Source: an uncultured Mycoplasmatota bacterium (GTDB lineage Bacteria > Bacillota_I > Bacilli_A > RF39 > UBA660). From it: a stretch of DNA of 34,950 nucleotides. The notes under the pieces are model-generated. The model was not told the origin of the DNA, made no database searches, and was given only the letters and a program-made list of their open reading frames with translations. This document shows positions 1 through 34,950 of this stretch, in pieces (position 1 is the stretch's first letter; every line of letters starts with the position of its first letter). A program made the position numbers and the translations under genes. Where the stretch lies: positions 1-34,950 of the forward strand of contig CANSRG010000009.1 of the NCBI GenBank assembly GCA_947649355.1. The letters run 5' to 3'.

Positions 1-73
1 CACCTTTGTGACCTGGGTAACCATTAAATTTACATGTGATTCTTTTACTAGATTCTTTTATTACTCTATCCAT
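1..73 (-). CDS. Probable endolysin, N-terminal fragment (runs off window)
   Basis: An ATG at 73 follows a strong ribosome binding site (AAGGAGG on the minus strand, 84-90). It opens a frame that continues off the left edge, so only 24 residues are visible. The stretch FNGYPGHKG near residues 15-23 resembles the substrate-pocket start of M23-type peptidoglycan endopeptidases, where a GHxGxD-like motif holds a metal-binding histidine. Its place just after two holin-like membrane proteins at the end of the late operon is where phage endolysins normally sit. The family is inferred from one short motif and position; an amidase or another lytic enzyme cannot be excluded. Confidence 0.5.
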   Translation of the reverse strand, partial: MDRVIKESSKRITCKFNGYPGHKG

Positions 74-75
74 AA

Positions 76-264
76 TTATCTATCCTCCTTAATTTTTACA
101 ATTATTTCATAATCATTCTCATAAAAAAGAAAATCCTTATAAGGAAGTGTATCTCCACTAGAAAATTCAAATACTATTTCATTTTGATTAAAAATAACAT
201 CATTGATTGACACTTCTTTTGATTCTTCTTTAGTTGTTTTATCTTTAATTTTAATTGTTACCAT
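76..264 (-). CDS. Small phage protein between holin and lysin
   Basis: This is a 62-residue soluble, charged protein rich in Lys, Glu and Ile with no membrane segment. I start it at the ATG at 264, because the in-frame GTG at 273 lies inside the ribosome binding site (AAGGAAAG). It overlaps the 3' end of the holin-like gene by a few codons and ends three bases before the lysin start, so the lysis genes are translationally packed. I do not recognise a family. Position suggests a role in lysis timing or tail completion, but nothing in the sequence proves it. Confidence 0.6.
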   Translation of the reverse strand: MVTIKIKDKTTKEESKEVSINDVIFNQNEIVFEFSSGDTLPYKDFLFYENDYEIIVKIKEDR

Positions 265-457
265 TTTTATCACTTTCCTTTTCTAAATTTTTACTAATAT
301 TTTTTTGATAAACTGTTCCAAAATAAAATGACATAATTATTAAGAATATGTCATAATATTTATCTCCAGTAATTAATCCACTTCTAGTGAAAGCAACAAA
401 CCCTATTGTCATAATTACTGTAGCAAATGATTTTACATCATTCCATGCTTGTTTCAT
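251..457 (-). CDS. Holin-like protein with two membrane segments
   Basis: The 68-residue protein has two hydrophobic segments (about residues 10-24 and 36-48) separated by a short polar turn, and a charged tail (KNLEKESDKNG). This size and layout fit small phage holins, which form lesions in the cytoplasmic membrane so the endolysin can reach the wall. The start ATG at 457 touches the stop codon of the upstream membrane protein, implying coupled translation. The holin assignment rests on topology and position next to the lysin, not on a recognised family motif. Confidence 0.7.
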   Translation of the reverse strand: MKQAWNDVKSFATVIMTIGFVAFTRSGLITGDKYYDIFLIIMSFYFGTVYQKNISKNLEKESDKNGNN

Positions 458-780
458 TAAATTTTACCTTCTTTCTTTAACTTTTCGACTTTATGATCTA
501 TATAAGAATTTCCTCCTAAAAAATGATATCTTTGATAGGTTTCATAAAACCGCTCCCATTCCGTCTCGTCAATTATATTGCCTTGCTCTACATCAGATAA
601 AAACCTTACTAAAAAATTTTTATTCGTATTTAATTCTAAATTATCAATTTTTTTATTCATTGGTTCTAAAATATTTTTTATTTTTTTGTTTAATTTAAAG
701 CTTAGTGCTTCTACAGAACCTATCATTCCTAGAAAAAAAGCTAATGCAGTGGCAATTTGACCTAATGTTATATTTTCCAT
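457..780 (-). CDS. XhlA-like / holin-associated membrane protein
   Basis: The protein has 107 residues. The first ~25 (starting MENITLG) form one hydrophobic helix, followed by a Lys/Asn/Glu-rich region predicted to be coiled (about 30-60) and a polar C-terminus. Small phage proteins starting with this kind of sequence are common beside holins in Firmicute phages and resemble XhlA-type hemolysin/holin accessory proteins. The ATG at 780 overlaps the 3' end of the preceding gene. Exact function, holin or holin regulator, is inferred. Confidence 0.65.
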   Translation of the reverse strand: MENITLGQIATALAFFLGMIGSVEALSFKLNKKIKNILEPMNKKIDNLELNTNKNFLVRFLSDVEQGNIIDETEWERFYETYQRYHFLGGNSYIDHKVEKLKKEGKI

Positions 781-995
781 TTTTCTACCTCTTCTTCTTC
801 ATATATTTCTTTTGCTTTTTCTAACGTCATACTTTTTGGAATATACCCTTTTTCAAAAAAATAAGGCATATGCTCTCGCATTTGATTTCCAAACTCGTCT
901 TCATATGCTTCTTTGTAAACATCATCTTTTGCTTTTAAAAAATAGCCCTTTTCGGCTACCAAAACTTTTAAATTATTCTCTTCTATTATTTTCAT
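768..995 (-). CDS. Small acidic phage protein, tail-fibre region
   Basis: A 75-residue protein that is strongly acidic at its C-terminus (YEEEEVEKW). It contains the phrase EKGYFLKAKDD near the start and no membrane helix. Short proteins of this kind sit between receptor-binding proteins and holins in many Firmicute siphoviruses. I do not recognise a defined function. The gene abuts the LRR protein gene upstream (stop at 996) and overlaps the holin-accessory gene, so it is part of the late operon. Confidence 0.6.
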   Translation of the reverse strand: MKIIEENNLKVLVAEKGYFLKAKDDVYKEAYEDEFGNQMREHMPYFFEKGYIPKSMTLEKAKEIYEEEEVEKWKI

Positions 996-1766
996 CTAAA
1001 CCACCGTAAATCCTTTCGATGTCGCGTTTGCGATTGCTTCTTGACTCGCTTTAGACATATTTGAACCGAGTGTTATTGTTTTAGATTCTGAAATTTGTTG
1101 TACATTCATTAAAATATAATTTATTGAATCTGCTGATAAATTTGGTGCAGTATTCATCAAAAGATTAGCTTTTAGATTTTTTAAACGTATTTCTTTTAAA
1201 GAACTACAATATCCATACATGTCAGCTGTAGAAGTAACATTTGTGACATCTAAAACCCCTTTTATTTCTTCTAAAGCATTAGATTCAAGAAACATATTCG
1301 CTAAACTTGTAGTACTAGAAAAATCAAAATTGCTTAAGTCTATTGTTTTTAAACTTGAGCAAAATGCAAACATATAACTCATATTGGTTACATTTGCAGT
1401 ATCTAGATTACTAATAGTTAAATCAGTTAAACTTCTACATCCTTGAAACATCGAGTTCATCATTGTAACTAATGAAGTTTTAAATGTACTTAAATTTAAG
1501 TTTTTAAAAGTACTATTATAAAACATCGCACTCATTATTGTTGCATTTGAAGTATCAAATTCACTTAAGTCAATATCTTCAATATTTCTCATTTCTGCAA
1601 AACAATAGCTAAAATCTTTGACATCAGATGCATCAATCAATTTCGTATTTATTTCTGCTACAGTAGCTCCTCGAAAAGAAAGTGCCATCAGTTTTATTTT
1701 ATCATGTAAATATTGAATATCTTTTTCGATTACTACCAGTTCTTTTTCTTCTTCTATTTCTATCAT
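996..1766 (-). CDS. BspA-type leucine-rich-repeat tail protein
   Basis: The 256-residue protein has a short charged N-terminus (about 1-40) and then a run of ~23-residue repeats (about 50-195). Each repeat follows a pattern like MxxMFxxCxSLxxLDLSxFDTSNVT, the signature of the BspA/DUF285 leucine-rich-repeat family. The C-terminal ~45 residues end in SKGFTVV, a cap common in such proteins. These repeats are best known from bacterial surface adhesins. There is no signal peptide or cell-wall anchor here, and the gene sits among tail-fibre genes in the late operon. The likely role is receptor binding or a baseplate tip protein. The ATG overlaps the stop of the upstream gene. Confidence 0.85.
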   Translation of the reverse strand: MIEIEEEKELVVIEKDIQYLHDKIKLMALSFRGATVAEINTKLIDASDVKDFSYCFAEMRNIEDIDLSEFDTSNATIMSAMFYNSTFKNLNLSTFKTSLVTMMNSMFQGCRSLTDLTISNLDTANVTNMSYMFAFCSSLKTIDLSNFDFSSTTSLANMFLESNALEEIKGVLDVTNVTSTADMYGYCSSLKEIRLKNLKANLLMNTAPNLSADSINYILMNVQQISESKTITLGSNMSKASQEAIANATSKGFTVV

Positions 1767-2146
1767 TTTACACCTCTATCTTCTTGCGAGGTTATCTTTT
1801 CTGTTACTTCTAATGAGCCATAAACTAACGTATCTCTATTATTGCCTCGTTTGATGTCCACATCGAAGTGATAAGTTGTATAATCTAAATTTTCTGTATC
1901 TGTTGATTCGATGACAAAACGATAATAAAAATCAGTTTCATTAAATTTTATAGTATTATTATCTAAACGTTTTTGAAATAATATTTTTTTTGAATATTCA
2001 GATTTTTTAAATGTGATATACATTTCATCTACTTTTTCTTTTATTATTTCGTTTTTTTCTGTTCTTGATTGTATTTTAAGAGATAATGTTCTCCCTCGGG
2101 GAATTTTGATGTGAACCTCCACTGGTTTTATTACAATTTCTTTCAT
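1763..2146 (-). CDS. Putative baseplate upper-protein-like protein
   Basis: A 127-residue protein predicted to be mainly beta-strand. It contains DxYITFKKSEYS-like and YHFDVDIKRGNNRDTLVYGSLEVTEKIT-like stretches that recall the N-terminal domain of siphovirus baseplate upper proteins (BppU). A strong AGGAG site precedes the ATG at 2146. The gene lies between the pyocin-knob protein and the LRR protein, so a role linking receptor-binding proteins to the tail tip is reasonable. The family match is by eye and modest. Confidence 0.6.
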   Translation of the reverse strand: MKEIVIKPVEVHIKIPRGRTLSLKIQSRTEKNEIIKEKVDEMYITFKKSEYSKKILFQKRLDNNTIKFNETDFYYRFVIESTDTENLDYTTYHFDVDIKRGNNRDTLVYGSLEVTEKITSQEDRGVK

Positions 2147-2160
2147 AAAGTCGCTCCTTT

Positions 2161-2865
2161 CTAATCAATCATAAAAGTCATATCTAAGTTGTACCACGAT
2201 GCATTATAGTTTCCATCGCTCGTCCATTCAAGGATTATTTGTCCACTCGGTTCAATCCGATATCTACAATATCTTACACCGCTAAGTGGTTGTATAACAT
2301 CAAGTCTTGTTGAAGGTCTAAAATTTTCAGGCAAAGTTGCGATTAACGTATCGCCTTTTGCAATTCCTTGTACATCTCCTCTTAATTGAACTACTTTTCC
2401 AATTTTTCTATATTGAGCTTTTTTCTTAATATTTCCAACAGAAATAGCTGTTTCTAAAGATAAATTTATCCAATTACTGTCTTCAAAAATTTCATATTTT
2501 CTCCAAGCACTCCAAGAAGTTGATTTTGTTCTAACATATGTTTCAAAATCGTTCGTATTAGGAGTTCCAGCGCGATACCAAATTTGTTTTATAAAAATTT
2601 CAGAAGCTTTCATCACTTGCAACCATCCATTACTTCCAGCCGGGATATTTAAAGGTTTTTGATTTGCATCAAAAAAGAAGATACCTGTTTCAGTATAATC
2701 ATTTAAATCTGTATTTGCTTGTGAAACGATTTTACAATCTAAATTCTCAATAATTTCATCTATTTTTCCACATATATCTTGAAATAATTGTTTGTTTACT
2801 GGAGATTGCTCGTAACCTGTTTCGCCTTTATTTTTTATGTTTTTATTTAGTTTTGCTATCGACAT
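2161..2865 (-). CDS. Tail fibre with pyocin-knob domain
   Basis: The protein has 234 residues. The middle part (about 50-130) reads DLNDYTETGIFFF...GSNGWLQV...QIWYRAG...YVRTKSTSWSAWRKYE. This is the pyocin-knob fold pattern found in phage tail fibres: a T-G-x-(F/Y) turn and a final S-W-S-x-W motif. The C-terminal ~90 residues are a beta-rich head (GKVVQLRGDV...LPENFRPST), likely the receptor-binding tip. A GGAGG site sits just before the ATG at 2865. The gene overlaps the end of a small coiled-coil protein gene. Confidence 0.85.
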   Translation of the reverse strand: MSIAKLNKNIKNKGETGYEQSPVNKQLFQDICGKIDEIIENLDCKIVSQANTDLNDYTETGIFFFDANQKPLNIPAGSNGWLQVMKASEIFIKQIWYRAGTPNTNDFETYVRTKSTSWSAWRKYEIFEDSNWINLSLETAISVGNIKKKAQYRKIGKVVQLRGDVQGIAKGDTLIATLPENFRPSTRLDVIQPLSGVRYCRYRIEPSGQIILEWTSDGNYNASWYNLDMTFMID

Positions 2866-3094
2866 TTTCTACCTCCAATTCTTTCAACTGCTCTTCGTAA
2901 CTTTGCTTTTCAGATTCATACAATTGAGCATTTAACTGCCTTAATTGATTTAAAAAGTCTTCTAATATTGGAATTGAATTATAAGAGGCTAGTCTTGATT
3001 CATTTATATCTTTAGCTAGCTTCTCTCTTAATTCCTCAATTTTTAAAATTGTTGGTTTTTCTATTTTTTTCTTTTCTTCATTTTTTTCTTTCAT
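2843..3094 (-). CDS. Small coiled-coil phage protein
   Basis: An 83-residue, highly charged protein. The N-terminus is Lys/Glu rich, and the middle (about 20-75) has heptad-like spacing of Leu/Ile, so a coiled coil is likely. It overlaps the tail-associated protein gene upstream by 4 bases (ATGA-type) and the tail-fibre gene downstream. Small coiled-coil proteins here may act as fibre chaperones or trimerisation partners. No family is recognised. Confidence 0.6.
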   Translation of the reverse strand: MKEKNEEKKKIEKPTILKIEELREKLAKDINESRLASYNSIPILEDFLNQLRQLNAQLYESEKQSYEEQLKELEVENVDSKTK

Positions 3095-6000
3095 GATAAC
3101 CTACTTTCTACTTTTAATTCTTCTATTTCTTTTTGAAGTTCTACAACTGCACCTAAAAGAAATTTTGATATTTGTTCATGTGCAAGTTGTTTAAACTTAA
3201 TTCCATTTCTTTCTGCTTCATAAAATTTCAAATATTTTTTTATGTTAGGAATTTCTTCTAAATAATCAATGATGTAACCATAATCCTCTTTGCCATTTTC
3301 AATTTCATTGATGTATTTATAATCATACAATTTAATAGATTTTAGTATTTCTGGAATATCACTTGTATTTTTTTCGGTAACGTACTGCTTTACTGACAAA
3401 GTTGAAGGACTACCTCCAGATGTTAAGATTTTATTGTAATCTTCTGTACCCCAAATGTAAGCGCCTCCACCTGGATTAGGTTTCAAAACAACAGAATAAT
3501 TTAATCTAATATAAGTATCGCTTGTTCCATCTATTTGATTATTAAAAATGCTTAAGTTTCCAAAGTTTCCGCGACTGGCATTGACACTACCACTCCAAAT
3601 TCCAACTGCTCCAGAAGAAATCGATGAACCTCCAATTAAAATATTACCTGTAGCATCGATTACTAAATTTGTATTTTCTGTGTGTACTGTTGCTATTTGT
3701 GAACCTGTATTTCCATTTACGCTTGAATTTCTAAACGATATTCCATTAGACTTATTACTAACATTTAATGCAGAAACGTATGGATGATAAGCAGTACCAG
3801 AAAGCATTCTTAAGAATCCTGTTCCATTGTCTACACTAATATTTGCTGAACTAAAAGTTCCTGTAGTCAAATTTGAAGCGTTGATTCCACTTGTTACCAG
3901 GCTTCCAGCAATCGACCCTGATGTTGCTGTAATTTTACCCAAAATATCAGCATTTTCAGCATGAAGTTTTCCATCTCCTCTAACGTAAAATGGAAAAGAA
4001 TAATTACCTTCAGTTCCTGTTCTAACTACCAAGAAATCTTTATTAGAATTTGAAGCATTTCCTATGAATACACGGTAATTACTATAAGTACTCGTAATTG
4101 AAGTACTTCCTATATCAAATCCTCCGATTTTACCTGCATTTGCTGTAACTGTTCCAGTAAATGATCCAGATGTTGCTGTAATTTTCCCAGTTAAATCTAC
4201 GTTTTTTGCAGTTAAAGTTCCATTAGAAGTTACTTTAAAATTATCGGATTGAATAGTTATATTTCTTGATTTTAAGTTAATAGTATTATTTGATATTAAA
4301 TTCAAAATATCATTTGCATTGATATTAACTTTATTTGCATTGATTTTCACTTGCTCAGCGCTTTGATTTATTGAAGAAATTATTTCACCATTTTTTACAC
4401 GTGATGCAAATTCTAGTGCGGTCAAAGTTTGATATGCTTCGAAAATTGTTTTATCTACTTTTGTAATTGCGCTTTGTTCAATTTTTGATTCTGTTACTTT
4501 AATAGCGGCTTTCATTTCAACTTTTGTAGGATATTGTGCAGAATATAAATTACTAATCATCCCTGTCGCGAATATATATGCATCATCAAAGGATAAAAAC
4601 TTTATTTGATACTTCCCTCCACTTAATGTAATTGGAATATAATTAAAATATTCTATAAATTCTTGATTTAAAATATACTTACTTCCATCTTCTTTTAATC
4701 CAACTCTATGAATTACAAACATTTCTTGATTTTCATAATCTAAAATAAATTCATCATAAATGTCATTATTTAAAGTCCATAAATCACATGGTAATTCAAA
4801 TTCTATTGTTTCGGTTTCATTCTGAAATAATAATATTCTGGAACGTAAGAAGAGATTATTTGATGGAAATAGATTATTTGAAGGATATAGATAAGCTAAA
4901 TCTGTTTTTGTAGGATGAATTTTTAATGTAATTAACTCACTTGTTGCGATATCTTCCAAATAAATTGTTCCTATTCCATATTGAGAGGTTGTGATATCAG
5001 TAGAAGCACTCACTTGTTGACTAATTTCTCCTAATTTAATTTGAAATTCGGCCATTTTAGAATTTAATGAAGTTATTTCATTTACACTTAATGAAATTTG
5101 ATCAATTAGTATTTCTAATTCTGCCAGTCGTTTCATTGAATCAGAAAAATCGCTGTTAGAAACATATTCTTCTGAAATCAAAAGAGTTATACTATTATAT
5201 GTTTGATCAATTAGTGAAAATAGTTTCGAATAAGATTCACTCACAGCGGTATTCTTTGCATAGTTTGATTTAATGTATGTTATTTGTTGCAAAACTTCTG
5301 CTATATCTTTTGATTTTTTTAGTGTGACATCACTTAATTTTTTATGAGAATCCCCTATAGTTATTGACGATGAAGTTGGCTTGCAAATATCTAATGTTTT
5401 TTTTATAATTCTTAATTTTTTATCTAACTCTAGCAAGTTATTTTTAAACAAATGAGTATTTCCTACCTCTAATTCATCAAAAGAGGAATCAATAATGGAT
5501 AAGTCTAAAACTCCCAAATTATGTTTTTCAGTTACAATTACTTCATTTTTTATATAATCTTCTGTTTTTAATAATAATTCCTCTGGAGAAGATATATTTT
5601 CGAATTCTACTGTTTTAGTTATAACTCCTAATATTGGTAGCAATTCATTATCTATCCATAGCCTCCCATGATTAACGGATGCGATTGTAATTCTTTCTTC
5701 TGTTTCTATTTCGTTTCCTGCTTCATCAATTGTTGTAATTTTGCCCCCTAACGGGATAAGACGTGTATATAAATTTGAATAATCGATTTCTTCATCAATA
5801 GATTTCATGTTTTTGGATATTTCAATTATAGTACTTTTTTCCTTTCCAAGCTGATTTATATAATCTAAATATAAATGATGATTAGAAGGAGATTCTCTTA
5901 AAGATATCTCTCCTCCAAATACTTTTACTAATTTTTCTTCAATAACATCATATGTAGTTTGATAATTTGTTCCTTTATCTACACTATTATCTTTAAAAAG

Positions 6001-6474
6001 TGTCGGAACCTCTATTCTTCCTCGATATATCTTCTTTTCATCTTCTACTTGATTATTATGATTCTCTAATAAATAATCAATGTATTTTTCTAATCCAGTA
6101 GAATTTTCATCTGTGTCCCATTTTCTTTCCTCTGTATAAGGTTGAATAGAATCACGAAGATATGCTAATCTGTCCTCACATATTATTGTTTTAGATATTG
6201 CTCCTTTTTCAGACATTTTTGGTTTTGATTTCAGTACTCTTCCATGAAATACTTTTTTTCCATTTTTAATATTTTCTACAATAATTTTTGTTTGGTAAGG
6301 AACTATTTGATTAAATCCTGCATTATTGGGTAAAATGGTAAATTGAAAAGAAGAAATACTATTTATTCCTATATTTATACTACCACTAGTTAATTTAGAA
6401 ACTAATTGGTCTGAACTTTCATTATGTATTACATACTTAGTAGCACCATTTTGTAATATTACTCGGTACATCAC
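3091..6474 (-). CDS. Tail-associated protein (prophage endopeptidase tail / tail spike)
   Basis: The 1127-residue protein begins with about 390 residues typical of siphovirus Tal proteins (prophage endopeptidase tail family), which form the tip plug below the distal tail protein. A coiled stretch follows (about 390-500), then a beta-rich domain (about 500-690). Next come GxITATSGSxxG repeats like those of phage fibres (about 770-920). The last ~100 residues (DYKYIN...EDYGYIIDYLEE...LLGAVVELQKEIEELK) resemble the intramolecular chaperone domain of the S74 family. The self-cleavage Ser-Lys pair expected there (S-D-x-R-x-K) is not clearly present. The gene follows Dit with a 4-base overlap, as usual. 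Confidence 0.9.
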   Translation of the reverse strand: MMYRVILQNGATKYVIHNESSDQLVSKLTSGSINIGINSISSFQFTILPNNAGFNQIVPYQTKIIVENIKNGKKVFHGRVLKSKPKMSEKGAISKTIICEDRLAYLRDSIQPYTEERKWDTDENSTGLEKYIDYLLENHNNQVEDEKKIYRGRIEVPTLFKDNSVDKGTNYQTTYDVIEEKLVKVFGGEISLRESPSNHHLYLDYINQLGKEKSTIIEISKNMKSIDEEIDYSNLYTRLIPLGGKITTIDEAGNEIETEERITIASVNHGRLWIDNELLPILGVITKTVEFENISSPEELLLKTEDYIKNEVIVTEKHNLGVLDLSIIDSSFDELEVGNTHLFKNNLLELDKKLRIIKKTLDICKPTSSSITIGDSHKKLSDVTLKKSKDIAEVLQQITYIKSNYAKNTAVSESYSKLFSLIDQTYNSITLLISEEYVSNSDFSDSMKRLAELEILIDQISLSVNEITSLNSKMAEFQIKLGEISQQVSASTDITTSQYGIGTIYLEDIATSELITLKIHPTKTDLAYLYPSNNLFPSNNLFLRSRILLFQNETETIEFELPCDLWTLNNDIYDEFILDYENQEMFVIHRVGLKEDGSKYILNQEFIEYFNYIPITLSGGKYQIKFLSFDDAYIFATGMISNLYSAQYPTKVEMKAAIKVTESKIEQSAITKVDKTIFEAYQTLTALEFASRVKNGEIISSINQSAEQVKINANKVNINANDILNLISNNTINLKSRNITIQSDNFKVTSNGTLTAKNVDLTGKITATSGSFTGTVTANAGKIGGFDIGSTSITSTYSNYRVFIGNASNSNKDFLVVRTGTEGNYSFPFYVRGDGKLHAENADILGKITATSGSIAGSLVTSGINASNLTTGTFSSANISVDNGTGFLRMLSGTAYHPYVSALNVSNKSNGISFRNSSVNGNTGSQIATVHTENTNLVIDATGNILIGGSSISSGAVGIWSGSVNASRGNFGNLSIFNNQIDGTSDTYIRLNYSVVLKPNPGGGAYIWGTEDYNKILTSGGSPSTLSVKQYVTEKNTSDIPEILKSIKLYDYKYINEIENGKEDYGYIIDYLEEIPNIKKYLKFYEAERNGIKFKQLAHEQISKFLLGAVVELQKEIEELKVESRLS

Positions 6475-7118
6475 AACACCTCATCCACATATGTGAAAGA
6501 AATTGTTCCATTTCCTGTAATTTGAAAAATGTTGTTTTGATCTAAGAAAAAATTAACATCTTTAAAACTTCCTTCTCCTATAGCTATAGTTCCATTATCT
6601 GTTGAAATTAAAAAATTACCAGTAGTATTTATTGTTGGTATTATTCGATGAGAACTTTCTGTATTTAAGACAATGCTTGTTTCTTCTTCTATTATAAATG
6701 ATTTTACTGTTTCCGTGTCTGCATATAAATATGGATAAACCGAAAATTCTATTGTTATTTCGCCTTGACCAAAATCTTCATTCCAGGAAGAAGAATTATA
6801 ACTTCCAACAAAATGATAGCCTTCTATATAATCATCGTAAATCTCTTCATTGATTACGTTTGCGGCCCAGTTTAATATTATTCTTTTTTGCAGTTCCATT
6901 TCTTTAGTATCAATTTCTGCAATATCAAAAGTATAGCTTAGAGTTCGATTTTGGTATGTTATTTCTCCATTTAAATTTGAAAAGTCGTATTCTCCATTTT
7001 GGTAGGGAACTTTTTCTGTAATTCTATTAGGTTTAGGTATAGAAATATTTCTTTTAGCTAGCATAAAACCTAAATCTTTAAAAGTATGAATATTCTTTAT
7101 ACATATCCCTTTATTCAT
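6471..7118 (-). CDS. Distal tail protein (Dit)
   Basis: The 215-residue protein matches the siphovirus distal tail protein in length and position between tape measure and tail-associated protein. An N-terminal domain includes PYQNGEYDFSN and NRTLSYTFDI, typical of the ring-forming Dit/Sipho_tail fold. A galectin-like C-terminal part runs from about residue 140. Dit forms the hexameric hub that joins tail tube, tape measure and baseplate. Overlaps of 4 bases with both neighbours imply coupled translation. Confidence 0.9.
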   Translation of the reverse strand: MNKGICIKNIHTFKDLGFMLAKRNISIPKPNRITEKVPYQNGEYDFSNLNGEITYQNRTLSYTFDIAEIDTKEMELQKRIILNWAANVINEEIYDDYIEGYHFVGSYNSSSWNEDFGQGEITIEFSVYPYLYADTETVKSFIIEEETSIVLNTESSHRIIPTINTTGNFLISTDNGTIAIGEGSFKDVNFFLDQNNIFQITGNGTISFTYVDEVL

Positions 7119-9694
7119 ATCTCTAAGCCCCTTTCTTTTAACGAAACAGTTTCTCCAGATATTTCATCATTTGCTTGAGCAGTTGCAGCTGCAAGTTCTT
7201 TTGAATCGATATATAAAGAAGAATCTTTATTTGCAATTCTCTCTAAATATTCATAAAAACGTTCATATGAATGCGGTTCCACTTGCTGCGTTACCACATT
7301 CGATAATTGACTATTTAGTAATCCAGTCAATCCGCCAATACGATTATAAGCCTCGTTTTCTTCTTTTGTAAGAACACGCTCTCCTTCATCCAAATATACT
7401 GGATAATAGTCTGATGGAACACGACTCATTCCACCTTTTAAGCGTGGAAGATGAAATTCTTCTAATTTTCCAATATCTATTCCTGGAACTGCATTTATTA
7501 CATCTATCAATTTATTTATTGCTCGAATTGGTGTATTTAAAATATTTTCTGTAAATGACAATGCTCCATTTATTGCACTTTTAAAAGCACCTCCAACAAC
7601 ATCGCCAACAGTACGTCCAAAAGAAAAAAACAAATTTTTAATCCATTCAATTTTTTCTTTAAAAAAATGGATTGTTCCTAAGAAAAAGTTTTTTACCCCT
7701 TCAAATCCTATAGATACCATTTTTGGAATCGCTTCCCATATATTTTTCCAGAAATTTCTAAAACCCTCACATTTGTTCCATAGGAGCATAAAAATTGCTA
7801 TCAATCCTGTTATTGCTAAAATTACTAATCCTATTGGATTCATATTCATTACTGTATTTAATGCCCCTTGAGCAATGGTCAATCCTTTCGTAACACCACT
7901 TTGCAATAATTGCGCTGCCGTGAGACCTTCATTTGCTAATTTATTGGCAATAATTGCTGCTGTGACTCCTCCCATTATTGTTGCAATTAAAGGAAGATTA
8001 TCAATTCCCCATTGTAATGCTGGAAATACCGAATCATTGATAAATTGTATAGATCCTCTTAGTGGTTCTTCGAATTTTTCATAAATGGATAATCCTAATT
8101 CTTCCAATTTACTTCCCATATTAGTAATATCTCCGCTTAAATTATCTTGCATCGTTTCTGACATTTTTTCTGCTGCTCCATCACAGTTATTGATAGCATT
8201 TTTTAATTTATTAAAATCTGTATCACTAGCATTTATAATGGCCAAAAAACCACTTAAAGCCTCTTGTCCAGCGATTGTTTTAGCATAATTTGCTTGCTCT
8301 TCTGAAGTTAAATTTGAGAATTTGCTTCTAAGATCAGTAATTACCTCTCCAAAAGCTCGCATGCTCCCATCATTATTTAAAGTTTCGACTCCTAATTCCG
8401 ATAAAGTCGTTCTTGCGTCTCCTGTATCAGTTGCTAGTCGTGACATAATGCTACGTAAAGATGTTCCAGCTTGACTAGCTTTAATCCCTGAATTAGCCAT
8501 CAATCCTATTGCGAGTGCACTATCTTCTGCAGAATATCCTAAAGAACCTGCAATAGAAGCAACATATTTAAAAGTTTCTCCCATCATTGACACATTAGTA
8601 TTAGCATTAGAGCTTGTAGTGGCTAAAATATCTGAAAAATGTCCTGATTCAGAAGCAGACATTCCAAAAGCAGTAAGTGCATCAGTAACTATATCAGAAG
8701 TAGTTGCTAAATCTTCTCCACTAGCAGCAGCCAAATTAAGTATTCCTTCTACTCCATTCAACATATCTTCAGTTTTCCAACCTGCCATTGCCATGTACTG
8801 AAAAGCGTCACTTACTTCTGTTGCACTATATTTTGTAGATGCTCCTAATTCTCTTGCTTTACTTTCAATTAAACCAATTTCATCTACTGTTGCTCCAGAT
8901 ATTGCTTGAACTTTTGATACAGAACTAGAAAAATTCATTCCTAAACCTATTACTTCATTGGCCATATTTTTTATTTCTGAAAATGTCCCTTGAATTACAT
9001 TTGTTCCTAAATTCGAAAGCATTCCCTTAAAAACAGTAAAACCATTATTTGTAGAAGATGCTGAATTATCTAATTTATCTAAAGAATCCGTAAACTTTGA
9101 ACTTGCGTTTGTTGCTTTATCCAATTCTTTAATATTTGAAGATAACTCATTGTTCAACTCACTCATCTGTTTTTGTAAATCTAGAGCAGATTTAGAATTT
9201 TTTCCTTCTTCTATTACAACATTTGTATATTGTGATTTTAAATTTTGCAAAGACTGCGATTGCTCTTGTATCTTCTCTTTTAATTTTGAACTTGCCGTTA
9301 GATTTTCTAACATTTTATTTTTTTGGCTATCCATTTTTGAATTTACTTCTGTTATTTCATTTTTTATTTTTTCTTCTGCAATGGTAGCATATAATATTTT
9401 ATTGCTTAAATTTTCTACTTCTTTACTATTTTCTCCATAAATTTTCTTTGCGGCTTCTAATTTTTCTTGTAATGCAGATGTTTGATTTTTTTGAGAATCA
9501 AGTTTGTTATTTAATAAATTTATACGATCTTTTAATAAATCCGCATTAGTACTATCATTTTTTAATTGTACTGCATTTAATTTTAATTGAACATTTAAGC
9601 CTGTAATTGTAGAACTAGAAGCTTTTATTTTTGTATCAAATTCATTTGTTAATGCCTTAAACTCTAACATCACTGTTTTCTTATCATTTGCCAT
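7115..9694 (-). CDS. Tail tape measure protein
   Basis: The 859-residue protein has a long N-terminal coiled coil (about 20-210). A conserved tape-measure core follows (about 250-520) with typical motifs such as ARELGASTKYSATEVSDAFQ and the GIKASQAGTSLRSIMSRL segment. Hydrophobic helices lie at about 570-645. The C-terminal part includes a GVKNFF / NTPIRAINKLID pattern seen in many Firmicute phages. It sets tail length and is ejected with the DNA. Scaling about 0.15 nm per residue suggests a tail of very roughly 130 nm. It follows the two tail-chaperone ORFs, as in most siphoviruses. Confidence 0.95.
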   Translation of the reverse strand: MANDKKTVMLEFKALTNEFDTKIKASSSTITGLNVQLKLNAVQLKNDSTNADLLKDRINLLNNKLDSQKNQTSALQEKLEAAKKIYGENSKEVENLSNKILYATIAEEKIKNEITEVNSKMDSQKNKMLENLTASSKLKEKIQEQSQSLQNLKSQYTNVVIEEGKNSKSALDLQKQMSELNNELSSNIKELDKATNASSKFTDSLDKLDNSASSTNNGFTVFKGMLSNLGTNVIQGTFSEIKNMANEVIGLGMNFSSSVSKVQAISGATVDEIGLIESKARELGASTKYSATEVSDAFQYMAMAGWKTEDMLNGVEGILNLAAASGEDLATTSDIVTDALTAFGMSASESGHFSDILATTSSNANTNVSMMGETFKYVASIAGSLGYSAEDSALAIGLMANSGIKASQAGTSLRSIMSRLATDTGDARTTLSELGVETLNNDGSMRAFGEVITDLRSKFSNLTSEEQANYAKTIAGQEALSGFLAIINASDTDFNKLKNAINNCDGAAEKMSETMQDNLSGDITNMGSKLEELGLSIYEKFEEPLRGSIQFINDSVFPALQWGIDNLPLIATIMGGVTAAIIANKLANEGLTAAQLLQSGVTKGLTIAQGALNTVMNMNPIGLVILAITGLIAIFMLLWNKCEGFRNFWKNIWEAIPKMVSIGFEGVKNFFLGTIHFFKEKIEWIKNLFFSFGRTVGDVVGGAFKSAINGALSFTENILNTPIRAINKLIDVINAVPGIDIGKLEEFHLPRLKGGMSRVPSDYYPVYLDEGERVLTKEENEAYNRIGGLTGLLNSQLSNVVTQQVEPHSYERFYEYLERIANKDSSLYIDSKELAAATAQANDEISGETVSLKERGLEI

Positions 9695-9698
9695 TATA

Positions 9699-10211
9699 TC
9701 ACCTTCTATCTTCCGTTAATTTTAATTTTTCAAAGGAGATAAAACTATCATAAGCATTTTTATTTGCTGATACTGAGAGCATAAATGAAAGTTCAGCATT
9801 CCAAAATAACTTCTCAGATAATCCTAAAATCAAACAATAATATGTATAATAATCTTCTACATCTTCTAACTTGAATTCTGGTACTTTTATTTTTTTATTA
9901 GACTTTCTATAGAATTTTTTTCGAAAATCATTTTCTTTTTTTATTTCATAAATTTCTAAATAAGTTATAATAATTTCATTTAAAGAATAATTATTTAAGA
10001 AATGAAAAAATTGTTCCAAAGATACTTCTTCAGAACAATTTACATAGTAAGCTATATATAATAAGTGAATATATCTAGCTAAATCATTTGTGTTTTCATT
10101 TAACAATTCAAAAAATAGAACATACAAATCATATTTTTGAAATTTTAAATCATAAATTTTTTTAAAATTAAGGTTGAAGTAATGTTTCAACTTTTTTGTT
10201 TTTTCTTCCAT
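9699..10211 (-). CDS. Tail assembly chaperone, downstream ORF (gpT-like / Gp15-like)
   Basis: The 170-residue acidic, helix-rich protein lies immediately before the tape measure gene, where the second tail assembly chaperone ORF always lies. Its first 14 codons overlap the end of the upstream chaperone ORF and read in the +1 frame. An ATG at 10211 exists with only a weak AGG upstream. It may be made as a separate protein, as a frameshift extension of the upstream ORF, or both. Low motif content limits the family call; position is the main evidence. Confidence 0.7.
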   Translation of the reverse strand: MEEKTKKLKHYFNLNFKKIYDLKFQKYDLYVLFFELLNENTNDLARYIHLLYIAYYVNCSEEVSLEQFFHFLNNYSLNEIIITYLEIYEIKKENDFRKKFYRKSNKKIKVPEFKLEDVEDYYTYYCLILGLSEKLFWNAELSFMLSVSANKNAYDSFISFEKLKLTEDRR

Positions 10212-10494
10212 GAATAACCTGATTTGCTATTGTATTTAAAGAAGCTAAATTTTGCATATCTTCTGGAATTGCATTTATAAAACCATCATACGATAAATTC
10301 TTCGTCTCACTATTCATCAAATAACAACAATACGCCAAATATACCATGTCAAAAATATCTTTTGGTCCATTTAAAACTATAGTGTTAAATTTCTGGTATT
10401 GCTCCTTCATTGTACTTTTAAATGCAATTAGTTTTTGAAAATCTACTAGCAATTCAAATGCCTCACCGTTAATTAAAGCTATCTCTGTTATCAT
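10168..10494 (-). CDS. Tail assembly chaperone, upstream ORF (gpG-like)
   Basis: The 108-residue protein has a beta-rich start (INGEAFELLVDFQKLIAF) and a helical middle that includes DMVYLAYCCYLM. This is the layout of the first tail assembly chaperone in Firmicute siphoviruses. It sits between the major tail protein cluster and the tape measure. Its last codons run through two A-rich stretches and end CCT TAA, overlapping the next ORF in the +1 frame. These chaperones coat the tape measure before tube polymerisation. Confidence 0.75.
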   Translation of the reverse strand: MITEIALINGEAFELLVDFQKLIAFKSTMKEQYQKFNTIVLNGPKDIFDMVYLAYCCYLMNSETKNLSYDGFINAIPEDMQNLASLNTIANQVIHGRKNKKVETLLQP

Positions 10495-10496
10495 TG

Positions 10497-10796
10497 CTAT
10501 CCTCTTTTCTTATTCCTATTTTGTTTCTTTTCTTGATCATTATCTTCAATAGTATTTTCTTTTGTTTCTGATGAATCATTGTCTTCAATGGTATTTTCTT
10601 TTGTTTCTGATGAATCATTATTTTTTTTCAAAATAAAATCAGTATATTCATCTTCTAAAACTTCTTGTACTCTTATTTTATTAAAATTCATTTCTTTCGC
10701 TCGCGTTTCATTCAAAATTAAACGTTCGCCCATTTTATACTCTTTTTCTTTATTATATTTGTCTGTAAATTTTCTAATTACTATGTATTCTTTCAT
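10497..10796 (-). CDS. Small head-tail/tail accessory protein with tandem acidic repeat
   Basis: The 99-residue protein has an N-terminal ~50-residue module (VIRKFTDKYNKEKEYKMGE...LNETRAKEMNF) of a kind common in phages, resembling small tail-tube-associated proteins. Next come two near-perfect copies of the 13-residue unit NDSSETKENTIED (about 59-84) and a basic end (KKQNRNKKRG). It starts 4 bases inside the end of the major tail protein gene. The repeat is a recent tandem duplication in the DNA. Function is unknown. Confidence 0.6.
   Translation of the reverse strand: MKEYIVIRKFTDKYNKEKEYKMGERLILNETRAKEMNFNKIRVQEVLEDEYTDFILKKNNDSSETKENTIEDNDSSETKENTIEDNDQEKKQNRNKKRG
10537..10614. repeat. 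39-bp tandem duplication (2 copies)
   Basis: Units at 10537-10575 and 10576-10614 differ at only two of 39 positions. Each encodes the same 13 residues on the minus strand, so the repeat keeps the frame. A third copy starts (TCATTAT) and breaks off. Confidence 0.95.
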
Positions 10797-11377
10797 GCTA
10801 TGTCATTCCCTTCTTTTTTTACTAATTCATAGGTAAAATTGCTTAACCATGATTCAATAATTGTTTCATCTTCTAAATATCCAGTATCACAAATAGCCTC
10901 GTAAACGCCTTCTCCATGCTCATCTGGCATAACAGCTATTTCAAGCTCAGTCTCACCAACTTCTTCTTCACCATTTGTAATAGTAATTTCAGGTTTATTT
11001 GTAATAATACATTTTGGATATGCTTTTAATTTATTTAAATTATCTTCATCATGAACTTCGCAAGTTAGTTTAAATTCTTCATGAATAGAATTTTTTCCAT
11101 AAGCTTTAACTCCTTCTTTTAAGTTTTCTCTATCCATTCCAATAGCTTTACATAACAAATCATATTTAGCATGAATAGATAATTTAATAGTGCCATTTCC
11201 TGTACCTTTAGTAGTTGTTTTAGCAATTACTCCTTCACATTTTTTTGTTCTTTTTATTTGTTCCATCGTTTCGGTCATAGAACCTGTACAACCAAAAACA
11301 GTTGATTTTTCATCTTTATCAAATTGAATACCAACCTTAGTGACTTCAAATTCACTATATACTCTTTCTTTATACAT
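10793..11377 (-). CDS. Major tail protein (tail tube)
   Basis: The 194-residue protein begins with VGIQFDKDEKSTVFGCTGS, has KGTGNGTIKLSIHAKYDLL in the middle, and ends with a VMPDEHGEGVYEA / LSNFTYELVKK segment. Length and pattern fit the phi13-type siphovirus major tail protein that polymerises into the tube. A strong AAGGAGG site precedes the ATG at 11377. It follows the completion genes and precedes the chaperones, the standard order. Confidence 0.85.
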   Translation of the reverse strand: MYKERVYSEFEVTKVGIQFDKDEKSTVFGCTGSMTETMEQIKRTKKCEGVIAKTTTKGTGNGTIKLSIHAKYDLLCKAIGMDRENLKEGVKAYGKNSIHEEFKLTCEVHDEDNLNKLKAYPKCIITNKPEITITNGEEEVGETELEIAVMPDEHGEGVYEAICDTGYLEDETIIESWLSNFTYELVKKEGNDIA

Positions 11378-11380
11378 ATT

Positions 11381-11842
11381 TTATAATTCCTCCTTTATTT
11401 TTTTTGACAATAAGTCAATTAAATCTTCTTTTATATTTGGATAAGCCATTTCTGCGCCTTTAGTAAAAAAATCAATTCCTCCAACACCTGTTTTTTGTTT
11501 ACGAGGGTCACTCGTTCCAGTATAGTTTGCTACATAATATAAATAGTAATAACTACTTTTTCGAGTTCCCTTTGATGAATTAGATAAATCAATTTCTAGA
11601 TTTTTAAAAGCTGTTTCATACCATTTATTTTTCTTAGCATGATGTGTTTTTCTATCTTTCGATGGATTCACAGAAATTGGAATATAAAATGTGGCTTTTT
11701 CTATCAGCTTTTCCTTACCAATATTTTCCAAATAATGATTGATGATATCTTCCGCATTTTTAGGATATGCTTTTAAAACATTTTCTAAACGGACAAAATC
11801 TTCACTATTTGTTGAAAAAAACAATCTTTTATCTACTTTCAT
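11381..11842 (-). CDS. HK97 gp10-like head-tail/tail completion protein
   Basis: The 153-residue protein contains a helix-rich start (NAEDIINHYLENIGKEKLIEKA), then a G/S/T-rich middle with YYLYYVANYTGTSDPR and a GVGGIDFFTKGAE segment, like HK97 gp10-family proteins that close the neck region. It overlaps the gene before it by 14 bases and is 3 bases from the major tail protein gene. Family placement is by pattern and position. Confidence 0.7.
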   Translation of the reverse strand: MKVDKRLFFSTNSEDFVRLENVLKAYPKNAEDIINHYLENIGKEKLIEKATFYIPISVNPSKDRKTHHAKKNKWYETAFKNLEIDLSNSSKGTRKSSYYYLYYVANYTGTSDPRKQKTGVGGIDFFTKGAEMAYPNIKEDLIDLLSKKIKEEL

Positions 11843-12182
11843 GACATACCTTTGTTGATTGATAAAAATCTATAGTAATTACTTCGCATACAATACTACT
11901 TTTAGGATTATATATATAATCAAATTTAAAATTAGTATCTCTTAATTTTAAATTTGTTTTAGATAAAATACTGTTTATTATATCTTCAATAAGTTCTTCT
12001 GGGATATAATTTTCGCGAACTACTGCTAAAGTGTAATTAAGTTTCGAACTAGTTCTTGAATTGTCAATAGTATCACGTTTAAATACTGAATAGTTCCATT
12101 TATCATTTAATTCTAAAGTAGCTTGTCCGTAAAAATAATTGATTTCATATTCTTTTATTGCTTCTTCTACTTTATCCTTCAT
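11829..12182 (-). CDS. Putative tail terminator / completion protein
   Basis: A 117-residue alpha/beta protein between a head-closure-like protein and the gp10-like protein. In the standard siphovirus order this slot holds the tail terminator or neck completion protein. I see no diagnostic motif. Overlaps with both neighbours (11 and 14 bases) show it belongs to the late operon. Function is inferred from position only. Confidence 0.55.
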   Translation of the reverse strand: MKDKVEEAIKEYEINYFYGQATLELNDKWNYSVFKRDTIDNSRTSSKLNYTLAVVRENYIPEELIEDIINSILSKTNLKLRDTNFKFDYIYNPKSSIVCEVITIDFYQSTKVCHESR

Positions 12183-12510
12183 TTAAATTCCTCAAACTTT
12201 CTAAATATAAATACATTTCATTACTTTTACTATCTATATCTAATCTGTACAAATAATATAAAATGTTTAATATTTTTATATATTGTTTTTCTTTAACAAA
12301 TTTTACAAATGAGATTTTAATTTTCTTATTTAATGAATGACCATTTGAATCAGCAAACAATAAATCTTCATTCCTGGCGTTTTTTTCATTAAAAGATATT
12401 TTTTCAATAAATTTTAATTCATCCAAACTTTCTATAGTACGATTCCCTTTTTCTTTTCTTTCGTAAACATAAGCCCAACCATCTGTATAATTTTCAATTT
12501 GATAATTCAT
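12172..12510 (-). CDS. Putative head closure protein
   Basis: The 112-residue protein has an N-terminal beta-rich part (GWAYVYERKEKGNRTIES) similar in layout to head-tail joining/head closure proteins (HK97 gp7 / SPP1 gp16 type). The C-terminus is Lys/Asn rich. The gene overlaps the connector gene by 4 bases. The call is from gene order plus weak resemblance. Confidence 0.55.
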   Translation of the reverse strand: MNYQIENYTDGWAYVYERKEKGNRTIESLDELKFIEKISFNEKNARNEDLLFADSNGHSLNKKIKISFVKFVKEKQYIKILNILYYLYRLDIDSKSNEMYLYLESLRNLNEG

Positions 12511-12794
12511 TTTTTTTCTTCCTTTACAAGATAATTATCTCTTAATTGTAAAAATTCTTTTTGATATGTTTCAAAAAATGTATGTTCTTGGCCAAAATAG
12601 CAGTATTTACAATAATTTAGAAAAAAAGTCTGTTCTGCACTTGGCCTGCTAAAGTCTATAGTTTCGCAACCTATTTTTTCTTGCAAATCTGGAATCGCAT
12701 TTCGAATTATTTGAACTAAACGAGTGTCTGAATCTTTATGTTCAATAGTTATATGAGTCTTTAAATAATTAAGAAGTATACCTATATCATTCAT
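12507..12794 (-). CDS. Head-tail connector (gp6-like)
   Basis: The 95-residue helical protein has the pattern RLVQIIRNAIPDLQEKIGC followed by two helices ending near EFLQLRDNY. This matches the small gp6/DNA-packaging-type connector that follows the capsid gene in HK97-like phages. There is no clear Shine-Dalgarno sequence before the ATG at 12794. The gene begins just after a terminator hairpin that follows the capsid gene, so its expression may be lower than capsid. Confidence 0.7.
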   Translation of the reverse strand: MNDIGILLNYLKTHITIEHKDSDTRLVQIIRNAIPDLQEKIGCETIDFSRPSAEQTFFLNYCKYCYFGQEHTFFETYQKEFLQLRDNYLVKEEKK

Positions 12795-12799
12795 ATTTT

Positions 12800-12827
12800 A
12801 AAAAGAAACAGCTATTAGGCTGTTTCT
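12800..12827 (-). terminator. Intrinsic terminator after major capsid gene
   Basis: On the minus strand AGAAACAGC (12827-12819), loop CTAATA, and GCTGTTTCT (12812-12804) form a perfect 9-bp stem followed by a T run. It overlaps the capsid stop codon. Read-through must occur for the connector and tail genes to be expressed, so this is likely a partial terminator. Confidence 0.8.
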
Positions 12828-14032
12828 CCTCCTTCATTTGTTTCTGGAATAACAATTGGATTTAATAATTTAACATTTAAATAAGATGGATTTAATTCTG
12901 AAATATCAAGCACAACTGCTACATTATTATCTTTTGCTTTTCCAGCAGCATACATTATACTTTTATATGTTCTGACATTTTCTAAAAATTTATATTCGTC
13001 AGAATACGTAATTACTCCATCTTTAGAATGACCTATACCAACAAAATAATGTTTTGGCAAAAATAAAATTGCTTCATTATCTTTAATTACTTCTGATTCA
13101 ATAACATCTGTCGGAATAGGAAATAAATTATTGGTATATGTTCCATTGGCATTTAAAACTGTCGTGGCAGGCATAATCTTAGTTAAATAATCTACTGGAT
13201 TCACTAACATTGTTAGGCCTGTTACAGATCGTTTTTTTTCTGTTTCAGATTTTGCTAATTTTGCCACTAAACTTCCATAAGTTTTTGGAGTAAAATCTGT
13301 AACTTTAATTGCAGTTTTGTTTGGATATCCTTTTGTTGTATCAATACTTACTCCTTTTGAAATATTTTTTGATAATCCTATCATACAATTTAATCCATTT
13401 CCATATGCTATACCAAATTCAAGCCCTACTGCTGTTACCTCTTTTAAACTTCTACGAATATATGCATCTAAGAATCTAGGACCTAATTCCAACATTCCTA
13501 AACCAATTTGCATAAATGAAGTCAATTGTGCTTGCTCAAGTTTTATATTCTTAAATGCTGCTGTTATTTCTGACACAATTTTAGCATCGATTTCTCCCCA
13601 AGCGTAGTTAGATGTTGACTGATCATTTAATAACCATTGAGTTAGATATTTTACATAGATAAAATCAATTTTGCTTAATAATGGATGTTCTGTAGTTAAA
13701 TCTACAAAAACATCTTCGATAATTGTTTCTGGCATTCCATCAGATTCTATTAAATCTATAAACGCTTGTTTTGGATTGCTCGATTTTGCAGATTCAATCC
13801 ATTTTTCATAGAATATTCTTTCCTTTGAAGTTAATTGACGATATCCTCTAGATGCTAAAATCTTTGAATCTGTCTCCTCTTTTATAGTTTCATATTCCGC
13901 TTTAATATTATTCTCAATTTCTTGTGTAAAATTTTCAAAAGCTTGTGTGAATTTTTCTTCACTTCCTTCCCGCAATGCATCTGCCATTGCCTTTGCAAAA
14001 GTTTTATTATTATTTGTGTCTTTCATTTTCAT
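12815..14032 (-). CDS. Major capsid protein, HK97 fold, with N-terminal scaffold region
   Basis: I start this 405-residue protein at the ATG at 14032, 8 bases after AAGGAGG. An in-frame TTG at 14050 lies upstream of that site and is unlikely to be used. The first ~100 residues are helical and charged, like the delta (scaffolding) domain removed by the prohead protease. From there the sequence (TEHPLLSKIDF...WGEIDAKI...) follows the HK97 capsid family, with a YIRRSLKEVTAVGLEFGIAYGNG spine-helix region near 205-225. It is downstream of the ClpP-like protease and portal, the normal order. Confidence 0.9.
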   Translation of the reverse strand: MKMKDTNNNKTFAKAMADALREGSEEKFTQAFENFTQEIENNIKAEYETIKEETDSKILASRGYRQLTSKERIFYEKWIESAKSSNPKQAFIDLIESDGMPETIIEDVFVDLTTEHPLLSKIDFIYVKYLTQWLLNDQSTSNYAWGEIDAKIVSEITAAFKNIKLEQAQLTSFMQIGLGMLELGPRFLDAYIRRSLKEVTAVGLEFGIAYGNGLNCMIGLSKNISKGVSIDTTKGYPNKTAIKVTDFTPKTYGSLVAKLAKSETEKKRSVTGLTMLVNPVDYLTKIMPATTVLNANGTYTNNLFPIPTDVIESEVIKDNEAILFLPKHYFVGIGHSKDGVITYSDEYKFLENVRTYKSIMYAAGKAKDNNVAVVLDISELNPSYLNVKLLNPIVIPETNEGGETA

Positions 14033-14876
14033 TATAATCTCCTCCTTCAAACACTCTTAATATTTTTTCTTTAAAATCACTTTGTTGTTTATTTTTATCT
14101 GCTTGTGAATCATTCAATGTTTCATCATTCGTTTCAGTATCATCAGAGCTATCATCGCCATTATTATCGATTGTAATCGTATCTGTTTCAGATGAATCTT
14201 CTTCATTTGTAGAAATTTTCAATTCACCATCTTGAATAGAAATTGTCACAGAAGTAACAGCCTGAAAAATATTTTTATTTAACACTGATTCAACAAGTTT
14301 GGTTTTATAACTTTGATTTGCCTTTTCGCTTTTGTTTTCTTCTAAAGATGTAGCAAATCCTAAAGAAATTGCATTTTCCGCATCAATCCAAGTTTCTTTA
14401 TCCATGTATTCACGTAACTCGGTTTCTTTTAAGCTTATTTTTTCTAAATAAGCCTTAACTGATAATTCATTTATAACATCTAGATCGTCAGCTGCCTTTC
14501 TCAAAGATTTTGCATCTCCAGATTCATAGGTCCAGGCATTATGTATCAATAATGCTGACGATTGGTTCATTATTCTTTCTTCGCCTGCCATAAAGATAAC
14601 AGATGCTATTGAACATACAAAACCATCAGCGTATGTTATTACTTTTCCTTTGAATCTTTTTAATGCATTATAAATTGCTAATCCTTCTCCAACTTCTCCT
14701 CCGTAAGAATTGATATAAACATTTAAAATTTCTATATTTTTTAATTCTTCTAATTGTTTTGACAAATTATAGGATGAAACATCGCTTTCTTTCCATGGCC
14801 ACGATGTAATATCTCCATAAATAAACAAATCTGCTTTTTTATCTTTTGTTTCTAGATTAAAGTACTTATTTCCCAT
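14010..14876 (-). CDS. Head maturation protease, ClpP-like
   Basis: The 288-residue protein starts at ATG 14876, preceded by an excellent GGAGGTGAT site; an upstream ATG at 14915 lacks one and lies inside the portal gene. It carries the ClpP-type serine protease fold. The oxyanion loop is NSYGGEVGEG (about 56-65), the serine motif CSIASVIFMAG has Ser near 89, and the histidine motif LLIHNAW has His near 112. The C-terminus is a long acidic Ser/Asp/Glu/Thr-rich tail (about 205-275). The role is to cleave the capsid scaffold region and other prohead proteins. Confidence 0.93.
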   Translation of the reverse strand: MGNKYFNLETKDKKADLFIYGDITSWPWKESDVSSYNLSKQLEELKNIEILNVYINSYGGEVGEGLAIYNALKRFKGKVITYADGFVCSIASVIFMAGEERIMNQSSALLIHNAWTYESGDAKSLRKAADDLDVINELSVKAYLEKISLKETELREYMDKETWIDAENAISLGFATSLEENKSEKANQSYKTKLVESVLNKNIFQAVTSVTISIQDGELKISTNEEDSSETDTITIDNNGDDSSDDTETNDETLNDSQADKNKQQSDFKEKILRVFEGGDYNENERHK

Positions 14877-16014
14877 TTTGATCACCTCCTTTAAGTATAT
14901 CTTCAATTTTTCCATAATTTTTAGTAAACCAATGCTGTCGGCTCCAAGATGTATTTTTTTCTTCTAGATTTACTTTAGAACGAATTTCATCAATATTACT
15001 AATTCCAGCTGCTATCAATTTATCCGCTTTATCTGCTATAGAAAATAAATCATAATGTGTTACACAAGATGTATCGACTTTTACATAGCATCCGTCCAAA
15101 AATTCAGATTTTGTAAATAATTTTCTTGTCAGTTCTTTTCCAATCATATCCGCGATTGGATCCACACAAAAAGTTAAAAATATATTCACCACTTCTTCAA
15201 CATTGTTAATATTTCCCGAAAACATGCTAAGAGGCATTTTATATGTATTTGCTACGATTTCAAAAATATCTTTACGAATATTTATCACATCACTAGAACT
15301 AATCCCTTTATTTTCGGATTTTAGACTTTTTATATTGATTCCTTTAGTTAATGGATAAACTCCACGCCGTGAATCCATAAAGGTTTTTAAATTTGTAGAA
15401 ATTTTTTCGCTCCATTTTTTATTAAAACTTTCATCTCCGTGCGCCAAATTATCTACTTCATATATCCATCTTTCAGCATTTGCATTTAATAAATCATTGC
15501 ATGATTCTGAAAAAAGATTTCCATATTTTGATAGAACATTAAATAATATTTTTACAAAATCTATAGGCTCCATCCGAAATAAAAATATGTCATTAGCACT
15601 TTTATCAAATAGCCTTTCTGAGTTATATAACGATATAGATTCATATTGATGACCTTTTAAGTCTTTAAAATCTGTAGAATATCCATCAGCAACATAAATA
15701 TCACCATTGCTTAAAAATGAAAGAGCTTCCCCTTTTAAAAACATTGTAGTAATTACTTTGTTCCAAAATTGAGTCGAATTTTCATTTACATTTGCGGATA
15801 TGTTTAAATGGTAATAATTATCGTCTTTAATTAACCTGTTATTTTTATAAATTTTAAATTCAGAATTACTTATTGCATTTGCTACATAAGAAATAGCATT
15901 TTGTACTGCCAATTTTTCTAACATATAAGTCTCTTTAAATAATGCTTCTAATTCAATACTTTTATCTTCATAAGTATTATTCAAAAAATCTAATATTTTT
16001 CTTTTCAAAAACAT
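14866..16014 (-). CDS. Portal protein
   Basis: The 382-residue protein is placed with ATG 16014, six bases after AGGAGGTG; the GTG at 16023 is inside that site. It contains the features of HK97-family portals: an N-terminal helix, ISYVANAISNSEFKIYKN (about 40-60), and the SSSDVINIRKDIFEIVANTYKMPLSMF stretch in the stem/clip region. It forms the dodecameric gate for DNA entry and joins terminase to the head. It lies between large terminase and protease with only a few bases of spacing. Confidence 0.92.
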   Translation of the reverse strand: MFLKRKILDFLNNTYEDKSIELEALFKETYMLEKLAVQNAISYVANAISNSEFKIYKNNRLIKDDNYYHLNISANVNENSTQFWNKVITTMFLKGEALSFLSNGDIYVADGYSTDFKDLKGHQYESISLYNSERLFDKSANDIFLFRMEPIDFVKILFNVLSKYGNLFSESCNDLLNANAERWIYEVDNLAHGDESFNKKWSEKISTNLKTFMDSRRGVYPLTKGINIKSLKSENKGISSSDVINIRKDIFEIVANTYKMPLSMFSGNINNVEEVVNIFLTFCVDPIADMIGKELTRKLFTKSEFLDGCYVKVDTSCVTHYDLFSIADKADKLIAAGISNIDEIRSKVNLEEKNTSWSRQHWFTKNYGKIEDILKGGDQNGK

Positions 16015-16026
16015 AGTTATCACCTC

Positions 16027-17733
16027 CTACCAAATTACAGGATCTAAATCTTCTATTTCATACTCTTCTACAATTCGCTCTTCAATACACATTGCTGCAA
16101 CAAAAGCCATAAAGCCATCATTTTTTCTAGACTTTGGTTCTATTTTTCCATAAATAAAATTATTGTTCTTTTGTGGAACTAGCTTTGTGTTATTGATAAA
16201 CCAACGCATTAACATATCGTCTCCAAAAGTCAATAATTTTGAAAGAAAAATACTGTTTATCATTGGAACAACTTTTGCTATATCACTTTGTGGACGAGTT
16301 AATTTTGTTCTTTCTTTATCTAAATTAAAATCAAAGCCTATTTTTTTTAATTCATCACTTAATAGTGAATATCGATAGCTATCAATAGCTATTGCATCTA
16401 TATGATAAAGTGACATCATTTTTAGTAGATAGTCACTTATTATTTCCCTTTTTATTTCAACATCATCTATAATTGTTAGATATCCATCTGCTTCTGCCTT
16501 TTTTAGAGGAAATTTTATTCTTCTCTTATCTAACGAATTAGAACAAAACCATGAATGATGAATGGCATAGTATCTTTTCTTTTCTTTAAACAATAAGACT
16601 ACACTCATAAAATCTGAAGTTTTTGTAAAATCAATTCCGACTACACAATGTTTGCCTCTTAAAGAAGGTAAAGCATTACAACATGCCATAATATCTTCTT
16701 TACTTGCAACTTTAGTTTCTTTTAATTCTGTTGGACAATTCATTCGTTTAGACATAAATTGTCCACCAACGTCCACATTTTCTATGAAATTGTTATACTC
16801 GCGATGATATTCTTTTAACAAATGAGGCATATATTGTAAAGATGGATTTGCCATGTACCAATTCTTTGGATCATCTACCAATTCTTTATTGTTTAACTTA
16901 CAAACAAATGGAAGAGTACCATTGTCAGGAATTTCTCTTCTTAAAATTCTTTGACATCGGTCTAACGTTATATCAAATGGTCCACCACGAACATTTCCAT
17001 TACTAGATAAATGAGTTAATCTTGGTTGTTCTTTCTTGCCTAAGGCTCCTGTAAATACTTCAATATTATCCCAATTTTCATAAGCGTGTTCCTCATCTAA
17101 ATCTACTTTACCAGAACGAAGTCCATCTTTTGTTTTGGCATTATTAGTGCGATATTTTAGAACGCTATTTGTAATTTTATTTTTTATATATGTTTGTGTC
17201 CATTTAAAATTTTTTACTATTGCAACATTATATTTATGTGTCTCAAGAACTTCATAAATATCATCAAATGTTCTTTTTGCCTGTTCTTCACTCGTAGCAC
17301 AAATATCAATATCGTAATTCTTTATACCATTTGCTGGAGTGAGTAGACAAAAATCTTCAAATGCCAGAAACCCATTTTTTCCTGAACCACGCCCAACATA
17401 AATTACAAGTTCTGGCCATCTTAATGATCCATCACTTTGATATACGCAATTATGTAAAGCAAAGCAAAATGCTTCCCATGGAAACAATTTATATGGAAAA
17501 TATTTTTGATAGGAAAAATACTTTTCTGTTTGTTCTTCATTGAAATGTAGTTTTTCTGTTGCAAAAATATATTCTACATATTCCGCTAAAAGTTTTTGTT
17601 CTTCACAAACCGTTATTTGAATTTTTTCCTGGATTATTTTTTCATTAACTTTTTTTTCTACAAAACATTCTTCAGACTTAATGATATCTAAATATGGTTG
17701 TATATATTTTTTATAACTCGTCATCTGGATCAT
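16027..17733 (-). CDS. terL: Terminase large subunit
   Basis: The 568-residue protein has an N-terminal ATPase with Walker A GRGSGKN (114-120) and an acidic Walker B-like segment DLDEEHAYE near 210. The C-terminal RNase-H-type nuclease has VVGIDFTKTSDF near 365, IAIDSYR near 445, and NDGFMAFVAA near the end. It drives DNA packaging into the prohead and cuts the concatemer. It overlaps the small subunit gene by 23 bases, which suggests coupled translation, as no clear Shine-Dalgarno sequence precedes it. The family is the Terminase_1/HK97-like type. Confidence 0.95.
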   Translation of the reverse strand: MIQMTSYKKYIQPYLDIIKSEECFVEKKVNEKIIQEKIQITVCEEQKLLAEYVEYIFATEKLHFNEEQTEKYFSYQKYFPYKLFPWEAFCFALHNCVYQSDGSLRWPELVIYVGRGSGKNGFLAFEDFCLLTPANGIKNYDIDICATSEEQAKRTFDDIYEVLETHKYNVAIVKNFKWTQTYIKNKITNSVLKYRTNNAKTKDGLRSGKVDLDEEHAYENWDNIEVFTGALGKKEQPRLTHLSSNGNVRGGPFDITLDRCQRILRREIPDNGTLPFVCKLNNKELVDDPKNWYMANPSLQYMPHLLKEYHREYNNFIENVDVGGQFMSKRMNCPTELKETKVASKEDIMACCNALPSLRGKHCVVGIDFTKTSDFMSVVLLFKEKKRYYAIHHSWFCSNSLDKRRIKFPLKKAEADGYLTIIDDVEIKREIISDYLLKMMSLYHIDAIAIDSYRYSLLSDELKKIGFDFNLDKERTKLTRPQSDIAKVVPMINSIFLSKLLTFGDDMLMRWFINNTKLVPQKNNNFIYGKIEPKSRKNDGFMAFVAAMCIEERIVEEYEIEDLDPVIW

Positions 17734-18154
17734 TCGGCGGAAGAACTAATTTGGCTCGAGAAGTAATAGACAAACCTAAATCATTTGCGCAATCTCTAAT
17801 TTGTCGAAAAGCTTTATCTTGCATAATCTGTAAATCTTTCACTAAAGTGTAATCAATTTCTTTTCGACTCATTTCTGTCCTTATTTTAGCGGAAAATTTA
17901 ACATAATTCTCTTTTGATACAAAATATCTTGCCAATAAATCTTCATCTAAATCAGTAAAGATTTTTAGTTCTTGAAGTCTTTTAGATAACTCATCGTATT
18001 GTTTATGAAATTTTGCTGGTAAAAATGCAGGTCTAGATATGTTTTTTGAGTCTATTTTTAGTTCTTGATTTTTACGTATTGCGATTTCTTCTAAAGTCAA
18101 GTTTTTTCGGCCTTTTTGCATTATTAAATCGATTGGTTCTTTTATGTTGGACAT
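17711..18154 (-). CDS. terS: Terminase small subunit, P27 family
   Basis: The 147-residue protein has the P27 family layout: an N-terminal basic stretch, PAFLPAKFHKQYDELSKRL, then a helical middle, and the C-terminal motif LGLSITSRAKLVLPP that ends this family. It recognises the packaging start site and recruits the large subunit. A strong GAGGAGG site precedes the ATG at 18154. Pairing with an HNH endonuclease immediately upstream is typical of cos-type phages. Confidence 0.92.
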   Translation of the reverse strand: MSNIKEPIDLIMQKGRKNLTLEEIAIRKNQELKIDSKNISRPAFLPAKFHKQYDELSKRLQELKIFTDLDEDLLARYFVSKENYVKFSAKIRTEMSRKEIDYTLVKDLQIMQDKAFRQIRDCANDLGLSITSRAKLVLPPNDPDDEL

Positions 18155-18180
18155 ATCATTTTATCCTCCTCTCAAAATTT

Positions 18181-18267
18181 CCATCGGGGAAAAAATCTTT
18201 TTGTCGTCTTCCCCTCCCGTTCCATGTTCCCCTTAATAAAAATGGGATTTGGGTAGTGGGGGGGATG
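18181..18267. other. Candidate cos / packaging site region
   Basis: The 113-bp gap between the HNH gene and terS holds the only strong G/C tracts of the region: GGGGAA (18186-18191), TTCCCC twice (18209-18214, 18227-18232) and a run of seven G (18258-18264). Such an arrangement beside HNH and TerS genes is where cohesive-end sites lie in many Firmicute cos phages. The exact cut is not identifiable by eye. Confidence 0.45.
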
Positions 18268-18624
18268 TTACCACCATTCTTCATTCAAAAATTTTTCTGC
18301 TTTATTTTTGCTTTGGAAACAGCGATTATGTCTTAATTCATGACAGTTAAAACATAATGACACAAGATTTCTTTCTTGTTCTCCTTTTTCGTTTAAAATA
18401 TATAAACTCAAAGCGTACATGGGATAAAGTTTCACTTCTTTTACATGATGAACCAGAATTGCTTTAGTAAGTTTTCCTTTTTCTTTACAATCTTGACATT
18501 CATAATGATCTAGAATTAAAACTTTTTTTCTAGTGTTTCTCCAATATACAGAATGATAAAAATCTAATAATCGGTTATTTTGAATTAAATAATTGATATA
18601 AGATACTAATTCAAAGTTTTTCAT
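18268..18624 (-). CDS. HNH endonuclease of packaging module
   Basis: The 118-residue protein has the HNH/zinc motif: CQDCKEKGKLTKA (first Cys pair), LVHHVKEV (His pair), then LVSLCFNCHELRHNR (Asn-less core with second Cys pair and final His). HNH proteins immediately upstream of terminase in Firmicute siphoviruses cooperate with terminase in cleaving cos. It overlaps the small upstream ORF by 14 bases and ends at the candidate cos region. Confidence 0.9.
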   Translation of the reverse strand: MKNFELVSYINYLIQNNRLLDFYHSVYWRNTRKKVLILDHYECQDCKEKGKLTKAILVHHVKEVKLYPMYALSLYILNEKGEQERNLVSLCFNCHELRHNRCFQSKNKAEKFLNEEWW

Positions 18625-18784
18625 TTATTATTTTTATCAAATCTTTTTCTTCCACCGATTTTAAATCTTTCAAGAACTTTTTTAGTTCTAATGTTGCTTG
18701 ATATTCCTCTTGTGGCAATTTTCCACAAGGAGATTTATTCATAGCGTATAAAATAATTTTTTTTAATGCTTCTGTTGCTTTCAT
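18611..18784 (-). CDS. Small first gene of the late operon
   Basis: A 57-residue helical protein (KATEALKKIILYAMNKSPCG...). I choose ATG 18784, preceded by GAGGTGAT; a TTG at 18805 lies before the ribosome binding site and inside the terminator T-run. It is the first gene after the late promoter and leader terminator. The sequence is not recognised. Position before HNH and terS suggests a packaging-accessory role, but this is a guess. Confidence 0.6.
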   Translation of the reverse strand: MKATEALKKIILYAMNKSPCGKLPQEEYQATLELKKFLKDLKSVEEKDLIKIINEKL

Positions 18785-18803
18785 GAATTGAATCACCTCA
18801 AAC

Positions 18804-18830
18804 AAAAAAAGCTATACATTTTTGTATAAC
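18804..18830 (-). terminator. Intrinsic terminator in late-operon leader
   Basis: On the minus strand GTTATACA, loop AAAA, TGTATAGC form an 8-bp stem (one G-U pair), followed directly by seven T. It lies between the late promoter and the first late gene. The upstream AACTTTT (18850-18856) can pair with AAAAGTT (18828-18834), which overlaps the stem base, so an antiterminator alternative exists. Confidence 0.8.
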
Positions 18831-18898
18831 TTTTCGTGGCTTGGAACATAAAAGTTCATTTCTGAATTCATTTAAAATATAATAAATTCATTGTACAC

Positions 18899-18927
18899 AT
18901 TATAAAACCTATTTTTTCACATGTAAA
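18899..18927 (-). promoter_or_regulatory. Late promoter
   Basis: On the minus strand TTTACA (18927-18922), a 17-base spacer and TATAAT (18904-18899) form a near-consensus sigma-A promoter. Three GTGAAAAAA direct repeats lie upstream of and within it (plus-strand TTTTTTCAC ending at 18954, 18943 and 18920). A palindrome CATGTA-AA-TACATG (18920-18933) overlaps the -35 box. These are likely activator or repressor sites. Confidence 0.8.
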
Positions 18928-18966
18928 TACATGGTTTTTTCACGTTTTTTTCACGGTAATACCCTC

Positions 18967-19500
18967 TCAAGCACCTAATTCATTGAGAAAATTGTCTGTA
19001 AAAAAATATACTTTTATCTCATTTAATAAACGATTTTTATGTTTAGTAATAGTTCCTATTGCCCAACCAAATTCATTTGCGATGTCATCGTATGTTTTAT
19101 TTTTAAAATAAATCCATTCGATGAGCGGATAATACTCATCATCTTTAAACTTTTTCAAAACTTTATCAACCATGCGTTTATAGGATTTTGTTTTAGCAAC
19201 GATTTGTTTCAACTCTGAAATACGTGTTTCCAAAATTTCATCTCCATAAAAATAAGCGCCTTCATTTTCTTTTAAAACTAAAGTTTTTGACTTTGTTGGA
19301 GCTTTTAGGATTTTTTTATTTTCTTTTTCTAATGTTCCAATTTCTTCGTTTATCAATTTCATTGCTTCTGGTAGTTGTGGATATTTATATAACAAATATT
19401 CAGTTTTTTCATAAGAATTTTTCTTATTTTTAATTAACCTTTCTTTTTTTATATCCTCAACAATAAATTGAGATAATTTTTTCATTTCTTCTTCTTTCAC
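18967..19500 (-). CDS. Late transcription activator, ArpU/sigma-like
   Basis: The 177-residue protein has a long helical N-terminal and central part (about 1-115) and a C-terminal sigma-70 region-4-like HTH (about 120-165): PLIEWIYFKNKTYDDIANEFGWAIGTITKHKNRLLNEI. This layout matches ArpU/RinA-type phage late regulators of Firmicutes. GTG 19500 is chosen because AGGAGG lies 8 bases upstream. The gene is the last of the early operon and sits directly next to the late promoter it is expected to activate. Confidence 0.8.
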   Translation of the reverse strand: MKEEEMKKLSQFIVEDIKKERLIKNKKNSYEKTEYLLYKYPQLPEAMKLINEEIGTLEKENKKILKAPTKSKTLVLKENEGAYFYGDEILETRISELKQIVAKTKSYKRMVDKVLKKFKDDEYYPLIEWIYFKNKTYDDIANEFGWAIGTITKHKNRLLNEIKVYFFTDNFLNELGA

Positions 19501-19536
19501 ACAAAATTCCTCCTATTCGTAATCATAAATTGACAT

Positions 19537-19737
19537 CTAACCATTGATAACAGAATCATCATTATTTATTAAAGTTTTATATTTTCTAATAAGTTTTTGA
19601 TATTCTTCTGTTTGCACTATATCTTGATATGAACTCATTTTATTCTTCATTTCTTCTATTGCTTCACTTCTAGCAACAAAAAGTGCTAATGCTATTACTC
19701 CAAGAAAAAATCCTAAAAGAAAACTAATAATCCACAT
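19537..19737 (-). CDS. Small single-pass membrane protein
   Basis: A 66-residue protein with one N-terminal membrane helix (WIISFLLGFFLGVIALALF) and a charged helical tail, resembling short DUF3789-like phage membrane proteins. I prefer the ATG at 19737 after a GTGAT-like site over the GTG at 19746. It lies a few bases after another membrane protein gene. Function unknown. Confidence 0.6.
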   Translation of the reverse strand: MWIISFLLGFFLGVIALALFVARSEAIEEMKNKMSSYQDIVQTEEYQKLIRKYKTLINNDDSVING

Positions 19738-19742
19738 CGTAA

Positions 19743-20063
19743 TCACTCACTTTCACAATTGTAACAATCTTCTATTTTTAAACTGTTATACTCACTCTCG
19801 GACACATCAATCCATAACTCTTTATCACCTTTTTTTATTTTTATACTCCACGACTCTGGATACGTAACAGGAATAATTAGATGATTACCATTTAAATAAG
19901 AATTATTATAAGATATCCAAGGTGCATGATATTGTTTGTCAATAACAATTCCCTGTTTCGTTCCAAAATCGATATTTTTATAAATACTAACTCCTAGTAT
20001 CGCAAATATACCAATTATAATTAAAATAGCAATTGATTGTATTAAAAATCCTTTATTATTCAT
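19743..20063 (-). CDS. Membrane-anchored phage protein
   Basis: The 106-residue protein has one N-terminal membrane helix (about 7-27). The outer domain (about 28-106) contains GIVIDKQYHAPWISYNN and TYPESWSIKIKKGDKELWIDVSESEYNSLKIED, and ends with a Cys pair (DCYNCE). This architecture is widespread in prophages of gut Firmicutes but has no known function. A surface or superinfection role is possible; nothing here proves it. Confidence 0.65.
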   Translation of the reverse strand: MNNKGFLIQSIAILIIIGIFAILGVSIYKNIDFGTKQGIVIDKQYHAPWISYNNSYLNGNHLIIPVTYPESWSIKIKKGDKELWIDVSESEYNSLKIEDCYNCESE

Positions 20064-20069
20064 TCTTTA

Positions 20070-20327
20070 TTACCTCTCTATTATTTTTAAAATATCTCTT
20101 CCAAATATTTCTTCAGATAATTTCATTGCTTTGCCAGATACAATCATTGTAGTTGTATTGTTTATATATTCTTTTATTTCATTTATTTTCTCAATAATTT
20201 CTAAAGCTATTTTTATACTTTCGATATCTTTTAAAAAAATGTCATCTGTTTTATTATCTCTAGATAAAAAACTTTTTCGATCTTCAATTAAATCTTTTAA
20301 CTGTTTATATGCTTCTTCTTTAGTCAT
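20070..20327 (-). CDS. Small helical phage protein
   Basis: The 85-residue, highly helical, charged protein (KEEAYKQLKDLIEDRKSF...) has no recognised motif. The ATG at 20327 follows GAGGACAAAA, and the last codons of a tiny upstream reading frame overlap this start. It belongs to the early operon between a small helical protein and membrane proteins. Confidence 0.6.
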   Translation of the reverse strand: MTKEEAYKQLKDLIEDRKSFLSRDNKTDDIFLKDIESIKIALEIIEKINEIKEYINNTTTMIVSGKAMKLSEEIFGRDILKIIER

Positions 20328-20426
20328 TTTTGTCCTCGCTTTCTATCTCTATGAATTTTACATAATGAATTAATTCTGTTAAATTCAAAAGTTTATTTTT
20401 AAAAATCTGTTTTTTCTTTTATTCAT
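20320..20426 (-). pseudogene. Possible small ORF broken at an A-run
   Basis: From ATG 20426 a frame reads MNKRKN and reaches the stretch AGA AAA AAC. After a -1 step the frame continues to a stop at 20320 that overlaps the next gene's ATG, giving about 35 residues ending HYVKFIEIESEDKND. The downstream part alone is open from a TTG at 20388. The close stop/start overlap with the next gene suggests the frame was once, or still is, translated. Support is weak. Confidence 0.35.
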
Positions 20427-20520
20427 ATAAAGTTATCCATATTTTTAGTTTTTTGATTTGCTTTTGAATATTCCAACTTTTCATTTTGTAAAATTTTCTT
20501 GTCTAATAATATAAATCCTT

Positions 20521-20739
20521 TTATGGGATTTCTTCTGATTCTAATAATTGCACTAACATTTTTGCACTTTGTGAGCTTACAACTGCTATTCTATCAAGTA
20601 AATCGGATGCTGCTTTCACTTTCATCAAATCTGGAAAATCTTTTTTAAAGTCTTCCATAATCAGCGTATCCAGCATTGAGACTATACTTCGATAATTATT
20701 TCTTAGTGTTTCTAATTGTTCTTTTCTATTCATTGGCAT
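20521..20739 (-). CDS. Small helical phage protein
   Basis: A 72-residue helical protein (RKEQLETLRNNYRSIVSMLD...). It overlaps the end of the preceding gene by 14 bases and has two possible starts (20739 and 20733), neither with a good ribosome binding site, so translation is probably coupled. No family recognised. The next 190 bases downstream hold only very short frames. Confidence 0.55.
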   Translation of the reverse strand: MPMNRKEQLETLRNNYRSIVSMLDTLIMEDFKKDFPDLMKVKAASDLLDRIAVVSSQSAKMLVQLLESEEIP

Positions 20740-21172
20740 TCACGCTGCTTTCTATTTTTTTTCTGGTTTTATAATTTTTAGTTTTTTGAATAGGCAAATT
20801 TTCTATAACAATTCCCTTTTCCTTTTTCTCTAAATACTCTTTTCTTCTCATAATGTTATATTTCGGTTTTTTTACAACATGATTATAATATTTTACTAAA
20901 GTGACGTAAGGAATCCCCAATTCCCTTGAACAAATTGATAAACTTGGCCATTCTCTTACAATTTGATTATCTTTTATTTCTACGACTATTCTTGATTCGT
21001 TTATTTCTTTGTATTTATTTACTTCTTCCTTTTTCTTTTCGATTACAGCAAGTGATTTTTTTTCAGTAATCTTTGCTTTTAATTTATTGATTGTTGCTAA
21101 AATATATATTTTTTTATATATTGATGGTTCTTGATTATACATATTCTGTAATTTTTTTAACTTTTCTTCCAT
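20726..21172 (-). CDS. DNA-binding protein with NUMOD1-like HTH
   Basis: The 148-residue basic protein has a Lys-rich coiled N-terminal part and a module at about 75-110 (REWPSLSICSRELGIPYVTLVKYYNHVVKKPKY). This resembles the NUMOD1 helix-turn-helix repeat found at the ends of homing endonucleases. There is no nuclease domain. It follows a tyrosine recombinase gene after two bases. It may be a regulator that borrowed this module. The role is inferred. Confidence 0.55.
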   Translation of the reverse strand: MEEKLKKLQNMYNQEPSIYKKIYILATINKLKAKITEKKSLAVIEKKKEEVNKYKEINESRIVVEIKDNQIVREWPSLSICSRELGIPYVTLVKYYNHVVKKPKYNIMRRKEYLEKKEKGIVIENLPIQKTKNYKTRKKIESSVNANE

Positions 21173-21174
21173 AA

Positions 21175-21804
21175 TTAACTTCCTAAATAAAAATTTTTTC
21201 GAGCATTATAAATATTATCATCTCCCCAACAAATATAAATCAAAGTAACTTGAGGTGCACTATGATTAAGCATTTTTTGGAGTGTAATGATATCTCCAGT
21301 TTTTTCATAAAACTGTCTTGCAAAATATTTTCGTAAACTATGAGGCCCTACTGTATAATTCACTCCAACTTTAGTTGCTAATTCTTTAACTATTTGCCAT
21401 GCTCTTTGTCTTGTTATTGGCTTATTTATACCTTTTCTTGATTTAAAAAGGAATTCTCCTGAAACCATTTTATTTCTATCGATATAACCTTTAATATCTT
21501 TCCATAAATTTGGATGTAGTTCAAATTGCTGTTCTTTTCTAGTTTTATATTCTCTAAGATAGATTATCCCGTTTTGGAAATTATCAACTTTTAACTGTAA
21601 TATATCCTCAATGCGAAATGCTGTGTTGATTCCTACAACTAAAATCATATAATTACGATCCCACAAATAAATTTTTGTTGCAGAACCAATTTCTTCTGCT
21701 TGTTGTCTGCTTTTTTTACAGTTTACCATCATGTTATTTATATCTTCTTCTTTAAACGGAACTACTGTTTTTTTTCCAAATGTGGTTCTAAAACGTCTCG
21801 ACAA
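21175..21804 (-). CDS. Short tyrosine recombinase (second integrase-like gene)
   Basis: The 209-residue protein is essentially a catalytic domain of the phage integrase family: Arg64 (AFRIEDIL), Lys87, His155-x-x-Arg158 (HSLRKYF), His181 and Tyr190 (LNHSAPQVTLIY). It lacks most of the core-binding domain, so it is shorter than normal integrases. It lies in the early region, far from the main integrase. Possible roles are resolving genome multimers, DNA inversion, or regulation; which one is unknown. Confidence 0.85.
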   Translation of the reverse strand: MSRRFRTTFGKKTVVPFKEEDINNMMVNCKKSRQQAEEIGSATKIYLWDRNYMILVVGINTAFRIEDILQLKVDNFQNGIIYLREYKTRKEQQFELHPNLWKDIKGYIDRNKMVSGEFLFKSRKGINKPITRQRAWQIVKELATKVGVNYTVGPHSLRKYFARQFYEKTGDIITLQKMLNHSAPQVTLIYICWGDDNIYNARKNFYLGS

Positions 21805-22020
21805 TTATAACACCTCAATCTGATTCCCATTTATTTTTAATATTTTTTCTTGTTTTATTATTTTATTATTTTTATAATACTTTTTAATTAGATAAATTTC
21901 TCGGCTATTTTGATGAAATTCTAATTTTTCTTCTATTTTAGAAAATTCTTTAAAAATTAAATATACTAAAAATCCTACTAATATATTTTCTATTCCCAAA
22001 ATTATAAGTAAAAATAACAT
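21805..22020 (-). CDS. Small membrane protein
   Basis: A 71-residue protein with a strongly hydrophobic N-terminal helix (LFLLIILGIENILVGFLVYLIF) and a basic, charged C-terminal part. It lies directly before the recombinase gene. Family unknown. Confidence 0.5.
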   Translation of the reverse strand: MLFLLIILGIENILVGFLVYLIFKEFSKIEEKLEFHQNSREIYLIKKYYKNNKIIKQEKILKINGNQIEVL

Positions 22021-22023
22021 TAT

Positions 22024-22562
22024 CTAATCACTCCTTTTCTCTTCAATTTTCCAATTTATTTTCCATTTTGGATTCTTGGTTTTATGGTTAGCAATATTTA
22101 AAATTGTTTGATAGCTAACTTTTAATTGTTTGGCCAAATTTCTAGCAGAGGGATAAACAAATCTATAATTTAAATTATCATAATATACAATTCTTTTACT
22201 TTTTGATGTTTTGCCTCCTGTTATGGCTCCTAAATTTTTTCTATTAGTTATAAATAAATTTCGAACTCTTAAATCAAAACGATTCCCATTGTTGTTAATT
22301 ACCACTTCATCATTTAATAATTCTCTTAAAAATAAATTAGCCAAAAGTTTATTGCAGTTATATTCCTTTGTTTTTTTATTTAAACATATTTTTATTATTA
22401 CAGAATGGGCTCTATTTTTTTATTTTTTCTCTCAAAACAATTTCTTCGATATGGTTTTAAATAGGAAATTCTATGCTTTCCAATTCGTCGAAATCTTCCT
22501 AAGTTCGAAGCCTCATATTTTATTTCATCATAACAAGCAAATTCTTTCCATTTTTCTTGCAT
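22024..22562 (-). pseudogene. HNH homing endonuclease, frameshifted (NUMOD4-HNH-NUMOD1)
   Basis: From ATG 22562 (AGGAGG just upstream) a frame encodes a NUMOD4 motif (EKWKEFACYDEIKYEASNLG) and stops at 22398. A second frame, -1 relative to it and open from an A-run near 22415, continues with SVIIKICLNKKTKEY. An HNH-like core follows (VVINNNGNRFDLRVRNLFITNRKN) whose expected histidine is missing, then a NUMOD1 HTH (YPSARNLAKQLKVSYQTILN), ending at 22024. Together they match one homing endonuclease broken in the poly-A stretch, and probably catalytically dead as well. Slippage on the A7 run could still yield a full-length product. Confidence 0.8.
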
Positions 22563-22586
22563 AATTCCTCCTAAAATTTTATATGG

Positions 22587-22650
22587 GGCCGCCACCTCCC
22601 ATATTGGAAAATATATGTGATTAAAAAAATTTTTTTTTAGTTTGGCGGCC
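22587..22650. repeat. GC-rich inverted repeat enclosing AT-rich hairpins
   Basis: GGCCGCCA (22587-22594) and TGGCGGCC (22643-22650) are perfectly complementary 8-bp arms. Between them lie a CATAT/ATATG pair and an A7/T9 self-complementary tract. The block sits between the spoVG-like gene and the broken homing endonuclease and is far more GC-rich than its surroundings. Confidence 0.7.
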
Positions 22651-22657
22651 TTTTGGT

Positions 22658-22909
22658 TTAAGCAATATTATATGCTGACAAAATAATATCTTCGATGTAT
22701 TGTCTTGTTTCTTGATTTATTGGAAAAGTTGTATCAACAAATTTTTCTTTCGTTTTTTTATTTGGCATTGCAACAAAAACACGATCCTTACCTTGAATGA
22801 TTCTTATATTTGAAATGCATATCGCATCTTCTATAACAATTCTTGCAAATCCTAATAAATTACCTTTTTCATTTACTTTTTTAACATTTACATCTGTTAT
22901 TTTTATCAT
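22658..22909 (-). CDS. spoVG: SpoVG family protein
   Basis: The 83-residue protein matches SpoVG end to end: ITDVNVKKVNEKGNLLGFARIVIED, ISNIRIIQGKDRVFVAMPNKKT, then TFPINQETRQYIEDIIL. SpoVG proteins bind nucleic acid and act as regulators in Firmicutes and spirochaetes. Prophage copies of this kind occur in early regions of gut Firmicute phages. Here it lies between the coiled-coil gene and the broken homing endonuclease in the early operon. It may modulate host or phage gene expression. Confidence 0.92.
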   Translation of the reverse strand: MIKITDVNVKKVNEKGNLLGFARIVIEDAICISNIRIIQGKDRVFVAMPNKKTKEKFVDTTFPINQETRQYIEDIILSAYNIA

Positions 22910-22924
22910 TTCTAATCCTTCTTT

Positions 22925-23425
22925 CTACTTTTTATATTTTTTAGGTGTTTTATGTGTTCTTTCATATTCATATATTTCTTCCATTGTTGGTGGCGATAGC
23001 TTATATTCTTTTAATTTCTGTTCCATAAGCTCTAATTTGAATTTCATAACTCCTAATTCTTGTTCTAATTTATTATTTTGTTTTGTTGTGCCACCTAAGG
23101 ATGCTTTTAACATTTTTTTAGATTCTTGTAATACAGCATTTTCTTTCGAGAGTTCTAAATTATCTTTCACATACACTTCATTATCTAGACGAAAGCGCTC
23201 GCTCATTTCTTCAGCTTTTTTACTTCTTTCTTTGAATCGTTTTAGATTATTTTCTAATGCTGCATTATCAAAAAGAAGTTGTTTTTGCCATTCACGATCG
23301 CGATTCATAATATCTGTAAACTTTTGTTCTAAATTTCTTAAAATTATATCTTTTGATTCTACTAAATTTTGATATTTTCGTTCTAATTCATGGTAACGTT
23401 TTTTATAAAATATATCACATTTCAT
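22925..23425 (-). CDS. Long coiled-coil phage protein
   Basis: The 166-residue protein is almost entirely coiled coil (about 10-140), rich in Lys, Glu and Leu heptads, with a proline-containing basic C-terminus. It follows the loader-like gene by one base. No enzyme motif is present. A structural or scaffolding role in early replication complexes is possible but unproven. Confidence 0.6.
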   Translation of the reverse strand: MKCDIFYKKRYHELERKYQNLVESKDIILRNLEQKFTDIMNRDREWQKQLLFDNAALENNLKRFKERSKKAEEMSERFRLDNEVYVKDNLELSKENAVLQESKKMLKASLGGTTKQNNKLEQELGVMKFKLELMEQKLKEYKLSPPTMEEIYEYERTHKTPKKYKK

Positions 23426-23426
23426 T

Positions 23427-23981
23427 TTAATTCTCCTCTCTCTTCTCTAAAACGTGATTATAATAATCTCTAATTCCTGCTTTTTCGAAATTATTTAATT
23501 TATGTTGTTTTTTTTCTTCTTCAATTACTTTTAGAATAAACGCATCGTATTGATTATCAAGTTCATCTAAAGTAATTTGGAATAAATTTCCAAAAAATGG
23601 TTTTGGATCAATCAGTAATTTATCGCATATTTTTGAGACAAATTTTAGTCTTAAGCATCGTTCCTCGTGTAAGGATAAAATATAAGTATTTGAGCACTTC
23701 TCACCACACCACCGACATATAAATTGACCTTTAAATGGTTGTTTTTTTGCCTTTTTCTCCTGTATTGGTGTTAACCATTTCGTTAAGACGTGAATTTTTG
23801 GAACTTCCTTTTGAACCGATTCATTTTCCAAATGTTCTTTAAATTTTTCATAAATATCATTTTTATCGTACGGAATTAAGTTTTCAATCCATTCACGAAT
23901 AATAAATTCTTCATCACACTTAAATTCCTGGTAATGTGCTTTTACTTTTTTTAAAAATTCCTTTACCTCAATATTTGTCAT
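23427..23981 (-). CDS. Putative helicase loader with zinc finger
   Basis: The 184-residue protein begins with a helical domain (EVKEFLKKVKAHYQEF...EEFIIREWIENLIPYDKNDIYEKFKEHLE). This resembles the N-terminal domain of SPP1 gp39-like helicase loaders. The middle has a zinc-finger motif CRWCGEKC...LHEERC (about 90-110). The C-terminal half is helical. It overlaps the end of the replisome-organizer gene by 4 bases, as expected for a replication cassette. The loader call is an inference from weak resemblance and context. Confidence 0.6.
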   Translation of the reverse strand: MTNIEVKEFLKKVKAHYQEFKCDEEFIIREWIENLIPYDKNDIYEKFKEHLENESVQKEVPKIHVLTKWLTPIQEKKAKKQPFKGQFICRWCGEKCSNTYILSLHEERCLRLKFVSKICDKLLIDPKPFFGNLFQITLDELDNQYDAFILKVIEEEKKQHKLNNFEKAGIRDYYNHVLEKREEN

Positions 23982-24772
23982 TTCAATGCACCTTCGAAAA
24001 CTTCATCAAAAGTTTTTTTGGAATTTAACTGATTTTGTTTTGGTTTTGGAATTGCATCAACAACCCATCTTTTGATTGCTAAATAATGACTTTTACTTTT
24101 ATAACCCTTTTCTTCGATATACATATCCAAATAATCGATAAGAGATTGATAATTTAAAGCATAATCTTTTTTTAAAGATTCTAGTTCTTTATCAGATAAC
24201 TCAACGTGTTTATAGGTTCCATATTTTTTCTTAGACTCGCTATCTTTACGTTCTGATTTCTTTTTAGAATCTTTTTCTTCTTTTTTATTTTTCTCTGTAC
24301 TTTGTACTTTATTCTCTGTATTTTGTTCTTTATACTCTGTACTCTGTTTCTCTTTATTGTCGTTACTTTTTGTTACATCTTCGTTACATTGTAACAAAAT
24401 CTTTTCTTTTTCTCTTGCACGATATAACCTAACACGTTCCGCTGATTCACTTTCTTTTCCTGTCATTTGTGCAACCTGAGTCATGAAAATAGTTCCATCA
24501 TCTAACTTTTCCATCAGACCCAATCCTATTAAAATTTTGGTGGCACTTCTAACTATATCAACATTTGTGTCAGTAATACTTGCGAGCATTTCTTCAGAAT
24601 ATGGAACTAAATCACTAAATCTTAAATGCCCTATTGTTTCAACACTTTCAAGTAAAAGTGCAAGATAGAAAATAATATAATCTTTGCCATTCGGCATATT
24701 CTTAATTACTTTGATTTGAGAACTTTTTAAAAAATCTTTATCAAGCTTCAACCAATATCGTTTTTTTTCCAT
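23978..24772 (-). CDS. Replisome organizer (DnaD-like initiator)
   Basis: The 264-residue protein has the N-terminal replisome-organizer domain: YWLKLDKDFLKSSQIKVIKNMPNGKDYIIFYLALLLESVE, then a winged-helix pattern to about 110. A Lys/Glu/Thr/Asn-rich linker follows (about 130-180). A C-terminal helical DnaD-like tail includes YQSLIDYLDMYIEEKGYKSKSHYLAIKRWV. It binds the phage origin and recruits helicase. The linker DNA contains three 21-bp repeats that may be the origin itself. RBS AAGGAGA precedes the ATG. Confidence 0.9.
   Translation of the reverse strand: MEKKRYWLKLDKDFLKSSQIKVIKNMPNGKDYIIFYLALLLESVETIGHLRFSDLVPYSEEMLASITDTNVDIVRSATKILIGLGLMEKLDDGTIFMTQVAQMTGKESESAERVRLYRAREKEKILLQCNEDVTKSNDNKEKQSTEYKEQNTENKVQSTEKNKKEEKDSKKKSERKDSESKKKYGTYKHVELSDKELESLKKDYALNYQSLIDYLDMYIEEKGYKSKSHYLAIKRWVVDAIPKPKQNQLNSKKTFDEVFEGALK
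24291..24353. repeat. Three 21-bp direct repeats (candidate origin iterons)
   Basis: Units 24291-24311, 24312-24332 and 24333-24353 share the core CTCTGTA plus downstream TTTGT/CTTTA-like text. They lie in the linker of the replisome organizer gene. Many phages place their replication origin in this part of the gene. Confidence 0.6.
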
Positions 24773-24794
24773 CTTTTCTCCTTTTTATTTTTTG

Positions 24795-24823
24795 TTGACT
24801 TTTCTTATACATTTTGCTAGTAT
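24795..24823 (+). promoter_or_regulatory. Plus-strand promoter for candidate small RNA
   Basis: TTGACT (24795-24800), 17 bases, TAGTAT (24818-24823) form a sigma-A-like promoter facing away from the adjacent minus-strand gene. CTTATAC (24804-24810) and GTATAAG (24820-24826) are perfect inverted arms that overlap the spacer and the -10, so they may be an operator. Confidence 0.55.
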
Positions 24824-24829
24824 AAGAGC

Positions 24830-24902
24830 CGTAAATTATTTTTGTATATTTACGTTAAGAGATTTTAATTGTGTTTTGCGATTCATTAAAATCTCTTTTT
24901 TT
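24830..24902 (+). ncRNA. Candidate small RNA (~73 nt), two hairpins
   Basis: Downstream of the plus-strand promoter is a first hairpin CGTAAAT...ATTTACG (24830-24836 / 24848-24854). It is followed by a 13-bp stem AAGAGATTTTAAT / ATTAAAATCTCTT (24857-24869 / 24885-24897) with a 15-base loop and a T run. No reading frame of note fits inside. It lies between two minus-strand early genes. A short plus-strand RNA is the simplest reading. Confidence 0.55.
24857..24902 (+). terminator. Strong plus-strand intrinsic terminator
   Basis: A 13-bp perfect stem (24857-24869 with 24885-24897) is followed by seven T (24896-24902) on the plus strand. The minus strand has no T run, so it acts in the plus direction and ends the candidate small RNA. 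Confidence 0.8.
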
Positions 24903-24907
24903 ATTTA

Positions 24908-25348
24908 TTAAAACTCGTGCGTGTATAGATCAATGTAAGTATGTTGTTCTTTTTGAACTTTATTGATTTCTTCTATCAACCATTTTGCAAGTGCTTTTTT
25001 TACTTCATCACTCATTGCTCTTAAAGGTTCAAGAACATCTACTTTGCATTGAATCGTACCATCTTGCACATCAATTTTATCTGCTGTTATAGTAGAAAAT
25101 CCTTTTATTGTACCTAGAGTACAATAAGTATTTTCTTTTAATTGTTCTTTTAGTTCTAATACTGTTGCTAGCTTCTTATAAGTTCCATCTGCTAAAAAAT
25201 GGTGTAATTTTATAAACTCATAATCTACAGTTACATTTTTTGATTTTAAATACTCGATTTCTTCAGCTGTCAATTCTAAAAATGGGTACACACATTTTTT
25301 CTCTTTTTCTAATTCTTTTATAATTGCATTTATTTTTTTCTTATTCAT
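24908..25348 (-). CDS. Early phage protein of unknown function
   Basis: The 146-residue protein has a basic N-terminal stretch, a middle with LKSKNVTVDYEFIKLHHFLADGTYKKLATVLELKE, then a beta-rich part (TLGTIKGFSTITADKIDVQDGTIQCKVDV) and a helical end. AAGGAAG lies before the ATG. It is the first minus-strand gene after the plus-strand unit at 25386-25658, with which it is divergent. No known family recognised. Confidence 0.6.
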   Translation of the reverse strand: MNKKKINAIIKELEKEKKCVYPFLELTAEEIEYLKSKNVTVDYEFIKLHHFLADGTYKKLATVLELKEQLKENTYCTLGTIKGFSTITADKIDVQDGTIQCKVDVLEPLRAMSDEVKKALAKWLIEEINKVQKEQHTYIDLYTHEF

Positions 25349-25385
25349 ATTTTTTTTCTTCCTTGTTAGTTGATTTCACCTTTTC

Positions 25386-25394
25386 TGCTATAAT
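25386..25394 (+). promoter_or_regulatory. Extended -10 promoter of plus-strand unit 1
   Basis: TGCTATAAT (25386-25394) is a perfect extended -10 element. A 13-base palindrome GCTATA-A-TATAGC (25387-25399) is centred on it and may be an operator. The ribosome binding site of the next gene starts only about 10 bases after the -10. Confidence 0.7.
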
Positions 25395-25419
25395 ATAGCC
25401 AGAAAGGAGGTGATTAAAT

Positions 25420-25620
25420 TTGACAGTATATGTTAATCTTCTTGGTCAATGGACCGCTTTAACTGATGATGATAATATTAATGGAATGCCACCAGTTAAA
25501 TTTGCAAATGATTTCTTTATTGTTAATGAGGAATACGCAAAAAATCCGACAATTTGTGTTACTCATAATCAAAATAAATACATCATTCCAATACACTATT
25601 TACAAATAGAAAATTACTAA
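25420..25620 (+). CDS. Unknown small protein of independent plus-strand unit 1
   Basis: The 66-residue protein starts at TTG 25420, with AAAGGAGGTGA 5 bases upstream and an extended -10 promoter just before that. The sequence (VYVNLLGQWTALTDDDN...CVTHNQNKYIIPIHYLQIENY) looks beta-rich and soluble; no family is recognised. It opposes the surrounding early operon and has its own terminator, so it is a classic moron-type unit that could be expressed in the lysogen. Confidence 0.7.
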   Translation: MTVYVNLLGQWTALTDDDNINGMPPVKFANDFFIVNEEYAKNPTICVTHNQNKYIIPIHYLQIENY

Positions 25621-25626
25621 AAAATT

Positions 25627-25658
25627 AGGCTAGATATATAAAATTATCTGGTCTTTTT
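25627..25658 (+). terminator. Plus-strand terminator of unit 1
   Basis: AGGCTAGATA (25627-25636) pairs with TATCTGGTCT (25645-25654) through 10 bp with two G-U pairs, followed by five T. The G-U pairs become mismatches on the minus strand, so the hairpin works only for plus-strand transcripts. Confidence 0.8.
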
Positions 25659-25887
25659 AAATACATCTATCATCAATTTCTACAGTAATTAAATTGCTCG
25701 AATAATGTATTAAAAAGTTAATTTCATATTCTATTTCTTTCATTTCAAAAAGTCTTTCTATAGTAAAATCCTGCTTTTCTTCAGTAATTGTGTTTAATAT
25801 TTTTTGTAATTTTTTTAGATTGTCGTTATATTTAAACTGTAGTGTATGATTCTTCTCTAAAAAACTTTCATTTTCTTTACTCTGCAT
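25657..25887 (-). CDS. Small helical early protein
   Basis: A 76-residue protein rich in Lys, Glu, Asn and Leu, predicted helical through most of its length. It overlaps the end of a small membrane protein gene by 11 bases and converges with the plus-strand unit 1. Function unknown. Confidence 0.5.
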   Translation of the reverse strand: MQSKENESFLEKNHTLQFKYNDNLKKLQKILNTITEEKQDFTIERLFEMKEIEYEINFLIHYSSNLITVEIDDRCI

Positions 25888-26074
25888 TGATATCCCCCCA
25901 GCAAATTTTTATTCCATAGGTATAACCTTTGCAGTAATTTCCATTTTCTTTTTGATTTATTGGTCCAAATGTAACGCCAAGGAAACTATAAATCCAATAT
26001 ACAAATAGAACTAGAAAGACTGCTATACTTGTTACTATTTTCCAATTTAGTTTTTTTAAAATTGCTTTTTTCAT
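25877..26074 (-). CDS. Small single-pass membrane protein with C-terminal Cys pair
   Basis: The 65-residue protein has a basic N-terminus, one membrane helix (VTSIAVFLVLFVYWIYSFLGV) and a short outer tail with CKGYTYGIKICWG, whose two cysteines could pair. It is part of a cluster of tiny early genes. No family recognised; such proteins in prophages sometimes act at the membrane. Confidence 0.55.
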   Translation of the reverse strand: MKKAILKKLNWKIVTSIAVFLVLFVYWIYSFLGVTFGPINQKENGNYCKGYTYGIKICWGDINAE

Positions 26075-26090
26075 ATTGCTAATTTTCTCC

Positions 26091-26264
26091 TTACTTATTC
26101 AATAATTTTTTTATATCTTTCAAAAAATTTATCCAAAAATTTTTCATTTCTTTATCGTGTTTTATTAAGCTATCTATTCGTTCTTTTCTCCACCTTTTAG
26201 AAAACAATAATAATACATTGACGATTAACATCCAAAAAAATACCAAAATAATAAATAATTTCAT
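26091..26264 (-). CDS. Tiny membrane protein
   Basis: A 57-residue frame starts at ATG 26264 with AAGGAGA upstream. It encodes a hydrophobic N-terminal helix (LFIILVFFWMLIVNVLLLF) followed by a basic, charged tail (SKRWRKERIDS...). Its ribosome binding site and length make it a credible gene. The start region closely matches that of the ORF at 26821-26991, pointing to duplication. Confidence 0.6.
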   Translation of the reverse strand: MKLFIILVFFWMLIVNVLLLFSKRWRKERIDSLIKHDKEMKNFWINFLKDIKKLLNK

Positions 26265-26277
26265 ATTTGTCTCCTTT

Positions 26278-26466
26278 TTATAATTCTTTATATATTTTTT
26301 GAATTTGTTCCAAAGTTTCCTTTATATCTGGTTCTTTTTTTGAATTTAATAAGATATCTATTAGTTTGATATCACTATCGTTTAAGACAGTATTTTTATC
26401 TAATTTATTAGTAATATAATCAACTAATTTTGCTTTTAAATTTTCTATTTTTTCTTCTGTTTTCAT
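26278..26466 (-). CDS. Small helical early protein
   Basis: A 62-residue charged, helical protein starting at ATG 26466 with GAGGAG upstream. It is divergent from the plus-strand unit 2. No motif recognised. Confidence 0.5.
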   Translation of the reverse strand: MKTEEKIENLKAKLVDYITNKLDKNTVLNDSDIKLIDILLNSKKEPDIKETLEQIQKIYKEL

Positions 26467-26497
26467 ATCTTATTTCTCCTCTTCTATTGCTTTTTGT

Positions 26498-26522
26498 CCT
26501 CTATGTTATAATTACATAGAGG
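26498..26522 (+). promoter_or_regulatory. Promoter with 9-bp palindromic operator (plus-strand unit 2)
   Basis: TGTTATAAT (26504-26512) is an extended -10 element. The arms CCTCTATGT (26498-26506) and ACATAGAGG (26514-26522) form a perfect 9-bp inverted repeat centred on it. The left arm would not be transcribed, so the symmetry is more likely a protein binding site than an RNA hairpin. Confidence 0.75.
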
Positions 26523-26531
26523 AGGTAATAT

Positions 26532-26810
26532 ATGAAATTAGATGTTTTTTTACAAATTGTAGATGAACTTAATCAACTCTATTCTTCATTATCGGAAAAT
26601 GAAGAAATATTATGTTCAGTAAACGTTGGTGGAACTATTTACGATGGCATTTATAATTTAGATTCCTTTGATGGAAAAGAAATGCTTATTTTAAATAAAA
26701 ATTATAAATATGATGAAATATTTGATTTAATGAATACAAAGAAATCATTTATAAACATCTCAAAAATAGATTCATTTGCCTACAAAGTTCAAAAAACTAT
26801 ACAATTTTAA
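26532..26810 (+). CDS. Unknown protein of independent plus-strand unit 2
   Basis: The 92-residue acidic protein starts at ATG 26532 with GAGGAGG upstream. It contains a helical start (FLQIVDELNQLYSSLSENEE) and a beta-rich middle (ILCSVNVGGTIYDGIYNLDSFDGKEMLIL). No family is recognised. The gene has its own operator-covered promoter and its own terminator and runs against the early operon, which fits a moron: an accessory gene active outside the lytic programme. Confidence 0.7.
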   Translation: MKLDVFLQIVDELNQLYSSLSENEEILCSVNVGGTIYDGIYNLDSFDGKEMLILNKNYKYDEIFDLMNTKKSFINISKIDSFAYKVQKTIQF

Positions 26811-26838
26811 GAAGTAGTCGTTAATCTATTTCTTTTTT
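26809..26838 (+). terminator. Plus-strand terminator of unit 2
   Basis: AAGAAGTAG (26809-26817), loop TCGTTAAT, CTATTTCTT (26826-26834) form 9 bp with one G-U pair, followed by six T. It overlaps the stop codon of the gene it ends. Confidence 0.75.
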
Positions 26839-26991
26839 AATATCTAAAATCATCTTAATATCTTTTAATATTCCAATAATTTGTATTTCACTAAGCTGTC
26901 CACTCCTAATTGCTTCATATCTTTTTTCTAACAGTTGATTTAAAATTGTTTTTATATCTTGATTTGATTTTTTTCGGCTAAATAATTTCAT
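26821..26991 (-). CDS. Small basic early protein
   Basis: A 56-residue helical, charged frame (KLFSRKKSNQDIKTILNQLLEKRYEAIRSG...) starts at ATG 26991 with AAAGGGTAG upstream. Its start region matches the start of the tiny membrane protein gene at 26091-26264. The tail is Lys/Asp/Ile rich. Function unknown. Confidence 0.55.
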   Translation of the reverse strand: MKLFSRKKSNQDIKTILNQLLEKRYEAIRSGQLSEIQIIGILKDIKMILDIKKEID

Positions 26992-27021
26992 ATTTGTCTA
27001 CCCTTTCTTTTTTATATTTTC

Positions 27022-27194
27022 TTACTCCAGTAGCAACAATGCTAAAAATACACCTATCAGGCCATCAACAAGATACACAACACATCGAAATTGAATGTAA
27101 TTGTAAAAATTATAGAATATCCAGTTAATTACTCCATATTTTTTTATAGTAACCTTGTGATCTTTTTTTTATAAAATTCTTTAATATCATTCAT
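27022..27194 (-). pseudogene. Small membrane protein gene broken at A8 (possible -1 frameshift)
   Basis: From ATG 27194 a frame encodes MNDIKEFYKKK and then stops after about 16 residues. In the -1 frame from the A8 run (27163-27170) it continues KVTIKKYGVINWIFYN, then YNYIQFRCVVYLV and a hydrophobic end GLIGVFLALLLLE, stopping at 27022. The A-run contains the slippery heptamer A AAA AAG in the right phase, and a GTTACT/AGTAAT stem follows 8 bases later. It is either a decayed gene, a homopolymer sequencing error, or a real programmed frameshift. RBS is weak (AGAG). Confidence 0.55.
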
Positions 27195-27209
27195 GGTTTT
27201 CTCTTTTCT

Positions 27210-27242
27210 AAGAAATAGAATTCGACTCTATTTCTTTTTTTG
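27210..27242 (+). terminator. Plus-strand terminator of unknown transcript
   Basis: AAGAAATAGA (27210-27219), loop ATTCGAC, TCTATTTCTT (27227-27236) form a perfect 10-bp stem with a T run on the plus strand. A possible plus promoter lies at 27091-27118 (TTGAAT, 16 bases, TAGAAT). Confidence 0.65.
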
Positions 27243-27245
27243 TTT

Positions 27246-27482
27246 TCATTTTGTCTCCTCTTCTATTTCAATTTCTGGTTCACTCGTGCCAATATACTGT
27301 GATAGTAAGTATGGCGATATGTGATAGGTATAAGAACTGCTAGTTTTGACTGCAACCCCGAATTGAAAAGCTTTTTGTTGTAGTCCATATCGAATAAAAT
27401 CGATACCTTTTCCTAAAATCTTTGCTGCTAAATCACAAGGAACTTCTTTTAATTCCATGAGATTTATTTTTTTCTTAGTCAT
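27246..27482 (-). CDS. Excisionase-like HTH protein
   Basis: The 78-residue protein contains MELKEVPCDLAAKILGKGIDFIRYGLQQKAFQFGVAVKTSSSYTYHISPYLL, a pattern seen in small prophage proteins with an excisionase-like winged helix. AAAGGAGA precedes the ATG. It lies second in the early operon behind the Cro-like gene, a common place for excisionases or early regulators. Whether it is the excisionase of the downstream integrase is unknown. Confidence 0.7.
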   Translation of the reverse strand: MTKKKINLMELKEVPCDLAAKILGKGIDFIRYGLQQKAFQFGVAVKTSSSYTYHISPYLLSQYIGTSEPEIEIEEETK

Positions 27483-27503
27483 GTTATGTTCTCCTTTCTT
27501 TTG

Positions 27504-27713
27504 TTATGTACCATTTTCGTACATCCTGGGTAAAAAAATATCTTCGATTTTCATATCGAAATATTCAGCAATTAAAAACATCTCATCACTCTTAAAAGGA
27601 ACTTCTCCATTTATCTTTTTTCCTATTTGCTTATCAGAAATCCCTAATAAATTGGCTAACCAATGTTGAGTTAAATTCTTTTGTTTTAAGAGTAAAATTA
27701 ATTTCTTCTGCAT
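27504..27713 (-). CDS. Cro-like repressor, XRE family
   Basis: A 69-residue XRE-type HTH protein: LTQHWLANLLGISDKQIGKKINGEVPFKSDEMFLIAEYFDMKIEDIF. It is the first gene of the early operon, transcribed from a promoter facing away from the CI-like repressor, so it occupies the Cro position. It would bind the GTAC-centred operators and turn down the repressor promoter in the lytic cycle. Confidence 0.85.
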   Translation of the reverse strand: MQKKLILLLKQKNLTQHWLANLLGISDKQIGKKINGEVPFKSDEMFLIAEYFDMKIEDIFLPRMYENGT

Positions 27714-27734
27714 AAATTTTCTTCACCTCCTTGC

Positions 27735-27789
27735 TAGTACATTTTCATTTTAGTACGTATTAGGTACATTTGTCAAGAGCATTTAGTAC
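27735..27789. promoter_or_regulatory. Operator sites of the lytic/lysogenic switch
   Basis: Four copies of a GTAC-centred site occur at 27737-27740, 27753-27756, 27764-27767 and 27786-27789, three of them followed by WTTT. Centre spacings are 16, 11 and 22 bases. They cover the early promoter and lie upstream of the repressor promoter. Confidence 0.75.
27747..27776 (-). promoter_or_regulatory. Early (PR-like) promoter
   Basis: On the minus strand TTGACA (27776-27771), an 18-base spacer and TAAAAT (27752-27747) drive the Cro-like gene and early operon. GTAC operator sites fall inside the spacer and flank the promoter. Confidence 0.8.
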
Positions 27790-27825
27790 TTTTTTTAACT
27801 TTTTGTTCCAAAAACGTAAGTTTTG

Positions 27826-27834
27826 TGTTATACT
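27826..27834 (+). promoter_or_regulatory. Repressor promoter, extended -10
   Basis: TGTTATACT (27826-27834) is an extended -10 element just upstream of the repressor's ribosome binding site GGGAGGAAA. No good -35 lies at 17 bases. Confidence 0.65.
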
Positions 27835-27852
27835 ATCTTTGGGAGGAAAAAT

Positions 27853-28638
27853 ATGGGGAAAAATATTAATTTATTTATCGGAAAAAAAATAAAAGAGTTG
27901 AGAATTAAAAAAAACATAACTCAAGAAGAGTTGGGAGAATATCTAGATACTACATCTCAAACAATTTCTAGATATGAGAGTGGAAAACTTAAAACTAATC
28001 AAGATATCCTCTTCAAACTTGCAGAATATTTTAATGTTTCTATTAATGATTTTTTTCCGCCACTCAGCAATAATTTATCAGAGTTTTTAGGAGATGTTAT
28101 GTTTGATCAAAAGACCAGTATTACTGAATTATCTATATTAACTGGTATAGAAATGGAAGAAATAAAAACAATTTATAATAATCAAAATAAATTACCAAAA
28201 CCTTCATATATTATAAAAATATCAGAAGCACTTAATATAGAGCCTAAAAGTTTTTTAGCACATTGTGGTTACCTTGACGACGGAGTGGAAATGTACGACG
28301 ATTTATATGAAACTGGTATAAGATATTTATTAGACGAAAATGAGCGAAAAATATTATGTGAATATGTTTGCTCATATTGGAATGCCAAACAAGCTAAACA
28401 CGTATATACATATGAAGAAGTTTATAATGCTATTTTTGTTGAAGAGAAGAAAAACTTTTCTTATAATGAAGTTAAAAATATCCTAATACATAATACAAAA
28501 GATTTTGAAAATATTATTAATGTATTTTCTCAAAAAGTATGTGATGGGGACATTATTAATATTTCAGATTTAAGTGACAAGGATAAAGAACAAATTAAAT
28601 ATATGATTGATTTAATGCGAAATAACCAAAGTAAATAA
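27853..28638 (+). CDS. CI-like repressor with two HTH domains
   Basis: The 261-residue protein starts at ATG 27853 after GGGAGG; an upstream in-frame ATG at 27823 overlaps the promoter. The first XRE HTH is at about 6-60 (GKKIKELRIKKNITQEELGEYLDTTSQ...). A second HTH-like segment lies at about 75-130 (LGDVMFDQKTSITELSILTGIEMEEIKTIYNNQ), followed by a helical C-terminal region (LLDENERKILCEYVCSYWNAKQ...). It lacks a recognisable S24 autoprotease domain, so release of repression by RecA-stimulated self-cleavage is not evident. It is divergent from the Cro-like gene. Confidence 0.85.
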   Translation: MGKNINLFIGKKIKELRIKKNITQEELGEYLDTTSQTISRYESGKLKTNQDILFKLAEYFNVSINDFFPPLSNNLSEFLGDVMFDQKTSITELSILTGIEMEEIKTIYNNQNKLPKPSYIIKISEALNIEPKSFLAHCGYLDDGVEMYDDLYETGIRYLLDENERKILCEYVCSYWNAKQAKHVYTYEEVYNAIFVEEKKNFSYNEVKNILIHNTKDFENIINVFSQKVCDGDIINISDLSDKDKEQIKYMIDLMRNNQSK

Positions 28639-28645
28639 AAAGAAA

Positions 28646-28653
28646 GTACATTT
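28646..28653. promoter_or_regulatory. Isolated GTACATTT operator-like site
   Basis: GTACATTT lies 8 bases after the repressor stop codon, in the integrase leader. It matches the motif repeated in the switch region, so the repressor or Cro could also act here. Confidence 0.4.
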
Positions 28654-28689
28654 CACAAAAACAAAGTTAAAATCATTATTGCAAAACAC

Positions 28690-28715
28690 AAAAAAATCGA
28701 GTGCAGCAACACCCG
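28690..28715 (-). terminator. Possible minus-strand terminator in the integrase leader
   Basis: On the minus strand CGGGTG, loop TTGCTG, CACTCG form a 6-bp stem with one G-U pair, followed by A and seven T. No minus-strand gene lies upstream, so it may end an antisense transcript. Confidence 0.45.
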
Positions 28716-28719
28716 ACTC

Positions 28720-28846
28720 TAATTGGAGCATAACCCCAACTAAGAAAAAAATAAATCTAGGAAAAAATAAATTCTGGTCGAACTACTTTTTTCCATGCTC
28801 CAATTATATCAAGAAAAGACTTAATTATCAAGAAAAATTGGAGGTT
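28720..28846 (+). promoter_or_regulatory. Integrase leader with mutually exclusive stems
   Basis: TAATTGGAGCAT (28720-28731) pairs over 12 bp with ATGCTCCAATTA (28795-28806). The same CTCCAATT (28798-28805) can instead pair with AATTGGAG (28836-28843), the integrase Shine-Dalgarno. GGAAAAAA (28760-28767) / TTTTTTCC (28787-28794) forms an inner hairpin that stacks on the first stem. The layout suggests control of integrase translation by RNA folding. Confidence 0.55.
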
Positions 28847-28850
28847 TATT

Positions 28851-29915
28851 ATGGCAAAAAAGAAAGGAATTAAAAAAATTCCTCATGGATATGGAAGTAT
28901 CACTAAATTAAGCGGAAATCGTGCTAAACCATATATAGCAAGACTACCAAGACAAGAAATAGAAATAGGTGTCGTTTCAAGACCTATTCTAGGAACATAT
29001 AAGGAATATAAAGAAGCATATGATGCTCTTATGAAATATCATATTGATCCATATAAAATTGAACAAAAAGAGATTACATTTCAAGAAGGATATAATCTTT
29101 GGTGGGATTCTTTAGATAAAGTAATTGATGAAAAGAAAAAAATTAGTGATAGTAGTCGTAGTATTTACAAATCAATTTTTACTAATCACTGTAATAAAAT
29201 TAAACAAAAAAAAATGGTAGATATTACAAAATGGGAAATCATTGATTTAATAAATGAATGTGAAAAAGGTTTTGATACTAAAAGATATATTAAAATGCTT
29301 ATAAGCCAGGTTTTTAAGTTCGTAATAGAATTAGACGGGGCGGTCAAGAAAAATCCAGCTACAGGCATTAAATTAGGTTCTAAACCAAAATCTAATAAGC
29401 ACTTGCCATTTGAAAATAAAGAAATTGATCTTCTTTGGAAAAATATTGAGATACCATTCGTCAAGCATATTTTAATTTGTATATATACTGGATTGCGACC
29501 TGGCGAATTACTATTGTTACACAAAGATAAAGTATTCTTAGAACAGAATTATATGATAGCTGGCTTTAAAACAGAGGCTGGAACAGATAGGACTATCCCT
29601 ATTCATCCACGAATTAAAAATTTCATTCAAGAATTATATGATAACACGAATAATTATCTCATTTATAACACTAAAAATAAGGTAATGCGTTATGAGTACT
29701 TTTCTGATAAATTCCAAGAAGTAATGAATCAACTTCATTTAGAGCATTTACCGCACGACACAAGACACACGTTTGCTACTCTAGCAGATTACTACAATAT
29801 GAACCATGTATGTAAAAAACTAATTTTAGGGCATGCTCAAGCGGATATTACTGATGGTGTGTATACTCACAAAAACATTGATATGTTATTCGAGGCAATT
29901 TGCCTCTTACCTTAG
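28851..29915 (+). CDS. int: Tyrosine integrase
   Basis: The 354-residue protein has an N-terminal arm-binding domain (about 1-65), a core-binding helical domain (about 75-175), and a catalytic domain with Arg216 (TGLRPGELLLL), Lys240, His302-x-x-Arg305 (HDTRHTFAT), His328 and Tyr338 (GVYTH). All catalytic residues are present. RBS TTGGAGG sits 6 bases before the ATG. Its location at the end of the prophage, next to tRNA genes and followed by tandem repeats, is standard for the enzyme that inserts and (with excisionase) removes the prophage. Confidence 0.97.
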   Translation: MAKKKGIKKIPHGYGSITKLSGNRAKPYIARLPRQEIEIGVVSRPILGTYKEYKEAYDALMKYHIDPYKIEQKEITFQEGYNLWWDSLDKVIDEKKKISDSSRSIYKSIFTNHCNKIKQKKMVDITKWEIIDLINECEKGFDTKRYIKMLISQVFKFVIELDGAVKKNPATGIKLGSKPKSNKHLPFENKEIDLLWKNIEIPFVKHILICIYTGLRPGELLLLHKDKVFLEQNYMIAGFKTEAGTDRTIPIHPRIKNFIQELYDNTNNYLIYNTKNKVMRYEYFSDKFQEVMNQLHLEHLPHDTRHTFATLADYYNMNHVCKKLILGHAQADITDGVYTHKNIDMLFEAICLLP

Positions 29916-29921
29916 CATAAA

Positions 29922-29943
29922 TTTGTTACCCATTTGTTACCCA
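29922..29943. repeat. Tandem 11-bp repeat (candidate integrase arm sites)
   Basis: TTTGTTACCCA occurs twice back to back (29922-29932, 29933-29943), just after the integrase stop codon. Short direct repeats here are typical arm-type binding sites of the integrase N-terminal domain. Confidence 0.7.
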
Positions 29944-29955
29944 TTGATATAATTT

Positions 29956-29975
29956 TATAGCTTTTTATAGCTTTT
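29956..29975. repeat. Tandem 10-bp repeat near attachment site
   Basis: TATAGCTTTT occurs twice back to back (29956-29965, 29966-29975). With the preceding repeat pair it points to an attachment-site complex. Confidence 0.6.
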
Positions 29976-29981
29976 CTCATT

Positions 29982-30003
29982 ATTTTAACAAACATGTTAA
30001 AAT
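29982..30003. other. Candidate attachment-site core region
   Basis: ATTTTAACA (29982-29990) and TGTTAAAAT (29995-30003) are perfect 9-bp inverted arms around four bases, between the integrase arm-type repeats and the tRNA operon terminator. Core-type sites are short inverted repeats of this kind. The left attachment site is outside the window, so the exact core cannot be set. Confidence 0.4.
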
Positions 30004-30006
30004 AAG

Positions 30007-30032
30007 CAAAAACCCTTGATTTACAAGGGTTT
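30007..30032 (-). terminator. tRNA operon terminator
   Basis: AAACCCTTG and CAAGGGTTT form a 9-bp stem around a 5-base loop; the minus-strand transcript ends in a run of T. It follows tRNA-Lys, the last tRNA of the operon. Confidence 0.85.
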
Positions 30033-30046
30033 AAAGGCAAATTAAA

Positions 30047-30122
30047 TGGTGGCTCGCTCGGGATTCGAACCCGAGACCCTTTGATTAAAAGTCAAATGCT
30101 CTACCAACTGAGCTAGCGAACC
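30047..30122 (-). tRNA. tRNA-Lys (TTT)
   Basis: A complete cloverleaf: acceptor GGTTCGC/GCGAGCC, anticodon loop CTTTTAA with anticodon TTT, T-arm GGTTCGAATCC, and CCA encoded at 30049-30047. It is the last tRNA of the operon and nearest to the prophage. Confidence 0.97.
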
Positions 30123-30136
30123 GAATACTATTAAAA

Positions 30137-30212
30137 TGGCTGCCTCGGCAAGGTTCGAACTTGCGGAATGTCAGAGTCAAAGTCTGATGCCTTACCACTT
30201 GGCTACGAGGCA
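30137..30212 (-). tRNA. tRNA-Gln (TTG)
   Basis: Acceptor TGCCTCG/CGAGGCA, anticodon loop ACTTTGA with anticodon TTG, T-arm GTTCGAACC, encoded CCA. Confidence 0.96.
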
Positions 30213-30229
30213 ATATATTATAAAAGAAA

Positions 30230-30313
30230 TGGTGGAGGGACATGGATTTGAACCATGGAACCCGAAGGAACAGATTTACAGTCTGCCGCGTTTGACCACT
30301 TCGCTATCCCTCC
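30230..30313 (-). tRNA. tRNA-Tyr (GTA)
   Basis: Acceptor GGAGGGA/TCCCTCC, anticodon GTA, a long variable arm (class II) and encoded CCA. The 84-base length fits bacterial tRNA-Tyr. Confidence 0.97.
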
Positions 30314-30320
30314 ACACGAA

Positions 30321-30396
30321 TGGTGCCGAAAGAGGGACTCGAACCCCCAACCCACTGATTACAAGTCAGTTGCGCTACCAATTACGCCATTTCGGC
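30321..30396 (-). tRNA. tRNA-Thr (TGT)
   Basis: Acceptor GCCGAAA/TTTCGGC, anticodon TGT in loop CTTGTAA, T-arm GGTTCGAGTCC, encoded CCA. Confidence 0.97.
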
Positions 30397-30414
30397 AAAA
30401 ATAAAAAAATAAAA

Positions 30415-30491
30415 TGGTGGGCGTTTACGGACTCGAACCGCAGACCCTCTGCTTGTAAGGCAGATGCTCTAACCAACTGAGCTAAACGCCC
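30415..30491 (-). tRNA. tRNA-Val (TAC)
   Basis: Acceptor GGGCGTT/AACGCCC, anticodon TAC in loop CTTACAA, T-arm GGTTCGAGTCC, encoded CCA. It is the first tRNA after the operon promoter. Confidence 0.97.
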
Positions 30492-30511
30492 GTCTTTCAT
30501 TGACACTTAAA

Positions 30512-30540
30512 ATATTACCAAAATCCTTGCTCGTTGTCAA
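30512..30540 (-). promoter_or_regulatory. tRNA operon promoter
   Basis: On the minus strand TTGACA (30540-30535), 17 bases, TAATAT (30517-30512): a near-consensus strong promoter just upstream of tRNA-Val. Confidence 0.85.
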
Positions 30541-30581
30541 TAAAATTTATTGTTTTTTTTATTAAAATTTTACTTTCTTAC

Positions 30582-30613
30582 AAAAAAAGAAAAAACAAAA
30601 CTGTTTTTTTCTT
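30582..30613 (-). terminator. Terminator of the asnB operon
   Basis: AAGAAAAAAAC, a short loop, and GTTTTTTCTT form a stem with one bulge followed by a T run, overlapping the asparagine-synthase stop codon. It separates this operon from the tRNA promoter. Confidence 0.75.
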
Positions 30614-32450
30614 AATTTGTAACAAAATATACTTGATACCAGATTAAAAAGCAATAAATATTATAAATTTTTCGACCATTATTTTCTTTTTCTTGATAAT
30701 GATTTTCTAATAAGTTTAAAATATATTTTTGATCAAAAAATTCTTTTACATATTTTTTAGAAAATGTATTTTTTACCATTTGATAAAATTTTTCTTCTCT
30801 AATCCATTTTGAGAATGGAACTGGAAAACCACATTTCCTTCTTTTTGACCATTCTTCTGGAATCATTTCTTTTGAGACATCACGAAATAAATACTTTGTT
30901 TCTTTCTTTTTTAGAAGATATTTATTTGGAATGGTTCTTGCAAAGCGAAAGACTTCAATATCCATAAGAGGTGTACGAAGTTCTATGGAATGAGCCATAC
31001 TCATTTTATCTGCTTTTAGCAAAATATCTTGTGGTAACCAAAAGTGATAATCAATAAACATTTTTTTGGTAATTTCATCTTCATTTTTTATTTTACTATA
31101 AATAGGTTCTAGAATATCTTCAATTGTTTCTTCATTTTTTAATTCTTCACAAAGTATCTTATTTGCTTCTTCTGATTCCATAAAACTTCCATGTCCGATA
31201 TAACGTTTATTAAATGGGAGACCATATTTAATTAAAGTATTTCTTCCTGGAAAATGTGGAAGATGTTTACATAGACCTCTAATTTTACTTCTAATCCATA
31301 ATGGAATATGTAAATATATTCTTAACAATAAAGGATCATTATATTCATTGTAACCCCCAAACATCTCATCAGACCCTTCTCCTGATAAAGCAACTTTTAC
31401 TTCTTCTCTTGTTAATTTACTAAGAAAATATAATGGTACTGTGGAAAGATTCGCATGTGGTTCATCTGTATGCCATTGTACTTTTGGTAAAGATAAGAAG
31501 AAATCTTCAGGACTAATTTTTTCTCTTTTATTTTTTATTTTTAACATTTTTGATAAATCTAATGCGTACTCGGTTTCATCAAATCCCTCATAGGAAAAAC
31601 CTACAGAAAATGTTTTGTCTGGTTTTGCTACACTTACTACATAAGAAGAATCTACTCCACCAGATAAATAAGCTCCTACTTCTACATCACTTGTTGTTTG
31701 ATGATAGTATATAGAATCTTCTAATACTTTTTTCATTTGTTTTTTCATTTCTTGATAACTTTTTGTACTTCCTTTTTCATAAGATATTTCAAAATAAGGT
31801 TTTATTTCTAAATTTCCTTCTTTATATTTAAAATAATGTCCTGGTTTTAATTTATAAACATTTTTAAAAAAAGTTTCTTCTTTCACAGAATACTGAAAAA
31901 TCAAAAACATTTTTAAAGCATCTTTATTTACTTCTTTTTGAAATTCTGGATGAACAAGCATAGATTTTATTTCTGATGCAAATAAAAATTCACCATCTTT
32001 TTGATAATAATAAAAAGGTTTCATTCCAAAATGATCTCTTGCACCAATCAATTCTTTTTTTTCTTTATCATATATTACAAAAGCAAACATTCCTCTTAGC
32101 TTTTGAAATACTTCTTCTTGCCAAGCTTCATATCCATAAAGGATTACTTCAGTATCTGTTTTAGTTTCAAAAGTATATCCTAATTCTATAAGTTCTTCTT
32201 TTAATGATTCATAATTATAAATTTCTCCATTAAAGATAATCGCTTTTGTTTTCTCTTTATTATAAATTGGTTGCCCACCACCTTTAATATCAATAATAGA
32301 AAGTCTTCTATGGCCTAATGCAATAGATTCATCTGTATAGTATCCTTCTCCATCAGGTCCACGATGAATGATTTCATCTGCCATCTTTTTAATAATTTTC
32401 TCTTTTTCTTTTTTTGTTTTATTATCTATAAATCCTACTATTCCACACAT
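30612..32450 (-). CDS. asnB: Asparagine synthase, glutamine-hydrolysing (AsnB family)
   Basis: The 612-residue protein has the N-terminal glutamine amidotransferase domain (Cys2 nucleophile, HRGPDGEG at 29-36, FNGEIYNY at 73-80). The synthetase domain has PP-loop SGGVDSS (263-269) and ALSGEGSDEMFGGY near 355. All key residues for amidation of aspartate or a similar carboxylate are present. The gene starts 4 bases after the ATP-grasp gene and ends the operon. In lactic acid bacteria a homologue (AsnH) amidates D-Asp of peptidoglycan cross-bridges. The neighbours make this role at least as likely as free asparagine synthesis. Confidence 0.95.
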   Translation of the reverse strand: MCGIVGFIDNKTKKEKEKIIKKMADEIIHRGPDGEGYYTDESIALGHRRLSIIDIKGGGQPIYNKEKTKAIIFNGEIYNYESLKEELIELGYTFETKTDTEVILYGYEAWQEEVFQKLRGMFAFVIYDKEKKELIGARDHFGMKPFYYYQKDGEFLFASEIKSMLVHPEFQKEVNKDALKMFLIFQYSVKEETFFKNVYKLKPGHYFKYKEGNLEIKPYFEISYEKGSTKSYQEMKKQMKKVLEDSIYYHQTTSDVEVGAYLSGGVDSSYVVSVAKPDKTFSVGFSYEGFDETEYALDLSKMLKIKNKREKISPEDFFLSLPKVQWHTDEPHANLSTVPLYFLSKLTREEVKVALSGEGSDEMFGGYNEYNDPLLLRIYLHIPLWIRSKIRGLCKHLPHFPGRNTLIKYGLPFNKRYIGHGSFMESEEANKILCEELKNEETIEDILEPIYSKIKNEDEITKKMFIDYHFWLPQDILLKADKMSMAHSIELRTPLMDIEVFRFARTIPNKYLLKKKETKYLFRDVSKEMIPEEWSKRRKCGFPVPFSKWIREEKFYQMVKNTFSKKYVKEFFDQKYILNLLENHYQEKENNGRKIYNIYCFLIWYQVYFVTN

Positions 32451-32453
32451 CTT

Positions 32454-33668
32454 TTATTCCTCCCAGTAACTATTTTCATATTCTTTACTATAATGCCATA
32501 ATCTTTTTTTAATCATGAGATATCTTTTTAAATTTTTATCTTTTTTACATTCCATTGGACTTACTCTTTTTTTCCACATTAAAAGAGCTTTCTTTTTAAA
32601 ATCATTATTTTTTACATATTTTTTAATAATTCTTTTTGGTACGAAAGATAATAAACAAGTATTCGTTAAATCTTTTTTTGGTAAATCATGAAGGAGAATT
32701 AAATCTTCTACTAAAGTTTCTACTAAATTCGCTCCTAGTGGAGTTAAATAATAACTACTTCTTCCTTGTCTTGCGTTAATTTCTAATACTTTAAATGTCT
32801 TGCTTTTTTGATTATATTTTAAATCAAATTCAAAAAATCCATTCATTCCTAATTTTTCCATAAATTTTATCATGTCTTCTTTTATTTTTAAAACATTTCC
32901 ATCATATAAGTTTAAACCATTTATTAGTGCAGCTGCATTTCCAACCATTGTCTTACTTCTTTCTTGTATTCCAATTTCTGCGAAGCTAATCACTTTACAC
33001 TTTCCTTTTCTATCTATGTAAAGTACACTGTCAAAGAGATAACTATCATCACCTTCAATGTATTCTTGTAATATTAGACGATCTTTATATCCTGCATCTT
33101 TTATTGTTCCTATCACTTTTTTTAATTCTTCTTCGGTTTTAATTTTATATATTTTATGTTTTCCTTTAAAATTTAAATGGTTATATTCTACAACGTTTGC
33201 AGGCTTTAAAATGATTGGATAATCCATAGTTGGAAATAATGTATTTTTTTCAATATCAAAATAAAATGTTTCAGGAAATTCTAAATTAGAATTTTTGTAT
33301 GTTTTATAAAATTTTTCTTTGTTTGTTAAAGTTTCTAATATACTTTCTTCTTGTTTTGGAAAATATAAATTTTTTTCTAATTTTTCTTTATTTCTTGCTA
33401 AAAATATAGAATATGTTTCGTTTGTACTAATTGTTAAGATTTTGTCCTTTTCATATTTTTTGGCATAGTCGTTTAAAATTTGGACAAAGCTTTTTTCTTC
33501 CCATAAATTTTCTTGATATTCGATTGTTAAAATATTTGAATATTTGGTAAAAGCAAGAGGATTTTTCCCTATTAAATGTGCTTTTATATGATAGGCTTCA
33601 TAAGTACATCTTGCCATGTAATATGCGTTCGCGTCACTTCCTAAAATTAAAACTTTTAAATTTTTCAT
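32454..33668 (-). CDS. ATP-grasp ligase, D-aspartate-ligase-like
   Basis: The 404-residue protein is an ATP-grasp enzyme: N-terminal Rossmann-like part (VLILGSDANAYYMARC), ATP-binding core (YPIILKPANVVEYNHLNFKGKHKIYKI and LILQEYIEGDD), and C-terminal active-site segment FEFDLKYN...FKVLEINARQGRSSYYLT. The overall pattern, including the QGRSSY motif, resembles D-aspartate ligases (AslFM) that attach D-Asp to the Lys side chain of peptidoglycan precursors. It lies between an alanine-racemase-like enzyme and AsnB in one operon. Substrate is inferred from resemblance and neighbours. Confidence 0.75.
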   Translation of the reverse strand: MKNLKVLILGSDANAYYMARCTYEAYHIKAHLIGKNPLAFTKYSNILTIEYQENLWEEKSFVQILNDYAKKYEKDKILTISTNETYSIFLARNKEKLEKNLYFPKQEESILETLTNKEKFYKTYKNSNLEFPETFYFDIEKNTLFPTMDYPIILKPANVVEYNHLNFKGKHKIYKIKTEEELKKVIGTIKDAGYKDRLILQEYIEGDDSYLFDSVLYIDRKGKCKVISFAEIGIQERSKTMVGNAAALINGLNLYDGNVLKIKEDMIKFMEKLGMNGFFEFDLKYNQKSKTFKVLEINARQGRSSYYLTPLGANLVETLVEDLILLHDLPKKDLTNTCLLSFVPKRIIKKYVKNNDFKKKALLMWKKRVSPMECKKDKNLKRYLMIKKRLWHYSKEYENSYWEE

Positions 33669-33677
33669 AAAACCCTC

Positions 33678-34856
33678 CTAATAATAAATTTCTTCTTTTT
33701 CTTGTTTTCTTTCATGAATTCTTACTACACGATTACTAATATCATTTAGTAAGTGATAAGCATTTTTCTTCGTCTTTCCTACAAGCTTTTTCATAGATTG
33801 ATTTGGACCAATAATTTCTACTTTTTCTCCTATTTCAATGTAATCTTTTGAAAATACCATAATCATATCCATACTATCTGATACAATAGGATAAGCCTGG
33901 TCTTTTATATATACATTTTGAAAAGATGTTGTAACTCCATCCGCATAGCCAATTGGAATAGTAATAATATACCCATCTTCTTTTAAAAGATAACTATTAT
34001 ATCCTACTTTTTCTTCCTTATTCACCTTTCTGATACTCATGGTAGTGGAATAAAGGGAAAATGCTTCTTCTAACTTTAAATCATTTTCTAATATTGTTTT
34101 ACTACAATGATATTTTTTTTGAAATCTTTTTCTTTTCCAAATTTTTAATTTTGATTTAAAATCTGACCCCTCTTTTTTGCTCTGTGAATATCCATACATA
34201 ATAATTCCTAAGCGTATTCCATTACAAAAAGGGATTTTTTCATGATTTACTAGAGTTAAACTTCTTCCAAAATGGACAATAGGTATTTCTTTTAAATTTA
34301 TTAAACTTGTAATTTCTAAAAATTTTTCAATTTGATTATCCCATTCTTTATCCATTACACCCGACGTGGCAAAGTGACTATAAATTCCTTCTAATTGCAA
34401 ATTTTTACTCGCGTCTATTTCTTCTTTTGCCTTTTTTATTTCTTCTTTTTTCATAAAACCAAGGCGATGCATTCCTGAGTCAATTTTTAAATGTATTTTT
34501 AAAGTAGAATAGATATTTATTTGTAATAATTTTTCTAAATATTCTATACTTTCTACAGTTATTGTTACTTCATTATTTACACAATCATCTATATATTCTA
34601 AATCAATTGGTTCTAAACATAGAATAGGAATTGTTCGATTATATTTTCTAATTTCTAAAGCTTCTTCTAATGAAGAAATTGCAAGATAATTTATTCCACC
34701 TTCGATAAAGTCTGTGATGCATTTTATACCATGATGATATGCATTATTTTTTACTACCCCTATATAATAGGTATAATCGTTATATTTTTGTTTTATTTCT
34801 TTAATATTTTTAGTAAGTTTTTCTCCATCTATTTTTGCATAAGTTTTTCTTAGCAT
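33678..34856 (-). CDS. Alanine-racemase-fold PLP enzyme, divergent
   Basis: The 392-residue protein has the Alr fold: PLP lysine Lys36 in VVKNNAYHHG (canonical VVKADAYGHG), KIDSGMHRLGF (124-134), YSHFA near 160, NGIRLGIIMYGY (212-223) and catalytic Tyr286 in VGYN. An extra ~40-residue basic stretch (about 224-262) lies between barrel and C-terminal domain. The usual CMDQ motif is SMDM. These changes suggest altered substrate range, possibly a D-aspartate or other D-amino-acid supply enzyme for the adjacent ligase. An ordinary alanine racemase remains possible. Confidence 0.85.
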   Translation of the reverse strand: MLRKTYAKIDGEKLTKNIKEIKQKYNDYTYYIGVVKNNAYHHGIKCITDFIEGGINYLAISSLEEALEIRKYNRTIPILCLEPIDLEYIDDCVNNEVTITVESIEYLEKLLQINIYSTLKIHLKIDSGMHRLGFMKKEEIKKAKEEIDASKNLQLEGIYSHFATSGVMDKEWDNQIEKFLEITSLINLKEIPIVHFGRSLTLVNHEKIPFCNGIRLGIIMYGYSQSKKEGSDFKSKLKIWKRKRFQKKYHCSKTILENDLKLEEAFSLYSTTMSIRKVNKEEKVGYNSYLLKEDGYIITIPIGYADGVTTSFQNVYIKDQAYPIVSDSMDMIMVFSKDYIEIGEKVEIIGPNQSMKKLVGKTKKNAYHLLNDISNRVVRIHERKQEKEEIYY

Positions 34857-34876
34857 GTTATCACATCCTTATAACT

Positions 34877-34885
34877 ATTATAACA
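34877..34885 (-). promoter_or_regulatory. Promoter of the racemase-ligase-amidase operon
   Basis: On the minus strand TGTTATAAT is a perfect extended -10 element about 20 bases before the racemase start, with AAGGA as ribosome binding site. No clear -35 is seen. Confidence 0.7.
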
Positions 34886-34950
34886 AATTTCTTTTAAAGG
34901 TTATATAATTTTTAGTGTGTGTAATAAAAAACGTTATATGCACTTTTTTC

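Follow-up and report, generated by a model that had tools for sequence, protein, structure and literature searches.

A putative antisense RNA opposite the leader of a phage integrase gene as a candidate translational attenuator

The leader of a prophage tyrosine integrase gene (int) is probably the target of a cis-encoded antisense RNA which would act as a translational attenuator. The gene lies in a window of 34,950 nucleotides (positions 1 to 34,950 of contig CANSRG010000009.1, from an uncultured Mycoplasmatota bacterium). The evidence consists of the module itself, its recurrence before other integrases, the covariation of its stems, the complementarity of each leader to its own ribosome-binding site (RBS), and the predicted effect on the accessibility of this site, as established through sequence comparison and the prediction of RNA folds.

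The int leader and the RNA predicted on the opposite strand

The features on which the proposal rests are as follows.

27823-28638, plus strand: HTH repressor-like gene (271-aa ORF), upstream of int and co-oriented with it
28690-28720, minus strand: intrinsic terminator of the antisense RNA (stem 28720-28693, U-tract to 28690)
28690-28797, minus strand: predicted antisense small RNA of ~105 nt, with hairpins and terminator (transcription start site, TSS, ~28796-28797)
28720-28731, plus strand: 5' arm (Shine-Dalgarno mimic) TAATTGGAGCAT, fully overlapped by the predicted antisense RNA
28760-28767, plus strand: 5' arm of the inner hairpin, GGAAAAAA
28787-28794, plus strand: 3' arm of the inner hairpin, TTTTTTCC
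28795-28806, plus strand: 3' arm ATGCTCCAATTA, the partner of the 5' arm
28798-28805, plus strand: anti-Shine-Dalgarno segment (anti-SD) CTCCAATT, upstream of the antisense TSS and outside the antisense RNA
28803-28808, minus strand: -10 box TATAAT of the antisense promoter with a TG extension, overlapping the anti-SD
28826-28831, minus strand: -35 box TTGATA of the antisense promoter (11/12 consensus matches, 17-nt spacer)
28836-28843, plus strand: Shine-Dalgarno (SD) region of int, AATTGGAG
28851-29915, plus strand: tyrosine integrase gene of 354 aa (PF00589, E=1.9e-13), the controlled gene in the proposal
30044-30097, no strand assigned: putative attachment core, a 54-bp exact repeat that falls within the 3' part of tRNA-Lys

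The first-pass annotation had proposed an RNA switch, in which the anti-SD pairs either with the upstream arm or with the int SD, and all of the sequences which it named are present in the leader at the positions given. The 5' arm, the anti-SD, and the int SD are mutually exclusive partners, and the 5' and 3' arms form a perfect 12-bp inverted repeat. The minimum free energy (MFE) fold of the plus strand combines this stem (28720-28731:28795-28806) and the GGAAAAAA/TTTTTTCC helix, which stacks on it from within, as the annotation had anticipated for an additional hairpin, and forcing the anti-SD:SD pairing in these predicted folds costs 2.6 kcal/mol (-30.8 vs -33.4 kcal/mol for the MFE). The full triple, with 8 nt in each segment, appeared in none of 3000 dinucleotide shuffles of the leader in which the RBS was held fixed, and the pattern is therefore considered to be real, with a chance origin being unlikely, although the 8-nt anti-SD alone arose in 269 of these same shuffles. 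A Watson-Crick stem of at least 12 bp was found in 0/300 shuffles of the leader. The overall folding of the plus strand is unremarkable in comparison with shuffles (z -1.2 for the whole leader and z -2.2 over 28720-28846).

What the first-pass annotation had missed is the promoter and terminator module on the minus strand, opposite the int leader. The promoter is of the extended -10 sigma-70 type (28831-28803, 11/12 with TG), and the predicted RNA ends at the plus-strand A-run at 28690-28696, with the minus strand of 28690-28800 folding far better than shuffled sequences (z -5.7, 0/200 shuffles). The terminator of this RNA is the sole terminator-like site detected in 27400-28950, a region in which none was found on the plus strand. 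The predicted antisense RNA is complementary to the whole 5' arm and starts just outside the anti-SD, which it misses because this segment sits within its own promoter. Given that the predicted 5' end of the antisense RNA falls exactly between the two alternative helices, the trigger is likely to be this RNA rather than a ligand. An exact 11-bp direct repeat, TATCAAGAAAA, is found at 28807-28817 and 28826-28836, with its copies 19 bp apart and spanning both elements of the antisense promoter (extended -10 and -35); this repetition simply reflects the similar appearance of the two promoter elements.

Two further observations concern the content of the minus-strand RNA. A GUCU-containing motif (AGAC on the plus strand) was spotted by eye in its loop in several leaders (L064, L087, L090, L111, L225, L226, and L230), and this loop is possibly the recognition loop of the antisense RNA. 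An mRNA for a type I toxin or another small peptide was also considered and rejected, given that the 18-codon ORF of the window is not conserved and the equivalent small ORF of the homologues meets immediate stops, such as the ATG TAA of L029 and L225.

In the proposed mechanism, the 5' arm of the nascent int leader would pair with the 3' arm, hiding the anti-SD and leaving the SD usable, and this open form would be the default ON state, given that the order of transcription is 5' arm, 3' arm, and SD. The promoter on the opposite strand would drive a terminated RNA of ~105 nt, complementary to the leader at ~28690-28797, which would bind the leader and take up the 5' arm while being unable to reach the anti-SD at 28798-28805. 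The released anti-SD would then pair with the SD, shutting off the translation of int (OFF). In a quiescent lysogen, Int would thus stay low although the operon is transcribed, and, upon infection, Int could be made before the antisense RNA builds up. The production of the two RNAs, their binding to one another, the fall in Int, and the timing are inferred. Translation is the likely level of regulation, given that no terminator was found on the plus strand.

The prophage is located at tRNA-Lys, and a second copy of the 54-bp tRNA-Lys repeat is found on another contig of the same genome (G000:C40:1178-1231), which is consistent with a putative attachment core at the other prophage end. The early region of the prophage contains another tyrosine recombinase-like ORF of 209 aa (21175-21804, minus strand), which matches PF00589 (G000:C9:21232-21741) and has no N-terminal arm domain. 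In 57 of 60 homologous loci with the module, int and the gene that precedes its leader have the same orientation, and this gene often stops only a few nt away from the antisense terminator; the 330 nt upstream of int contain no promoter on the plus strand with a score of at least 10.5. Given this arrangement, the transcription of int probably results from read-through of the upstream repressor gene, which agrees with the joint transcription of leader and int that the first-pass annotation presupposed.

Recurrence of the module and evidence for its pairings

The integrases of related gut Bacilli, which are 33-42% identical, have leaders with almost no sequence similarity and the same layout. 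Single-sequence integrase searches of the viral and genome contigs returned nothing, and an alignment query was needed; a first family of 159 distinct leaders was collected in this way from viral contigs, genome contigs, and related genomes. A search with the leader nucleotides alone gave short, mostly unspecific matches, of which L002 (from G012) and L003 (from G030) are true homologues, with L002 representing a separate integrase family, the second one considered here, that has this layout too. A detector with fixed promoter and terminator criteria found the minus-strand module in 63 of the 159 leaders of the first family, vs 5/159 for the plus strand and 1/318 for shuffled sequences, and did not detect it in 60% of these related integrases. 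At other ORFs of the same loci, the module was present in 6 of 285 cases, and at the XerC/D-type ORFs used as a negative control, in 0 of 24. When the thresholds fixed on the first set were applied to the second family (91 leaders gathered separately), the module was found in 27 leaders, with 2 on the plus strand and 1/273 in the shuffles. Overall, the layout was seen before many phage integrases in Bacillota and Fusobacteriota.

The geometry is also maintained, with the antisense -10 boxes of the homologues clustering ~40 nt before the start of int, and nearly all of the predicted transcripts measuring 55-107 nt. In 54 of the 60 loci, folding is better for the antisense strand than for the complementary one (mean z -5.3 vs -3.5). 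The antisense RNA modules of L027, from the first family, and L279, from the second, are nearly identical, which suggests that the leader module may move between integrases.

To assess the pairing of the anti-SD, the plus-strand segment lying upstream of the antisense TSS was taken from 60 loci, and its duplex energy was calculated with the RBS of the same locus and with those of all the other loci. Pairing with the own RBS was stronger (-7.1 vs -4.8 kcal/mol for other loci; z -9.9, 0/2000 permutations), including when similar leaders were collapsed to 31 clusters (z -5.7, 0/5000) and in the second family (z -4.8, 0/5000). The earlier idea of a ribosome site that is held open or closed is supported by this pairing in dozens of homologues with unrelated sequences. 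The complementarity of the 5' and 3' arms is locus-specific as well (z -9.8, and z -3.3 after collapsing). In a fixed window from -56 to -30, with the promoter annotation ignored, the values were z -13.4 and -5.3 with the module and z -4.5 and -1.2 without it, and some of the leaders classed as lacking the module may contain undetected ones. In some of the loci with the module, such as L066, L110, L114, and L203, the anti-SD pairs only weakly with the RBS or not at all.

The binding of the antisense RNA was simulated by removing the part of the leader which it covers from the folding. The energy needed to open the RBS rose from 5.3 to 9.9 kcal/mol, with an increase in 54 of 60 loci and none in the remaining 6/60, and in the leader of the window (L223), it rose from 3.6 to 7.9 kcal/mol. 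In chimeras that combine the leader of one locus with the RBS of another, the change was only from 6.7 to 7.2 kcal/mol, with an increase in only 58%, and the second family gave similar values (4.9 to 9.3, up in 24/27, vs 6.1 to 6.6 in chimeras). Given that the chimeras barely change their opening energy, the closing of the RBS in these simulations is a property of matched leader-RBS pairs.

The first-pass annotation had also proposed an analysis of covariance across integrase leaders, and had regarded variation without compensation in the homologues as evidence against a switch. Instead, among nine closer leaders, 12 of 21 pairs in the terminator stem, the small hairpin, and the stem of the 5' and 3' arms have compensatory changes on both sides; the covariation score was reached by 0/500 shuffles, with all slid versions being far lower. 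In the terminator stem, most of the non-standard cells are A-C on the plus strand, that is, G-U on the minus strand, and in the anti-SD:RBS helix, the mismatches on the plus strand are G-U in 53 cases and A-C in 21, a bias that is weaker in cross-pairs. This pattern fits a terminated RNA on the minus strand and an mRNA on the plus strand which would form the anti-SD helix. A k-mer test of the co-variation between the -10 box (TATAAT or TACAAT) and the RBS (ATAA or ACAA), which ignores their register, gave no significant result.

Other readings of the leader

An alternative, although an unlikely one, is that the antisense RNA represses int in some other manner, through pairing with the SD, RNase III cleavage, or convergent interference, and that the cis anti-SD is incidental. 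The 3' arm of the antisense RNA, CUCCAAUU, is the complement of the 5' arm and would, in this case, pair directly with the int SD; the 3' part of the antisense RNA does prefer its own RBS (z -3.2, or -3.4 when near-duplicates are collapsed), and interference between polymerases is plausible, given that convergent promoters are located ~40 nt before int. However, the segment outside the antisense RNA gives a far stronger signal (z -9.9 vs -3.2), which was replicated, whereas the signal of the antisense 3' arm reaches only z -1.7 in the second family, and direct pairing leaves the RBS complementarity of an anti-SD located upstream of the antisense TSS unexplained. Direct pairing could act alongside the attenuation, and plain transcriptional interference may also affect the sense leader, an effect that is inseparable from attenuation in these data.

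A plus-strand leader that responds, in the manner of a riboswitch, to a ligand, protein, temperature, or ion, with no participation of an antisense RNA, is very improbable. The alternative pairings that such a leader would need are present and conserved, and this part of the original RNA switch claim, the exclusive pairings that open and close the int ribosome site, is supported. The idea of a leader working alone is not supported, as what has been conserved is a gene for an antisense RNA on the other strand: the promoter and terminator that recur as a unit belong to the minus strand, the anti-SD complementarity follows the presence of this module, and no conserved core resembling a ligand pocket was noticed in sequences which change freely while keeping their pairing. 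No match at the gathering threshold was obtained in Rfam for the leader of the window or the 38 homologue loci, which gave weak sub-threshold matches only; a riboswitch or other known Rfam family was rejected on this basis, in agreement with the initial impression that no named riboswitch has this layout. It is more improbable still that the inverted repeats are DNA operators for a phage regulator (a repressor, Xis, or the arm sites of Int), with the RNA folding as a by-product. The antisense promoter is flanked by inverted repeats and the 11-bp direct repeat, but the compensatory changes preserve pairing rather than sequence, unlike a protein-binding site, and the anti-SD:RBS helix has more G-U than A-C mismatches (53 vs 21). 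The TATCAAGAAAA repeat has no enrichment elsewhere in the window, and its reading as an operator was rejected on these grounds. The attenuator driven by the antisense RNA is thus the preferred reading.

Two of the homologous loci, L279 (1066-1160, minus strand) and L027 (1524-1619), also contain a DUF3800-VII RNA (RF02967) near the integrase. This RNA is distinct from the antisense module and several hundred bases from the leader; in L279, it is preceded by a 172-aa ORF which, on inspection by eye, resembles MazF/PemK. These are the same two loci whose int antisense RNAs are nearly identical.

Implications and comparison with known antisense systems

In many phages and elements beyond the enteric models, int lies beside the repressor, with no obvious promoter of its own. 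An antisense attenuator would offer a general answer to the question of how Int stays off in the transcribed operons of lysogens, and the compact module, which is found before roughly one third of the sampled integrases in two families, may represent a common but undescribed way of restraining the integration and excision of phages. If so, the logic of plasmid copy-number control would have been carried into phage integration, an RNA-based exclusion of superinfection or integration would be predicted, and an RNA part for the control of recombinases would be available. A more tentative and, on balance, doubtful extension is that the module represents a widespread antisense class in the temperate phages of Bacillota and Fusobacteriota, with fast-diverging leader/antisense pairs that define “integration incompatibility groups”. 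Under this extension, the antisense RNA of a resident prophage would block the translation of Int from a related superinfecting phage, as in the incompatibility caused by plasmid antisense RNAs, and Int would be set by the prophage copy number.

In the open-access papers that were searched, no report was found of an antisense RNA that attenuates an integrase. Short antisense RNAs are known, for example, from plasmid pMV158 (RNAII), lambda (OOP), P22 (sar), and P1/P7 (c4) (PMC5703833; PMC12197685; PMC7067206). Like the int module, these RNAs are cis- or phage-encoded and act on the control genes of mobile elements, and none is described in those papers as an attenuator of an integrase leader.

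The transcriptional attenuators RNAI of pT181 and RNAIII of pIP501 are closer in their logic, given that a pre-emptor segment is taken up by the antisense RNA, which allows an alternative hairpin to form downstream (PMC5703833). The int module shares this pre-emptor logic. The induced hairpin of pT181 and pIP501 is a terminator, whereas the int hairpin holds the SD and is followed by no U-tract in the sense direction, and no terminator-like site was found on the plus strand in 27400-28950.

The closest resemblance is to RNAI of the staphylococcal plasmid pSK41 (RepA_N family), in which an antisense RNA likewise makes the leader hide the ribosome site: the binding of RNAI leads a stem-loop of the rep leader to sequester this site, and transcription is not terminated (PMC5703833). 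The int module has, in silico, a counter-transcribed RNA with its own promoter and terminator opposite an mRNA leader, and two exclusive folds of this leader, one of them sequestering the RBS, are supported by prediction and comparative statistics, while the shift to the sequestered fold on antisense binding is seen as a simulated opening energy only. On the other hand, RNAI of pSK41 controls rep, which encodes a replication initiator, from a position ~100 nt upstream of the initiation region, whereas the target here is a phage tyrosine integrase (PF00589) rather than a plasmid replication initiator, and only ~40 nt separate the start codon from the antisense promoter, whose -10 overlaps the anti-SD. 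The predicted int module thus works like pSK41 RNAI, rather than being a member of that plasmid system.
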